64,000 bases of DNA, taken from Candidatus Hydrogenedentota bacterium. Its GTDB lineage: Bacteria; Hydrogenedentota; Hydrogenedentia; Hydrogenedentales; JAGMZX01. The notes beneath the pieces are model-generated. The model was not told the DNA's origin, searched no databases, and saw only the letters and a list, made by a program, of their open reading frames with translations. Positions 1-64,000 of this stretch are shown here, one piece after another. Numbering within the stretch: the stretch's first letter is position 1; each line of letters opens with the position of its first letter. The position numbers were made by a program, and so were the translations under genes. Location of the stretch: assembly GCA_029556545.1 (NCBI GenBank), contig JAKQEQ010000167.1, positions 56,889 to 120,888 of the forward strand. The letters run 5' to 3'.

Positions 1-36
1 GCACGGCGCGAGCCCTTCCGCGCCGCCATCGAACCA

Positions 37-1476
37 TCAGGCGAACAGCTCGTTCATGTATTCCGCGAGGAGGTCCTCCGCGACGTGGTCGGGCAGGCAT
101 TCGAGCACGCAGTTGATCATCACCATCGAATCCGGCAGATCGGTCCCGCTAACGCCGCCAAGCGCGAGTATTTGATCGCGGGCGCCCGCGGGGTCTGCTT
201 CGAGCAGCGCGTTGAGTTGCGCGCGCACCGCCTCGATGTCGATTTGCGTGTCGCTTGCGCGCACGGCCTCGACCGCCGCCCGCAAGTCCGCGAGAAACGC
301 CTCGACGCACGACAAGGACGACTGGTTCATGGTGATATGAAGGTTGTACGGGGAAATCGGCGTCGAAAACTGGGGCTGCACGTACCAGCCGCGCCGTTTC
401 GCCTCTTCCGCGAGTTGGAACAGGTTGATCTCTTCCGAGGTGAACGAAAACATGCACATGTCGGGCTTGCCCAGCACGCGCAGGCCCGGAATCGCATTGA
501 CGCCCTCGACCAGACGCGCCGTGGCGTCCTGCACCTCGCGCACGATCTTGAAGTAGCCCTCCTCGCCCAGGCACGCCAGCGTCGCCCAAGAACCGGCCAT
601 GGGCGCGCCGGATTTCGTGCTCAGGATGGTCGGATTGATCAGCGCATATGTCGTCGTCTGGAGGCACGAAAAAATCTGATGCCGCCGCAGCGCCTTCTCG
701 CGATACATCACGATCGAGGCGTTCTTCGGCGCGTACCCGTACTTGTGCATGTCCGCCGACATCGACGTGACGCCGGGGACCGTCCAATCGAAGGGCGGCA
801 CGTCGTAACCGAGCTTGCGCATGAATGACAGATGAATGCCGCCGACGCAGGCGTCCACGTGGCACCACAGGCCATGCTCTTGCGCCAGCGCCGCAATCTC
901 CGGGATCGGGTCCACCACCCCCTGCGCGTAGCCCGGCGCGGAACCGACGATCACGATCGTGTTCTCCGTGATCGCGCGCCGCATCGCCTCCACGTCCGCC
1001 CGGAACGACTCCGGATCAAAGTCGACGACAACCGGTTTGATGTCGAAGTACGCGCACGCCTTGTGAAACGCGGGATGGGCCGTGCGCGCCAGGATCATCT
1101 CCGGCGCCTTGATCCCGGGCCTCGTTACGCGGGCGTGGTCGCGCGCCGTCTTCATCGCGAGGAGGATGCTCTCGGTGCCCCCGGAGGTCATGTTGCCGAC
1201 CACCTGATCGTCCCCGCGAAGCAGGTCGATGACCATCCGCACGACTTCCTTCTCCAGGCGCATCACGCTCGGGAACGTCGTCGGGTCCAGGGCGCTCTCC
1301 GACAGGTACATCATGTACGCCTGCTTCGCCGTGTCGAGCGCCTCTTTCCCGGGATCATACACATACGCCATCACCCGGCCCGATTGCCACGGGAGGTCCT
1401 GCGCCTTGTACGCCTCGAGCGTGCGTACGATTTCCTCTCTACTAAGTCCCTTCTCCGGAATCCGCATCAACCGCAT
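37..1476 (-). CDS. PLP-dependent decarboxylase/lyase, sphingosine-1-phosphate lyase (SPL/Dpl1)-like
   Basis: ORF 37..1524; upstream initiator is TTG, so ATG at 1476 (MRLMRIPEKG) preferred. Motifs NMTSGGTESILLA, HVDACVGG, SADMHKYGYAPK (PLP lysine) typical of SPL. Confidence 0.85.
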   Translation of the reverse strand: MRLMRIPEKGLSREEIVRTLEAYKAQDLPWQSGRVMAYVYDPGKEALDTAKQAYMMYLSESALDPTTFPSVMRLEKEVVRMVIDLLRGDDQVVGNMTSGGTESILLAMKTARDHARVTRPGIKAPEMILARTAHPAFHKACAYFDIKPVVVDFDPESFRADVEAMRRAITENTIVIVGSAPGYAQGVVDPIPEIAALAQEHGLWCHVDACVGGIHLSFMRKLGYDVPPFDWTVPGVTSMSADMHKYGYAPKNASIVMYREKALRRHQIFSCLQTTTYALINPTILSTKSGAPMAGSWATLACLGEEGYFKIVREVQDATARLVEGVNAIPGLRVLGKPDMCMFSFTSEEINLFQLAEEAKRRGWYVQPQFSTPISPYNLHITMNQSSLSCVEAFLADLRAAVEAVRASDTQIDIEAVRAQLNALLEADPAGARDQILALGGVSGTDLPDSMVMINCVLECLPDHVAEDLLAEYMNELFA

Positions 1477-1516
1477 ACTCCCTTGTTTTCGGCCCGTGCC
1501 GCGCGTCGGACCAACA

Positions 1517-1536
1517 TCAATCAATCGATTGATTGA
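1517..1536. promoter_or_regulatory. Perfect 20-bp palindrome, candidate TetR-type operator upstream of the SPL-like gene
   Basis: TCAATCAATCGATTGATTGA equals its own reverse complement; about 41-60 bp upstream of the ATG at 1476. Confidence 0.55.
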
Positions 1537-1593
1537 ATAGTCTACCCGACCCGCGCAAACCCCGTCAAGACTACTACCCTGACCCCGCGCGCT

Positions 1594-2961
1594 TCACCGG
1601 CTCCGAAAAACCCCGAAACTCGAAATGGTCGGGCAGGCCGGCGCCTGACGGATCACCAGTCGCGCCTTCGTGGCCGTAACCGGCGGAAAACGCTCCAGCC
1701 GCTTGTAGCCGATGGTGGTCCCGTGCGCGACACCGCGCCAGCGTTCCCCGTCCCACACCTGGATGGCGTAGCGCTCGACGCGCTGCCCGAGGGCGATGTG
1801 CTCCTGAATCATCGCGCGGTCGAACGTGACCGGTTCGCCGAAATCGACCTCAAGCTGCCCCTTCACCACGCCGTCGTCGGTCGCCCAGTACGTCGTCTTG
1901 TCGCCGTCCAGCGCCTTCTCCGGACCGAACGCGGGATCGTTGCCGCGCACGTTCGTGGCGCTGCACGGCTTGCCATGCGCCAAATTGGTCTCGAAGTCCC
2001 GCGACACGACCCGCCACAGCTCGCGCAACCGGGCGCTGTCCGCCTCCGGCAGTTGTCCCCGCCGATCCGGCGTCACGTTCAGCAACAACACCGCGCCACG
2101 CCCCACGGACCCGTAATAGATATCAAGCAGATCATCAAGAGACTTCAGGTTCTTCTCGCCGTCGGTATGGAAGAACCATTGGCCCCGCCGGATCGGCACG
2201 TCGCATTCCGCCGGATGCCACCGCCTGTCGTCGCCCTCTCCGACCACGTTCCAATGCGTCTCCGGCGCGTAGCCGTCCTCGTTGCCGACCCAACGGATAT
2301 CCGGCCCGCAAATCGCGATGAGCGCCTTGGGTTGGAGTTCGCGGATCAACGCGTAATACCCCGCCCAATCGTAGACGTGCCCCTCGCTGCCCGCGCCGTC
2401 GAACCAGACCTCTCCCACCGGACCATAATTGGTCAACAGTTCGCGCAGTTGGCTCTTGAAGTACTCGTCATACACAGGCGGATCGTTGTACTTCGGTTCG
2501 TGCCGCTCCCACGGCGACAGATAGAAGCCGAACATCAGGCCCGCCTCACGGCAGGCGTCCACCACCTCCTTGACCACGTCGCCTTTCCCGTCGCGCCAGG
2601 GGCTCGCCTTCACGCTGTGATCCGTGTGCGCGCTCGGGAACAGGCAGAACCCGTCATGATGCTTCGCCGTCACCACGAGATACCGGACCCCGCACTCCTT
2701 CGCGACCCGCACCCACTGCCGCGCGTCGAAATCCGTCGGGGCGAACCGCGCCGGGTCCTCCGTCCCGTTTCCCCACTCCTGGTCATAGAACGTGTTAATA
2801 CCGAAATGGCAGAACATGCCGAATTCCATCTCCTGCCACGCCAGTTGCTCCGGCGTCGGCACCGGACCATACGGCGCGGGCGGCTCCGCCGCGCCCGCCG
2901 CGCCCGCCGCGCCCGCCGCCATCAAGACCGCAAGCAGCGCGAGTAATCCATATGTGCTCAT
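1594..2961 (-). CDS. Alpha-L-fucosidase (GH29) with C-terminal F5/8-type (CBM32-like) domain, secreted
   Basis: 455 aa; signal peptide; MEFGMFCHFGINTFYDQEWGNG, TAKHHDGFCLFPS, EVWFDGAGSEG; C-terminal discoidin-like domain; strong SD. Confidence 0.9.
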   Translation of the reverse strand: MSTYGLLALLAVLMAAGAAGAAGAAEPPAPYGPVPTPEQLAWQEMEFGMFCHFGINTFYDQEWGNGTEDPARFAPTDFDARQWVRVAKECGVRYLVVTAKHHDGFCLFPSAHTDHSVKASPWRDGKGDVVKEVVDACREAGLMFGFYLSPWERHEPKYNDPPVYDEYFKSQLRELLTNYGPVGEVWFDGAGSEGHVYDWAGYYALIRELQPKALIAICGPDIRWVGNEDGYAPETHWNVVGEGDDRRWHPAECDVPIRRGQWFFHTDGEKNLKSLDDLLDIYYGSVGRGAVLLLNVTPDRRGQLPEADSARLRELWRVVSRDFETNLAHGKPCSATNVRGNDPAFGPEKALDGDKTTYWATDDGVVKGQLEVDFGEPVTFDRAMIQEHIALGQRVERYAIQVWDGERWRGVAHGTTIGYKRLERFPPVTATKARLVIRQAPACPTISSFGVFRSR

Positions 2962-3091
2962 GGTTCGCCTCCTTCAGAGGGTTACTGCTTCCTTCCGGCG
3001 CACACTATACAGAACCGGCCCGCCTTCCGTCGCGCACGCATCGTGGCACGGGCATCTTGCGCCGCCGCCGTGCTCCGGGTAGACTGGGCTC

Positions 3092-3283
3092 ATGAAGTGG
3101 AAATTGACGATCACGACCCACGCGGAACAGGCCCGCCGGGACCGCGACTTCTGGCGGCGCTGCACGCCGGAAGAGCGTCTCGACGCCGTCGAGAGACTGC
3201 GAATCGAGGCGGGAAAGTTTCTCTATGAATACCCATCCCGACTTCGAAGAGTTGTTTCGATTACTCGAAAAACACGGCGTTGA
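3092..3283 (+). CDS. Small protein (63 aa) overlapping a nucleotidyltransferase, candidate TA partner
   Basis: Short ORF with FWRRCTPEERLDAVERLRIEAG; overlaps downstream gene by 59 bp. Confidence 0.5.
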   Translation: MKWKLTITTHAEQARRDRDFWRRCTPEERLDAVERLRIEAGKFLYEYPSRLRRVVSITRKTRR

Positions 3284-3674
3284 CTACGTGATCGTGGGCG
3301 GCTACGCCGTGGCCTTCCACGGATACCCCCGATTCACCAAGGATATCGATATCTTCTTTGACCCGTCTCCCGCAAACGTCGCGCGTCTGCGCGCGGCGCT
3401 CGTCGCCTTCGGCTTCGAGGAGCAGGACCTTCCCGAGGATGCCTTCTCAACAACTGACAGCGTGGTGAGTTTCGGCGTCGAGCCGAGTCGCGTGAACCTG
3501 CTTAATGAGATCGACGGGGTAGCGTTTGCCGAAGCGAAAAGGAACAGCGTTCGCGGCGCGTACGGTTCCGTCGAGGTCTCCTTTATCGGACGCGACGACC
3601 TCATTCAAAACAAACGCGCGACTGCCCGGGCGCAGGACAAGGTGGAAATCGACCAGCTCATGCAGGGAGCGTGA
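3225..3674 (+). CDS. Nucleotidyltransferase-fold protein (DUF6036/AbiEii-like)
   Basis: YVIVGGYAVAFHGYPRFTKDIDIFFDPS matches the minimal NTase GG..(A)..(R)xTxDIDI signature. Confidence 0.75.
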   Translation: MNTHPDFEELFRLLEKHGVDYVIVGGYAVAFHGYPRFTKDIDIFFDPSPANVARLRAALVAFGFEEQDLPEDAFSTTDSVVSFGVEPSRVNLLNEIDGVAFAEAKRNSVRGAYGSVEVSFIGRDDLIQNKRATARAQDKVEIDQLMQGA

Positions 3675-3714
3675 CCGATCGCGTTGCCCCGGCATCACGC
3701 CGCCCGAGTTCGTG

Positions 3715-6156
3715 TTACTGCCCCAACTTGTACTTCTTCCCCGCAATCACCGGAAAGTCACAAACGTCTTCTTCCGCGCGATCGCAAGCCACTTCCTTCC
3801 CGTCACGAAACACGCGCGGTTCCCCCATCCCGCGCACGCGGCAGCGCCCGTCCAGGCTTGCACGCACTTCCGCATGGGCGACCTTCCCCTCGGCCCACGC
3901 AATATCCACCTCGAATCCCCCGCGCGCGCGCAGGCCCGTCACGCGCCCCGACGGCCACGCCTTCGGCAGCGCCGGCAGGAGATGCATCTCCCCGCCGTGG
4001 CTCTGGATCAGCATCTCGGCGATGCCCGCCGTCGCGCCGAAGTTTCCGTCGATCTGGAACGGCGGGTGATCGTCGAAGAGGTTGGGCATCGTTGACTTGC
4101 CGAGCAGCGCCACCACGTTCTCATGCGCCCGGTCGCCGTCTTCGAGCCGCGCGAAAAAGTTGATGATCCACGCACGACTCCATCCCGTATGCCCGCCGCC
4201 GTGCGCAAGCCGCCGCTCGAGCGTGACCCGCGCCGCTCGCGCCAACTCGGGCGTGCCCCGCACGGTGATCTCCTCGCCGGGATGCAGTGCATACAGATGC
4301 GACATGTGCCGGTGGCCTGGCTCCGGCTCGTCGTAGTCCTCCAGCCACTCCTGCAACTGGCCGTGCCTGCCGATTTGCGGCGGCGCGAGCCGCGCGCGGT
4401 CCCGCAACAGCCGCGCCCGGAACTCCTCGTCCACGCCCAGAATCTCACTCGCCCGCGCGCAGTTCGTATACAGGTCATGGATGATCTGCATGTCCATTGA
4501 CGGCCCCATGCACACCCGCGCGACCTGTCCGTCGGCCATCCGATAGGCGTTCTCCGGCGAATTCGACGGACTCGTCACCAGCCAGCCGTGTTTCGACTCT
4601 TCGATCAGGAAATCAACGTAGAATTCCGCGCTCTCCTTCATGATCGGATACGCCCATTCGAGAAAGGCGCGGTCGCCACTGAATTCGTAGTGCTCCCATA
4701 AATGGCGGCACAGCCACGCGCCCGCCGCGTGGAACTGCCCCCACGACGGGTCCTCCCCCGGCGAGGTAAAGCCCCAAACGTTCCCGATGGTGTGCGCGAC
4801 CCAGCCCCGCGCGCCATAGTGAACCCGCGCCGTCTTCCGGCCCGGCTCGCGCCACGACGCTATAAGTTTCAGAAACGGCTCATGGCATTCGGCGAGATTC
4901 GCCACTTCCGCCGGCCAGTAGTTCATCTGGTCATTGATGTTGTTGTGATAGTCCGCGTTCCAAGGCGCGTGAAAGTGATCGCACCACAGGCCCTGGAGAT
5001 TCGCGGGCAGGCTCCCGGGCCGCGACGACGAGATCAGCAGGTAGCGCCCGAACTGGAAGAAGAGCGCCGCGAGATGCGGGTCCTCACCGCCCCGGCGCAG
5101 CGCCCGCAGCCGCGCGTCCGTCGGCAGCCCCGACGCGCCGCTGTCGCCAAGGTCCAGCGACACCCGGCGATAAAGCGCTTGATAATCGGCCACATGCGCC
5201 GCGCGCAATTCCGCGTAAGACTTCGCCGCCGCGAGGTCCAACTGCCGCTTGCTCGTCGTCTCCGGGTTCTCGCCCCGATAGTCCGTGGCGGCGGCAAGCA
5301 GCACCGTCGCCGCGTCGGCCCCCTCGAGTTCGATGCCGTCCTCGACCGCGCGCAACACCCCGCCCTCATGCACTACCCGCAGCAGCGCGGTGAAGGCCAT
5401 GCCGCGATCGCCCCAGACATGCCCGCTCATCGCCAGCGTGTCGCCGCCTTCGGCGACTGCCGCCCAGCGCGGCCCGTCCGCGCCGAAGTCCGGCGCTTCG
5501 ATTCCCGAATCGTTCTTCCACGGCGTCGATCCGCTCCGCTCGTCCCGGTTCAGCCGCACGGTAAACGCCACACCGCCCGGCTTGTCCGCCGTGAACCGCA
5601 TCACGATCACCTGGTCCGGCGCGCTCGAAAAGACCTCCCGCCGGCAACGCGCGCCGCCCGCCTCGTACTCGACGGCGACTATCGCCGTGTCCAGGTCCAG
5701 TTCCCGGCGGTATGCCGCCGCCTCGCCCGACACGCCCGGAAATTCAAACCAGATATCGCCAAGCGTCTGATACGAACCGTAGGCGTGATCCGCACCGTCG
5801 CCCCGATGCGATCCCACGCCCTTGCAGACCATCTTGCGCGCCGTCAGTTGCTCCGCCTCGACCATCCGCCCCTCGAGTTGCAGCCGCCGCACCTCCGGCA
5901 GCGCCTCGAGCGATTCCGGATTGTCCGCGTCCTGCGGCTCACCCGTCCAGAGGCTGTCCTCATTGACTTGCACGCGCTCATGGCCGAACCCGCCGAACAC
6001 CATCGCGCCGATCCGCCCGTTGCCGATGGGCAGCGCCTCTGTCCAACGCCGCGCCGGCTTCTCATACCAGAGCTTCATGGGCATCGCTTCGTTCCCCGCC
6101 ACCGGCGGCGCTTCCGCCGCGCCCGTCATCCATACCGCCAACAGTGCTGCAATCAT
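3715..6156 (-). CDS. Glycoside hydrolase family 95 (alpha-L-fucosidase type), secreted
   Basis: ALPIGNGRIGAMVFGG, NEDSLWTGEP, LWCDHFHAPWNADYHNNINDQMNYWPAEVANL, FQIDGNFGATAGIAEMLIQSH typical of GH95; signal peptide from ATG at 6156. Confidence 0.92.
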   Translation of the reverse strand: MIAALLAVWMTGAAEAPPVAGNEAMPMKLWYEKPARRWTEALPIGNGRIGAMVFGGFGHERVQVNEDSLWTGEPQDADNPESLEALPEVRRLQLEGRMVEAEQLTARKMVCKGVGSHRGDGADHAYGSYQTLGDIWFEFPGVSGEAAAYRRELDLDTAIVAVEYEAGGARCRREVFSSAPDQVIVMRFTADKPGGVAFTVRLNRDERSGSTPWKNDSGIEAPDFGADGPRWAAVAEGGDTLAMSGHVWGDRGMAFTALLRVVHEGGVLRAVEDGIELEGADAATVLLAAATDYRGENPETTSKRQLDLAAAKSYAELRAAHVADYQALYRRVSLDLGDSGASGLPTDARLRALRRGGEDPHLAALFFQFGRYLLISSSRPGSLPANLQGLWCDHFHAPWNADYHNNINDQMNYWPAEVANLAECHEPFLKLIASWREPGRKTARVHYGARGWVAHTIGNVWGFTSPGEDPSWGQFHAAGAWLCRHLWEHYEFSGDRAFLEWAYPIMKESAEFYVDFLIEESKHGWLVTSPSNSPENAYRMADGQVARVCMGPSMDMQIIHDLYTNCARASEILGVDEEFRARLLRDRARLAPPQIGRHGQLQEWLEDYDEPEPGHRHMSHLYALHPGEEITVRGTPELARAARVTLERRLAHGGGHTGWSRAWIINFFARLEDGDRAHENVVALLGKSTMPNLFDDHPPFQIDGNFGATAGIAEMLIQSHGGEMHLLPALPKAWPSGRVTGLRARGGFEVDIAWAEGKVAHAEVRASLDGRCRVRGMGEPRVFRDGKEVACDRAEEDVCDFPVIAGKKYKLGQ

Positions 6157-6246
6157 CGCGACTCTCCTTCCTCGAAGTCCACGGCGCAACCACAAACTGC
6201 ATCTATACTACCGCGCGGATAGACACGTCTTCACGTGCAATTCGAC

Positions 6247-6285
6247 TTGCCGGAAGAAGCAACAGTGATTATAATGTGATCACAT
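6247..6285 (+). promoter_or_regulatory. Sigma70-type promoter of mazEF with overlapping palindromic operator
   Basis: TTGCCG (6247-6252), 17-nt spacer, TATAAT (6270-6275); perfect palindrome ATGTGATCACAT at 6274-6285 overlaps the -10 edge. Confidence 0.65.
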
Positions 6286-6301
6286 ACCGGAGACATCGAT
6301 A

Positions 6302-6550
6302 ATGAAGACGAAACTGGTGCGGATTGGCAATTCCCGCGGCGTGCGGCTCCCGAAGCCCCTCATCGATGAGGCCGGCCTGAGCGAAGAGGTGGAACTGCGG
6401 ATTCGCAACGGGGCGGTCGTCATTACCGCCGCGAGACCGCCCCGCGCCGGTTGGGCCGAGGCCGCGCGCGGCCTCGGGCAAAGGGAAGATGCCGGGCTCC
6501 TTGACACGCCCACGCCGACCCGCTTCGATGAGAAGGAGTGGACATGGTGA
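6302..6550 (+). CDS. mazE: AbrB/MazE-family antitoxin
   Basis: MKTKLVRIGNSRGVRLPKPLIDEAGL is a SpoVT/AbrB fold; overlaps the downstream MazF gene. Confidence 0.88.
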   Translation: MKTKLVRIGNSRGVRLPKPLIDEAGLSEEVELRIRNGAVVITAARPPRAGWAEAARGLGQREDAGLLDTPTPTRFDEKEWTW

Positions 6551-6879
6551 GGCCCGGGCCGGTTCGACGCGGCGAGGTGTACCTTGTGGGGCTCGGCCCG
6601 ACCCACGGCGGCGAGATTCGGAAAACGCGCCCCTGTGTCGTCGTCTCGCCCGATGAATTGAACGCCCATCTCCAGACCTTTATCGTTGCGCCGATGACGA
6701 CGGGAGAACATGCCTACCCCTTCCGTGTTCCCTGCCGGTTTCAGGGACAGTCGGGTTATGTCGTGCTCGATCAGATTCGGACCGTCGATCGCGAGCGCCT
6801 GGTGCGTCGCCTCGGGAGGATCGCACCCGCCACGCTGCAAAGCGCGCTCCTCACGCTCCAGGAGATGTTCGCGCCCTGA
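6544..6879 (+). CDS. mazF: MazF/PemK-family endoribonuclease toxin
   Basis: VRRGEVYLVGLGPTHGGEIRKTRPCVVVSPDELN...FIVAPMTT; ATG at 6544 preceded by AAGGAG; overlaps mazE by 7 bp. Confidence 0.9.
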   Translation: MVRPGPVRRGEVYLVGLGPTHGGEIRKTRPCVVVSPDELNAHLQTFIVAPMTTGEHAYPFRVPCRFQGQSGYVVLDQIRTVDRERLVRRLGRIAPATLQSALLTLQEMFAP

Positions 6880-6905
6880 AACGCGACCTGACGGCCGGGC
6901 TACGA

Positions 6906-8942
6906 TCAGGATTCGCGATTCGAGTTCCCGCGCGCTTCAAGAAAGGCAACACCCAACGCGAAGAACGCGATCGCGGGGAACAACACCCACCACGGGAGCC
7001 CGTGTTCGAGGAGGTGTTCCGGGTCCAGCGCCGACTGAAGCGCCTCAGGCAACACGGCATACTGGAGTAGCAGGGCCGCCCCGTTGAATACCGCGTGGAC
7101 GAGCATCGGGGCGAAAATCGACCCCGCGCGCAGCCCCACGTAAGTCAGGACCATACCCGTCAGCGCCGTGGGCGCGAAGCGGTAGAGGTTCAGGTGCAGC
7201 ACCCCGAAAAGCAGACCCACCGCGATAACGGTCGCCGCGTTGCCGAGTCTCGGCCGAAAGGCGGACAGCAGCGCGCCGCGAAACACGACTTCCTCGCACA
7301 CCGCGGGCGACACCACCACGATCAACACTACGAGCGGCGCGCCCGCCTGCCGCACGCCCTCCGCGAACATCCGCCCGAAAGTCTCGGCGAATTCGTCCGG
7401 CGCCGGGAAGACACGATGTACCAGCAAGGTCGCCTCGACAATCAGGGGCAGCCACGCCGCGCCGATCAGGATCGCGGCGCAGGCGTTGCGCCGCGAAAGC
7501 CGCTGCAGGTTCAGGGCGCCAGCCATGCGCACGCGCAAGAGACGCAGCACCACAAGCGTCGGCAGCAGGAGCAGAACCCACTCGGTAAGCAACAGCCCCG
7601 CGACAAAACTCCAAGCCTGCACCGTCGCACCGATATAGAACAGAAGCAGCATCAGGAAGCCGAACAGGCCCACGGCCGCGCCCGGCGTCAGGACGTCCGC
7701 GGGCGTCGCATCGCCCCGCCGCAGCGAGAGCGCCAGACCACGTTCTTCGGACAGGACGACGTCTTCGCGCTGGAAAAGCCATGCAGCCAACAGCAGGGCC
7801 AGCGCGGCGAATACCGCCGTGCTCACCAATACGAGAAACACCGCGTCCATGCCGGCCCTCCCCACAAGCATCTCCTTGAAAAGAAGCGCCACGTTCGCGA
7901 TAGGCACGAACACGTACGCCCCTTCAAGTTTCACGCCCGGCATGGCGGTAAGGAAGAGGGGAAACATGATGACGATGAAGAACGGCGTGACGAAGTTCTG
8001 CGCCTCCTTGAAATTGCGCGCCAATACGGCCAACGACATCATGACCGCGGCGAGAAACAGCGCAAGCGGCACCAGCAACACGAACATAAGCGGCAGTTGA
8101 AGCAGCGGGAAAGTGAGTTGTATGTCGAGGCGCGACTCAAGAATCGGGCGCAATTGTGAAAGGATCACGGCAAAGGTCATGCCCATGCTGGCGATGTTCA
8201 GAAATCCGGTGATCATCGCGAGGATGAAGACCGCGCAGAACTTGCCCGTCACAATTTCGAGTTTCGAGGTCGGCGTCGCCAGCAGCGTCTCGAAAGTGCC
8301 GCGCTCCTTTTCGCCTGCCGTCAGGTCGACGGCGGGATAGAACGCGCCGAGCGCAAGCGCCACGATAACAAAAAACGGCAGGATACCCCCGAGCACCGTC
8401 CCCGTGGTCCGGGTGGGCGAAGCCGTGTCCTTCCGCGCGACGTCCAGCGGCGTGATATACGCCTTGTCCACCCGCAGCGTCGCCAGGCGCTCCTCCTGGA
8501 TACGGTCGCCGACCTCGCGGAGTCCCTCGATGATCCGGTGCGCCGCGTCGCGCGAGGCGAATTCCGTCGCATCGTAGCGCACCTCGATCGGTGCGGTCCG
8601 CTGTTCCGCTAGCGCCGCGTTGAATTCCTCCGGCACCACGACCACGGCGTCGAGCCGACCCTCGGCAAGGTCCTCGTCCGGCGTCGCCGAATCGATCAGT
8701 CCCGCGCGCGGGATGCCGCCGACCCAATCGCGCACGGGCCCGGGCCGCGCTTCGACAACCGCGACGCGCGACACGGTGCTCTCGAGCTTTCGATGCTGCA
8801 CCAGCGCGAGTTGGAAGCCAACGAGCGTAAGCGCGGGATACAGCAGCAGCGGCACGCCAATCATCATGATGAGCGTGCGCTTATCGCGCAGGGTATCGAG
8901 CAGTTCCTTGCCGAGCAGGGTTCGAATCGTGCGCGGGTTCAT
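6906..8942 (-). CDS. ABC-2 type permease (NatB-like) fused to CPBP-family (Rce1-like) intramembrane protease domain
   Basis: N-terminal NatB-like ELLDTLRDKRTLIMMIGVPLLLYPAL; C-terminal CPBP motif SPAVCEEVVFRGALLSAF and HLNLYRF. ATG at 8942 overlaps the stop of the ATPase gene (ATGA). Confidence 0.88.
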   Translation of the reverse strand: MNPRTIRTLLGKELLDTLRDKRTLIMMIGVPLLLYPALTLVGFQLALVQHRKLESTVSRVAVVEARPGPVRDWVGGIPRAGLIDSATPDEDLAEGRLDAVVVVPEEFNAALAEQRTAPIEVRYDATEFASRDAAHRIIEGLREVGDRIQEERLATLRVDKAYITPLDVARKDTASPTRTTGTVLGGILPFFVIVALALGAFYPAVDLTAGEKERGTFETLLATPTSKLEIVTGKFCAVFILAMITGFLNIASMGMTFAVILSQLRPILESRLDIQLTFPLLQLPLMFVLLVPLALFLAAVMMSLAVLARNFKEAQNFVTPFFIVIMFPLFLTAMPGVKLEGAYVFVPIANVALLFKEMLVGRAGMDAVFLVLVSTAVFAALALLLAAWLFQREDVVLSEERGLALSLRRGDATPADVLTPGAAVGLFGFLMLLLFYIGATVQAWSFVAGLLLTEWVLLLLPTLVVLRLLRVRMAGALNLQRLSRRNACAAILIGAAWLPLIVEATLLVHRVFPAPDEFAETFGRMFAEGVRQAGAPLVVLIVVVSPAVCEEVVFRGALLSAFRPRLGNAATVIAVGLLFGVLHLNLYRFAPTALTGMVLTYVGLRAGSIFAPMLVHAVFNGAALLLQYAVLPEALQSALDPEHLLEHGLPWWVLFPAIAFFALGVAFLEARGNSNRES

Positions 8943-9685
8943 GCGGCGGCCCCGTCGCGCCCGATCAGCGCGAAGAACGCGCCTTGCAGGTCCTCCGCCC
9001 CCGTCATCGCACACAGTTCGCACTGCGTCCCCACGGCCAGGATATCGCCCTGATGAATCAACGCGATCCGATCGCACAACCGCTCGGCCTCGGTCATGTA
9101 ATGCGTCGAAAACACGATCGCGCAGCCGCTTTCCTTCGCGTGCACGATGAATTCCAGGATGGCCCGGCTGCTCACAATATCGAGTCCGGCCGTCGGCTCG
9201 TCGAGGATCAGCACGGGCGGCTCGTGAAGCAGACAGCGCGCAATCGACACGCGCTGCGCCTGTCCGGTCGAGAGCGAGTCGCAGCGCCGGTCGAGAAACT
9301 CGGCCATCTCCATCAAATCCGTCAGCGCCGCCGTGCGCTCCGCGATGTAAGCGTCGCTCAGTCCATGAAGCCGTCCGAAATAGCGGAGCACCTCGCGGCC
9401 CGTGAGGCGTCCGTACAATTTCGTGTTGCCCGAGAGAAACCCGATGCGCCTGCGCATCTCCTCCGGGACCTCGTCCGCCCGAATGTCATCGATGCGGCAT
9501 ACGCCCGAGGTCGGCGTGATGATCGTGGCCAGCATGCGCAGCAGCGTGGTCTTCCCTGCGCCGTTCGGCCCGAGAATGCCGAACACCTCGCCGTCGCGCA
9601 CCTCGAACGTCGCCCCGCGCACGGCCTCGACCGGCGCGCCGCGCGCGGGATGAAAGACTTTCCGCAGGGCTTCTGCACGAATCAT
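8939..9685 (-). CDS. ABC transporter ATP-binding protein (NatA-like)
   Basis: Walker A GPNGAGKTT, signature LSTGQAQRVSIARCL, Walker B VLILDEPTAGLD; start ATG at 9685 (MIRAEALRKVF). Confidence 0.92.
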   Translation of the reverse strand: MIRAEALRKVFHPARGAPVEAVRGATFEVRDGEVFGILGPNGAGKTTLLRMLATIITPTSGVCRIDDIRADEVPEEMRRRIGFLSGNTKLYGRLTGREVLRYFGRLHGLSDAYIAERTAALTDLMEMAEFLDRRCDSLSTGQAQRVSIARCLLHEPPVLILDEPTAGLDIVSSRAILEFIVHAKESGCAIVFSTHYMTEAERLCDRIALIHQGDILAVGTQCELCAMTGAEDLQGAFFALIGRDGAAA

Positions 9686-9749
9686 GGCGCACACTCCGAA
9701 GAAAGAATGTAGCACGCCCCCGCCCCCCCGGCGAAATTTTCCCTTCGGA

Positions 9750-9769
9750 GTGCGGGCTTCAGCCCGCAC
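9750..9769. repeat. REP-like perfect dyad GTGCGGGCT-TC-AGCCCGCAC
   Basis: 9-bp arms, 2-nt loop, intergenic. Confidence 0.6.
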
Positions 9770-9807
9770 CCAAGCACCGCCCCGCGCCCGCCGCGAAATG
9801 CGTTCGC

Positions 9808-9845
9808 CCGTCCCTGTCCGTGTCCGTCCGTGTCCGTCCGTGTTT
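9808..9845. repeat. Intergenic 10-bp tandem repeat (TCCGTGTCCG)n
   Basis: ...cgtccctgtccgtgtccgtccgtgtccgtccgtgtttc...; read directly. Confidence 0.7.
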
Positions 9846-9908
9846 CTCCATTTTGGCTTTCGGCCTCGCGCCGGGTATGCTGTGCCCACACCACGCGGAG
9901 GGGACGCC

Positions 9909-10697
9909 ATGGGCAAGGCAACGGCATTCGTCACCGGGGCGAGTCGCGGCATCGGGCGCGGCGTCGCTATCGAACTGGCGCGGCACGGTTACAACGTGGT
10001 CGGCGCGGCCACAAAGGCCGACCCCGGCAACCTCGTCGAAGGTCTCTATGAGGTGAAGGACCGCGTCGAGGAACTCGGCGCGCAATTCCTCCCCGTTGCG
10101 GGCGACATCGCGAACCGCGAAGACCACGCGCGCATGGTCGACGAGGCCCTCGCCGCGTTCAGCGCCATCGACGTGCTCGTGAACAACGCCGGTGTCGCGC
10201 CGCTCGAACGCCTCGACCTCCTGGACACAACCGAGGAGAGTTTTGACCGCCTCATGCACATCAATCTGCGCGGGCCGTTCTTCTTCACGCAGGACGTCGC
10301 CGTCCAGATGATCGAGCAGGTCCAGGAAGGACGCGCGATCGTCCCGTGCATTATTTTCATCACGAGCATCTCGGCGGACACCGCGAGCCCGAACCGCGCC
10401 GAATACTGCATCAGCAAGGCGGGGCTCAGTATGGCGGCGCAAAACTTCGCCGTGCGCCTCGCGCAGCACGGAATCAACGTCTACGAACTGCGTCCCGGCA
10501 TCATCGAAACCGACATGACCGCGCCCGTCCGCGCGAAGTATGACGCCCTGATTGCGGAGGGACTCTTGTTACAGCCGCGCTGGGGCACGCCCGAGGACGT
10601 CGGCCGCGCGGTCGTCGGCCTCGCGGAAGGCTATTTCGCTTACGCCACCGGCGCGGTCATCGAGGTCGGCGGCGGCTTCGGCGTCAAGCGGCTTTGA
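9909..10697 (+). CDS. SDR-family oxidoreductase (3-oxoacyl-ACP reductase-like)
   Basis: MGKATAFVTGASRGIGRGVA (TGxxxGIG), NNAG, YCISKAG; ATG at 9909. Confidence 0.88.
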   Translation: MGKATAFVTGASRGIGRGVAIELARHGYNVVGAATKADPGNLVEGLYEVKDRVEELGAQFLPVAGDIANREDHARMVDEALAAFSAIDVLVNNAGVAPLERLDLLDTTEESFDRLMHINLRGPFFFTQDVAVQMIEQVQEGRAIVPCIIFITSISADTASPNRAEYCISKAGLSMAAQNFAVRLAQHGINVYELRPGIIETDMTAPVRAKYDALIAEGLLLQPRWGTPEDVGRAVVGLAEGYFAYATGAVIEVGGGFGVKRL

Positions 10698-10723
10698 CTC
10701 GCGAGGCCCCGAAATCCTACAAT
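10694..10723 (+). promoter_or_regulatory. Sigma70-type promoter upstream of glyS
   Basis: TTGACT (10694-10699), 18 nt, TACAAT (10718-10723); overlaps the SDR stop codon. Confidence 0.5.
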
Positions 10724-10735
10724 AATGGCTGTTAT

Positions 10736-10770
10736 CCCCCTTCGGCATAGGCGCGCGAAGGGGGTTTATT
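10736..10770 (+). terminator. Intrinsic-terminator-like hairpin in the glyS leader / 3' of SDR
   Basis: CCCCCTTCG ... CGAAGGGGG followed by TTTATTT; 9-bp perfect stem. Confidence 0.6.
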
Positions 10771-10799
10771 TGCTCAATCTCTGCCAACGGGAGCGCTTC

Positions 10800-12095
10800 G
10801 TGGATAAGCTGGTCAGCCTCTGCAAACGACGTGGATTCATCTTTCAATCAAGCGGCATTTACGGCGGCGTAAACGGCTGCTGGGACTTCGGGCCGCTCGG
10901 CGTCGAACTCAAACGCAATCTCAAGGACGACTGGTGGTACTTCTTCGTCCAAATGCGCGACGACATGGTCGGACTCGACGCGAGCATCATCATGCACCCC
11001 GACGTCTGGGTCGCCAGCGGGCACGTCGAGGCGTTCCACGACATGCTTGTCGACTGCAAGGAGTGCAAGCATCGGTTCCGCGCGGACCATATCGAAGGAG
11101 ACCGCTGCCCCGACTGCGGCGGTGAACTCACCGAGCCCCGCGCGTTCAACAGCATGCTCCGCACCCGCCTCGGCGTCAGCGACGACACCGCCGTCGAGAC
11201 CTACCTCCGCCCCGAGACGTGCCAGTCCATCTTCGTCGATTTCAAGGAAATCTACAGTTCCTCCCGCGTCAAGATTCCCTTCGGCATCGCGCAAGTGGGC
11301 AAGAGTTTCCGCAACGAAGTCAACCCGCGCAATTTCATTTTCCGCAGCCGCGAATTCGAGCAGATGGAAATCGAGTACTTTTGCCGCGAGGCGGACGAAG
11401 AACGGGTCTTCGATCAATGGCAGCAGGACATCTGGCGCTGGTTCCTCGATATCGGCCTGAGCGAAAGCAAGCTCCGCTGGTTCGAGCACCCGAAGGAGGC
11501 GCTCGCCCACTACTCGAAGCGCACAACGGACGTCGAGTACGAGTTCCCCTTCGGCTGGGGCGAGTTGCAAGGATTGGCCAATCGCGGCACCTATGACCTG
11601 ACCCAGCACACCAAACATTCGGGGAAGGACCTCCGTTTCTTCGACCCCGAGAAGAACGAACGCTTCATCCCGACGGTCATCGAACCGTCCGCCGGCGTGG
11701 ACCGAACCGCCCTCGCCGTCCTCTGCGACGCCTATGCCGAAGACGTGATCGAGGGCGAAAAGCGCGTCGTCATGCGGTTCCATCCGCGTATCGCCCCGAT
11801 AAAAGCCGGCGTGTTTCCCCTCGTGAAGAAGGACGGCCTCGCCGAAATCGCGCAGGACCTCGAACGCAGGCTCCGCCGCAAGTTCATCACGTTCTACGAT
11901 CAGTCGGGCGCCATCGGGCGACGTTACCGCCGCATGGACGAAGCCGGCACGCCTTTCTGCATCTGCGTGGACTACCAGACGAAGGAAGACGGCACGATTA
12001 CCGTGCGGGATCGGGATACGCTCGAGCAGGTGCGCATCCCGATGGACGAAGCGGCGGAATACATCGGGAAGCGCGTCAGCCACGAACGCGATTGA
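10800..12095 (+). CDS. glyS: Glycyl-tRNA synthetase (class II)
   Basis: FIFQSSGIYGGVNGCWDFGPLGVELKRNLK, SFRNEVNPRNFIFRSREFEQMEIEYF, VIEPSAGVDRT. In-frame GTG at 10800 preferred because the called start runs through the hairpin. Confidence 0.93.
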   Translation: MDKLVSLCKRRGFIFQSSGIYGGVNGCWDFGPLGVELKRNLKDDWWYFFVQMRDDMVGLDASIIMHPDVWVASGHVEAFHDMLVDCKECKHRFRADHIEGDRCPDCGGELTEPRAFNSMLRTRLGVSDDTAVETYLRPETCQSIFVDFKEIYSSSRVKIPFGIAQVGKSFRNEVNPRNFIFRSREFEQMEIEYFCREADEERVFDQWQQDIWRWFLDIGLSESKLRWFEHPKEALAHYSKRTTDVEYEFPFGWGELQGLANRGTYDLTQHTKHSGKDLRFFDPEKNERFIPTVIEPSAGVDRTALAVLCDAYAEDVIEGEKRVVMRFHPRIAPIKAGVFPLVKKDGLAEIAQDLERRLRRKFITFYDQSGAIGRRYRRMDEAGTPFCICVDYQTKEDGTITVRDRDTLEQVRIPMDEAAEYIGKRVSHERD

Positions 12096-12131
12096 TCACA
12101 TGGGCGGTGTGCCACATGCTCGAGTCGAACT

Positions 12132-12167
12132 CGTCCATCACGTCCATTTCGTCCATAGCGTCCATTC
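12132..12167. repeat. 9-bp tandem repeat (CGTCCATNN)x4
   Basis: CGTCCATCA CGTCCATTT CGTCCATAG CGTCCATTC. Confidence 0.85.
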
Positions 12168-12173
12168 TCTTTG

Positions 12174-12917
12174 GTGAGCACAGTGTCCGGATTCGACTAC
12201 GACCGCGTCGCGGCGCGCTACGATCGCCACCGGTCCGGCGGCGGACCGTACTTCCCCCGCTTGACCGCGCTGGCCGACGGATGCGGCGCGACGCGCGTGC
12301 TCGAAGTCGGCGCCGGCACCGGAAACGAAACCGTCCTCTTCCTTCAGGCGCACCCGTGCGCCCTGACCGCGCTCGAACCTTCCGCCAACATGCTCGAAGC
12401 GGGCCGCGCCAAGGGCTTGCCCGTCCGCTGGGTCCGCGGCGCGGCGCCGGCGCTGCCGTTCCAAGATGGCGCTTTCAATTTCCTCTTCGCCAGCTACGTG
12501 CTGCACCACGTGCGCGACCTGGGGCCGTTCCTCTCCGAATGCGCCCGCGTGCTCGCCTGCGGCTGCGCGGCATTTGTCACCGTATCGCAAGCCTTTATTC
12601 ACGGCCACGTCATGAATGCCTACTTCCCGAGTCTCGCCGTAATTGACGCCGCACGCTTCCAACCGATCCCCGAGGTCGAGGCCGCCATGCGCGCCGCCGG
12701 TTTCCGCGACGTCGCCTCGGAAGACAGCACGTCGCCGCCGCGCATCATTGACGCGGAATACATCGAGAAAATCGCGGACCATTTCATCTCGACCTACGCG
12801 CTCCTGCCCGAGGACGAATTCGCCAAGGGGCTCGCGCGCCTCCGGGAAGACGTGTTTCTACGCGGGAAAAGGATTAGCATGGTCCGCGAGGCCACGCTGG
12901 TCTGGGGCTTTCGTTGA
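12174..12917 (+). CDS. Class I SAM-dependent methyltransferase
   Basis: VLEVGAGTGNETVLF, ALEPSANML, LPFQDGAFNFLFASYVLHHV; start uncertain (12171 TTG, 12174 or 12183 GTG). Confidence 0.85.
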   Translation: MSTVSGFDYDRVAARYDRHRSGGGPYFPRLTALADGCGATRVLEVGAGTGNETVLFLQAHPCALTALEPSANMLEAGRAKGLPVRWVRGAAPALPFQDGAFNFLFASYVLHHVRDLGPFLSECARVLACGCAAFVTVSQAFIHGHVMNAYFPSLAVIDAARFQPIPEVEAAMRAAGFRDVASEDSTSPPRIIDAEYIEKIADHFISTYALLPEDEFAKGLARLREDVFLRGKRISMVREATLVWGFR

Positions 12918-12924
12918 CGCAATA

Positions 12925-13992
12925 ATGGCAAAGAAGAAAAAAAAACGGCAGGACGTGCGTACGCGCGATTGGCGCGACAAACACGAGTTCGCCTTCACGC
13001 ACGACCGCGTGAGGCACCGTCGCGCCGTCGCGAATGTGTCCGACGCCGCGCCCCAGGCGCCGCTCCCCACCGCCTTCGAGCCGAACGCCGTCGTGATCGC
13101 GCACGCGAAGAAATGGGCCTTCGTCCAACACGACGGAACGGAACGGCTCTGCAAGATCGACGAGCGCCTCGTCGAGCAGGATACGACCCTGCTCGCGCCG
13201 GGCGACCGCGTGCTCGTCGAGTCCGACGGCGAGGATTGGTTCGTCCGCGGCGTCGCGCCGCGCAGGACGCGCCTGTGCCGGCCCGCGCCCGGCTACTCCC
13301 GCGTGCGCGAGCAGGTCTTCGCCGCCAACGTCGACATCCTCATCGTCGTCGCGTCCGTCGCGCAACCGCCCTTCCGCCCCGGCCTCGTGGACCGCTACCT
13401 CATCGCCGCGCAGGTCTGCGGCGTCGAGCCTCTCCTCTGCGTCAACAAGATGGACCTCGTGGGGACCGCCCCCCTCCTCCCCGAAATCGACGCCTATCAA
13501 AACCTCGGCGTCCGCGTATTCCCCACCAGTTGCGTCACGGGCCAAGGCATCGAGGACCTCCGCGACGCGCTGCGCGGAAAGACCGCCGTCCTCTCCGGCC
13601 ACAGCGGTGTCGGCAAGTCGTCCTTGCTGAACGTCATGGACCCGAACCTCCGCCTGCTCACCGACGAAGTCAGCGCGACCACCGGGCGAGGCAAACACCG
13701 CACCACGGCGGCGCGCCTCTTCGAGTTGGCGGGCGATATCCGCATCATCGACACCCCCGGCATCCGCGCCCTCGGCCTCTGGCGCGTGTCCCCCGCGGAA
13801 GTGAGTTACTACTTCCCCGAACTGGCCGAGGCGTCTTCCGGGTGTCACTTCAGAAATTGCACCCACACCCACGAGCCCGACTGCGCCGTCCGCGACGCCG
13901 TCGCCCAAGATCGCATTCCCAAGATCCGCTACGATTCCTATCTCCGCATCCGCGCCTCGCTCGAATGCGAGAAGGCGCGCGATCACGAATAA
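12925..13992 (+). CDS. rsgA: Ribosome small-subunit-dependent GTPase A
   Basis: Circularly permuted GTPase: NKMDLV, GHSGVGKSSLLN, DTPGIRALGLW; Zn-knuckle C-x5-CTHTHEPDC. Confidence 0.93.
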   Translation: MAKKKKKRQDVRTRDWRDKHEFAFTHDRVRHRRAVANVSDAAPQAPLPTAFEPNAVVIAHAKKWAFVQHDGTERLCKIDERLVEQDTTLLAPGDRVLVESDGEDWFVRGVAPRRTRLCRPAPGYSRVREQVFAANVDILIVVASVAQPPFRPGLVDRYLIAAQVCGVEPLLCVNKMDLVGTAPLLPEIDAYQNLGVRVFPTSCVTGQGIEDLRDALRGKTAVLSGHSGVGKSSLLNVMDPNLRLLTDEVSATTGRGKHRTTAARLFELAGDIRIIDTPGIRALGLWRVSPAEVSYYFPELAEASSGCHFRNCTHTHEPDCAVRDAVAQDRIPKIRYDSYLRIRASLECEKARDHE

Positions 13993-14003
13993 GGCAACCA
14001 TTC

Positions 14004-16076
14004 ATGAATACGCACGAACCCGCACGAACGCAAGCGGAGACTTCCTCCCTGAATCCCGCTGACACCATCCGGCTGTTGCGCCGCCGGACCGAACTCCTGG
14101 CCCCTGCGGGACGCGCCGACGCGCTCGATGCCGTCCTCGAAGCCGGTGCGGACGCCGTGTACATCAGCGGCAAGCGATTCCAGATGCGCGCGCACCGCAC
14201 CGATTTCCATTTTGATGATAACGCGCTGCGCCGCGCCGTCGAGACCGTACATCAACGCGATAAGCGGGTTTACGTCACGGTAAACGTCCTGCTCGGCCAA
14301 CATGAAGTGGCGGGTGCGCGCGAGTTCCTCGGTTTCCTCGACACGCTAGGCATGGATGGCGTCATCGTCTGCGATCTGGCGACACTGCGCATCGCGGGAG
14401 AACTGGGGCTGCACACTGAGTTGCACGCAAGCACCATGATGAACGTCCACGATATCGATCAGGCGCTTGTGCTCCGCGACCTCGGCGTGGCGCGCGTCGT
14501 GACCTCCCGCGACATCAGCATCCGCGAGGCTGGCCTCCTCAGCGAACGCAGTGGATTGGCCGTCGAGTATTTTCTTCACGGCGATATGTGCGTCGCCCAA
14601 TCCGGCCAGTGCGCGATGAGCGGACTGGTCTTCGGCAAGAGTGCAAATCGCGGCGAGTGTATGAAGCCGTGCCGCTGGGAATACGAACTGGTCAACCTGC
14701 GCGACGGGGTGTCCGCGGGGCCGTTGCGCGAAGGACACCTCATGGCCCTGCGCGATCTCGCGCTGCTGCGCAATATCCCGGAACTGGTCGAAGCGGGCAT
14801 TTGGGCACTCAAAATCGAAGGCCGAATGCGTGACGCCAAGTATCTCGCGCATGTGGTGCGAATCTACCGTGAGGCCCTCGACGGGTATTACGACATGCCG
14901 GGCGCGTGGACTGCCACGTCGGACCTGCTCGAACGTCTCTTCCGCGATCGCGTGCGCGAACTCTCCTGTCTCGCCTGCACCGGCGCCCCCTCACACGCCG
15001 GATTCTTCGACGTCTCCGGAAAGCGGGAGCCGCTCATGCTCTCCAACGGCGCCCGCGAGGCCCCCCTCGACATCGCCCGTCTGACCCCTCCCGAACCCGC
15101 AAGCGCGGACACAAACGTCTCGCGCGCCGCGCCCGCCCTCGCGGTCAGCGTCAGTTCACTCGCCGCCGCGGACGCCGCACTGGACGCCGGAGCGGACCGC
15201 GTTTATCTGGCCGCGGAGACCTCGCAATACGAAGAGGCGCACTGGACCCCCTCGTCGTTTCGCGATGCGGCAACGCGGATCGTGCGGCGCGGCGCGGCCC
15301 TCGGCGTCCGTACACCCCGCGTAACCGCCACGGGCGCGCGTCCGGCGTGGCGCGCTTTACTCGCTCTCTGCCCGGAAAAGGAGGTCCGCTACGTGCTTGT
15401 TCACCACTTGGGCGCGCTGAAACGAGCCCGGGAGGACTTGCCGCACGCGATTATCGTGGCCGACTACGGTTTCAACGCGTTCAACGGACCCGCAATCGAA
15501 ACACTGCACGCCTTGGGCGCGGCCATCGTGACTCCGGGGCTGGAAGCCGGACTCGAGGACGTCGCCGCCATGGCCCGCGAGGCAGCCGTGCCGTTGGAAC
15601 TCATCGCGCACGGCCCCGTCGCAGCCATGTTGATCGATCACTGCATGATCGCCACGCATCTCTCCCGCTCGGGCGGCAAGGACGTGTGCCGAGGACCCTG
15701 TAAACACGCCCGGTTCGCACTCCGCGACCGGACGGGCGAAGTGCGCCACATCATCGCGGACCAGTTCTGCCGGAACCATGTCCTGACCGCCCTCGATGTA
15801 GCGATACTTCCCGCACTCGATACATTTCTGCGTATCGGCCCGGCCTCCCTCCGCATCGAGGCGCAATGGTACGCGCCCGCGCTTGTCGGCGCGCTGACGC
15901 GCGCATATCGAGACGCAATGGACCGCTGGGCCGACGGTGCAACGCCTGTGGCCCCGCCCGAAGACGATTGGATGACCTTGATGGCCGCGGCCCCGCGCCC
16001 CTGGAATTTCGGCGGCTATGCGCAGCGGATAACAAGGTCCGCGTCGACCGCCGCTGTAATGCGAGGCTTGACATGA
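14004..16076 (+). CDS. Peptidase U32 family (collagenase-like) protein
   Basis: ELLAPAGRADALDAVLEAGADAVYISGKRFQMRA, EYFLHGDMCVAQSGQCAMSG, CMKPCRW, ALKIEGRMRDAKYLAHVVRIYREALD; ATG at 14004. Confidence 0.9.
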   Translation: MNTHEPARTQAETSSLNPADTIRLLRRRTELLAPAGRADALDAVLEAGADAVYISGKRFQMRAHRTDFHFDDNALRRAVETVHQRDKRVYVTVNVLLGQHEVAGAREFLGFLDTLGMDGVIVCDLATLRIAGELGLHTELHASTMMNVHDIDQALVLRDLGVARVVTSRDISIREAGLLSERSGLAVEYFLHGDMCVAQSGQCAMSGLVFGKSANRGECMKPCRWEYELVNLRDGVSAGPLREGHLMALRDLALLRNIPELVEAGIWALKIEGRMRDAKYLAHVVRIYREALDGYYDMPGAWTATSDLLERLFRDRVRELSCLACTGAPSHAGFFDVSGKREPLMLSNGAREAPLDIARLTPPEPASADTNVSRAAPALAVSVSSLAAADAALDAGADRVYLAAETSQYEEAHWTPSSFRDAATRIVRRGAALGVRTPRVTATGARPAWRALLALCPEKEVRYVLVHHLGALKRAREDLPHAIIVADYGFNAFNGPAIETLHALGAAIVTPGLEAGLEDVAAMAREAAVPLELIAHGPVAAMLIDHCMIATHLSRSGGKDVCRGPCKHARFALRDRTGEVRHIIADQFCRNHVLTALDVAILPALDTFLRIGPASLRIEAQWYAPALVGALTRAYRDAMDRWADGATPVAPPEDDWMTLMAAAPRPWNFGGYAQRITRSASTAAVMRGLT

Positions 16077-17359
16077 ATACTCCCGTCAGCGCCGAAGAAC
16101 TCCTGGCCTTAAAGGCGGCCTACCTCGTGCCGTGCGTGTACCACTTCTACAAACGTCCCCCCGTCATGGTCGCGGGCGAAGGCGCGTATCTCATCGATTC
16201 GGAGGGCAGACGCTACCTCGACTGCTACAGCGGCGTAACCGTGACGAGCGCGGGCCATGGCAACCCGGAGATCGTCGACGCGGCCATCAACCAACTTCGC
16301 CGACTCCAGCATACAACGACAATCTACCTCACCGAACCGATGTTCCGCCTTGCCGAGCGACTCGCGACAATCGCGCCGGGTTCTCTCGATCGCACGTTCT
16401 TCTGCGCCAGCGGCTCGGAAGCCAACGAGGCCGCCATACTCCTCGCCACCCTCGCCACCGGACGCCGCGGCGTTATCGCACTGACGGACAGCCTGCACGG
16501 CAGGACCAAATGGGCCATGAGCGCCACCGGGCTCCCTATGTGGCGAACCGACGCCTTTCCGCTGGACGACGTGCGCTTCGCGCCGCATCCGTTCTGCGCC
16601 TGTTGCCCCGTCGGCGCCTCCTTCCCCACGTGCGATTACGCCTGCGTCGCTCGAATGGACGCCTGTATCCGCGAAATGGGCCCCGAGAACATAGCGGCAA
16701 TCATCGCGGAGCCAATCCAGGGAAACGGCGGCATCATCGTCCCGCCCGACGGCTACTGGCGGCGCGTGCGCGAACTCTGCGACCGCCACGCCATCCTGCT
16801 CATCTTCGACGAAGTGCAGACTGCTATGAATCGCACCGGCCGTTGGTTCGCGTCGGAACACTGGGATGTCGTCCCCGATATCGTCACGATGGCCAAGGCG
16901 CTCGGCAACGGATTCCCTGTCGCCGCCGTGATCGCCACGAGCGCCGTGGCGCAAGCCTACACGCGGCCCGGCGCGGCCACCTTCGGCGCGAATCCTGTCG
17001 CGTGCGCCGCGGCCCTGGCCGCCATCGCATACCACGAACGGGAGCGGCTCGGGGAACGCGCCCGGCGATTAGGCGCCATACTGCGCGACGGACTCGATCA
17101 ACTGGCGCTACGTTGCCCATGTCTCACGCGCGTGCGCGGCAAGGGACTCATGATCGCCGCCGACGTGGTGGACGAGAGCGGCGCGGCGGACCCCGTCCGA
17201 TGCGACGCCGTGCTCGAACGTCTCAAGGACGACGGCTTTCTCGTGGGCAAGACAGGACGCGGCCGTAACACGTTGACCTTCATGCCGCCGTTGATTATCG
17301 AGGAAGCGGACGTAGGCCGATTGCTCGACGCGCTGGACGCCGCAATCAACAGGCGTTAG
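16073..17359 (+). CDS. Class III (PLP) aminotransferase, GABA/AGXT2-like
   Basis: DSEGRRYLDCYSGVTVTSAGHGNPE, LIFDEVQTAMNRTGRWFASEHWDVVPDIVTMAKALGNGFPVAAV; overlaps the U32 stop (ATGA). Confidence 0.9.
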   Translation: MNTPVSAEELLALKAAYLVPCVYHFYKRPPVMVAGEGAYLIDSEGRRYLDCYSGVTVTSAGHGNPEIVDAAINQLRRLQHTTTIYLTEPMFRLAERLATIAPGSLDRTFFCASGSEANEAAILLATLATGRRGVIALTDSLHGRTKWAMSATGLPMWRTDAFPLDDVRFAPHPFCACCPVGASFPTCDYACVARMDACIREMGPENIAAIIAEPIQGNGGIIVPPDGYWRRVRELCDRHAILLIFDEVQTAMNRTGRWFASEHWDVVPDIVTMAKALGNGFPVAAVIATSAVAQAYTRPGAATFGANPVACAAALAAIAYHERERLGERARRLGAILRDGLDQLALRCPCLTRVRGKGLMIAADVVDESGAADPVRCDAVLERLKDDGFLVGKTGRGRNTLTFMPPLIIEEADVGRLLDALDAAINRR

Positions 17360-17478
17360 TGTTCAGCTCTAAGCGCGGCTTGCCGGAAAACGAGGACCAG
17401 CCAAGCGCCGACCACGCGCATTCCGCCCCCCCCGCAGTTCCCGCTTACGCTCAACCTCGCGGGGACGCGCGCGCTCTA

Positions 17479-17781
17479 TCAATCCTTCATGGCTGCCTCG
17501 ACGCGCAAGCGCAGCCCGAGTGCTTCGATCACCTTGACAATCGTATCGAAGCCGGGGTGGCGGTCCCCGGAAAACGCCTTGTAAAGACTCCCACGGGAAA
17601 GTCCGGCATCGCGCGCCACCTGTGTCATCCCAATGGCGCGTGCAATATTGCCCAAGGCCCTGACGACAAGCGCCGTATCGCCATGCGCCTCATCCAGGCA
17701 CGCGTCCAGATACGCCGCCATTTCCTCCGGCGTACGAAGGTGCTCGACGACATCGTAACGGCTTGTAACGGTCTTGGTCAT
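17479..17781 (-). CDS. Addiction-module antidote (HigA-like) HTH protein, apparently without toxin
   Basis: ARAIGMTQVARDAGLSRGSLYKAFSGDRHPGFDTIVKVIEALGLRL; no RelE/HigB ORF adjacent. Confidence 0.8.
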   Translation of the reverse strand: MTKTVTSRYDVVEHLRTPEEMAAYLDACLDEAHGDTALVVRALGNIARAIGMTQVARDAGLSRGSLYKAFSGDRHPGFDTIVKVIEALGLRLRVEAAMKD

Positions 17782-17791
17782 AACGTCCTCC

Positions 17792-18469
17792 TCATGTATC
17801 GCCGCCCGGCAAAGGAAACGCCTTGCCGCCGGGGCCGTATGCCGTGCGACATGCGATAAGGCGCTCGACCTGCGGCCCGGTCAGGAGCGGCGGCGTCTTG
17901 CCGAGAACATACACCCGAAAGACAATCTCCGCGGCGTGTTCGATCTTTTCCATGCGGTAGTACGCGTCCCACGGATCTTGACCCACAGTCACCGCCCCAT
18001 GCCGGTACAACAACACCGCGTCGCCTCGCCGAATGTACTCGCGAATCGCTTCCGCGCCTTCCTTCGTGCCGGGCGTGGCGTAGGGCGCGGTCGGGATGGC
18101 GCCGAACGCGACAACCACCTCGGGAATAACCGGCGTCTCCATCGAAATGCCCGCCAGCGTCAACGCGATGGCCGTCGGCGGGTGCGCGTGCACTACGCTG
18201 CGGATGTCCAGGCGCTCCTCATAGGCCGCCAAATGCGTAAAAAACTCCGACGTCACCGTGCCCGGCCCCTCGATCTTGTTCCCCGTGCCGTCCGCGATCA
18301 GGATGTCCTCGGGACGCATCGCGCCTTTGCTGACGCCGCTCGGCGTGCAGAGGAAACGCCCGTCGTCGAGGCGAACGCTGATGTTGCCGTCCGTCGCCGC
18401 GACAAGATTCTTGTCGCAGAGACGCCGCCCCACCTCGCAGATACACGCGCGCAAGTCGGATTCGCTCAT
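17792..18469 (-). CDS. Class II aldolase/adducin-family protein (L-fuculose-phosphate aldolase-like)
   Basis: DGNISVRLDD, TPSGVSKG, VVHAHPPTAIAL, YRHGAVTVG; ATG at 18469. Confidence 0.85.
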   Translation of the reverse strand: MSESDLRACICEVGRRLCDKNLVAATDGNISVRLDDGRFLCTPSGVSKGAMRPEDILIADGTGNKIEGPGTVTSEFFTHLAAYEERLDIRSVVHAHPPTAIALTLAGISMETPVIPEVVVAFGAIPTAPYATPGTKEGAEAIREYIRRGDAVLLYRHGAVTVGQDPWDAYYRMEKIEHAAEIVFRVYVLGKTPPLLTGPQVERLIACRTAYGPGGKAFPLPGGDT

Positions 18470-18635
18470 AGGAAGTGCTCCCAGTAGGACCCGCCACACT
18501 GTGTCCGCCAATGAGCCCTCATTTCAAGTCGTCAACACCGACCAGGCCGCGATGCCGCCGTGATTACTTGTGAAACACGCCGCGCCCGCCGCTGGTCTAT
18601 CCCCCGATGACCCCAATCAGTACGGGAGGCGGTCC

Positions 18636-20786
18636 ATGCAGTCGTCGTTTCGCCCGAAGCTCTCGCTGTTCTCCGTAATCTGCTGCGCCCTGCTGTTGCC
18701 GGCATGTCCGCCCGACCTCGAACGCCTCGCGGCCTATGTCCCCCCCGAGGGCAGGTACGACGTGACCATCCTCCGCGACGAATTCGGCGTGCCCCATATC
18801 TACGGCAAGACCGACCCGGACGTGGCGTACGGCCTTGCCTACGCGCATTGCGAGGACGACTTCGCCACGATGCAGGAGGTGCTCCTGACCACGCGCGGAG
18901 AACTCGCCACGGTGCAGGGGTTCAAGGGCCTTGTCACGGACTTCCTCGTCCGCGCCATGAAGATTCACGAATTCGTGGACGCCGGCTACGAAACTCAACT
19001 CAGCGAGGAGGTCCGCGCCCTCTGCGACGCTTACGCCGACGGCGCGAACCATTACGCCGCCCTCCACACCCACGAAGTGTTGGCCCCCGACCTGTTTCCA
19101 GTCACCGGGAGGGACGTCGTGGGCGGCTTCGCCTTTCGCATGCCCTTCTTCTACATGCTCCATCGGCATCTCCGGCCCCTCATGCCAATGCGCCGGCAGG
19201 GCGTGAGCACCCACGCGCGCCACACGGGCGCCGGGTCGCCCCTCTTCGACGACACGCGCGAGCGTGGCTCGAACGCCTTCGCCGTCGCCCCGAGCCGCTC
19301 CGCCGACGGCTACACCCGCCTCGCCGTCAACTCGCATCAGCCGTGGACCGGCCCCGTGGCCTGGTACGAGGCGCGTCTCCACAGCGAGGACGGCTGGGAC
19401 ATCGTCGGCGGCCTCTTCCCCGGCACCCCGGTGGTGTTGCACGGCCACAATCGGCATCTCGGCTGGGCGCACACGGTGAACTTGCCGGACCTGTGCGATC
19501 TCTACGAACTCACGATCAATCCCGAGAACCGCGATCAATACCTCTTCGACGGCCAATGGCGCGACTTCGAGAAGAAAGACGCGCGCATGCGGCTGAAGGT
19601 GTTCGGCCGCTTGACCCTCCCCGTAAAGCGCCAACTGCTCTGGTCCGTCCACGGACCCGTCATGCGCACCCCGAACGGCGTCTTCGCAATCGCCTACGCG
19701 GGCTTCGGCGAAATCCGCGCCGTCGAGCAGTTCTATCGCATGAACCGGGCCTCCACCTTCGAGGAATTCCGCGACGCCATGGCCATGCGCGCGACGCTCG
19801 CCATGAACACCGTCTACGCCGACCAAGAAGGGAACATCTGGTACCTGTACAATGCCCTGTTCCCCGTGCGCGCGGAAGGCTACGACTGGTCCGGCACGCT
19901 GCCCGGCGACACCTCGGATACGCGCTGGAAGACGTTCTGGCCGTTCGAGGACCTGCCGCAAGTCTTGAACCCGCCTTCCGGCTTCGTCCAGAACTGCAAT
20001 TCCGACCCCTTCCAGACCACCTTCGGCGAGGGCAATCCCCTGCCCGAGCGATTCCCGGACTGGCTCGGCATACCCGAGCAAATGACCAATCGCGCGGTGC
20101 GACTCCATGAACTCTTCGGCCCGGACGAAGCGGTGACCCGCGAAGCCTTCTACCGCTACAAGTTCGATTGGGACTACTCCAGACAGTCCCACGTCGGCGA
20201 ATTGATTGTGCGCCTCACGGCGGGCGCGCCCTATGACGACCCGCTCATGAACGAGGCCGTCGCACTTCTCGAGAAGTGGGATTTCACCGCCGCCCCGGAC
20301 AGCGTCGGGACCGCCGTCGCCGTGCTCACCGGCGAGCCCGTCGTGCGCGCGATCCTACTCGGCGGCACGCCGCCCGACCCCGTCGAAAGCCTCCGCAACG
20401 CCGTCCACTACCTCCACAAGCACCACGGGCGGCTCGATGTCCCGTGGGGTACGATCAACCGCCTCGTCCGCGGCGACCTGAACGTCGGTCTCGGCGGCGG
20501 CCCCGACACCGTGTACGCCGTCTACGGAGACAAACGGCCCGACGGCACCCTCCACGGCCACTCCGGCGACAGCTACGTCCTCATGGTCGAATGGGACCCC
20601 GAAGGCCGCGTTTCCTCCCGCAGCCTCCACAACTTCGGCGCCGCATCGACCCGCCCCGAATCGCCCCACTACGCGGACCAGGTCCCCCTCTTCGTCGAAC
20701 GCAAGACCAAGCCCGTCCACCTCGACGAAGCCGACCTCCGCAAGCACGCCTCCGCCGCCTACCGCCCCGGCGAACGGCCCTCCTGA
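18636..20786 (+). CDS. Penicillin/AHL acylase-family Ntn hydrolase, predicted lipoprotein
   Basis: Lipobox-like LLLPAC; DEFGVPHIYGKTDPDVAYGLAYAHCEDDF; ERGSNAFAV (Ntn Ser); NPPSGFVQNCNSDPF. Confidence 0.88.
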   Translation: MQSSFRPKLSLFSVICCALLLPACPPDLERLAAYVPPEGRYDVTILRDEFGVPHIYGKTDPDVAYGLAYAHCEDDFATMQEVLLTTRGELATVQGFKGLVTDFLVRAMKIHEFVDAGYETQLSEEVRALCDAYADGANHYAALHTHEVLAPDLFPVTGRDVVGGFAFRMPFFYMLHRHLRPLMPMRRQGVSTHARHTGAGSPLFDDTRERGSNAFAVAPSRSADGYTRLAVNSHQPWTGPVAWYEARLHSEDGWDIVGGLFPGTPVVLHGHNRHLGWAHTVNLPDLCDLYELTINPENRDQYLFDGQWRDFEKKDARMRLKVFGRLTLPVKRQLLWSVHGPVMRTPNGVFAIAYAGFGEIRAVEQFYRMNRASTFEEFRDAMAMRATLAMNTVYADQEGNIWYLYNALFPVRAEGYDWSGTLPGDTSDTRWKTFWPFEDLPQVLNPPSGFVQNCNSDPFQTTFGEGNPLPERFPDWLGIPEQMTNRAVRLHELFGPDEAVTREAFYRYKFDWDYSRQSHVGELIVRLTAGAPYDDPLMNEAVALLEKWDFTAAPDSVGTAVAVLTGEPVVRAILLGGTPPDPVESLRNAVHYLHKHHGRLDVPWGTINRLVRGDLNVGLGGGPDTVYAVYGDKRPDGTLHGHSGDSYVLMVEWDPEGRVSSRSLHNFGAASTRPESPHYADQVPLFVERKTKPVHLDEADLRKHASAAYRPGERPS

Positions 20787-20809
20787 TCGCGCACTTCCCA
20801 CCATCCGCT

Positions 20810-20888
20810 CGTCCTCTTCGTCCTCGTCCTCGTGCTCGTGCTCGTGCTCGTAATCGTAATCGTAATCGTAATCGTAATCCTGCTCGCA
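20810..20888. repeat. Hexanucleotide repeat, NNTCGT blocks ending in (CGTAAT)n
   Basis: gtcctcttcgtcctcgtcctcgtgctcgtgctcgtgctcgtaatcgtaatcgtaatcgtaatcgtaatcctgctcgc. Confidence 0.85.
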
Positions 20889-20952
20889 CCCGGTTTACGC
20901 CCGCCCCCCGCGCCCGCTATAATCCGCCGTCGCATCGAGAAGTGGCCGCACC

Positions 20953-22038
20953 ATGCCCTTACGATTTCGCAAAGTGTTGATCGCCGACGAGCGCTACGAA
21001 TCGGCCGCCGTGTTCAACGTCAACGGCGACGGCGCGCTCGATATCGTCTCCGGCGCGTGGTGGTACGAAGGCCCGGATTTCAAGAAGAAACACAAGATCG
21101 GCCCCGTCGCGGCCTATGACGAATACTTCGACGACTTCTCGACCATCCCGCTCGACGTCAACGGCAATGGCCGCCTCGACTTCATCACCGGCGGCTGGTG
21201 GGGCAACACGCTGCGCTGGCGCGAGAACCCTGGCGACCCTGACAAAGAATGGCCCGATCACGTCATCGCCGAAACCGGCAACATCGAAACGACCCGCGCC
21301 TGGGACATCGACGGCAACGGAATCCCCGAGATCGTACCGAACACGCCGGGCGGCCCGCTGGTCGCGTACAAACTCGTGACGGACAAACGCGGCAAGGGCA
21401 CGGGCAAGTTTACGGCCCACAAGCTGTTCGATGGCCCCCAAGGCCACGGCCTCGGCGCGGGCGACATCGCGGGCAACGGGCGCGTCGATTTCGTGCTGAA
21501 CCACGGCTGGCTCGAAGCGCCCGCCGACCCTTGGCGCGGGAAATGGACCTGGCATCCTGAGTTCAAGCTGTTCCCGTCCGCGAGCGTGCCCATCCTTGTC
21601 TTGGACGTCAACGGCGACGGTGTGAATGACCTCATTGTCGGCGGCGGTCACGAATACGGCCTCGATTGGGTCGAGCAACGCCGCATCCGCAACGGCAAGC
21701 GGAAGTGGGTGCGCCACCCCATCGACCCGTTCAATTCGCAATATCACGACATGCACTGGGCCGATATCGACGGCGACGGCGTATGCGAACTCGTGACGGG
21801 CAAGCGCTACCGCGCCCACTGCGACGGCGATCCCGGCGCCTTCGACCCCTACGGCATCTACTACTTCAAGTGGACCGGCGAAGGCTTCGCGAAGCAGGTG
21901 ATCACGTTCGGCGAAGCGCGCGAAACCACCGGCTGCGGCATACACTTCGCCCTCGCCGACCTGCGCGGCCTCGCCCGCCTCGACATCATCGCCCCAGGCA
22001 AAGACGGCCTCTACGTCCTCTACAACGAAGGCCCATGA
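20953..22038 (+). CDS. FG-GAP/VCBS-repeat beta-propeller protein
   Basis: Repeated D-x-NGDG/NGRLD motifs: FNVNGDGALDIVSG, LDVNGNGRLDFITG, DIDGNGIPEIV, VNGDGVNDLIVGG. Confidence 0.85.
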   Translation: MPLRFRKVLIADERYESAAVFNVNGDGALDIVSGAWWYEGPDFKKKHKIGPVAAYDEYFDDFSTIPLDVNGNGRLDFITGGWWGNTLRWRENPGDPDKEWPDHVIAETGNIETTRAWDIDGNGIPEIVPNTPGGPLVAYKLVTDKRGKGTGKFTAHKLFDGPQGHGLGAGDIAGNGRVDFVLNHGWLEAPADPWRGKWTWHPEFKLFPSASVPILVLDVNGDGVNDLIVGGGHEYGLDWVEQRRIRNGKRKWVRHPIDPFNSQYHDMHWADIDGDGVCELVTGKRYRAHCDGDPGAFDPYGIYYFKWTGEGFAKQVITFGEARETTGCGIHFALADLRGLARLDIIAPGKDGLYVLYNEGP

Positions 22039-22078
22039 TGGCCCAAAGACCATGCCTCCGCTCTCCCCGAGTGAGAGG

Positions 22079-22113
22079 GACCGATCCGTCCGATCCGTCC
22101 GATCCGTCCATTC
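22079..22113. repeat. 9-bp tandem repeat (CGTCCGATC)n ending CGTCCATTC
   Basis: CGTCCGATC CGTCCGATC CGTCCATTC at 22087-22113, plus a partial unit upstream. Confidence 0.8.
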
Positions 22114-22136
22114 CCTCTCGCAGAGCGAGAGGGAAT
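22110..22136. terminator. 12-bp perfect stem-loop between convergent genes
   Basis: ATTCCCTCTCGC-AGA-GCGAGAGGGAAT; lies between the + VCBS gene and - DEAD helicase gene. Confidence 0.65.
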
Positions 22137-22172
22137 GCCTGAAGGTAAAGTCGAAGCCAGTAGTCGTTTCTA

Positions 22173-23384
22173 CTACCGCCGCCGGAACAACCGCCGCTTC
22201 CGCTGCGAATTCCCGTGCCGATCCGGTCCCTGCGGCTTCCGCGCCGTCTGGTACAACGACACGACGTTCACCGCGCCTTCCCACTCCACCCGCGGCAGGC
22301 ACATCCCCAACGCCGTCTCGATGTTGCCCAACGCCACGCACTCGTCCGGCGAAACAAACGTGATCGCGTCGCCCGACTCGCTCGCCCGCGCCGTGCGCCC
22401 GATCCGATGAATGTACTCGTCGGAAGTGTTCGGCACATCGTAATTGATCACGTGGCTCACGCCCTTGATATCCAGGCCCCGCGCCGCGACGTCCGTCGCC
22501 ACCAGCACGTTGTACCGGCCCTTCCGGAACCCGTCCAGCGCCTGCTGACGCTGGCTTTGCGATCGGTTCCCGTGAATCGCCTGCACCTTGAAACCTTCCT
22601 TGTGCAGCGACCGCGCCACGCGATCCGTCCGATGCTTCGTGCGCAGGAACACCAGCGCGGAATGCACGTCGGACCCGCGCAACAAGGTCGAAAGCAGCGG
22701 CGTCTTCCCTGTTTGCGCGACCGTATAAATGTTCTGGCGCACCGTCTCGACCGGCCGCGCCACGGCGCCCACCTCGATACGCGCCGGGTTCCGCTGCATA
22801 TCCGCGGCCAGCCGCGCGATCTCCCGCGGGAACGTCGCCGAGAACATCAGCGTCTGCCGTTCCGCCGGCAGTTTCGCCAGGATGCGCCGGATGTCCGGCA
22901 AGAACCCCATGTCGAGCATGCGGTCCGCCTCGTCAAGCACGAGAATGCGCAGGTCGCGGAACGAGACCGCGCCGCGCGCCATGTGATCGAGCAGCCGCCC
23001 CGGCGTCGCCACGATGATATTACAGCCGCGCCGCAGCGCCTCCGTTTGCGGCCCGAGGCCCACGCCGCCGTAAAGACACACGGTGCGCAGCCCGAGCGCG
23101 TTGCCGAACGGCTCGATGACCGTGCGAATCTGCACCGCCAACTCGCGCGTCGGCGTCAGCACCAGCATGCTGTTGCGCCCCCGCGGGGCCGCCGCGAGCC
23201 GCGACAGCGACGGCAGCGCGAACGCGAGCGTCTTGCCCGTGCCCGTCTGCGCCACGGCCACCAGGTCGCGCCCTTCGAGCGCCACAGGCACCGCCCGCGC
23301 CTGCACGGGCGTCGGTTCAGTGATGCGTTGTCCCTTCAACGTCTTGAGACAACGCGGATCGATAGCCAGAGTTTCAAACGACAT
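22173..23384 (-). CDS. DEAD-box ATP-dependent RNA helicase (RhlE-like)
   Basis: AQTGTGKTLAF, PTRELAVQI, VLDEADRMLDMGF, MFSATFP, HRIGRTARA. Confidence 0.93.
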   Translation of the reverse strand: MSFETLAIDPRCLKTLKGQRITEPTPVQARAVPVALEGRDLVAVAQTGTGKTLAFALPSLSRLAAAPRGRNSMLVLTPTRELAVQIRTVIEPFGNALGLRTVCLYGGVGLGPQTEALRRGCNIIVATPGRLLDHMARGAVSFRDLRILVLDEADRMLDMGFLPDIRRILAKLPAERQTLMFSATFPREIARLAADMQRNPARIEVGAVARPVETVRQNIYTVAQTGKTPLLSTLLRGSDVHSALVFLRTKHRTDRVARSLHKEGFKVQAIHGNRSQSQRQQALDGFRKGRYNVLVATDVAARGLDIKGVSHVINYDVPNTSDEYIHRIGRTARASESGDAITFVSPDECVALGNIETALGMCLPRVEWEGAVNVVSLYQTARKPQGPDRHGNSQRKRRLFRRR

Positions 23385-23587
23385 TCTTATTTCCCTTAAC
23401 GTTCCGCCGGAGTTCGGTCAGGATCGCGGGTTGCCCGCTGCGCACCGGCCAAGAGGGAAACAACACACAGGTGAGTATCCGTACTGAGAGGTGATTCTGC
23501 GTAGAGAGAACGACAATCTGGAGTCGGCCTGCTACCCATCAGCGGCGATTGGATTTAGCTTATTGTACCCCCCTGATTACATGAATG

Positions 23588-24535
23588 TCAAGCTCGCATT
23601 TCGCACTCGTCCGCGGTGCGAACACAATTGCGCCCCGCGGCCTTGGCCGCGTAGAGCGCGCGGTCCGCGGCCGCGATCAATTCCTGGGCCGTCCGCCCAT
23701 GCCGCGGGTACTCCGCAAGCCCTTGGCTGATAGTGACGCGGAAACTCCGGCCATGATGCTCGAACTCCCGCGCCTCGATCGTGCGGCGCAACTGCTCCGC
23801 CACGGCGCACGCGGCGTCAAGCGCCGTCGCCGGATACAACACAATGGCCTCGTCGCCGCCGTAGAGGCCGGCCAGGTCGCCTTCCCGGATACTGGCGCGC
23901 ATCATGGCGCCCATTTCCTGCACCACCATGCGGCCCGCGAGATGGCCGTGCGTGTCGTTGACCTTCTTGAGCCCGTCCAAGTCGGTCATCGCCAGGCTGA
24001 ACGGCCGGTCCGGCCCCGACGTCTGCAGGTGCCGATCAAGATGAGAACGAAATGACTCCATCGTCAGAAGACCGGTCAACCGGTCGTAGTGGATAAGCCG
24101 ATGTACTTCCTGATGAAACTGCTGGTCCACCTCGTCCTGAAGAATGAATTTCAGCAGCACCTCGCCGACACCGATGCGGTCGCCGTTCTTCAGCCGCACC
24201 TTGTCCGCGCGCGCGCCGTTGACCAACGTGCCGTTGCTGCTCCCGAGATCCGTCAACTCGAAAAAGACGACGGCGTCCTCCTCCACGCGGTCGATCCGCA
24301 CGTGCTGCCGCGACACCGAGGGCGCATTGATGGTCACGTGCGCCAGCGGCGATCGGCCCAGTATCTGGCCCCGGCCATGCACCTCGATCTCGCGGCCAAT
24401 CTCCGCGCCTGCAAGCACCACCAGACTCGCCCGCGCGGCGGCGGTCACGCTCTGCCCCGAAGCGAAGCCTGCGATCACGGTGGCATCGGGCGCAAGATCT
24501 CCGGTATCCTCGTTCTTCTTTGCGATCTCAGTCAT
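23588..24535 (-). CDS. FHA-GGDEF protein (diguanylate cyclase-like)
   Basis: FHA: GRSPLAHVTINAPSVSRQHVRI...LTDLGSSNGTLVNG; GGDEF domain with REGD-x5-GGDEA; ATG at 24535. Confidence 0.9.
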   Translation of the reverse strand: MTEIAKKNEDTGDLAPDATVIAGFASGQSVTAAARASLVVLAGAEIGREIEVHGRGQILGRSPLAHVTINAPSVSRQHVRIDRVEEDAVVFFELTDLGSSNGTLVNGARADKVRLKNGDRIGVGEVLLKFILQDEVDQQFHQEVHRLIHYDRLTGLLTMESFRSHLDRHLQTSGPDRPFSLAMTDLDGLKKVNDTHGHLAGRMVVQEMGAMMRASIREGDLAGLYGGDEAIVLYPATALDAACAVAEQLRRTIEAREFEHHGRSFRVTISQGLAEYPRHGRTAQELIAAADRALYAAKAAGRNCVRTADECEMRA

Positions 24536-24653
24536 AACGGCGGGTATACCTCGTTGGCGCGTATAATAGCAGGCGCTCCCGCGGGCCGCCAACGTCCTTG
24601 TAACGAGTCCGCGGAATGGATCAAATACAGGAGCGTGTTCCAGGAATAACCCT

Positions 24654-25730
24654 ATGAATACCCCGTGCCTCATCTATGGTTCCTACGGCTACACCGGACG
24701 CCTCGTGGTGCGCTATGCAATCGAGCGTGGGCTCCGGCCCGTACTCGCCGGACGCAACGAGGCCGCGCTCCGCGATCAGGCCCGAGAATCGGGCCTCGAA
24801 TACCGCGCCTTCGCCCTTGACGACCCGGACGCCGTAGCCCGCGGCCTGGACGGCATGAGCGTCGTCGCGCACTGTGCCGGGCCCTTCTCGCGCACGGCCC
24901 GCGCCATGGCGAAGGGCTGCCTCCGAGCCGGGACGCACTACCTCGACATCACCGGCGAAATCGAGGTCTTCGAAGCGCTCGCCGCCATGGACACCCGCGC
25001 ACGCGAGGCCGGCGTCATGCTACTGCCCGGCGCCGGCTTCGACGTCGTGCCCAGCGACTGCCTCGCACTGCACCTGAAGCGACAGGTGCCCGCCGCAACG
25101 CGCCTTGTCCTCGCGTTCCACTCGAACGGGCGGCCCTCCCACGGCACGGCAACCACCATCGTCGAGAACCTCCACAAGGGCCTTTGGGTGCGCGAGGCCG
25201 GCGCGCTCACGCGCAAACCCCTGGGCTGGAAGCAGCGCACCATCGACTTTGGAGAAGGGCCTCCCCGCGGCGCAATCACCATCCCCTGGGGCGACGTCTC
25301 CACCGCCTACCATAGCACCGGCATCCCCAACATCGAGGTCTACATGGCCGCGCCCCGCAGAGCCCGCATCATGATCCGCGCCGCCCGCCACTTCGGCTGG
25401 CTCCTCGGCAGCAGACCCGTAAATCGCTACCTCAAACGCCGCATCGACGACGCCGCCCCCGGGCCGACAGATGCCGACCGTGCCCGCTCCTATTGCTTGC
25501 TCTGGGGCGAAGCCACCAACGACTCGGGCGGCCGCGCCGAGGCCCGCCTGCGTACCCCGGACGGCTACACGCTCACGGCGCTGACGACCCTCGCCATTGC
25601 CGAAAAGGTGCTGGCGGGCGACGCGCCCCCCGGTTTCCAGACGCCCGCCAAGGCCTACGGCCCGGACTTCATACTGGCCATCGACGGCGTAACCGCCTCG
25701 TGGAACAGCCCACAATCCCCTTCTTCCTGA
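24654..25730 (+). CDS. Saccharopine dehydrogenase-like / trans-acting enoyl reductase family
   Basis: MNTPCLIYGSYGYTGRLVV...HCAGPFSRTARAMAKGCLRAGTHYLDITGEIEVFE. Confidence 0.82.
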   Translation: MNTPCLIYGSYGYTGRLVVRYAIERGLRPVLAGRNEAALRDQARESGLEYRAFALDDPDAVARGLDGMSVVAHCAGPFSRTARAMAKGCLRAGTHYLDITGEIEVFEALAAMDTRAREAGVMLLPGAGFDVVPSDCLALHLKRQVPAATRLVLAFHSNGRPSHGTATTIVENLHKGLWVREAGALTRKPLGWKQRTIDFGEGPPRGAITIPWGDVSTAYHSTGIPNIEVYMAAPRRARIMIRAARHFGWLLGSRPVNRYLKRRIDDAAPGPTDADRARSYCLLWGEATNDSGGRAEARLRTPDGYTLTALTTLAIAEKVLAGDAPPGFQTPAKAYGPDFILAIDGVTASWNSPQSPSS

Positions 25731-25819
25731 ACCGCGCGCTGTTGACGTACGGCGAAAAACGCGGTATCTTCTTATAGGGGGCCGACTTCGGCCCCCGGGC
25801 AGTGGAACGAGGACCGCGT

Positions 25820-27013
25820 ATGACGCGAGATGAACTGCGGTCGGAACGCGAGCGCGCGGAACGACTGGTAGTCGACAAGCGCTATGCCGAGGCGGCGGAG
25901 GTGTACCGGACCGTGCTTGCCCAGGACGACACCTACGCCAAGGCGTGGTACGGCATAGGGTATTGTTACTACAAACTGGGCAATCTTGACCAGAGCCGGC
26001 TCTCCATGCGCGAGGCGCGACGCCGCGGCTATGGCCCCGCCGAGTACATGTTGCGACGGATTCATCAACGCGTCGCCGTCGGCGCCGACGCCCCCGCCCT
26101 CGCCACCGCAACCCCCGCCATTCTGCCGGATCCCGGCACGCCGCAAGGTGAATCGCGCGAGCCGCTTCAGACCCCGTCCGGCAGCGGGACAAGCGGAGCC
26201 GTAGTGGCCCAGGCCATGCGGCGCCTGAGTGCGAGCAGGGACGCCCTCCGCAAACAGTTGGACGATTTGTGTCTCTCCCTTGCAACCAAGGCCGAGGCCC
26301 TGGACGGGGCGTCGGACTGGCCCGAGACCGCCGCGGTGCGCGAGGCGCGCGCGGGTCTCGAGCATGCCGAGCGGCAGTTGAAGGATCGGCGCGACCTTCT
26401 CCGGCAGGCGCACGAAGGATATCAGCAAAAGAAAGCCGCAAGAAGGAGCCGTATCGATAAGCTCAGAGAGGCCGTGACGCCCCTGGAAGCCGCCGTCAAC
26501 GACGCCCAAGAGAAGATCGCCGCCATAACAGCCGAGATTGCCGCGGCCGACGAAGGTATTCGCGCGGCCCTCAAGGCGGGCACCGGTATTGCCTCGCGCA
26601 CGGACAGCCCCATCCACCGATTCGAGGAGGCCCGCGCCGGCGCCGCGAAATCCCTCGCCGCCGCAGGGCGCCAACTCGAAACCGCCATCGCCGCCCGCGG
26701 CAAGGATGGCTCGCGCCTACAGGCGGCGGAGCATGCGTGGCGAAAAGAACGGGCCATGCTGAAACAGGACATCATCGCCATCCAAGCCGGCTGTGCCCAT
26801 GCGGAGAAACAGGCCGAGGCGGCGCGGGCCTCGTACAAGGATGCCTTGTGCCGCCTCGGACGCGTCGCGCTCGGCGCCGCAAAACGCCTGCCCCCCTTGG
26901 CCGAACAGTGCGCCGAGGGAAAACGCCTCGTCCGCGAAATCGCGGAAGCGGAAGCCGCCCTCGAGGAAAAACGCCGCCTCTGGGACCGAGCAGGCGGCAC
27001 AGCGGGTCATTGA
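25820..27013 (+). CDS. TPR and coiled-coil protein of unknown function
   Basis: N-terminal TPR-like YAEAAEVYRTVLAQDDTYAKAWYGIGYCYYKLGN; long Ala/Glu/Lys/Arg-rich coiled coil. Confidence 0.65.
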   Translation: MTRDELRSERERAERLVVDKRYAEAAEVYRTVLAQDDTYAKAWYGIGYCYYKLGNLDQSRLSMREARRRGYGPAEYMLRRIHQRVAVGADAPALATATPAILPDPGTPQGESREPLQTPSGSGTSGAVVAQAMRRLSASRDALRKQLDDLCLSLATKAEALDGASDWPETAAVREARAGLEHAERQLKDRRDLLRQAHEGYQQKKAARRSRIDKLREAVTPLEAAVNDAQEKIAAITAEIAAADEGIRAALKAGTGIASRTDSPIHRFEEARAGAAKSLAAAGRQLETAIAARGKDGSRLQAAEHAWRKERAMLKQDIIAIQAGCAHAEKQAEAARASYKDALCRLGRVALGAAKRLPPLAEQCAEGKRLVREIAEAEAALEEKRRLWDRAGGTAGH

Positions 27014-27129
27014 ATCTGTTGAATACTCCCGCAAGACGATGGCAAAAATTGCCGACCACCGAACCCCGCCTCGGTATGCCAATCAAAGCGTCAATGGGAT
27101 GAAAAATCCGGTATCCGACATGCCGCGTC

Positions 27130-27158
27130 TTCCAATTTCCCCGAAAACCTGGTATAAT
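27130..27158 (+). promoter_or_regulatory. Sigma70-type promoter (extended -10) upstream of response regulator
   Basis: TTCCAA (27130-27135), 17 nt, TGG-TATAAT (-10 at 27153-27158). Confidence 0.5.
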
Positions 27159-27200
27159 GCCGCCAGTTACTCTTGGTTTGGGCAGCCCGGCGCCCAGAGT

Positions 27201-27575
27201 ATGACGGGACGCAACATGCACAGTATCTTGGTGGTTGATGACGAACCTAACATTCGCAGCGCCATTGCGCAATGGCTCTCGATCCGCGGTTTTGATGTCG
27301 ACACCGCTGAAGATGGCCAGACCGCGGTGGACATGTGCCGCGCGCGCCACTACGACCTCGTCACAATGGACTTGGTAATGCCGCGCTTGTCCGGAAACGA
27401 GGCCATTAGGGCCATTCGGAAAATCTCGCCTGGCACGGTTATCCTGATTGTCTCCGGACTGCCTGAAACGGAAGAGACACCAAGTTGGACACGGGACATG
27501 AAGGTCCTGGCTAAACCCTTGCGGCTGCTGGAACTGGAAGACGAAGTCCGCGCCCTGCTGCGCACGTGCGCCTAG
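27201..27575 (+). CDS. Single-domain response regulator (CheY-like receiver)
   Basis: ILVVDDEPNIRSAIAQWL, LVTMDLVMPRLSG (phospho-Asp), IVSGLPE, VLAKPL (Lys); alternate ATG at 27216. Confidence 0.88.
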   Translation: MTGRNMHSILVVDDEPNIRSAIAQWLSIRGFDVDTAEDGQTAVDMCRARHYDLVTMDLVMPRLSGNEAIRAIRKISPGTVILIVSGLPETEETPSWTRDMKVLAKPLRLLELEDEVRALLRTCA

Positions 27576-28055
27576 GCTTCAGAAGTACGAAAATGACGTG
27601 AGGCGGCAACCCGCGACCAGAGGATATTCCTTTGGCGCGAGGCAACGCAAGAATCGCCCGAAGCCCCATGGACCCGCCGACTCTCCAGTCCTCCAGGCCG
27701 TTTTCCGTGCTTTACGTTCGCGACCTTACATGAAAACGTCGCCATCGATCCCGTCCCCACTGTCGTGCATTGCTGTGCGTCGATGGCTTCCTCACCGCCC
27801 GACAGGTCCCGCCCACAGCGCTTGCATCCTGTAACTCTTTATCGCCACTGGGTTTATCTGTCTACCAACACGGACGTTCCGGCGCAAGGACAACAAATGA
27901 AAAATAGACGAAAGAGGGGTCTGGACAAATTGCCCCTCAAGGTGCTAAGATTGAGCCCGCTCGGAACTTAGCGTCCCTGTGGCCGATGTGAGACGGAACC
28001 GCAAGATCCAAGCCGGAAATCAAAGTGGGGATGATCGTGTGCCGGTAACAGCGCG

Positions 28056-29243
28056 ATGCACTCCAGCGGAGGGAGTATACAGTTGGCGTTAGCGTGGAAA
28101 ATTCGCGTCGAGGCCGGGGCGCACACTCGTTCTTGTTGTCCTGTAAGTATCTCGCTTCCGATAACTTATGAAGAGTGTCCAAACGTAGTCCTGCGCGACA
28201 AACGCGACGGTAGGACCATTCCCTGTCAAGTGTCACGCGCAGGCAAGCAGACCCTCCTTACGTGGATTATCACGGGACTCCAGCCCGGGGATACGCACTT
28301 GCTCGAAGCGAGTCGCGCTGACGTTTCAGGTGACGCGCCCGGCGTGGCATTGGCGGAACGGGTGAGCGACCATGCCATCGACATCGCCGTAGGCGGCAAG
28401 CTATTCACTTCGTATCACTACGGCGCACAGTGGGTTAGACCTTTCCTATATCCGGTGATCGGTCCCTATGAGACCCCGCTGACGCGCGCATGGCCTATCG
28501 AGGACTGTGTCCCAGATGACGACCGCGATCATCCGCATCACAAGTCCATCTGGGTCGCATACGGCGAATGTGGTCGCGTCGATAATTGGAGCGAAGACCC
28601 GGGACACGGCTATCAGCGCCATCGCGCATTCCAACGGCTCGCGTCCGGCCCTGTATTCGGCGAAATAGTCGCGCGAAACGACTGGTGCGACGGACGGGAA
28701 CGCAAGCAGTTCGAGGAAGTCCGCGCCATGCGATTCTATGCCCTCCCGGGCGGCGTCCGCCTCTTCGACCTCCAGGTCCGCTTTCGGATGACGCAAGGAC
28801 CTGTCGTGTTTCATGACACGAAAGAGGGCGGCCTCCTCGCCGTTCGCGTCGCCAGCGCCATGACAGCGGACCGGGGCGGAAAGATCGAAAACGCTTACGG
28901 AGGCGTCAACGAAGCGGAAACATGGGGTAAAAAGTCGCCCTGGTGCGATTACAGCGGCATCCTGGCCGGACGGCGCGTGGGTATCGCCGTCATGGACCAC
29001 GAAGCGAACCCGCGCTATCCCACACAGTGGCACGTAAGAAACTACGGTCTCATGACCGCAAACTGCTTTGCCTGGAAGCATTACACCCCGGAAGCGCGCG
29101 TAAAAGGTGACATGCGCTTCCCAAAAGGGGCTACCAGAACCTGGCGATACCGTGTCTACATACACAAGGGCGATGCGGCCCACGCGCGCGTGCGGGAACG
29201 GTTCCTCGATTTCATAGCGCCGCCCCGCGTGCTCATCGCGTAG
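28056..29243 (+). CDS. DUF6807 (PmoA-like) family protein
   Basis: FTSYHYG..VRPFLYPVIGPYETPLTRAWP..DHPHHKSIWVAYGECGRVDNWSE; KEGGLLAVRVASAM. Confidence 0.8.
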   Translation: MHSSGGSIQLALAWKIRVEAGAHTRSCCPVSISLPITYEECPNVVLRDKRDGRTIPCQVSRAGKQTLLTWIITGLQPGDTHLLEASRADVSGDAPGVALAERVSDHAIDIAVGGKLFTSYHYGAQWVRPFLYPVIGPYETPLTRAWPIEDCVPDDDRDHPHHKSIWVAYGECGRVDNWSEDPGHGYQRHRAFQRLASGPVFGEIVARNDWCDGRERKQFEEVRAMRFYALPGGVRLFDLQVRFRMTQGPVVFHDTKEGGLLAVRVASAMTADRGGKIENAYGGVNEAETWGKKSPWCDYSGILAGRRVGIAVMDHEANPRYPTQWHVRNYGLMTANCFAWKHYTPEARVKGDMRFPKGATRTWRYRVYIHKGDAAHARVRERFLDFIAPPRVLIA

Positions 29244-29274
29244 ACCGCCGCCCCGCACCGCATGCGAGGCAGCC

Positions 29275-30657
29275 ATGACAAAGAAAGCGGCAAAGGCTAA
29301 GGCCCGGACAAAGAAAAAGGGTGTCGGCAAGCGCGCGGCCGCGCCAAAGAAGAAGACCGCGCCAAAGAAGAAGACCACGCCAAAGAAGAAGACTGTGCCA
29401 AAGAAGAAAGTGGCTGCGCCGCCAAAGGCAAAGAAGCGGGCCGCAACGAAAGAACCCACCGCCGCGAAGCCCAAACCTGCAAGCGTTGAGGTGAGGAAGC
29501 CGCGTCCCAAGGCGGAAGAAGCCAAGGTCGCGACGCCTGTCGCCGCAGCGCCCAAGCCGGCGCCGCCGCCTCCGGCAACGCTTCCCGCGCCGACACCCGC
29601 CCCCGCGCCGACAAAGGCAGTGCCGGCAAAGAAGGCGTATGCCCGGCCGTCGCCGCAGGCGCTCGCAAAAGTGAAACCGCTGTCCCGACGGTTCCTGTTC
29701 GAACTGTGCCAGGCGATCAAGGAAACCGTCGAGCCGGTGGCACGCGCCGTGAAGGGTCGCGAGGTGGTTGGCGCCGCCACGAGCGGCGATGCGACTTTCG
29801 AGATCGACCGGCTCGCCGAGAAGGCGCTGCTGACCTTTCTCCGGCGGGCCAAGGCCCCTGTCGCCTACTACTCGGAAGACTCGGGATACTCGACCTTCTC
29901 GAATGTGCAACCGAAGAACCTGCTTATCGTGGACCCCATCGACGGCACCCGAGCGGCCAAGAGCGGGTTCGAGGGCTGCACCATCAGCGTGGCGACGACG
30001 CGGGTTATCGAGCGGCCGCTCATGTCCGACGTGGATAACGCCTGCGTCATGGAGATCATTGGAGACCGGACCTTCTACGCGGAACGCGGCGCCGGCGCGC
30101 GCATCTTCGAGCAGGGACACGTGCGCAAGCCAAGACTCTCGCAGAACACCGACCTCGAATCGCTGTGCTGGTCCATGACCGTCCCCGCGCGGCCCGCCGA
30201 GCTGATCTTCCCCACAGCCGCGCGGCTCATCGACCTTTCCAGCCTGAAGGGCGGGTTCTTCTCGTGTAACAGCACGTCGTACAGCCTCACGCGCCTGCTC
30301 ACTAACCAGCTCGACGGCTGCGTCGATTTCGCGAGCCGCTTCATGCGGGACATCCCCGTAGCCGTCCGCGACTATTTCATCAACGCGGGCCGGGGCACGG
30401 TCCTCAGCATCTGTCCCTACGACATGGTGGCCGCGGTGCTCATCGCGCAGGAGGCCGGTTGCGCGCTCACCGACGCCTATGGCCGCGGTTTCGACGAGGT
30501 GCTGCTCCTCGACAGTTCGGAACACAATCATCAATCGCTCATCGCCGCGGCGAACAAGGAGTTGCACGAGAAACTGCTGCTCTTCTTTGACCGGCGCATC
30601 AGTCAGTTCGAACAGTTGCTGCTGCGTCGTCACGCCCGCAAGACCGAGCAAGGGTGA
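29275..30657 (+). CDS. Inositol-monophosphatase-fold protein with N-terminal histone H1-like Lys/Ala/Pro tail
   Basis: N-terminal APKKKTAPKKKTTPKKKTVPKKK...; catalytic domain with SEDSGYS, IVDPIDGTRAAKSGF, CPYDMVAAVLIAQEAGCALTD. Confidence 0.8.
   Translation: MTKKAAKAKARTKKKGVGKRAAAPKKKTAPKKKTTPKKKTVPKKKVAAPPKAKKRAATKEPTAAKPKPASVEVRKPRPKAEEAKVATPVAAAPKPAPPPPATLPAPTPAPAPTKAVPAKKAYARPSPQALAKVKPLSRRFLFELCQAIKETVEPVARAVKGREVVGAATSGDATFEIDRLAEKALLTFLRRAKAPVAYYSEDSGYSTFSNVQPKNLLIVDPIDGTRAAKSGFEGCTISVATTRVIERPLMSDVDNACVMEIIGDRTFYAERGAGARIFEQGHVRKPRLSQNTDLESLCWSMTVPARPAELIFPTAARLIDLSSLKGGFFSCNSTSYSLTRLLTNQLDGCVDFASRFMRDIPVAVRDYFINAGRGTVLSICPYDMVAAVLIAQEAGCALTDAYGRGFDEVLLLDSSEHNHQSLIAAANKELHEKLLLFFDRRISQFEQLLLRRHARKTEQG
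29341..29412 (+). repeat. 4 x 18-bp in-gene tandem repeat encoding (A/T/V)PKKK(T/V)
   Basis: gcgccaaagaagaagacc / gcgccaaagaagaagacc / acgccaaagaagaagact / gtgccaaagaagaaagtg. Confidence 0.9.
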
Positions 30658-30818
30658 GATCTGTTGGCGAGGTTGGAAGACAACCACAGACAGGAATGGA
30701 ATGTGAAGAAGACTCGGTGGGCGTCCGAGGCGCCTGCCACTGTGCGTGGTCCTTTACGTCCCCTCTGCCCTTTCCCCCTTGACAACCCACGACCGCCGGA
30801 GTCCCCCTGCAGGCTGCC

Positions 30819-32399
30819 ATGCGCGTACTCGATATCATCGTCCTAATCGTCTACTTCGGGTCCATGTCCTTGATGGGTGTGTATTTCACCCGGAAATCAG
30901 GCACGACCGAGGGCTATTTCGTCGGAAACCGCTCGTATCCCGGCTGGCTGATTGGCGTCTCCCTCTTCGGCGCGACAATCAGCTCGATCACCTTCGTGGC
31001 CTATCCCGCCGATGCCTTCAAGACGGCCTATCTGCGGCTGCTCCTCTGCTTCATGCTGCCGGTGGGCGTGCTCATCGCCTCGCGTTTCTTCGTGCCCTTC
31101 TTTCGCCGCGGCAAGATCACGTCCGCGTTCCAGTACCTCGAAGCGCGCTACGGCCCCAAGACCCGCGTCTATGCGGCAAGCGTCTTCATCGTCGCCCAAT
31201 GCCTCCGCATCAGCATGATCCAGTTCCTCGTCGCCATGCTCCTCCACGAGATCTCGGGGCTTCCCGTCATCGCGTGTATTCTCGTCGGCGGGGCGATTAC
31301 CGCCTTCTACACCGTGCGCGGAGGCATCGAAGCCGTAATCTGGACCGATTTCGTCCAATCGATCATCCTCAGCGGCGGCGGATTGCTCATCCTCGGCGTC
31401 ATCCTGTACCGATTGCCGGGCGGCGTCGGACAGGTCCTCGCTGTGGGCGCCGCGGACCACAAGTTCATGTTCGGCGACCTCGATCCCGCCACCCAGACGC
31501 TGCGCCCCGCGCCCCTTGGCTTCTCGCTGTCCGAAAAGACCGTCCTGATGTTGCTGCTCGTCGGCCTGTTCCAGTGGCTCGCGGAATACAGCAGCAATCA
31601 GGAGGTGGTGCAAAAGTACTGCGCCGCGCGCACCGCCCGAGACGCCCGCCGCGCCATGTGGATTTGCTGCTGCTGCTCCGTACCGACCTGGAGCTACTTC
31701 ATGTTCCTGGGCACGTGCCTCTACGTCTTCTACCAGGTCTTTCCCGACGCGCGCGCCCACGCCATGCTCAGTGGCGAGATAAAAGCCGAAGGCATTCTCC
31801 CCTATTTCGTGGCGACCCAGTTGCCGCCCGGGTTCTCCGGTATCGTCGCCGCCGCCGTCCTCGCCGCCGCCATGTCCTCCATGTCGTCCGCCATGAACTC
31901 CATCAGCGCCGTAAGCATCACCGACATCTACCGAAGGCACATCGCCCCGGGTCGCGACGACCGCCATTACGTCCGCGCCGCGAAGGCCGTCACCCTCGTC
32001 AGCGCCCTCATTATGGTTGGCGGCGCCGCCGTGCTCGCGCGCTCCGGCGGCAGAACCCTCCAGGACATGGCCACCGAATTCGCCGCCATACTCGGCGGCG
32101 GCCTCCTCGGGCTTTACATGCTCGGCTTCTTCACCACCCGCGGCGACGGACGCGCCGTCGGAGCGGGCATCGCCCTCGCCGTGGCCTTTTCCGCGCTGGT
32201 CTCCTTCGTCGGTCTGGGCTGGCTGCCCGAAGGATTCACGCAACTCTTCGAAAAACACTTCCAAACCTACTACACCGGCGTCGTCGGCAACGTGATCATG
32301 TTCGTGACGGGCTATACCATCGCCGCGCTCCTGCCGCAACGTCGCCGCGACCTCACCAACCTCACCGTATACACCCAGTCCTCCGCCCCCCTGGACTGA
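30819..32399 (+). CDS. Sodium:solute symporter (SSS family)
   Basis: ~13 TM segments; LIVYFGSMSLMGVYFTRKSGTTEGYFVGNR typical of SSS transporters. Confidence 0.9.
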   Translation: MRVLDIIVLIVYFGSMSLMGVYFTRKSGTTEGYFVGNRSYPGWLIGVSLFGATISSITFVAYPADAFKTAYLRLLLCFMLPVGVLIASRFFVPFFRRGKITSAFQYLEARYGPKTRVYAASVFIVAQCLRISMIQFLVAMLLHEISGLPVIACILVGGAITAFYTVRGGIEAVIWTDFVQSIILSGGGLLILGVILYRLPGGVGQVLAVGAADHKFMFGDLDPATQTLRPAPLGFSLSEKTVLMLLLVGLFQWLAEYSSNQEVVQKYCAARTARDARRAMWICCCCSVPTWSYFMFLGTCLYVFYQVFPDARAHAMLSGEIKAEGILPYFVATQLPPGFSGIVAAAVLAAAMSSMSSAMNSISAVSITDIYRRHIAPGRDDRHYVRAAKAVTLVSALIMVGGAAVLARSGGRTLQDMATEFAAILGGGLLGLYMLGFFTTRGDGRAVGAGIALAVAFSALVSFVGLGWLPEGFTQLFEKHFQTYYTGVVGNVIMFVTGYTIAALLPQRRRDLTNLTVYTQSSAPLD

Positions 32400-32426
32400 C
32401 AAAGGACTGCGTAGACACTGCAACCG

Positions 32427-32451
32427 CTAGGGTTTAGGGTTTAGGGTCTAG
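32427..32451 (+). repeat. TTTAGGG (plant-telomere-type) array, left arm
   Basis: ctagggtttagggtttagggtctag. Confidence 0.9.
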
Positions 32452-32549
32452 CAGCCTGTGGCAAAACTCGTCCTTGCGAGTCCATACCCCCGAAAACATT
32501 GGCGTCTTCGGTACTGCAAATGTCGTCTTCGGGGTTCTGCAACGGGCTG
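32452..32549. mobile_element. Putative 98-bp MITE-like element with imperfect terminal inverted repeats
   Basis: Left CAGCCTGTGGCAAAAC; right arm reverse complement CAGCCCGTTGCAGAAC; flanked by TAG on both sides within TTTAGGG sequence. Confidence 0.45.
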
Positions 32550-32566
32550 TTAGGGTTTAGGGGTAG
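32549..32566 (+). repeat. TTTAGGG array, middle fragment
   Basis: gttagggtttaggggtag. Confidence 0.7.
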
Positions 32567-32766
32567 CAGGTAGCGGATTTCAGAGGACAGGATGCCGACG
32601 TTCAACCTTCGCGGCTGGCGACGACCAAGAGCGAAGTTCGTAAGCATCCGGTGAACGCCATTTTCCGCCGTCGGCGGGCTCGCGGGACAGTGTGGTCGAA
32701 ATTGCAGTCTACTGAATGCCAAACTGGATCATTTATATGTAACGGTTATACAAGTACCACCATTAG

Positions 32767-32804
32767 CCTAAACCATAAACCCTAAACCCTAAACCCTAAA
32801 CCCC
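32767..32804 (-). repeat. TTTAGGG array in inverted orientation, right arm
   Basis: cctaaaccataaaccctaaaccctaaaccctaaacccc. Confidence 0.95.
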
Positions 32805-34619
32805 CTTTCCCTGATTAAGTCTCTCGTACAGCGTGCTGCGGCCGATGCCGAGAATGCGGGCAGCTTCGGGCACATTGCCGTTGCAGTAGCTCAAGACCCG
32901 CTGGATATGGCGCCGCTCGACTTCGGCAAGCGAGAGAGGCGCATCCTCGGGGAGGGAACGGCCCATGAGGTTCTTCACCGTGTGCATCTCGATCTGCTCG
33001 CCTTCGGTCAGCATGGCGGCGGCCTCAACAAGATGCTTGAGTTCGCGGACATTGCCCGGCCACGTGTGGCTCTTCAGAAACTCTATCGCTTCCGTGGTAA
33101 ACCCGCGCACGAAACCGCGCGTCTGGCTACTGGCGGCCTCGAGGAAGTATTGAGCCAACTCGGGTATGTCCGAGACCCGCTCCCGCAATGGCGGCACACG
33201 CACCTCCAAGACGCGAAGCCGGAAATGGAGATCGCTCCTGAAGGTGCCGGCCGCAACCGCCGCATCGAGGTCCCGGTTCGTGGCCGCAAGCACCCGCAGG
33301 TTGACCTGGACTTCCTCGCCCCCCCCCACGCGGCGGAACTGACCCATCTCAATGGCGCGGAGGATGCGCGCCTGATGGTTGAGGCTGAGATCCCCGATCT
33401 CGTCCAGCAGGATGGTGCCTCCCTTGCTCTGCTCCAACAGGCCGATCTTGCGCCCAACGGCCCCCGTAAATGCGCCCTCCTCGTGCCCGAACAGTTCGCT
33501 TTCAAACAGTTCGCTCGGGATGGCCGCGCAATTCACCGGAACGAACGGGCCCTGCGCCCGTTCCGACATCTCGTGGATGAGGTTGGCCACGAGTTCCTTC
33601 CCGGTGCCGGTCTCGCCAAGAATGAGCGTGGTCTGATCCGCCTTCGCGACGAGGCCGATGAGGAAAAGAAGTCGCTGCATCGCCTCGCTCGATCCGATCA
33701 TGCGCAGCCCCTTGTGTCGCTCCTCCCGCAGTTGCTCGACCTGTCGCTCGAGGTACCGACGACGCTCGATCGAACCGAAAAAGGGCGCCGCTCCGTGACA
33801 CAGCGCCACGAGGAACTCGACGTCCGACTCCTCGTAGTCGGCGGCGTCCGGCGCGCCTTCCACCGCTATCGCCCCTATGTCGTCTCGGCCGATAAAGATG
33901 GGCGCGATCATCCCGGACACCGCCTCCGCAACATTCGGGCGACGCGTCACAATGGCCCCACGACGCTCCTCGAGGCACTTGCGCATGCGCGTCTGGATAC
34001 TGCTCAGGGCACGGCGACCCGCGTCGTCCGGACGCGTCGCCAATTCAAGCCGGTTCTCATGAGAAAGGGCGATCCACACGGCGCTCGGCTTGAATCGATC
34101 GCAAATGGCGCTCTCGATCAGCCACAACAGCTCCGCCACGGACTCGACCGTGCTAAACCTCCGACTCGCCTGGAACAGCCGCGCAAGGTCGGCGACGTTG
34201 CGCGGCAACCCCTGGCCCATCGGACTCGGCGTGAAATCCGCCGGGTATACTGTCTTGCTGTCCAGGTTTTGCTTGGTCTTGCTCGTAGACGGACGGATGC
34301 CCGAACCGGAGGACTCGACGATGCGCCGCGTCAGAAGAAATGCCACGTTACCGACACACAGTTCGTCGCCGACGCTCAGTTGGCAACTCTCCACCGGGCG
34401 GCCGTTCACCAACGTACAGTTTCGGCTCCCCAAGTCCCGTACGAACACATCGTTCTGCGTCTGCCACAACTCGCAGTGACGCCGCGACACAAGGGGATCG
34501 GCCACGATCACGTCGCACTCCGTGTCTCGGCCGATTACGAGCCGCTCTTCCGGGATAAGCCACGAACTCCCCTTTCGCGGCCCGGACCGCACCGTGATGT
34601 GAAAGTATTCCCTCGACAC
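32796..34619 (-). CDS. Sigma54-dependent transcriptional activator: FHA-GAF-AAA+-HTH_8 (Fis)
   Basis: FHA: GRDTECDVIVADPLVSRRHCEL; AAA+: GETGTGKELVA, GAFTGA, GGTILLDEIGDL; HTH: VPEAARILGIGRSTLYERL. Called TTG start at 34778; GTG at 34619 (VSREYFHITV) preferred. Confidence 0.9.
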   Translation of the reverse strand: MSREYFHITVRSGPRKGSSWLIPEERLVIGRDTECDVIVADPLVSRRHCELWQTQNDVFVRDLGSRNCTLVNGRPVESCQLSVGDELCVGNVAFLLTRRIVESSGSGIRPSTSKTKQNLDSKTVYPADFTPSPMGQGLPRNVADLARLFQASRRFSTVESVAELLWLIESAICDRFKPSAVWIALSHENRLELATRPDDAGRRALSSIQTRMRKCLEERRGAIVTRRPNVAEAVSGMIAPIFIGRDDIGAIAVEGAPDAADYEESDVEFLVALCHGAAPFFGSIERRRYLERQVEQLREERHKGLRMIGSSEAMQRLLFLIGLVAKADQTTLILGETGTGKELVANLIHEMSERAQGPFVPVNCAAIPSELFESELFGHEEGAFTGAVGRKIGLLEQSKGGTILLDEIGDLSLNHQARILRAIEMGQFRRVGGGEEVQVNLRVLAATNRDLDAAVAAGTFRSDLHFRLRVLEVRVPPLRERVSDIPELAQYFLEAASSQTRGFVRGFTTEAIEFLKSHTWPGNVRELKHLVEAAAMLTEGEQIEMHTVKNLMGRSLPEDAPLSLAEVERRHIQRVLSYCNGNVPEAARILGIGRSTLYERLNQGKGV

Positions 34620-34694
34620 GCCGGCCAGTGTCCTCCCGGTACGCGGAAGCTGCGCCGCACGCCGGCGCGCGCCCGCGCGCCACGCCCGTCCCGT

Positions 34695-34724
34695 TTCTGG
34701 ACGCCCCCCGTCCAGAATCTGGAA
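34695..34724. promoter_or_regulatory. Candidate enhancer (UAS): dyad TTCTGGAC-N7-GTCCAGAA plus a third half-site
   Basis: Perfect 8-bp arms at 34695-34702 and 34710-34717; extra TCTGGAA at 34718-34724; about 100 bp upstream of the sigma54 promoter. Confidence 0.55.
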
Positions 34725-34818
34725 TCGACGCGTATTCCCGAACCGTACCACCGCGTATTCTATCGTAAAGAACCGCAAAAATAAAGGGCTTATGTTACTT
34801 GCGATTCAAGGCCAGAGA

Positions 34819-34834
34819 TGGCACGAAAATTGCT
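34819..34834 (+). promoter_or_regulatory. Sigma54 (RpoN) -24/-12 promoter
   Basis: TGGCACGAAAATTGCT matches TGGCACG-N4-TTGCW exactly; GG-GC spacing correct; upstream of the kinase start. Confidence 0.75.
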
Positions 34835-34922
34835 TCCCCCTTTTCGGGAGGGTTCGCGCCCGTCACCCGGACGCGACCCGAAGTCCGACCCGACGCGCGC
34901 GAACGGGTCCAACGCAACTGAA

Positions 34923-39410
<4,488 letters not shown>

Positions 39411-39510
39411 AACGCTGAGCATAGGGTTGCGCGCGGAAACAGGGGATTCCCCCCCCGCGGACTCTTGTGATATGCTGTCGGTCTCCACACAACTTTGGGA
39501 GGGTGCGTTC

Positions 39511-40272
39511 ATGGACAAGAAAGTATTGTTGGGTTTTGTTGTAACTGTCGCGGTCGTATTCATCGCGGGGTGCCAAACCTGTCCGGACAAGGCGGAAGCG
39601 GCCCAGGCGTTACCGAAAGGCCACTGCGGTTATGGGCCAAACGTTCGCCTGACCTATTCGCTGTTCTACGGACAAACCATCGAGTACCTCTTCGCGCCGG
39701 ACACGCCCGCCAAGGACGTCATCGCCGGATGGAAGGCCAATGCGGACAAGATGGGCGGGGCCGTCGGCTTTCCGCCGGGGTTCATCCAGTCGCTGAAACA
39801 GCGGGCCAACGAACTCCATCAGTCCGCGGCCGGGCTGAACGCCACTGTGACTTATCGCAGCCTCTTCACCGGAGGCGCGGCGGCGCTGCCCCAGCCGGTG
39901 GTCGCCAAGCTCAAGGCCCTCGAGCAATTGGGCGCCGATCTGCCGTTCCTCAATCCGGTGGACCCCGTCGAATTTGACGCTATCGTGCAGGACCTGCTCG
40001 ACATGAACTTCGGCAAGATGGACCTCTACGCCCTGTACCACACCCCGGCGGACCCCGCCGTATTCACCGACGTTCAGATCGAAGCAATTGCCAACGCAAT
40101 CGAGAAGAAGGTGTTGCGGGCGGGACAGGTGGACTTCGCCTGCGCGGACGTGACCGCGAAGGCCGCCAATATGTGCTGCCACAAGACAACGCGCGTGTGC
40201 GTGGCATACCCTGGCCGCTCCTGCTCGATGTGCGGGCTTTACTGCTGCCTCGCGTCCAACTGGTGCCCGTAA
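39511..40272 (+). CDS. Hypothetical lipoprotein with Cys-rich C-terminus
   Basis: Lipobox VVFIAGC; C-terminus with 9 Cys in the last 43 residues (CADVTAKAANMCCHKTTRVCVAYPGRSCSMCGLYCCLASNWCP). Confidence 0.75.
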   Translation: MDKKVLLGFVVTVAVVFIAGCQTCPDKAEAAQALPKGHCGYGPNVRLTYSLFYGQTIEYLFAPDTPAKDVIAGWKANADKMGGAVGFPPGFIQSLKQRANELHQSAAGLNATVTYRSLFTGGAAALPQPVVAKLKALEQLGADLPFLNPVDPVEFDAIVQDLLDMNFGKMDLYALYHTPADPAVFTDVQIEAIANAIEKKVLRAGQVDFACADVTAKAANMCCHKTTRVCVAYPGRSCSMCGLYCCLASNWCP

Positions 40273-40331
40273 TCTCCGCGGCAACCGTTCACGGGGCAAG
40301 CCGACTCCCGGAAAAACGCACGAACCAGATC

Positions 40332-40398
40332 AAGAACGGGACTGACCCAAGCGAGTCCGTCATAGACGGACGAGAGGGGGTAGTCCCTGTTCTTTTTT
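40332..40398. terminator. Nested palindrome / long-stem hairpin followed by T6
   Basis: AAGAACGGGACT ... AGTCCCTGTTCTT then TTTT; inner hairpin GTCCGT-CATAG-ACGGAC. Confidence 0.65.
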
Positions 40399-40728
40399 GG
40401 CAAAATAGAAAAAAGAAAATTGAATTCCTATGCTTTGCGCGCCCGTGAACACTTGCCTCGTGCGCAACGAAAGAACATCCCCTTATTTCGTCCGCGTCTC
40501 GGATGATTTGCAGGGACCGTTCTCGTCTCGGGTAGCCCGGATGTCCCTCTTCGCCTACGCGGCGCCCGCAACCGCCGTAACGATTGCGATTGCCGGGAGT
40601 CCGCCAATGCTCCGACGTGTTCGGCCCCTCTATCCGGCCTTTCGCGGCGCGCTATCCCCTCCATGATATACTCGCCGCCGGTACGGTAACTGCTTGATTC
40701 CATCCGCCTGGCCGTTCGAGGGACCGTA

Positions 40729-42192
40729 TTGAACACGCGACGACAGATAATACGCGGAGCAGTCTCGTCTGGGGGAGGCGTCGCCTTTTCTATCGTCGCG
40801 CTGCTTGTCGTCGGCAAGGTGGCCGCCACCCATCTGTCCCCCGCCGAACTTGCGGTATTTGCCTTACTATTGCTGTCCGCGGATTTCCTCAACCTGCTGA
40901 GCAACTTGGGCCTGACACCGACGACGGCTAAACTCATCGGCGCCGCCATCGGGGACCCCGAGAAACGGCGCGTCATCTCGACCGGTCTTTTCGGTCAGCT
41001 GGGCATGTCCTTCGCGTTCGCGGCGATCGTCATCGGCACAAGGTACTGGCTTCCGGACGGATTCCCGACCGACGCAAAGTGGCAGCGCATGATGCCGTAT
41101 TTCTGGTTGTTGCCCCCCCTCTTCGTCGTCGGAACGCTGCGCGACCTTGCCATGGCCGCGCTGGCCGGATTCAACCGTTATGCACACCGGGCGGCCGGCC
41201 TCGTCATTACGTCCGCCCTCCAGATCGGTTTGGTGCTCACACTGGCGCTTACCTGCGGCGCCTCGGTGGCAACCCTGGTCGGCGCGCTTCTGGCCGCCTA
41301 CGGCGCGGCCCTGATCTTCTTCCTGGCGGGCCTTCGCGATGCGTTCCAAGTGCGACCGAGCCCCACCCTCTATATTGGACACCTCCGTCTAAGCGCCCCC
41401 CTTTACGCAAACAGCCTGACCGCCTTCTTCCTGCAGCGTTTTGATACCGTCCTCCTTCTCGCTTTGCTCGACGCCCCCAGCGCCGCGATTTACGAAATGG
41501 CCAAGCGGCTCCCCGCCGTGCTATCGAGGGTAATGGGGGCGTTTCTCGTGCCGTACCTGCCAAGCGTGGCTGAGTTCATTGCCAAAGACCAACGCCCGAA
41601 AGCGTCGGACCTACTGACCCAAGCCTTCGCGCTCACTGCGGTCGCCGGATACTCCGTCGCCCTCGGTACGATCCTGGTTCAGGAACACCTTATCCTGCTC
41701 CTCTTCAGCGCGGAGTTCCTGCCCACGACGACGGTGCTTGGACTGCTGCTCGGAGCTACCTGCCTCCTCGTACAGAGCGGCATCATGGGACAGTCCCTGT
41801 TGGCGTTGGGGCACGCCGGGCTCATTGTGGCGGTCAACGTGGTCCTGGCGGGCGTTGGAATTGCACTGAATATCGTTCTGATCCCGCGCATGGGAATGCT
41901 GGGAGCGGCGCTCGTCGGCATTGCCATCGCGGGTGCCAGCTGTCTGCTGCAAGGCTGTTGCGTCCGATGGAAGGGACTGGCGCCGGATTCCTGGCGCTGT
42001 CTGACGCCGACGGTCCTGTTCGTTGGCGCCATGGCGGCAATCCACGTTACGAATTTCAACCCGTGGATGCGGATTGCCGCGTTTACCGCCTTCGTGCTAC
42101 TCTCGTTCCGTCTTGGCGCAGTCACGGTGGTTCAGGTGCGCGAAATACTGACCCATCTTGTCCCTGTGGCGCGATCACCGCGTCTCCCGTGA
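40729..42192 (+). CDS. Polysaccharide flippase (Wzx/MATE-like oligosaccharide exporter)
   Basis: Polytopic; RQIIRGAVSSGGGVAFSIVALLVVGKVAATHLSPAELAVFALLLLSADFLNLLSNLGL. Confidence 0.85.
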   Translation: MNTRRQIIRGAVSSGGGVAFSIVALLVVGKVAATHLSPAELAVFALLLLSADFLNLLSNLGLTPTTAKLIGAAIGDPEKRRVISTGLFGQLGMSFAFAAIVIGTRYWLPDGFPTDAKWQRMMPYFWLLPPLFVVGTLRDLAMAALAGFNRYAHRAAGLVITSALQIGLVLTLALTCGASVATLVGALLAAYGAALIFFLAGLRDAFQVRPSPTLYIGHLRLSAPLYANSLTAFFLQRFDTVLLLALLDAPSAAIYEMAKRLPAVLSRVMGAFLVPYLPSVAEFIAKDQRPKASDLLTQAFALTAVAGYSVALGTILVQEHLILLLFSAEFLPTTTVLGLLLGATCLLVQSGIMGQSLLALGHAGLIVAVNVVLAGVGIALNIVLIPRMGMLGAALVGIAIAGASCLLQGCCVRWKGLAPDSWRCLTPTVLFVGAMAAIHVTNFNPWMRIAAFTAFVLLSFRLGAVTVVQVREILTHLVPVARSPRLP

Positions 42193-42251
42193 AGCGGAAC
42201 CCCGAACCGACGCGCCGCCCGACCAAAAAAGCAAGCGGATGAGACAGCGTC

Positions 42252-43433
42252 ATGAGCAAAAACACCAAGCCATTGCTTGCGGGATTTGACGGACGCGCAG
42301 CGAACACCTCCGCGTCGCTGGGGGTCGGCGTATACTGCCGCAATCTGCTGCGTGAACTGGCCCGTCTTGACTCGGGCCTGGCGTTGCGAGTCTATCTCGA
42401 CGTGGAACCGCGCCCAGACTTTCCCCTTCGTGTCGATGAAGCCGATATACGCGTACTGCCCGCCGCACGGTTCTGGACCCAGCGCCGTCTCGGTCCCGAG
42501 TTGAGGCGCGATCCGCCGGATGTGCTCCTCTGCCCTGTGTCGCAGGCGCCCTTGTTCTCCCCCTGCCCGACAATCGTTACCAATCATGGACTCGTCTACT
42601 ATGAAGAGAACGGACGCCGCGTCATGGAGCCCCGGGACTGCCTCCCGCTGGTGACGCGCGCTCAGCGCGCCCTCTTGTGGCGACTACAGGTCCGCTGCGC
42701 AAGCAGGATTCTCATGGTCAGCGAGGATTCGAGACGTGTCTTCATCGAACATACGGGCATCGATCCGGCGAAAGTCTTCGTGACCTACCTTGGGCACACG
42801 CCCGAGTTCCGCCCGATGACCGACAACATGCAACAACAGCAGGTGCGAAATCGTTATGAGCTGCCCGCCCGCTTCTTCCTCTATACGGGCCGACTGGGTC
42901 CCCGTAAGAATGTGGTGCGTATTATCCAAGCCTTCGAATTACTCCGAGATTCAAACCCCGACCTCCCCCACGAACTCGTCTTGGCGGGAGATAAGGAATG
43001 GCACGCAGAACCGATCCTCCACGCCGCGCGCGCGAGCCGCCACGCTGATGCGATCCACATGATCGGCCACGTGGGACACGAAGACATGCCCACGTTGATG
43101 ACGCTCGCCGATGCACTCATTCTCGTATCGCTCTGTGAATCCTTCGGAATTCCCGTGGTCGAGGCGATGGCCTGCGGCACGCCCGTGCTCACGTCGAACA
43201 CCACTTGCATGCCGGAGATTGTCGGCGAAGCGGCGATGGCCGTGCCGCCGACCGATGTGCCCGCCATTGCCGCCGCCATGCACCGTCTGGCCTCCGATCA
43301 GGAACTCCGCGAAAGACTTGTCAAAGATGGCTTCGCCCGCGCGGCTAGGTTCACATGGCGCAATACCGCACTCCAAACGTATGACGCTGTCCGCAGCGTG
43401 ACCGCTGAGAACTCCCGCGGCGCCGCGCCGTAG
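42252..43433 (+). CDS. Glycosyltransferase family 1/4
   Basis: FLYTGRLGPRKNVVRIIQAFELL, HVGHEDMPTLMTLADALILVSLCESFGIPVVEAMACGTPVLTSNTTCMPEIVGEAAMAV. Confidence 0.92.
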   Translation: MSKNTKPLLAGFDGRAANTSASLGVGVYCRNLLRELARLDSGLALRVYLDVEPRPDFPLRVDEADIRVLPAARFWTQRRLGPELRRDPPDVLLCPVSQAPLFSPCPTIVTNHGLVYYEENGRRVMEPRDCLPLVTRAQRALLWRLQVRCASRILMVSEDSRRVFIEHTGIDPAKVFVTYLGHTPEFRPMTDNMQQQQVRNRYELPARFFLYTGRLGPRKNVVRIIQAFELLRDSNPDLPHELVLAGDKEWHAEPILHAARASRHADAIHMIGHVGHEDMPTLMTLADALILVSLCESFGIPVVEAMACGTPVLTSNTTCMPEIVGEAAMAVPPTDVPAIAAAMHRLASDQELRERLVKDGFARAARFTWRNTALQTYDAVRSVTAENSRGAAP

Positions 43434-43563
43434 GAACCCCGGCGCCTTTGAGCCACGGCATCGCTTCGGAGATCTGGGGAAAGGTCGAACAACGCCGGCG
43501 CGGTCGCCTTCGTTCGCACGCCGCCCCCAAGCAACGGTCGCCATCCCTGCCGCGCCAACGCCG

Positions 43564-44478
43564 CTACACTTCCACAAACGCCAGGCGCTCGATCTCGCGG
43601 AAACGCTCTCCCGTAATCACGCCGAGCACGCGATCATTGTTGGGGTACCACGCCGTTTCCGGCGCGACCTCGGGAAGACCCTCGAGGTCATCGCGGATGA
43701 AGAACGCATTCACGCCCTCGCGATCACAGCCGACGAGACGGTACCCCTTCTCACGGCCCAACTTCGCGAGCGCCGTCAGAGACGCGCCGAAATAGAGCCC
43801 GCTCGGGTGTTTCGCCCACCGCCGGAATTCCGGGTCGTATTTCACGGTCAACGACCGCTCGGGACCGTACACCGCGTTGTACTCGATGACCGCCACGCGC
43901 GGCGCGACCGCCTCGATGGCGCGCCACACCCAATAATCATTGCCGTCGATGTCGATCGAAAGCAGATCGATCTCCCGCTCGGGCGCCTGCCGGCGCAAAA
44001 TGTCGTTGATATTCTCCGCCGTCACCCGCGCCCGCGTGATGCGCACGTTGTCCGCCCGCGCCCCGAGCATCCGGTCGTAGAACGCCCGCGCATGCGCAAT
44101 CCGGTCTTCATCCGCGTCCAGCAACAAGCCCCGCCAGCCAAAATTCACGGATAGATTGGCCGTATTGCACTCGCTCCCGTTGCCGCAGCCGAACTCGACG
44201 AAATACCGATTGCGGACGCCCACCGTCGAGAATAGATGCAGCAGCAGGCCGTCCTCCCCGTTCTGCGAATACACCTTGAACTCATGCCGATTGAACGCCC
44301 CGTCGTCCGCTGTCGCCGGCAGCAAGTGCGGATACGCCTCCCGCGCGATCAGCGCACTCAACAGCAACGACTGCTTCTCGATCGCGTCCAGACGCGGCTT
44401 TACCGACTTCGCCAGCCGTACCGCCTCGACCCACGTCCGCGGCAGCGCCCACTTCACCGACTCCCGTATCCACGACAT
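43564..44478 (-). CDS. FkbM-like methyltransferase-fold protein
   Basis: YSQNGEDGLLLHLFSTVG..RYFVEFGCGNGSECNTANLSVNFGWRGLLLDAD; DLLSIDIDGNDYWVW. Confidence 0.75.
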   Translation of the reverse strand: MSWIRESVKWALPRTWVEAVRLAKSVKPRLDAIEKQSLLLSALIAREAYPHLLPATADDGAFNRHEFKVYSQNGEDGLLLHLFSTVGVRNRYFVEFGCGNGSECNTANLSVNFGWRGLLLDADEDRIAHARAFYDRMLGARADNVRITRARVTAENINDILRRQAPEREIDLLSIDIDGNDYWVWRAIEAVAPRVAVIEYNAVYGPERSLTVKYDPEFRRWAKHPSGLYFGASLTALAKLGREKGYRLVGCDREGVNAFFIRDDLEGLPEVAPETAWYPNNDRVLGVITGERFREIERLAFVEV

Positions 44479-44567
44479 CCGATGTAATGCTCCCTTCCCC
44501 GTTGCACAAAAGCGACCTATCCTATCATCGGCCTCTCCCCCGCGCCAACGCGTGCCCCGCGCCCCTG

Positions 44568-44619
44568 TTCGTCCTCGCACCCGTAATCGTAATCGTAATC
44601 GTAATCGCGATCCTGCCCC
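44568..44619. repeat. (CGTAAT)n hexamer element, second copy
   Basis: gttcgtcctcgcacccgtaatcgtaatcgtaatcgtaatcgcgatcctgcccc. Confidence 0.85.
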
Positions 44620-44635
44620 CTCCCCGCGTCCATAG

Positions 44636-44684
44636 GGGGACTGCCGCAAGCGAGGGCGTCTTCGCGCGAGACATGGCTGTCCCC
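44636..44684. repeat. Nested palindrome related to 40332-40398
   Basis: GGGGACTGCC ... GGCTGTCCCC with inner GTCT..AGAC; shares GGGACTG..CAAGCGAG with the 40332 element. Confidence 0.55.
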
Positions 44685-44809
44685 GACGTATTCACGTGTC
44701 TTCATTCGCGTAATTCGTGTGATTCGTGGTTCTTCTTACCACCACGAGTACGAACGAAGATATGGGCTTGCAGACCAGATCAGCGAAGAACGCGGTTCTC
44801 TTGGCCGCC

Positions 44810-46693
44810 TTACTTCAATAGCGCGCGCATGGCGCCCCGGTAGCGCGCGCTGGTAATGCGCATCTCCGAGGGCTGATTGCGCATGACCCACAACGCCTCG
44901 AAGCGCCCGAGCAATTCGCCCATCTCGCGATGCAACGCCTTCCGGGCGGGCCGCGATCCGCCCCCGCCCGGCCCGAGCACCGCCAGTTTCCGCGCCGCGT
45001 GGCGCAGCGTGTCCGCGGCGAACACCCAATACGGCAGTATGCCCAGCGGGTCGCCCTTCTTCACGGCATACTTCGCCAGCACCCCGCGAATTTCTTCCAG
45101 CGCGCCCGCCGTCTCCTCCCCGAGCGCGGCGTCGAGCGGCACCTCGACGGGCGTGATCTTCCCGTCGATCACCGCAAAGCCCCGTCGCGGCTCGCCATTG
45201 AACAGCGGGTCGGACGGCTTGGCGAAAAACACGTGCTGCCACACGCTCTGATAACAACCCTCGACGGACAGATGCGACACCGCCCCGAGACGGTCGACCG
45301 CCTCCGCCAATTCGGCGGCGTCATGCCCCAGCATCGCGACACAGAAGCGCCGCGTGAACGACGCCCGGTCCGCCTTCGTGTTCCACGCCTGCTCCGCGCC
45401 GAAGAGATACCCGTACCACGAGTACTCCAAGAAGTTATAGTGGCCGCCGTCGCCCCAGTCCGTGTTGAGCAGCCCCGCCGCCCCGTGCCGCAGCCCCGCC
45501 CGCGCGAAGCCCGCGATATTCGCCGCCGATTCGTACAGGCGCGGGAACAGGCTCACCCACGACGACGTGCCGGGGCAGGCGTAGCATTCGAGGCCCTTCG
45601 CGGTAAAGTCGCGAATGGCGCCGAAGTCATGGTTCGCGGCATAGCCCCAGTCGAGCACCGTAAGGTCTTCCGGCACGCGCTCGATGAGTTCGGGATACCG
45701 CCGTATCATGTCGCCCCAGAACATGGCCCGCTTCCCAAAGTGCTTCACCATCTCCCCCAGCTTGGCCACGTGATCAAGATAGACCGTCCCCCGACCCGTC
45801 ATTTCCGCCATCAGGTAGCTCTGCCCCAACCCGAGGTCGTAAGCCTCATCGCAGCAGATATTGACCCGCTCCGAGCGAAACAACGGCAGCACTTCGGCGA
45901 ACAACGAATGCAGAAACGGGTACGTGTCCGGATTCGCCGGCGAAATGGTCCACCCCCGCGTGCGGAAATCGCCGAGCACGTCCTCGGCGTCCGGCGCGGC
46001 ATAACGCCCGACGCCCCAGTCCTCCGCCAGGTCCCGATACGGCGCGTGCTTCAGAATCTTTTCCATGTGGCCGCAGCACGGCATGGCCGGAATCAGTTCG
46101 ACCCCGCGCGCGGAGGCGTGCGCGTCCAGGCGCAGCACGTCCGCCGCGTCGAGCGGCGACGCGCCCTTGCCGATGAGCGGGTGCGCGCGGTAACGGAACG
46201 TGTGCTCGATGTAGAGGTGCGCCTGGTTGATCTTGTAGTCGGCCAGCGTCGCGGCCCATTCCGCGATACGCTCCACCTTCGGCACGCGCCCCCGCGACAA
46301 ATCGAGAAACGCCCCCCGCGCCGGAAAATCCGGCCAATCATTGATACGCAGCGCGGGCAGCGCGGTCCCCGCCGTCTGCCGCGCGATCTGACCCAGCGTC
46401 CGCACCGCGTTTCGCGCGCCGTCCGCGTCCGAAGCCTCGATGAATATCCCCTCGCCCCCGATATCCAGCGTATACCCCTGCGGCTTCACCTTGCGGTTCA
46501 GGAACAGTGTAATCGTATTCGGAAGCCCGGGCGCGGTCGCATGCAAAACATACTTCGGAAACAACGTCCGCAGCGCCTCCGCCGCGGGCAGCCAGGACGC
46601 GCTCGGTATCGCGATGCTGCCCTCCTTCGGCGGACGAAACTCCCCTTTCTCCGTGCGGACCGTCTTCGGTTGCGGAATCAGTGCGAGCGTCAT
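44810..46693 (-). CDS. Glycoside hydrolase family 20 (beta-N-acetylhexosaminidase-like)
   Basis: LIPQPKTVRTEKGEF; INDWPDFPARGAFLDLSRGRVPKVERIAEWAATLADYKINQAHLYIEHTFRY. Confidence 0.85.
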   Translation of the reverse strand: MTLALIPQPKTVRTEKGEFRPPKEGSIAIPSASWLPAAEALRTLFPKYVLHATAPGLPNTITLFLNRKVKPQGYTLDIGGEGIFIEASDADGARNAVRTLGQIARQTAGTALPALRINDWPDFPARGAFLDLSRGRVPKVERIAEWAATLADYKINQAHLYIEHTFRYRAHPLIGKGASPLDAADVLRLDAHASARGVELIPAMPCCGHMEKILKHAPYRDLAEDWGVGRYAAPDAEDVLGDFRTRGWTISPANPDTYPFLHSLFAEVLPLFRSERVNICCDEAYDLGLGQSYLMAEMTGRGTVYLDHVAKLGEMVKHFGKRAMFWGDMIRRYPELIERVPEDLTVLDWGYAANHDFGAIRDFTAKGLECYACPGTSSWVSLFPRLYESAANIAGFARAGLRHGAAGLLNTDWGDGGHYNFLEYSWYGYLFGAEQAWNTKADRASFTRRFCVAMLGHDAAELAEAVDRLGAVSHLSVEGCYQSVWQHVFFAKPSDPLFNGEPRRGFAVIDGKITPVEVPLDAALGEETAGALEEIRGVLAKYAVKKGDPLGILPYWVFAADTLRHAARKLAVLGPGGGGSRPARKALHREMGELLGRFEALWVMRNQPSEMRITSARYRGAMRALLK

Positions 46694-46840
46694 GTCTCTG
46701 TCCCCTTTCAAGCGCACCGCGCGCAGGGCGCTATTCTAACACGCGGCGGACTCCCGTGCCCGCGCGACCTTTGATTACCGGCGGGGTCCGTGCGTACACT
46801 TGGCCGCATTTCCACCGGGCACGTTCAAGGAGTACGCCTC

Positions 46841-49495
46841 ATGAAAGCCTTCTACTGCGTCGGCACGCATTGGGACCGCGAGTGGTACGAACCGTTCCAG
46901 GAGTTTCGCATGTGGCTCGTCGAACTCATCGACGAGGTCATGGACCTCATGGAGCGCGACCCCGAGTACAAGTGTTTCCACCTCGACGGCCAGGCGATCG
47001 TCCTCGAAGACTACCTCGAAATCCGCCCCGAACAACGCGATCGCTTGACGCGCTTCCTGCGCGATCGCCGCTTGCTTGTCGGGCCCTGGTACAACCTGCC
47101 GGACGAATGGCTCATCTCCGGCGAGAGCTTCGTGCGCAATCTCATGAAGGGCATCCGCATCTGCCGCGATTTCGGCGTCGCGCCCATGCGCTTCGCGTAC
47201 ACCCCCGACCAGTTCGGCCACGTCGCCGCCCTGCCGATGATCATGGCCGGATTCGGGCTCCCCTGCGGCATCTGTTGGCGCGGCACGCAGGACGAAACCC
47301 ATCCCGCGCAGTTCGTCTGGGTCGGCCCCGACGGATCGCGCATGGTCACCCACAAACTCAAGGACAAGGGCGGCTACGACCCGTTCCGCATGCACGTGCG
47401 CAATCCCGTAAGAGACGCCGATTTCTCGGACGCGAGCATCAAGGATCACTTCGATCCCTACCTCGATATCGAGAAGAACCGCGCCCATGCGCCGCTCATG
47501 CTCATGCTTGACGCGGTCGATCATCAGCGGCCCGACCCCGAGATGCCGCGACTCCTGAAGCTGCTGCGCGATCGGTACCCCGACGTCGAGTTTGTCTGGG
47601 GCTCGCTCGAAGAGTACGGGCAGGAGATGTTGCGCCACGCGGACGCCCTGCCCGAGCGGACCGGCGAACTGCGCATGCCCTGCCGCACCGCCGACCGCAC
47701 CTACCAATACCTCATCGTGCACACGCTCTCGTCGCGATACCCGATCAAGCGGCGCAACGGCGAGTGTCAGGCCCTCCTCGAAAAGTGGGCCGAGCCGCTC
47801 GCACTCTTCCAGATGCTCGACGGCGGCGCGCCGACGCTCCGCTATCTCGACCGCGCCTGGACCCACCTCATGAAGAATCACCCGCACGACTCCATCTGCG
47901 GGTGCAGCATCGACCAGGTCCACCGCGACATGCGCTACCGATTCGACCAGTGCGAGATGATCGGCGACGGCCTCGTTCGGCGCGCCGTGGCGCACGTGGG
48001 CGCGGCCTCCGTCGACGACGACGCCTGGAAGAACCTCGTCGTTCACAATCCGCTCCCCTTCCGCCGAAAGGAAATCGTCGATATCGCCATCCCGTTCCCG
48101 ACGGACTACGCCGACAAGACCGGCTTCGCCTTCATCGACGGGCTCGCCACCTCCGAGCGGCTGAACAAGTTCCACCTCCTCAACGCAGCCGGGGATCGAA
48201 TACCCTACCAGCACGCGCGCATCGATCGCGGCGTCGCCTTCAAGCACCTGAACGCGGCGGGCCGCAAACACACCGCCCACGCCGATGTGTATCACCTATC
48301 TCTGGAACTCGATCTGCCACCCTGCGGCCATACGACGCTCCGCGTCGAAGGAACCCACGACGCCACGCGCACCTTCGGCAGTCTGCGCACCGGCCCCCTC
48401 AGCGCCTCGAACGGCGTGATCGCGCTGCAAGTGCATCACGACGGCACGGCGTCGCTGCGACTCGAAACCTCGGGGCGGGCCTTCGACGGCCTCTTCTGCT
48501 ATGAAGACTGCGGCGATTCCGGCGACGGCTGGACCCGCGGACCCCTCAGCGACGACGTCGTATTCCGAACCCCCGGCAACAGCGTCGCCACGGCCATCGA
48601 GGAAGACGGACCGTTGCGGACGGTATTCCGCGTCGAGCGCGAGTTGCTGCTCCCTCGGCGCATCGACAAGCCGCATTACCGCCGCTCGGACGACCGTGTT
48701 TCCCTCCGAGTCACCGATTTCCTCCGCATCGACAAACACCCCCCCTGCCTCCGCGTCCGGACCATCCTCCGCAACACAGTCCGAGACCATCGGCTCCGAG
48801 TGCTCTTTCCCAGCGGCGTCAGCGCCGACCGCTCCTTCGCCGAGACGCCCTTCGCCGTTGTCGAGCGCGACGTCGCCATCCCGCCCGAGACGGCGCACTG
48901 GCAGGAGCGGGTGAACCCCGAGACGGCATTCACGTCCTATTTCGGCGTGCAGGACGCGCGCGGCGGCCTCGCCGTGCTGTCGCCCTGGGGCCTGCACGAA
49001 TACGAGGTCATGCAGACCCCCGAACGGGCTCTCGCGCTCACGCTCTTTCGCGCCACGGCCCAGACCGCCGGGACCTCCGGCGAGCCCGACGGCGAACTGC
49101 TCGAAGAGATGACCTTCGACTACCAGCTCTGGCCTTTCGCCGCCCCCTTCGACCCTGTGCGGGCGTGGCGTCTCGTAGCCGCGCAACAGGCCGGCGTGCG
49201 CGCGCACAGCGCGGCGAAGCCGCCCGAAGACCGCTCGTTCCTGGCGCTCGAACACGGCTTGGCCGTCGTGACGGCCATCAAACCGGCCCACGACGAGCGG
49301 GCCGGCGTCGTGCGGCTGTGGAACCCCACCGATGCGCCCGTCGAGGAACTCATACGCCTCGGCGCGCCGGTGGCCGAAGCACACCTCTGTAACCTGAACG
49401 AGGAGCCCTTGACGCCAATCACCCTGTCAGACAGCGGGATTCCCGTGCCTGTCCCCCCGCGCGGCCTCGCGACCGTCCTGTTCAAATGGCGCTAA
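46841..49495 (+). CDS. Alpha-mannosidase (GH38)
   Basis: CVGTHWDREWYEPFQEFR, FHLDGQAIVLEDYLEIRPE, YTPDQFGHVAALPMIMAGFG, NHPHDSICGCSIDQVH. Confidence 0.92.
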   Translation: MKAFYCVGTHWDREWYEPFQEFRMWLVELIDEVMDLMERDPEYKCFHLDGQAIVLEDYLEIRPEQRDRLTRFLRDRRLLVGPWYNLPDEWLISGESFVRNLMKGIRICRDFGVAPMRFAYTPDQFGHVAALPMIMAGFGLPCGICWRGTQDETHPAQFVWVGPDGSRMVTHKLKDKGGYDPFRMHVRNPVRDADFSDASIKDHFDPYLDIEKNRAHAPLMLMLDAVDHQRPDPEMPRLLKLLRDRYPDVEFVWGSLEEYGQEMLRHADALPERTGELRMPCRTADRTYQYLIVHTLSSRYPIKRRNGECQALLEKWAEPLALFQMLDGGAPTLRYLDRAWTHLMKNHPHDSICGCSIDQVHRDMRYRFDQCEMIGDGLVRRAVAHVGAASVDDDAWKNLVVHNPLPFRRKEIVDIAIPFPTDYADKTGFAFIDGLATSERLNKFHLLNAAGDRIPYQHARIDRGVAFKHLNAAGRKHTAHADVYHLSLELDLPPCGHTTLRVEGTHDATRTFGSLRTGPLSASNGVIALQVHHDGTASLRLETSGRAFDGLFCYEDCGDSGDGWTRGPLSDDVVFRTPGNSVATAIEEDGPLRTVFRVERELLLPRRIDKPHYRRSDDRVSLRVTDFLRIDKHPPCLRVRTILRNTVRDHRLRVLFPSGVSADRSFAETPFAVVERDVAIPPETAHWQERVNPETAFTSYFGVQDARGGLAVLSPWGLHEYEVMQTPERALALTLFRATAQTAGTSGEPDGELLEEMTFDYQLWPFAAPFDPVRAWRLVAAQQAGVRAHSAAKPPEDRSFLALEHGLAVVTAIKPAHDERAGVVRLWNPTDAPVEELIRLGAPVAEAHLCNLNEEPLTPITLSDSGIPVPVPPRGLATVLFKWR

Positions 49496-49515
49496 TGGGC
49501 CAATCCTGGAATAGC

Positions 49516-49581
49516 TATTCGTGTACTTCATGTGATTCGTGGTTCTCGTTCCGACCGCGAATCACACAAATCAAACGAATA
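49516..49581. repeat. Two-step imperfect inverted repeat between convergent genes
   Basis: TATTCGT-N8-TGTGATTCG ... CGAATCACA-N8-ACGAATA. Confidence 0.7.
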
Positions 49582-49593
49582 TCCCCCCCGCCG

Positions 49594-52500
49594 TCACTCC
49601 CCGGCCGCCCGGCGCGTGCGCCAGCGCGGCTCCTCCGGCTTCGCCTCGACGGGCGGCGTGTGCGAGGGAAGGCCCATCCCCGCGGAGAACCAGAGGCAGC
49701 CCTCGCCGAGCACGTTCTCGACGTCCTGCCGCAGCGCGCGCGACGCCGCCACGCGGCACGCGCCCGTGGTGTGTACGGTGACCTCGTCGCGCTCGCTGGT
49801 CAGGCAGTGGAGATACACGTCGCACGTTCCGGGCCGCGCGCCCAGCACTTCCGCGATGCGTTCGATCAGCACGTCGTCCACGCCGGCGGTGCGCAGCCGA
49901 ATGTGGACGGCGGTGGTAAGTTCCTTCTCCGCGTCTTCGATGGGAAATAGGTCTATCGCCACAAGGCCCGGCGCCTGGCCGCGGTGGCTCACGCGCGCCC
50001 GCATCATGACAATCATGTCCTGCACAAGCAGCCCCACCTTCTTCTCGTAGAGGTCGCTGAACACGGTCACCTCGACGTGCCCATCGAGCGTCTCCAGCGT
50101 GAGAAACGCCATCTTCGCGCCCCGGCCCGTGATGTGCGTCTTGACGCCCGCCACCAGCCCGCCAAGGGTCACTTCCTGATTCTCGCGCAGTTCCGGCAGG
50201 TCCCCGAGATGAAGCGTCGAAAACCGCTTGATCGTGTCGGCGTGCCGCGCGAGCGGATGACTGCTCACGTATAACCCGAGCACCTCCTTCTCGTACTGAA
50301 GCAACTCGCTCTCGGGCCACTCGATCAAGTCGGGCTTCTGGCTCATGGTCTGCTCGTGCTGCTCCTCATCGAGCATGTCGAACAGCGAGGTCTGCCCCGC
50401 CGCGCGGTCCCGCTGCGCTATCTGCCCTTCTTCCAGCGCCGTCTCGACCACCGACGCGACCTGCCGCCGGTTCCACTCGGTCCCGAGGAACGCCCCGGCC
50501 TTGTTCAGACTCTCGATAAGCCGCTTGTTGACCAGGCGCGTATCGAGCCGCGAGCAGAAATCGAAAATGTCTTTGTACGGCCCGTTCTCGTTGCGTTGCT
50601 GCACGATGCTGTCCGCCGGCCCCTCCCCCACGTTCTTCACCGCGCCCATGCCGAAACGGATCGCGTCGCCCTCCACCGAGAACATGGTTTCGCTTTTGTT
50701 CACGTCCGGCGGAAGCACCTCGATGTCCATGCGACGGCACTCATCCACATACAAGGCGATCTTGTCGAGGTTGCCCCGCTCGCTCGTGAGCAGCGCGCAC
50801 ATGAACTCAACCGGGTAATTCGCCTTCAGATACGCCGTCTGATACGCCACGAAGGCGTAGCAGACGCTATGCGACTTGTTGAATCCGTAGCCCGCGAACG
50901 TCTCGATCTTGTCAAACAGCCCGCTGGTTAGCTCCTCATCCAGCCTCTGCCGCTGGCAACCCTCCGTGAACCGGCTCCGCTGCTCCGCCATCTCCTCCGG
51001 CTTCTTCTTCGACATCACCCGCCGCAGAATGTCCGCCTCCGCAAGGCTGTACCCCGCCAGCGCCTGCACAATCTGCATCACCTGCTCCTGGTAGAGCGCG
51101 ATGCCGTACGTCTCCCGCAGGATCGGCTCCAGTGCCGGATGATCGTATCTGATGTTCTCCGGGTGGAATTTGTTCTGAATATAAACATCGATATGCTGCA
51201 TCGGGCCCGGGCGATAGAGTGCAACAAGCGCCGTGATCTCTTCGAGGCTCTCAAGCCCGATGCGCTTGGTCAGCTCGCGCATGCCCGAACTCTCGAGCTG
51301 GAAGATTCCCGTCGTGCGCCCTGATCGAAGCAACGCGTATGTTTTCGGATCATTTGGTTCTAATTCATCTATTTGTATCGTTATGCCGCGGTTTTCGTGT
51401 ACCAGACGAACCGCCTCGTGCACCACGGTAAGAGTGCGTAAACCGAGAAAATCCATCTTCAGCAGACCCGTCTGCTCCACCCCGCTCATCTCGAACTGCG
51501 TCGCCACCGTGTCCGACCCGGACGCCTTGAACAACGGCACGTGCTCGGTCAACGGCTGGTCGCAAATGACAACGCCCGCCGCGTGCGTGCTCAGGCTGCT
51601 CACCGTTCCCTCCAGGCGCGTGGCGAGCCGCCAGAGTCGCGCCACCTGCGGATCGCCGTCCGCGAGCGCGCGCAGTTCAGGTTCCTTCTCCATCGACTTC
51701 TCGAGCGTAATCTTCAGTTCGTCCGGCACCAGTTTCGCAATGCGGTCCACGTCGCCGTAGGGCATGCCCATGACGCGCCCGACATTGCGAATGGCCTGCT
51801 TCGCAAGCATGCGGTTGAACGTGATGATCTGGGACACGTTGTCGGGCCCGTACTGGGCGCGCGCGTATTCGATCATCTCGCCCCGCCGCTCGTAGCAGAA
51901 GTCGATGTCGAAGTCCGGCATGCTCACGCGGTCGGGGTTCAGGAACCGCTCGAAAAGCAGCTTGTATCGAATCGGGTCGATGTTCGTGATGCGAAGCGCA
52001 TACGCCGCGAGACTGCCCGCGCCCGACCCGCGTCCCGGCCCGACCGGGATGCCCCGCTCGCGCGCATACTTGATGAGATCCCAGACTACGAGGAAGTAGT
52101 CCACGAACCCCATCCGCTCAATCACGCTCAACTCGAAATCGAGACGCTCCACCAGCGCCGGGTCCGGCGTCTCACCGAAGCGCTCGACAAGCCCCTTATG
52201 CGCCAAATCGCGCAGATAGCGCTCGCGGGTCACGCCCTCAGGCGGCGTGAATTTCGGAATGAGCCGCTTGCCCAGCGGCAGTTCCAGGTTGCAACGCTCC
52301 GCCACCTTGACCGTGTTCGCGACGGCCTCGGGCCAGCGCTTGAATTTCTCGCGCATCTCATCCGGACTGCGAAAGTGGAATTCGGAGGTCGGGAACTTGA
52401 ACCGGCTTTCCGTTTCAAGCGTGCTGCCCGTCTGGATGCACAGCAGCGCCTCGTGCGCCTCCGCGTCCGCCTTGTCGATGTAGTGACAGTCGTTCGAGGC

Positions 52501-53112
52501 GATCATCATCAGGCCGTGGCGCTCGGCGAGTTCCGCGAGCATCGGGTTGATCTTCTCCTCCTCGGGCATGCCGTGGTCCATGATCTCGATGAGGAAATTG
52601 TCGCGCCCGAAAATCTCGACGTAGTTGCGGATATGCGCGTTCGCGGCGTCGATGTCATCGTTATTCAGCGCCTGCGGGATGCGCCCCGCGAGACACGAAC
52701 TCGTCGCTATCAGCCCCTCGTGGTGCTTGGCGAGCAGCGCGTCATCCACGCGCGGCTTGTAGTGAAACCCTTCGAGATATCCCGCCGTGCTAAGCTTGCA
52801 CAGATTGTAATACCCCGTTTCGTTCTCGCACAGCACGAGCAGGTGGTTGCAGGCCGTGCCCGCAGACCGGAACGAACGGTCGAAACGGTCCGTGGGCGAG
52901 ACGTACAACTCACAGCCGATAATCGGCTTGATGCCCCGTTTGCGCGCTTCCTGAAAGAAGTCGATGGCCCCGAACAAGGCGGCGTGGTCGGTCAACGCGC
53001 AGGAACGCATACCGAACTCGACGCAGCGATCGAGCACCTTCTCGATCTTGCACGCGCCGTCCAGCACCGAGTACTCCGAATGCAGATGAAGATGCACAAA
53101 GCCCGCGCTCAT
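49594..53112 (-). CDS. dnaE: DNA polymerase III subunit alpha
   Basis: FVHLHLHSEYSVLDGACKIEKV (PHP), PGRGSGAGSLAAYALRITNIDPI, MPDFDIDFCYERRGEMIEY, GYGFNKSHSVCYAFVAYQTAYLKANYPVEFM. Confidence 0.96.
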   Translation of the reverse strand: MSAGFVHLHLHSEYSVLDGACKIEKVLDRCVEFGMRSCALTDHAALFGAIDFFQEARKRGIKPIIGCELYVSPTDRFDRSFRSAGTACNHLLVLCENETGYYNLCKLSTAGYLEGFHYKPRVDDALLAKHHEGLIATSSCLAGRIPQALNNDDIDAANAHIRNYVEIFGRDNFLIEIMDHGMPEEEKINPMLAELAERHGLMMIASNDCHYIDKADAEAHEALLCIQTGSTLETESRFKFPTSEFHFRSPDEMREKFKRWPEAVANTVKVAERCNLELPLGKRLIPKFTPPEGVTRERYLRDLAHKGLVERFGETPDPALVERLDFELSVIERMGFVDYFLVVWDLIKYARERGIPVGPGRGSGAGSLAAYALRITNIDPIRYKLLFERFLNPDRVSMPDFDIDFCYERRGEMIEYARAQYGPDNVSQIITFNRMLAKQAIRNVGRVMGMPYGDVDRIAKLVPDELKITLEKSMEKEPELRALADGDPQVARLWRLATRLEGTVSSLSTHAAGVVICDQPLTEHVPLFKASGSDTVATQFEMSGVEQTGLLKMDFLGLRTLTVVHEAVRLVHENRGITIQIDELEPNDPKTYALLRSGRTTGIFQLESSGMRELTKRIGLESLEEITALVALYRPGPMQHIDVYIQNKFHPENIRYDHPALEPILRETYGIALYQEQVMQIVQALAGYSLAEADILRRVMSKKKPEEMAEQRSRFTEGCQRQRLDEELTSGLFDKIETFAGYGFNKSHSVCYAFVAYQTAYLKANYPVEFMCALLTSERGNLDKIALYVDECRRMDIEVLPPDVNKSETMFSVEGDAIRFGMGAVKNVGEGPADSIVQQRNENGPYKDIFDFCSRLDTRLVNKRLIESLNKAGAFLGTEWNRRQVASVVETALEEGQIAQRDRAAGQTSLFDMLDEEQHEQTMSQKPDLIEWPESELLQYEKEVLGLYVSSHPLARHADTIKRFSTLHLGDLPELRENQEVTLGGLVAGVKTHITGRGAKMAFLTLETLDGHVEVTVFSDLYEKKVGLLVQDMIVMMRARVSHRGQAPGLVAIDLFPIEDAEKELTTAVHIRLRTAGVDDVLIERIAEVLGARPGTCDVYLHCLTSERDEVTVHTTGACRVAASRALRQDVENVLGEGCLWFSAGMGLPSHTPPVEAKPEEPRWRTRRAAGE

Positions 53113-53591
53113 GCCAGAGCCTCCCAAAGCAGTTCCAACGCAGCGTCCGCCGTTTGCCGCTTCACTGCGTCTCGATCTCCTTCAAAATCATGCCGCCGCA
53201 CCACAACATCCTCCGCCGTCGCCAACGCCGCATAGACCAACCCGACCGGCTTCTCCGGCGCGCCGCCCGTCGGGCCCGCGATGCCCGTAACCGCCAAGGC
53301 ATAATCCGCCGCGAACCGTTCCCGCGCGCCGATCGCCATCTCCCGCGCCGTCGCTTCGCTTACCGCGCCGTGGGCGGCCAGCGTCTCCCGCGAAACGCCC
53401 AACACCGCGCACTTCACTTCGTTGCTGTACGCCACCACACCGCCCACGAAACACGCCGACGCCCCCGGCACGTTCGTCAGCCGGTGCGCGATGAGCCCGC
53501 CGCTGCACGACTCCGCCGTTGCGACGAACTCGCCGCGCGCCGTCAACCGCGCTACAATGCGCCCTTCGATATCCGGCTCGCTCTCCGCCAT
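53109..53591 (-). CDS. CinA C-terminal-family nicotinamide-nucleotide amidohydrolase
   Basis: FVATAESCSGGLIAHRLTNVPGASACFVGGVVAYSNEVK, AVTGIAGPTGG; ATGA overlap with dnaE. Confidence 0.92.
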   Translation of the reverse strand: MAESEPDIEGRIVARLTARGEFVATAESCSGGLIAHRLTNVPGASACFVGGVVAYSNEVKCAVLGVSRETLAAHGAVSEATAREMAIGARERFAADYALAVTGIAGPTGGAPEKPVGLVYAALATAEDVVVRRHDFEGDRDAVKRQTADAALELLWEALA

Positions 53592-53612
53592 GCGTCATGC
53601 CCCAGTTTGTGG

Positions 53613-53631
53613 CACGGGCGTCCCGCCCGTG
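53613..53631. repeat. REP-like palindrome CACGGGC-GTCCC-GCCCGTG
   Basis: Perfect 7-bp arms within GTGGCACGGGCGTCCCGCCCGTGACTC. Confidence 0.7.
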
Positions 53632-53772
53632 ACTCAACACATGGCCAAGATGACCATGCCGCGTCCGGTTACGGTAGCATCCCGCGCGGATCAGGGGCAA
53701 TTGGTGAAAATAGAGAAAAGGGCCATAACCACGGTGACCTCGAAAGCGCCAGCAAACGCAAGCCGGTGGGGG

Positions 53773-53801
53773 TTGTCCGTGCGGCTCCCGTCGGGTATAC
53801 T
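53773..53801 (+). promoter_or_regulatory. Sigma70-type promoter upstream of lytic transglycosylase
   Basis: TTGTCC (53773-53778), 17 nt, TATACT (53796-53801). Confidence 0.55.
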
Positions 53802-53839
53802 GTTGACACGTTCATGGTCCGAGGTGTGGGACAGGTAGC

Positions 53840-54802
53840 ATGAAGCGATTGTTGATGAGTCCGATCATCCTTCTCTTGCTGGGGATACCCGTTCTCTCCC
53901 CCGGTTACGCGCCGGCGGAAGGCTCTGCCTCAAGCCGCATTCAGTCACAGAAAGAGCAGGCCCTCCCCGCAAGCCATCGGCACAGCATGGAACGGCGACG
54001 CTCAGCCATGGAGCGCCGACAAAACCTCAACATGCACCAGTACAAAGACAACGAGGGGACCATCACCATCACCAATCGGCCCGAGAAATACAGGAATCGC
54101 GCCGGATACACGGAAATTCGCATTGACTTCGAGCCGATTTACGTACCCAAACAGTTTCAATCCTACACGTCGCCGACCCAATACTCGACCAGTTCGATTG
54201 AGGGGCTGGTGCGGACCTATGCACAGCGGTACCTGCTGGACGAAAGCCTCATCTACGCCGTGATTCGCGTCGAGAGCAATTTCAATCCGAACGCGGTCTC
54301 GCGTGCCGGCGCGTGTGGCCTCATGCAGCTTATGCCCGCCACAGCCGCGGAAATGGGCGTTACGCACATTTTCGACCCGGCACAGAACATCGCCGGGGGC
54401 ACGCAGTATCTGGCCAAGATGCTCGGGCTGTTCCGCAACGACCTCAGCCTCGCGCTTGCGGCGTATAACGCCGGCCCCGAAGCCGTGAAGAAACATAACG
54501 GCATCCCGCCCTATGCCGAGACCCAGTCCTACGTGCGCAACGTAATCGCGCACCACAAGCAATTCCAAACGGGGGGCGTGCAGGCGCGCTCCACCTACGC
54601 AAGCCGCGTGCGGCACGCCGCCCCCGCGCCGCCGCCGCTGCCCGCCGCGACAAAGAAGCAACTCGTCGTCCATTTCCACAGCGGCCTCCAGCAACCCGCC
54701 GACCAGATTCTCGACGAAGACCCCTACTACTACATCGTCTATGGCCGCCGCACCTATCCCGTCCGCAAAGAACTCGTCGCGCGCATCGAAGAGCCCGCGT
54801 AA
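53840..54802 (+). CDS. SLT-domain lytic transglycosylase, secreted
   Basis: ESLIYAVIRVESNFNPNAVSRAGACGLMQLMPATAAEMGV, NIAGGTQYLAKML, ALAAYNAGPEAV. Confidence 0.93.
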   Translation: MKRLLMSPIILLLLGIPVLSPGYAPAEGSASSRIQSQKEQALPASHRHSMERRRSAMERRQNLNMHQYKDNEGTITITNRPEKYRNRAGYTEIRIDFEPIYVPKQFQSYTSPTQYSTSSIEGLVRTYAQRYLLDESLIYAVIRVESNFNPNAVSRAGACGLMQLMPATAAEMGVTHIFDPAQNIAGGTQYLAKMLGLFRNDLSLALAAYNAGPEAVKKHNGIPPYAETQSYVRNVIAHHKQFQTGGVQARSTYASRVRHAAPAPPPLPAATKKQLVVHFHSGLQQPADQILDEDPYYYIVYGRRTYPVRKELVARIEEPA

Positions 54803-54815
54803 TCCCCTTACTACC

Positions 54816-54866
54816 CGTTCTCGTCCTCGTTCCCGTAATCGTAATCGAACTACTCGACCTCGAACA
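54816..54866. repeat. (CGTAAT)n hexamer element, third (short) copy
   Basis: cgttctcgtcctcgttcccgtaatcgtaatcgaactactcgacctcgaac. Confidence 0.7.
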
Positions 54867-55035
54867 CCATCCGCCTCGCCCTCGGGCGCCTATCAATGGG
54901 CGTCATGAACAAGACGCATGATATGGACCCACAAATCACGCGGGAATCTATCGTCTGTGTTTCTCGTTATTCTTCGTTGTCTCGTTCAAGAGTAATTGAC
55001 GCGCCTTCGCGTCATGATGAAGAAGGTTCACCCAC

Positions 55036-55833
55036 ATGAATGCAACGCTTTCGCCGGCGCGCCGCTACGCCGACTTGGGGTACTACGTTCACGCGCGGTC
55101 CGTCTTCTCGGAAGACCTGATCCGCCGCGCCGTTGAAGGCATGGACGCGTTGCGGGAACGGCGTTACGAAGCCGGGACGTCCCCCGAGGAATCGTATTGG
55201 AACCCCGGCGATGACCCGAACAAACTGTGCAAGATCGAGATGCCCCAGTTCGCGAACCGCGCCATCTTCGAGTTGGTGAGCCATCCCGCACTGGGCCGAC
55301 TCGCCGCTGAGGTGACCGGCGCGAAGATGGTGCAAGCGTGGTGGGTCCAACTGCTCTACAAACCGCCCACCGCTGACGACCGGACCCACGGCACGAACGT
55401 CGGCTGGCATCAGGACCGCCAGTATTGGGACGCGTGGACGCCCGAGAGCGAGTTGTTTACCGCCTGGGTCGCGCTGAGCGACGTGACCGCCGACGCGGGG
55501 CCGATGCTGTTCGTGCCCGGCTCGCACCGTTGGGGCTTCCGGGGTGAGGGCGACTTCTTCGGCCAGGACATCGACGCACAACAGCGGGGCATTCGCGTGC
55601 CCGACGGCGAAGAGTGGTCCGAAGTCCCCGCGATCCTGCCGCCCGGCGGCGTCAGTTTCCACCATCATCTCACCTTTCACGCCAGCGGCCCAAACCACAG
55701 CACTGGACCGCGCCGTAGCTTCGCCATCCACCTCCGCACCGAGAACTCGCAGCCGGTGAACGGGGCCCGCAACGGGCTCGCGAGGTACATCGACGACCCG
55801 GAGCGCTGCCCGATTCTCTACGCCGCCCGCTGA
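55036..55833 (+). CDS. Phytanoyl-CoA dioxygenase (PhyH) family protein
   Basis: VGWHQDRQYWD (HxD), PGSHRWG, VSFHHHLTFHASGPNHS. Confidence 0.88.
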   Translation: MNATLSPARRYADLGYYVHARSVFSEDLIRRAVEGMDALRERRYEAGTSPEESYWNPGDDPNKLCKIEMPQFANRAIFELVSHPALGRLAAEVTGAKMVQAWWVQLLYKPPTADDRTHGTNVGWHQDRQYWDAWTPESELFTAWVALSDVTADAGPMLFVPGSHRWGFRGEGDFFGQDIDAQQRGIRVPDGEEWSEVPAILPPGGVSFHHHLTFHASGPNHSTGPRRSFAIHLRTENSQPVNGARNGLARYIDDPERCPILYAAR

Positions 55834-55840
55834 AGCGGGC
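55825..55840. terminator. Short stem-loop overlapping the PhyH stop codon
   Basis: GCCCGCT-GA-AGCGGGC, between convergent genes. Confidence 0.35.
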
Positions 55841-55863
55841 CGGCGGTCGCTTGGCGATTCGCC

Positions 55864-56532
55864 CTACAGGTCCTTGATGCGCAGGTTCCGCCAGCGGACG
55901 CTCATCGGCTCGGTCTTCGTGCCGACGCCGTGCACTTGCAGCGCGATGAAACCGCTCGACGTCATGCCGTCGTGAAGATCGGCGCGCAACTCGCCGTTGA
56001 GCCACGTTTGGATGTGATCGCCCCGCGCCTCGATGCGCACCAAGTTCCACTCACCGTTCTTCCAAAGCTGGCGACCCGCCTCGCCGAAGGCCTTGGCCTC
56101 GGCGCTCTCCTTGTCCTTCGGGAAGAGCCAACCGCGCCGCGCCTCGTCATAAATGCCGCACGACCAGTCCCGGGGATTGTCTTCATCCTCGAGTTCGCAT
56201 TGATAGCCGTGGACGCGCCCGTCCTTGTACGTCTGAAGGCTGTTGCTGCGAATCTGCACCCCGGAGTTCAATCCCGGATGACCGAGAAACTCGAATTCAA
56301 GAATGAAATCCTTGTAGTGCTGCTGCGTGCAGAGAAACGAGTTGTCGGTATTCGGCACGGAGGTTCCGACAATCGCGCCGTCCTCGACGGCGTACTTCGC
56401 CGCGCCGCCCTTCTGCTCCCAGCCGTCGAGGGTTTGCCCGTCGAACAGGCTGACCCAGCCTTCCTCTTCCGCGACCGCGCCAAGAGTCACGACGAGGCCC
56501 AACAACACACAGCCAAGCCCGATCCGCTTCAT
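55864..56532 (-). CDS. DUF1080 (3-keto-disaccharide hydrolase-like) secreted protein
   Basis: EGWVSLFDGQTLDGWEQKGG, FLGHPGLNSGVQIRSN, GEWNLVRIEARGDHIQTWLNGE. Confidence 0.9.
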   Translation of the reverse strand: MKRIGLGCVLLGLVVTLGAVAEEEGWVSLFDGQTLDGWEQKGGAAKYAVEDGAIVGTSVPNTDNSFLCTQQHYKDFILEFEFLGHPGLNSGVQIRSNSLQTYKDGRVHGYQCELEDEDNPRDWSCGIYDEARRGWLFPKDKESAEAKAFGEAGRQLWKNGEWNLVRIEARGDHIQTWLNGELRADLHDGMTSSGFIALQVHGVGTKTEPMSVRWRNLRIKDL

Positions 56533-56818
56533 AACGAGTCTCCTTCTATGAGAGCCCGTACATAAGATTGAGCACAGGCTCGTTGTCGCACGATTGCTAT
56601 GACGTGCCGGTCAATTGGCCGGCATTCCGGAACGTGCAATTCCTTCTCTTCACTTCCCGACACTGCAATAAAACGTCTTTATGGGTAGAAACTGATCGTA
56701 TCCTGCTCCGTTGTCGTTGCCCATCGGGACGGCGCCCTTCTCTGCCCTGTCCGCGGCATAACTCTCTGCGGACACGCCCTATTGTGGCCGATGCTTCGTG
56801 CCCTTTGTCAATGCGGCG

Positions 56819-57733
56819 CTATGCATGGGACGCCGCTATCTCACGTTCAAGTTGCATCACGTAGTCGATAAGCTCGTCCGCCACGCGTTCGTGATATGCA
56901 TCGAAGGGCACAATCGGCGCGCGCACGCGATCCGCGGCGTACACACCCTGACCGTGCATGAGCCGCTTGAAGAAGTGAATCGAGATATCGAGGTGCTGAT
57001 TCGAAAACGCGAGCACCGGCAGCAGCCGGTCGAACAACGCGCGCGCTTCGTCGCGCCGTCCGCCCGCGTACAAGCTGTATATCCGCGTGTAAATGCGGTG
57101 CATCCCCGTGGGCATGAAGGCGTGAACGCCCCGGTCCAGCGCCTCGATCATCTGCATCACCGCCCAGCCCCCGGAGACATGCAGCCGTCCGCCGGTCGCC
57201 TCCAGGACGGCGCTATACTTCACGCCCGCCGGGACCGTCTCGATCTTCAGAGACCGGAACGCCTCCACTTCCTCGAACAGTCGCGCAATTAGCGGCACGG
57301 GCACGCCGGGCCCGTTCGCGTCCCAATCCTGCACCATGAGAAACGGCGGCGCGAGGTCCGCCACCGCACGAAGATCGCGCGCATACTGCCGCTCGTCCTC
57401 GAACGAAATGCTCACGAGAATTCCATCGCAACCGAGCCCGATCAGACGCCGCCCCAGTTCCCGCCGCGCTTCCGAAGTCGGGGCCGAAGCCCCGCCGATG
57501 ACCGGCACACGGCCCGCGACGGCGTCAACGATCGTCGCGACGATTGTCTCACGCTCCTCCATCGAGAGTTTATCCACTTCCGATGCCATCGCAGGCGCAA
57601 GAAAACCGGCCACACCCGCGTCGATCGCGTTCAGGACGTTCACGCGCAGCCCCGCGACGTCGATCCGGTCGGCATCCGTAAACGGTGTGTTCAGTACCGT
57701 AATAATTCCGCGCAGCTGCAATAGAGTTTTCAC
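56819..57733 (-). CDS. Dihydrodipicolinate synthase / N-acetylneuraminate lyase superfamily protein
   Basis: LRGIITVLNTPFTDADRIDVAGLRVNVLNAIDAGVAGFLAPAMASE; Schiff-base region RSLKIETVPAGVK; GTG start at 57733. Confidence 0.85.
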   Translation of the reverse strand: MKTLLQLRGIITVLNTPFTDADRIDVAGLRVNVLNAIDAGVAGFLAPAMASEVDKLSMEERETIVATIVDAVAGRVPVIGGASAPTSEARRELGRRLIGLGCDGILVSISFEDERQYARDLRAVADLAPPFLMVQDWDANGPGVPVPLIARLFEEVEAFRSLKIETVPAGVKYSAVLEATGGRLHVSGGWAVMQMIEALDRGVHAFMPTGMHRIYTRIYSLYAGGRRDEARALFDRLLPVLAFSNQHLDISIHFFKRLMHGQGVYAADRVRAPIVPFDAYHERVADELIDYVMQLEREIAASHA

Positions 57734-57898
57734 GTGTACTCCCCGCGCTCTACGCAAGCCATCGTAACACAGGCTGCGCCGATCTCGCGCACTCAAAGAA
57801 ATTCCGGCATCGGCAACCCTTGCCTCATTAGAAGACTCAGCCAAACCGGAAATTGACCAACCACCAGAGCATGTGCTACGATTTCCCGCGTCACACGA

Positions 57899-57975
57899 GG
57901 GCGATTAGCTCAGCTGGTTAGAGCGCCGTCTTCACACGGCGGAGGTCACTGGTTCGAGCCCAGTATCGCCCACCA
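57899..57975 (+). tRNA. tRNA-Val (anticodon CAC), CCA encoded
   Basis: GGGCGAT acceptor, GCTCAGCTGGTTAGAGC D-arm, loop TTCACAC, ACTGG-TTCGAGC-CCAGT T-arm, ATCGCCC-A-CCA. Confidence 0.93.
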
Positions 57976-57987
57976 TGTAAATCACTG

Positions 57988-58031
57988 AGCGCCAGCAGGT
58001 TACGAAGACCGCCTGTCGGCGCTTTCTTCTT
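57988..58031 (+). terminator. Rho-independent terminator after tRNA-Val
   Basis: AGCGCCAGCAGG ... CCTGTCGGCGCT then TTCTTCTT. Confidence 0.65.
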
Positions 58032-58183
58032 GCCCAAGACTGCGCAAGTCCACCCGAAGTCCACCATGGTTCCCAGACTTTCTGTCCAATGCGTGTCCAT
58101 CGGGAAAACTGGCGGCACACGGAAGTGCTGGGGGGCCTTCGGAACGAGTCCTCAGCGTATCCTCGGAATAGCGTACATCGTCC

Positions 58184-59425
58184 TCAGAAGAGGCTCGTTC
58201 CGGAATCTGTTCTGTCTTGGTCCCGCCAGATGATGCGTGCGGCGTAGACGGCGTTATCGGAACCGTACCGTTCGCAACCGACGGGCTGCATCCATTCCGC
58301 CACAGTAACCCATGTCTCTTGGTCGTTTACTCTCGTCACCGCGAAGTTGCCCAGGCGCGCGCCGCGTTCGGGCACTAGAATGCGTTCCGTGGCGCGAAGG
58401 ACGCATAACCTGTCGGGGTCCACTTGTGCGATGCGCAGCGGCGCGCGGTGGCGGAACACGTGATCGTATTTCGGATCGCGCCGGGTGTAAACAAGAAACA
58501 GCGCGTCCTTGTGGGAGACCCAGTGTTGCTGCGTGTTATAGCTGCCTAACTCGGCGCCGTCATCGAAGGTCCAGGGACGGACCGGCTCGAAATGCAGGCC
58601 GTCCGCGCCGCGGGTTACGTAGCCCTTCACGTCGTTGCGCAGCGTCAGGTAGTACATGCCCTTGAAGTCGACCAACGAAGGTTCTCCCAAGCCTCGCGGC
58701 TCGTCAACCGTCATCTCGTCACCGTGCTGCAGGTAATGAAGCGTCTCGCCGTCGAACCGGCATCGCATCACGGAGGAGCTGGCGGTCTTCTCGCCTTTGG
58801 CCTTGAAATAGAAGGGCAGCAGGATGTCGCCGTTCGGGAGGTCGACGCGCTGCGTGGAACCCGCGCCGGAACTGTGGAACTTCGGGTCGGCCGGCATGTC
58901 CACGGTGCGCCAGGGCGCCCATGTGCGCGCCTCGGGATCGTACCAGGAGTATGCGGTCTGTCTCGGATAGTCGCCCGCGAGCCGGTCGTTTTTGTAGCGC
59001 GCCACATGGCCGGTGCCGAGCAACTTGGCGCTTGCCGCATGCCACTTCGGCGTGAAATCGCAGACTACGGCCACTGTGTCCGCTTCCTGCGTGCGGCCAA
59101 GGCTCTCGTGCTCTACGGGCCCCGTCCAGGTTCGCCCGAGGTCGTCGCTGCGCATTTCGTTGAGGGCATAGAACACGTCCGACCCACTCAAGAGTAGTTT
59201 TTGCATCGTCATGACGACGGTCGGCGGCTCGCCCGGAATTGTTCCCGCCCGTGGATGCACCCAACACGTCACCTTGTCGAATCCGGAACGAATGCTGTCC
59301 AATTGAATATCGTAATCGACTATGGTCACTGCTTCTCTCTCGCCGTATGAAGTTGTCGATATCATTCCGAGCAGGCCGAGCCCGAACATGAGGACGAAAA
59401 AGCGCCATCGATTGTCTTTCTTCAT
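58184..59425 (-). CDS. Sialidase-like (BNR/Asp-box) secreted protein
   Basis: Signal peptide; RSDDLGRTWTGP Asp-box; multiple beta-propeller blades. Confidence 0.75.
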   Translation of the reverse strand: MKKDNRWRFFVLMFGLGLLGMISTTSYGEREAVTIVDYDIQLDSIRSGFDKVTCWVHPRAGTIPGEPPTVVMTMQKLLLSGSDVFYALNEMRSDDLGRTWTGPVEHESLGRTQEADTVAVVCDFTPKWHAASAKLLGTGHVARYKNDRLAGDYPRQTAYSWYDPEARTWAPWRTVDMPADPKFHSSGAGSTQRVDLPNGDILLPFYFKAKGEKTASSSVMRCRFDGETLHYLQHGDEMTVDEPRGLGEPSLVDFKGMYYLTLRNDVKGYVTRGADGLHFEPVRPWTFDDGAELGSYNTQQHWVSHKDALFLVYTRRDPKYDHVFRHRAPLRIAQVDPDRLCVLRATERILVPERGARLGNFAVTRVNDQETWVTVAEWMQPVGCERYGSDNAVYAARIIWRDQDRTDSGTSLF

Positions 59426-59791
59426 GAATTCCTCTCACCGGTTCTCATTTGCAGTTTCCGGAACGCGGCCCGGTCATGGGAACGGCGTTCCCGTTCGCGA
59501 TCGACGGATGATATACTCGCCCGCGTGTGTAATAGAAGCTGTCCGCGTGGTCGCGTCGGCGGACATCAGCGCACTCGTCGCCTTGGACGGCGCGCGTGGG
59601 ACGGCCACGCTGCCTAGCGCGGTTATGTCGTGTCTTGCGATCATGGAAGACCCTGTTGTCGCCGCGGCTAGACAAGGCGAGTTGATTGCGTAGGGAAAGG
59701 AACGAACGCCATGACGCACGATGACCTTGTCGGAGGACGACAGGCTGGATTCATTGGGGGCGCTTGCCGTCACCGCGGCATTCTCCAAGTC

Positions 59792-60949
59792 ATGGAAATC
59801 GGCGCGACGGCTGTTCTTTTCATCGTCGCCGCGACTTTGGGAAACATGGCGTATGCACGTATCGACGATCTGGCGCCGCCCGAGGACTTGGGCCAGACGT
59901 GGGTCGAGATCGAGGGTGTGGTCTACGGCGCGAAACCGAACGAGCTTGGCCCCATCGGCGGCGGCGCGGGTTACCAGCGGACCGTGACCGACGGCGACTA
60001 TCGCGTGGCGACGGTCGAGGCGTTGCGCGACGCCCTCGAGACGGCGCAGCCCGGCGAAGTGGTCTACATCGAGCCGGATGCGGACATCGATTGTACGGCG
60101 TTGGTGTTTGCGGAGACGCTGGTGCTCGAGATACCGGGAGGCGTGACGCTCGCAAGCAACCGGGGCCAAGACGGTTCTCGCGGGGCCAGGGTCTACAGCG
60201 ACGCGTTCGCGACACGACCGCTGATTCGCACAGCCGGGCCCAACGTCCGCATCACGGGGTTGTGGATACGGGGCCCCGATCCGAAACGCCGGCTCGACCA
60301 TCATTCCCGGGCTTTTTCAAACCCGGAACGGACCGAGCCGAAGGAGAAGAGCGGCTACTACTACAAGTTGCCGATGTCGGACGGCATAAACGCGGCGCAT
60401 CCGGGCCTCGAGGTGGACAACTGCGAGTTGTCGGGGTGGAGCCACGCCGCGGTATTCGCGACCGATTGCCACGACGTACACGTTCATCACAATTACATCC
60501 ACCACAACCAGCTTAACGGCCTCGGGTACGGCGTATCCCACAGCAGGGCTCAGTCGCTGATCGAGTACAACCTGTTCAACTATAACCGTCATTCGATTGC
60601 GGCCACGGGGCGCCCCCCCGACGCCTACGAGGCCCGCCACAACGTCGAACTCGAGCATTCGCTCAGCCACTGTTTCGACATGCACGGGGGCCGCGATCGC
60701 AAGGACGGCACAAACATCGCGGGGCAGTGGATCAAGATTCATCACAACACGTTCCGAAGCCCCGCGCGCGCGATCGCCATTCGCGGGGTCCCGCAGGAGA
60801 CCGCTGAGATTCATCATAACTGGTTTTTCCACGGGAAGCCGGATGGCGCCGTAATCAGCCCCTGGCCGACCGGCGGCGACACACACGTCCGTCTTATCGA
60901 TAACGCCTATGGGGTGGAGCGCCCCGCGCTTTTAGACGAGAACAAGTAG
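59792..60949 (+). CDS. Right-handed parallel beta-helix (pectate-lyase-like) secreted protein
   Basis: Signal peptide; ITGLWIRGP, DNCELSGWSHAAVFATDCHDVHVHHNYIHHNQLNGLGYGV, KIHHNTFRSPARAIAIRGVPQETAEIHHNWF. Confidence 0.82.
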   Translation: MEIGATAVLFIVAATLGNMAYARIDDLAPPEDLGQTWVEIEGVVYGAKPNELGPIGGGAGYQRTVTDGDYRVATVEALRDALETAQPGEVVYIEPDADIDCTALVFAETLVLEIPGGVTLASNRGQDGSRGARVYSDAFATRPLIRTAGPNVRITGLWIRGPDPKRRLDHHSRAFSNPERTEPKEKSGYYYKLPMSDGINAAHPGLEVDNCELSGWSHAAVFATDCHDVHVHHNYIHHNQLNGLGYGVSHSRAQSLIEYNLFNYNRHSIAATGRPPDAYEARHNVELEHSLSHCFDMHGGRDRKDGTNIAGQWIKIHHNTFRSPARAIAIRGVPQETAEIHHNWFFHGKPDGAVISPWPTGGDTHVRLIDNAYGVERPALLDENK

Positions 60950-60958
60950 GAGCATCGC

Positions 60959-62038
60959 ATGAAGAAGATGTCTCGTTTCGTATTGGCGTTGGGCTGGCTT
61001 GGCGCGATGGCCGCCTCCGTTGGCGCCGGTCCGCTGCCTCCATTGCCTGAAGGCGCCTTCAGTCTCGTGGCCCTGCCGGACACCCAGGCCTACTCCGCCG
61101 GTCAACCGGAGGTATTCGAGGCGGAGATTCAGTGGGTTCTCGACCACCGCGATGAGCAGCGGATCGTGTTTGTGACGCATCTCGGCGACATCGTTGACGA
61201 GAACGGCGAGCCCGCTCAGTGGGACGTGGCGGAACGGTGCATGAAGATGCTGGACGGTCGCGTGCCCTACGGGCTTTGTGTGGGGAATCATGATATGGTG
61301 GGATCAAGCGGGAATTCCTCCAATTTCCAGGCCCGGTTCCCCGCGTCGAGTTTCGCCGGCCTGCCCTGGTACGGGGGCGCCTACAAGAACAACGCCAGCA
61401 GTTGGCAGACCCTTTCCGCGGGCGGCATGGACTTCCTGATAGTTCACATCGAGTGCAATGCGCCGGACGACGTGCTCGCATGGGCTGGACAAGTGCTCGA
61501 CGAGCATCCCAATCATCGCGCTATCGTCTCGACGCACATGTATCTTGGACCCATCGATAAACCGGAAACGCCGGAGGATTACTACGAGGCGCCGAAGGGC
61601 CGGATGCGCTGGAAGAAATGCCACGGCGCCGCCGGCAATACGCCCCAGGAGATGTGGGACAAGTGCTTCCGCCGCCATAAGAATCTATTCTTGATCCTCT
61701 GCGGCGACCAAAGCCGCACGCAGACCTTCCACCAACGCGCCACCGGCGAGGCGGGGAACACGGTTCACGAGGCGCTCTCGGACTACCGCGAGGGCTACCT
61801 CCGCGTGTACCGCTTTGTCCCCGGCGAAAATCGAATCGACGTCTTCACCTACAGTCCCACGCTGGGGAAGCTCTGCGACGGCACCCCGCTTGTGCCGGAT
61901 CGGGCGCGCCACCAGTTCGCTATCCCTTACGCGATGCCACGGCCCAAACGTCTGGGACGCAATTCTTCCGCTTCCGCCGTCGAAGGAGAAACACGACGCG
62001 ATTACGAATATGCAGCGTTAAGAGTGCCCCCGTTCTAA
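60959..62038 (+). CDS. Metallophosphoesterase (calcineurin-like), secreted
   Basis: LVALPDTQAYS, FVTHLGDIVDEN, GLCVGNHDMVG, IVSTHMYL. Confidence 0.87.
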   Translation: MKKMSRFVLALGWLGAMAASVGAGPLPPLPEGAFSLVALPDTQAYSAGQPEVFEAEIQWVLDHRDEQRIVFVTHLGDIVDENGEPAQWDVAERCMKMLDGRVPYGLCVGNHDMVGSSGNSSNFQARFPASSFAGLPWYGGAYKNNASSWQTLSAGGMDFLIVHIECNAPDDVLAWAGQVLDEHPNHRAIVSTHMYLGPIDKPETPEDYYEAPKGRMRWKKCHGAAGNTPQEMWDKCFRRHKNLFLILCGDQSRTQTFHQRATGEAGNTVHEALSDYREGYLRVYRFVPGENRIDVFTYSPTLGKLCDGTPLVPDRARHQFAIPYAMPRPKRLGRNSSASAVEGETRRDYEYAALRVPPF

Positions 62039-62141
62039 TAGCCGTGAACGGTCCGTCTTTTCCGCCCCGCGCCGATTATTCAGCAGGGTCCTTCGAATAA
62101 CTGCTTTCCAGCCCGCAAGCGACTGACAAACCATTATTCGT

Positions 62142-63083
62142 TCATGTCATCTCCATGGTTCTGCTCAGTGCTCTGCGATAGCCGTTCACAACGATATTGT
62201 GGCTATCGTCCACTTCAACCACGGCGTATGAATTGTCTTCGTCTTCTCTTCCCTCGACCATGGCTTTCAAGGTGTAGTAGTGAATGCCATCGATCCGGCT
62301 GTAGTGCCCCGCATGGTTATGCCCTTGGAACACTGCGAGCACCTTGTGTCGCTCCTGCAAAACCCGCCGGGCTTCAGCCGCGTTGTTGACATAATGGCTT
62401 CCCTCGCCGTCGAGCTGCTGGTGAACGAACACGATCACCGGCTTGGACGTCGTCTCCAAATCGCGCCTGAGCCAGTCAAGTTCCTCCCGAGGGATATTCG
62501 CATCGGTCCAATCGAAATTGCCATGGTCATAGTTAGACCCATCTCCCTTGTAGTTGGCGTCAAGCACAACGAAGTGCAGCCCGTGCGAGTCAAATGAGTA
62601 GTAGTTGAATTCTTTCCCGATTCCCGTGTTATCAATGGCGGAAAGGAACTGTTCCTTCGATATGCTGTCCATGTCATGATTGCCCAGGACGTGATAACGA
62701 GGCCCCCGAAACTCGCGGAAGACCTTTTCGATGCTTTCGAGGTAAGTCAGCGTACCCTTTTCCGAGGCCGGTTGTCCCTCATCCTTGAAGTCGCCAAGTT
62801 CAATCAGAAAGTCAACCTTCGCTTCATTCATCCGCGCCACGCACTCGGTCATCTTTGGCGCTGACTTCCGATAGTATCGCGAGCCCCGCGGGTCTGTGTC
62901 CGCGTAATGCGCATCCGTTACGATTCCAAAGCGGAGACCCGTTCCCCCTTCCGTATCGCCCGCATTTGCGATCGGCCAGCCAACGAATAACCCGGCGGCG
63001 ACAAGACCCGGACCTTTCAGAAAATCCCGGCGCGTCAGTTTCCAGACACCCGCCTCAGATTGGCGCTTATGGATCCTGGGCAT
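62142..63083 (-). CDS. Metallophosphoesterase with Tat-type signal
   Basis: LTRRDFLKGPGLVAAGLFVG; FGIVTDAHYADTD, ELGDFKDEG, HVLGNHDMD, VFQGHNHAGHY. Confidence 0.88.
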   Translation of the reverse strand: MPRIHKRQSEAGVWKLTRRDFLKGPGLVAAGLFVGWPIANAGDTEGGTGLRFGIVTDAHYADTDPRGSRYYRKSAPKMTECVARMNEAKVDFLIELGDFKDEGQPASEKGTLTYLESIEKVFREFRGPRYHVLGNHDMDSISKEQFLSAIDNTGIGKEFNYYSFDSHGLHFVVLDANYKGDGSNYDHGNFDWTDANIPREELDWLRRDLETTSKPVIVFVHQQLDGEGSHYVNNAAEARRVLQERHKVLAVFQGHNHAGHYSRIDGIHYYTLKAMVEGREDEDNSYAVVEVDDSHNIVVNGYRRALSRTMEMT

Positions 63084-63572
63084 TGCAGGTCCGTCTCCTA
63101 TGGCGGCGGGCGCCGAAATACAGACATCCCGCGCGCGCGGTCTTGATCTCTCTTGAGCGGCATTTGAGCAGAATCCATGATCGGACTTCAACCGACCACC
63201 GTGGCGTTCGAAGCAGGGAACCTTTGGCGGGAATCCATCGTGAATGCACGAACATCCGCGAATGGGACGGCACGAAACTTCTTTATGGCGTCCGCGTGTT
63301 GCGTATGATGTTGCCTATGGCGGCTGGACCCTATACGTTGCCGCCGCCTTGGAATCTCGAGGCATTGGGCAGACCGCTGGCCGCGTATCCCGCGCCGGGG
63401 CTTGAAGAGCACGGCGGACTAGGCGTTGCGCCGTGAGCATTTGCGCAGCGGCATGTCGCCTGTTCGGGTTGAAGTTGCAAACGGATTTGGTCAAGAATGA
63501 ACGAACTTGACCACGCTCGCACACCGTGAAGAACGCGGTCAACATTCCGTATGTTTCCGCGAGGGTTATGTT

Positions 63573-64000
63573 ATGCCTGCATGCCGTTTCTTTCTTCTTC
63601 TATCTCTCTTCTGTGCGGCGTTCCGCGCGGTCGGCGCCGGCGAAGAGGTACTCCGAATGGTCATCGCCCCAGCCACCGCAGAGAATCCACGCAACAGTGA
63701 AGCGGCTGTCGCTGTGCTGCGCGATGGCGGCCTGCTGCTGGCCTGGACGGAGTTCTATGCCAGAAGCGGCGCGGACCACGCCCCCGCGCGCGTTGTGGGG
63801 CGTATTTCAACGGACAAGGGGCGTACCTGGGGCGAAAAGTACACGCTGGTCGAGAACGACGGCGGGTGCAACGTCATGGAGGTCAACTTTCTACGCCTCA
63901 AGAACGGCGAACTGGCGCTGTTCCATTGCCAGAAGAACACCGAGAGTACGGACTGCCGGGTCATGATGCGCACGTCCAAAGACGAGGGCAAGACCTGGAG
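63573..64000 (+). CDS. Sialidase-like (BNR) secreted protein, truncated at window edge
   Basis: Open frame from ATG 63573 with no stop to 64000: MPACRFFLLLSLFCAAFRAVGAGEEVLRMVIAPATAENPRNSEAAVAVLRDGGLLLAWTEF...STDKGRTWGEK...SKDEGKTW. Not in the ORF track. Confidence 0.8.
   Translation, partial: MPACRFFLLLSLFCAAFRAVGAGEEVLRMVIAPATAENPRNSEAAVAVLRDGGLLLAWTEFYARSGADHAPARVVGRISTDKGRTWGEKYTLVENDGGCNVMEVNFLRLKNGELALFHCQKNTESTDCRVMMRTSKDEGKTW

Follow-up and report, generated by a model that had tools for sequence, protein, structure and literature searches.

The window analysed here, a 64,000-nucleotide stretch of DNA from Candidatus Hydrogenedentota bacterium, carries two divergently oriented genes, one for a predicted sigma54 activator and the other for a protein kinase. 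The activator gene occupies 32796-34619 on the minus strand, as delimited by Pfam and alignment, with GTG 34619 as its probable start. Its product carries an FHA domain (PF00498, E = 4.8e-20), an AAA+ sigma54 interaction domain with a GAFTGA motif and a C-terminal HTH_8 domain; a Pfam match to GAF is weak and lies below the cut-off. When four activators of this type are aligned, the FHA residues G29, R30, S44, H47, N66, N71 and G72 (pattern GR/S..H/N) are invariant, and so are those of the GAFTGA motif. Elsewhere in the window, the plus-strand gene at 29275-30657 appears, from its translation examined by eye, to encode a long Lys/Ala-rich N-terminal tail followed by an inositol-monophosphatase-like domain.

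The kinase gene, at 35010-39410 on the plus strand, encodes a Ser/Thr kinase domain and WD40 repeats recognised by Pfam, to which inspection by eye adds a PDZ-like C-terminus and, past the kinase domain, a membrane segment. The original prediction held that the ATG at 34818 lies inside the promoter and that the open reading frame should begin further downstream. Indeed, this ATG overlaps the -24 element. In a genome of the same genus (G001), the kinase frame is open only from the ATG that corresponds to 35010, and no earlier start is possible there; for this reason, the start of the window gene should be moved to ATG 35010. The predicted 5' leader would thus span 34845-35009 on the plus strand; a known or structured RNA was considered for this segment and rejected, with no Rfam match and no unusual folding (z = 0.27). 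Ser/Thr kinases with WD40 repeats, such as those of Planctomycetota, join the same two modules as the window gene, but the latter differs in its sigma54-type promoter and in the FHA activator gene next to it.

The -24/-12 element that would serve the kinase gene, TGGCACGAAAATTGCT, was located by motif scan at 34819-34834 on the plus strand and has a counterpart in G001. It had been described as consensus-perfect, and it shows no mismatch to TGGCACGN4TTGCW, contains the GG-N10-GC of sigma54 promoters and is the sole exact match within the window. The 6.1 Mb genome holds four exact matches; when one mismatch is allowed, there are 51 matches versus 82 for the reversed control in the same genome, and the -24/-12 motif alone is therefore weak evidence (these genome-wide scans are pattern searches only). 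The genome encodes a single rpoN (PF04552, E = 8.2e-64) and yields 22 matches to the sigma54 activator domain, approximately 18 of them strong. From the geometry of sigma54 promoters, transcription is predicted to start at 34845 on the plus strand, 12 nt past the -12 element.

Two tandem palindromes, 22 bp apart, precede the -24 element by approximately 108 bp; the original prediction placed the enhancer at about 100 bp. Comparison with other promoters defines the operator unit as the 15-bp palindrome GTCCAGAWTCTGGAC, with the 13-bp core TCCAGANTCTGGA. Neither copy is assigned a strand, and both align with copies in G001. Copy 1, GTCCCGTTTCTGGAC (34688-34702), has a degenerate left arm, and its core TCCCGTTTCTGGA at 34689-34701 carries two mismatches to TCCAGANTCTGGA; copy 2, GTCCAGAATCTGGAA (34710-34724), contains the exact core, TCCAGAATCTGGA, at 34711-34723. 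The original prediction had parsed this region differently, as a dyad TTCTGGAC-N7-GTCCAGAA (34695-34717, no strand) accompanied by a third half-site, TCTGGAA. This dyad is perfect and occurs exactly only once in the genome, but it consists of the right arm of copy 1 and the left arm of copy 2. Its next best match has two mismatches, and at three mismatches there is no excess over the control (27 versus 25). The 13-bp palindrome, by contrast, shows strong enrichment: exact TCCAGANTCTGGA sites number seven in this genome and five in G001, and sites with at most one mismatch 28 and 27, respectively, where the reversed control gives 4 and 9. The N7 dyad was thus rejected as the operator. The third half-site is present; it is not stray, being the right arm of operator copy 2. 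We know of no operator in the literature that matches this sequence.

Orthologues of both genes are again divergent in G001, where the activator is 70% and the kinase 64% identical to those of the window. The two palindromes, TCCAGATTCTGGA and TCCGAATTCTGGA, are 22 bp apart, as in the window, and the -24/-12 counterpart GGGTACGAGAATTGCT is found at L101:6672, with 109 bp from the start of the second core to the -24/-12 element as compared to 108 bp in the window. In this one same-genus genome, the GG and GC of the element are kept and two other consensus bases differ. The phylogenetic footprinting suggested as a check on the original prediction therefore finds both palindromes, their spacing and the -24/-12 element retained. 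This joint conservation, together with enrichment of the composite at other loci (see below), makes it extremely improbable that a motif of modest information content matches here by chance, in a GC-rich genome, as the number of one-mismatch -24/-12 matches, no higher than in the reversed control, might otherwise suggest.

Since the activator gene probably starts at GTG 34619, the operators also stand approximately 70-105 bp upstream of it, and they could chiefly autoregulate this gene, with the kinase promoter as a side effect. Autoregulation of this kind has parallels at L186, L187, L188 and L189, where a sigma54-like promoter is directed at the activator gene. The best minus-strand -24/-12 match at the window locus, however, scores 15.0 of 20.5, none being comparable to the plus-strand element; no sigma70-like promoter was found in 34500-35050, and it is the distance to the kinase promoter that is conserved. 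We thus regard autoregulation as the chief role of the palindromes as very unlikely.

Arrays of the same palindrome recur in both genomes. Palindromes 22-24 bp apart and 108-121 bp from a -24/-12-like element are found on contigs C179, C134 and C36 of the window's own genome (G000), with matching arrays in G001 at C47 (second site), C90 and C230. C100 of the own genome likewise carries a palindrome array and a sigma54-like promoter, and on C139 two palindromes 33 bp apart and then a CGGCACGATTCCTGCT element directly follow a further FHA activator gene. The arrays on C134 and G001 C90 precede a gene for a response regulator-PAS protein. Those on C36 and G001 C230 lie just after an FHA activator gene and precede a conserved small ORF of 54 amino acids, followed by a receiver-only protein. 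On C58, the array, whose second palindrome is weak, is upstream of a large protein that by eye looks exported. C179 has a clear array and TGGCGCGAAAATTGCT ahead of a transcript of unclear content, while on C100 and at the second G001 C47 site the array is upstream of a conserved region without a clear gene. Same-genus conservation and recurrence at other loci both back the three proposed elements, namely the sigma54 promoter, the operator for an activator and a kinase start further downstream.

Several further features were noted near sigma54-like promoters. The conserved region of approximately 430 bp that follows the operator-bearing sigma54-like promoter on C100 (L100, ~6680-7164, minus strand) has its counterpart at L101:13517-14000 on G001 C47. 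It lacks an obvious ORF and any Rfam match, is predicted to fold extensively and contains a GC-rich hairpin close to its end, and its marker motif is confined to this genus among the 40 genomes searched; we consider it a candidate non-coding RNA. Small ORFs with the pattern WWLV..GYRV...GIRYV..WRL follow sigma54-like promoters linked to FHA activators at L172 (promoter at 2710, ORF on the minus strand), L170 (5057) and L212 (2755), and the 54-amino-acid G000 copy has no Pfam match. Stand-alone small ORFs of the Fis-type HTH kind, one matching HTH_8 and the others recognised by eye, are located just after sigma54-like promoters at L102, L210 and L220, the last being followed by a Ser/Thr kinase gene. 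At L194, L195 and L196, sigma54-like promoters with TTCCCA palindromes, linked to FHA activators, face a gene that by eye resembles ATP sulfurylase, with leaders of approximately 400-540 nt. Lastly, on the minus strand of G000 C183:2267-2560 (L166) a palindrome accompanies TGGCACGAAACCTGCG, and an extra exact GTCCAGATTCTGGAC site lies downstream of that promoter.

We then considered FHA activators across the order, scanning 1.3 kb on either side of 44 such genes from the own genome and others of the order for composites of a -24/-12 element and tandem palindromes 21-24 or 32-34 bp apart. Composites scoring at least 38.5, the threshold, were found at 25 of the 44 loci versus 1 of 220 block-shuffled controls, and that of the window scored 43.5. 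The palindromes vary from locus to locus (GTCCAG, TTCCCA, TTCCGG, GTTCGG, TTCGCA and others). A partial Mantel analysis covered 20 non-redundant loci that had been picked by the palindrome-scoring scan itself, and it removed the effect of similarity elsewhere in the protein. Operator similarity correlated with that of the HTH segment's recognition half (r = 0.43, p = 0.0017), with some weak operator calls and a permutation that models phylogeny incompletely; for the first half of the segment in the same loci, r was 0.015 (p = 0.44). In a first version of this analysis the residue positions had been picked after viewing the data, and the repeat used whole segments. Residue 14 (LYX) is associated with positions 5-6 of the half-site, and for residue 10 the associated positions are 3-4. 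Taken for the class as a whole, this covariation of operator and helix supports the view that FHA activators bind the arrays next to their genes.

A second set, mostly of more distant FHA-type activators (33-46% identity), gave 2 loci out of 39 at the threshold, and a rule by which all FHA-type activators have adjacent arrays was therefore discarded. Of these two, L316 fits the code (Glu, GTCCGA) and L312 is unlike the motif; L085, just below the threshold, fits the code (Arg, TTCTCA). Among the genome-contig hits, the closest named ones of near full length were the MAG contigs L266 (uncultured bacterium) and L229 (candidate division BRC1), at 41-46% identity. A rule placing FHA activators beside kinases was equally set aside, the two genes being adjacent in few loci (the window, G001 C47, G001 C26 and G054).

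Strong as the covariation is across paralogues, the activator of the window itself matches its array poorly at residue 14. This residue is Glu, and in the five other loci L186, L191, L210, L211 and L316 Glu is matched by G at half-site position 5; three half-sites of the window array have A there and the fourth has C. As a consequence, a paralogous FHA activator, encoded at C36:130917-132704 or C139:36109-37923, may mainly act on an otherwise real promoter and operators, with the kinase in a shared regulon or cascade. Both paralogues have GTCCAG arrays beside their own genes, their residue 14 (Ala at C36, Val at C139) fits GTCCAG better, and the same operator stands at sigma54-like promoters on C134, C179 and C100. 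The window array, however, falls within the neighbour's own upstream region, and the gene pair and array are conserved in G001, although proximity is weak evidence here because the other pairs were collected by proximity. We consider a main role for a paralogue unlikely; the FHA activator of the window is the more probable candidate for binding these palindromes.

The best reading of these data is that a sigma54 promoter serves the Ser/Thr kinase-WD40 gene and that an FHA-AAA+-HTH enhancer-binding protein activates it. We assign a probability of about 0.72 to the explanation as a whole, in which activation occurs through the tandem palindromes, with the divergent gene's product as the most likely activator. 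This protein would bind the two palindromes as dimers, centred near -150 and -128 and on one face of the DNA, since 22 bp corresponds to about two helical turns. Its AAA+ ring would reach sigma54 through DNA looping and open the promoter, with transcription of the kinase gene from ~34845. The FHA domain probably reads a phospho-threonine, and the kinase may therefore feed back on its own transcription; such a loop would be a natural hypothesis, although kinase genes seldom stand beside the activator gene in relatives. We also infer that the activity of the FHA activator could be under the control of Ser/Thr phosphorylation.

The window activator is reminiscent of NtrC-type enhancer-binding proteins, with which it shares an AAA+ domain with GAFTGA and a Fis-type HTH, as its promoter shares palindromic sites approximately 100-150 bp from the -24/-12 element; it differs in carrying an FHA domain and a weak GAF match where NtrC-type proteins have a receiver domain. 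FHA-domain enhancer-binding proteins of Myxococcus xanthus were reportedly described by Jelsbak et al. in 2005 (PNAS 102:3010), a study cited in PMC12288465, and the joining of an FHA domain to a sigma54 activator is common to these proteins and that of the window. Sigma54 regulons have been predicted by comparative genomics, for example in Desulfovibrio vulgaris, where palindromic operators were assigned to activators (PMC4641369). That study resembles ours in its cross-genome operator assignment and in local and autoregulated targets, and a term search of its text returned no match for FHA or recognition helix. A limited literature search revealed neither this operator family with recognition-helix covariation nor a described regulon of this kind in the lineage.

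We propose, tentatively and at somewhat less than even odds, that a clade of FHA-domain activators in this order reads tandem palindromes by a two-residue helix code and, in this genus, forms a phosphorylation-to-transcription loop with a membrane Ser/Thr kinase-WD40 protein. Starting from sequence alone, the analysis yields a rule that predicts DNA recognition by a set of FHA-domain sigma54 activators, along with candidate target promoters, so that a connection of Hanks-type kinase signalling with sigma54 transcription can be tested in this lineage.
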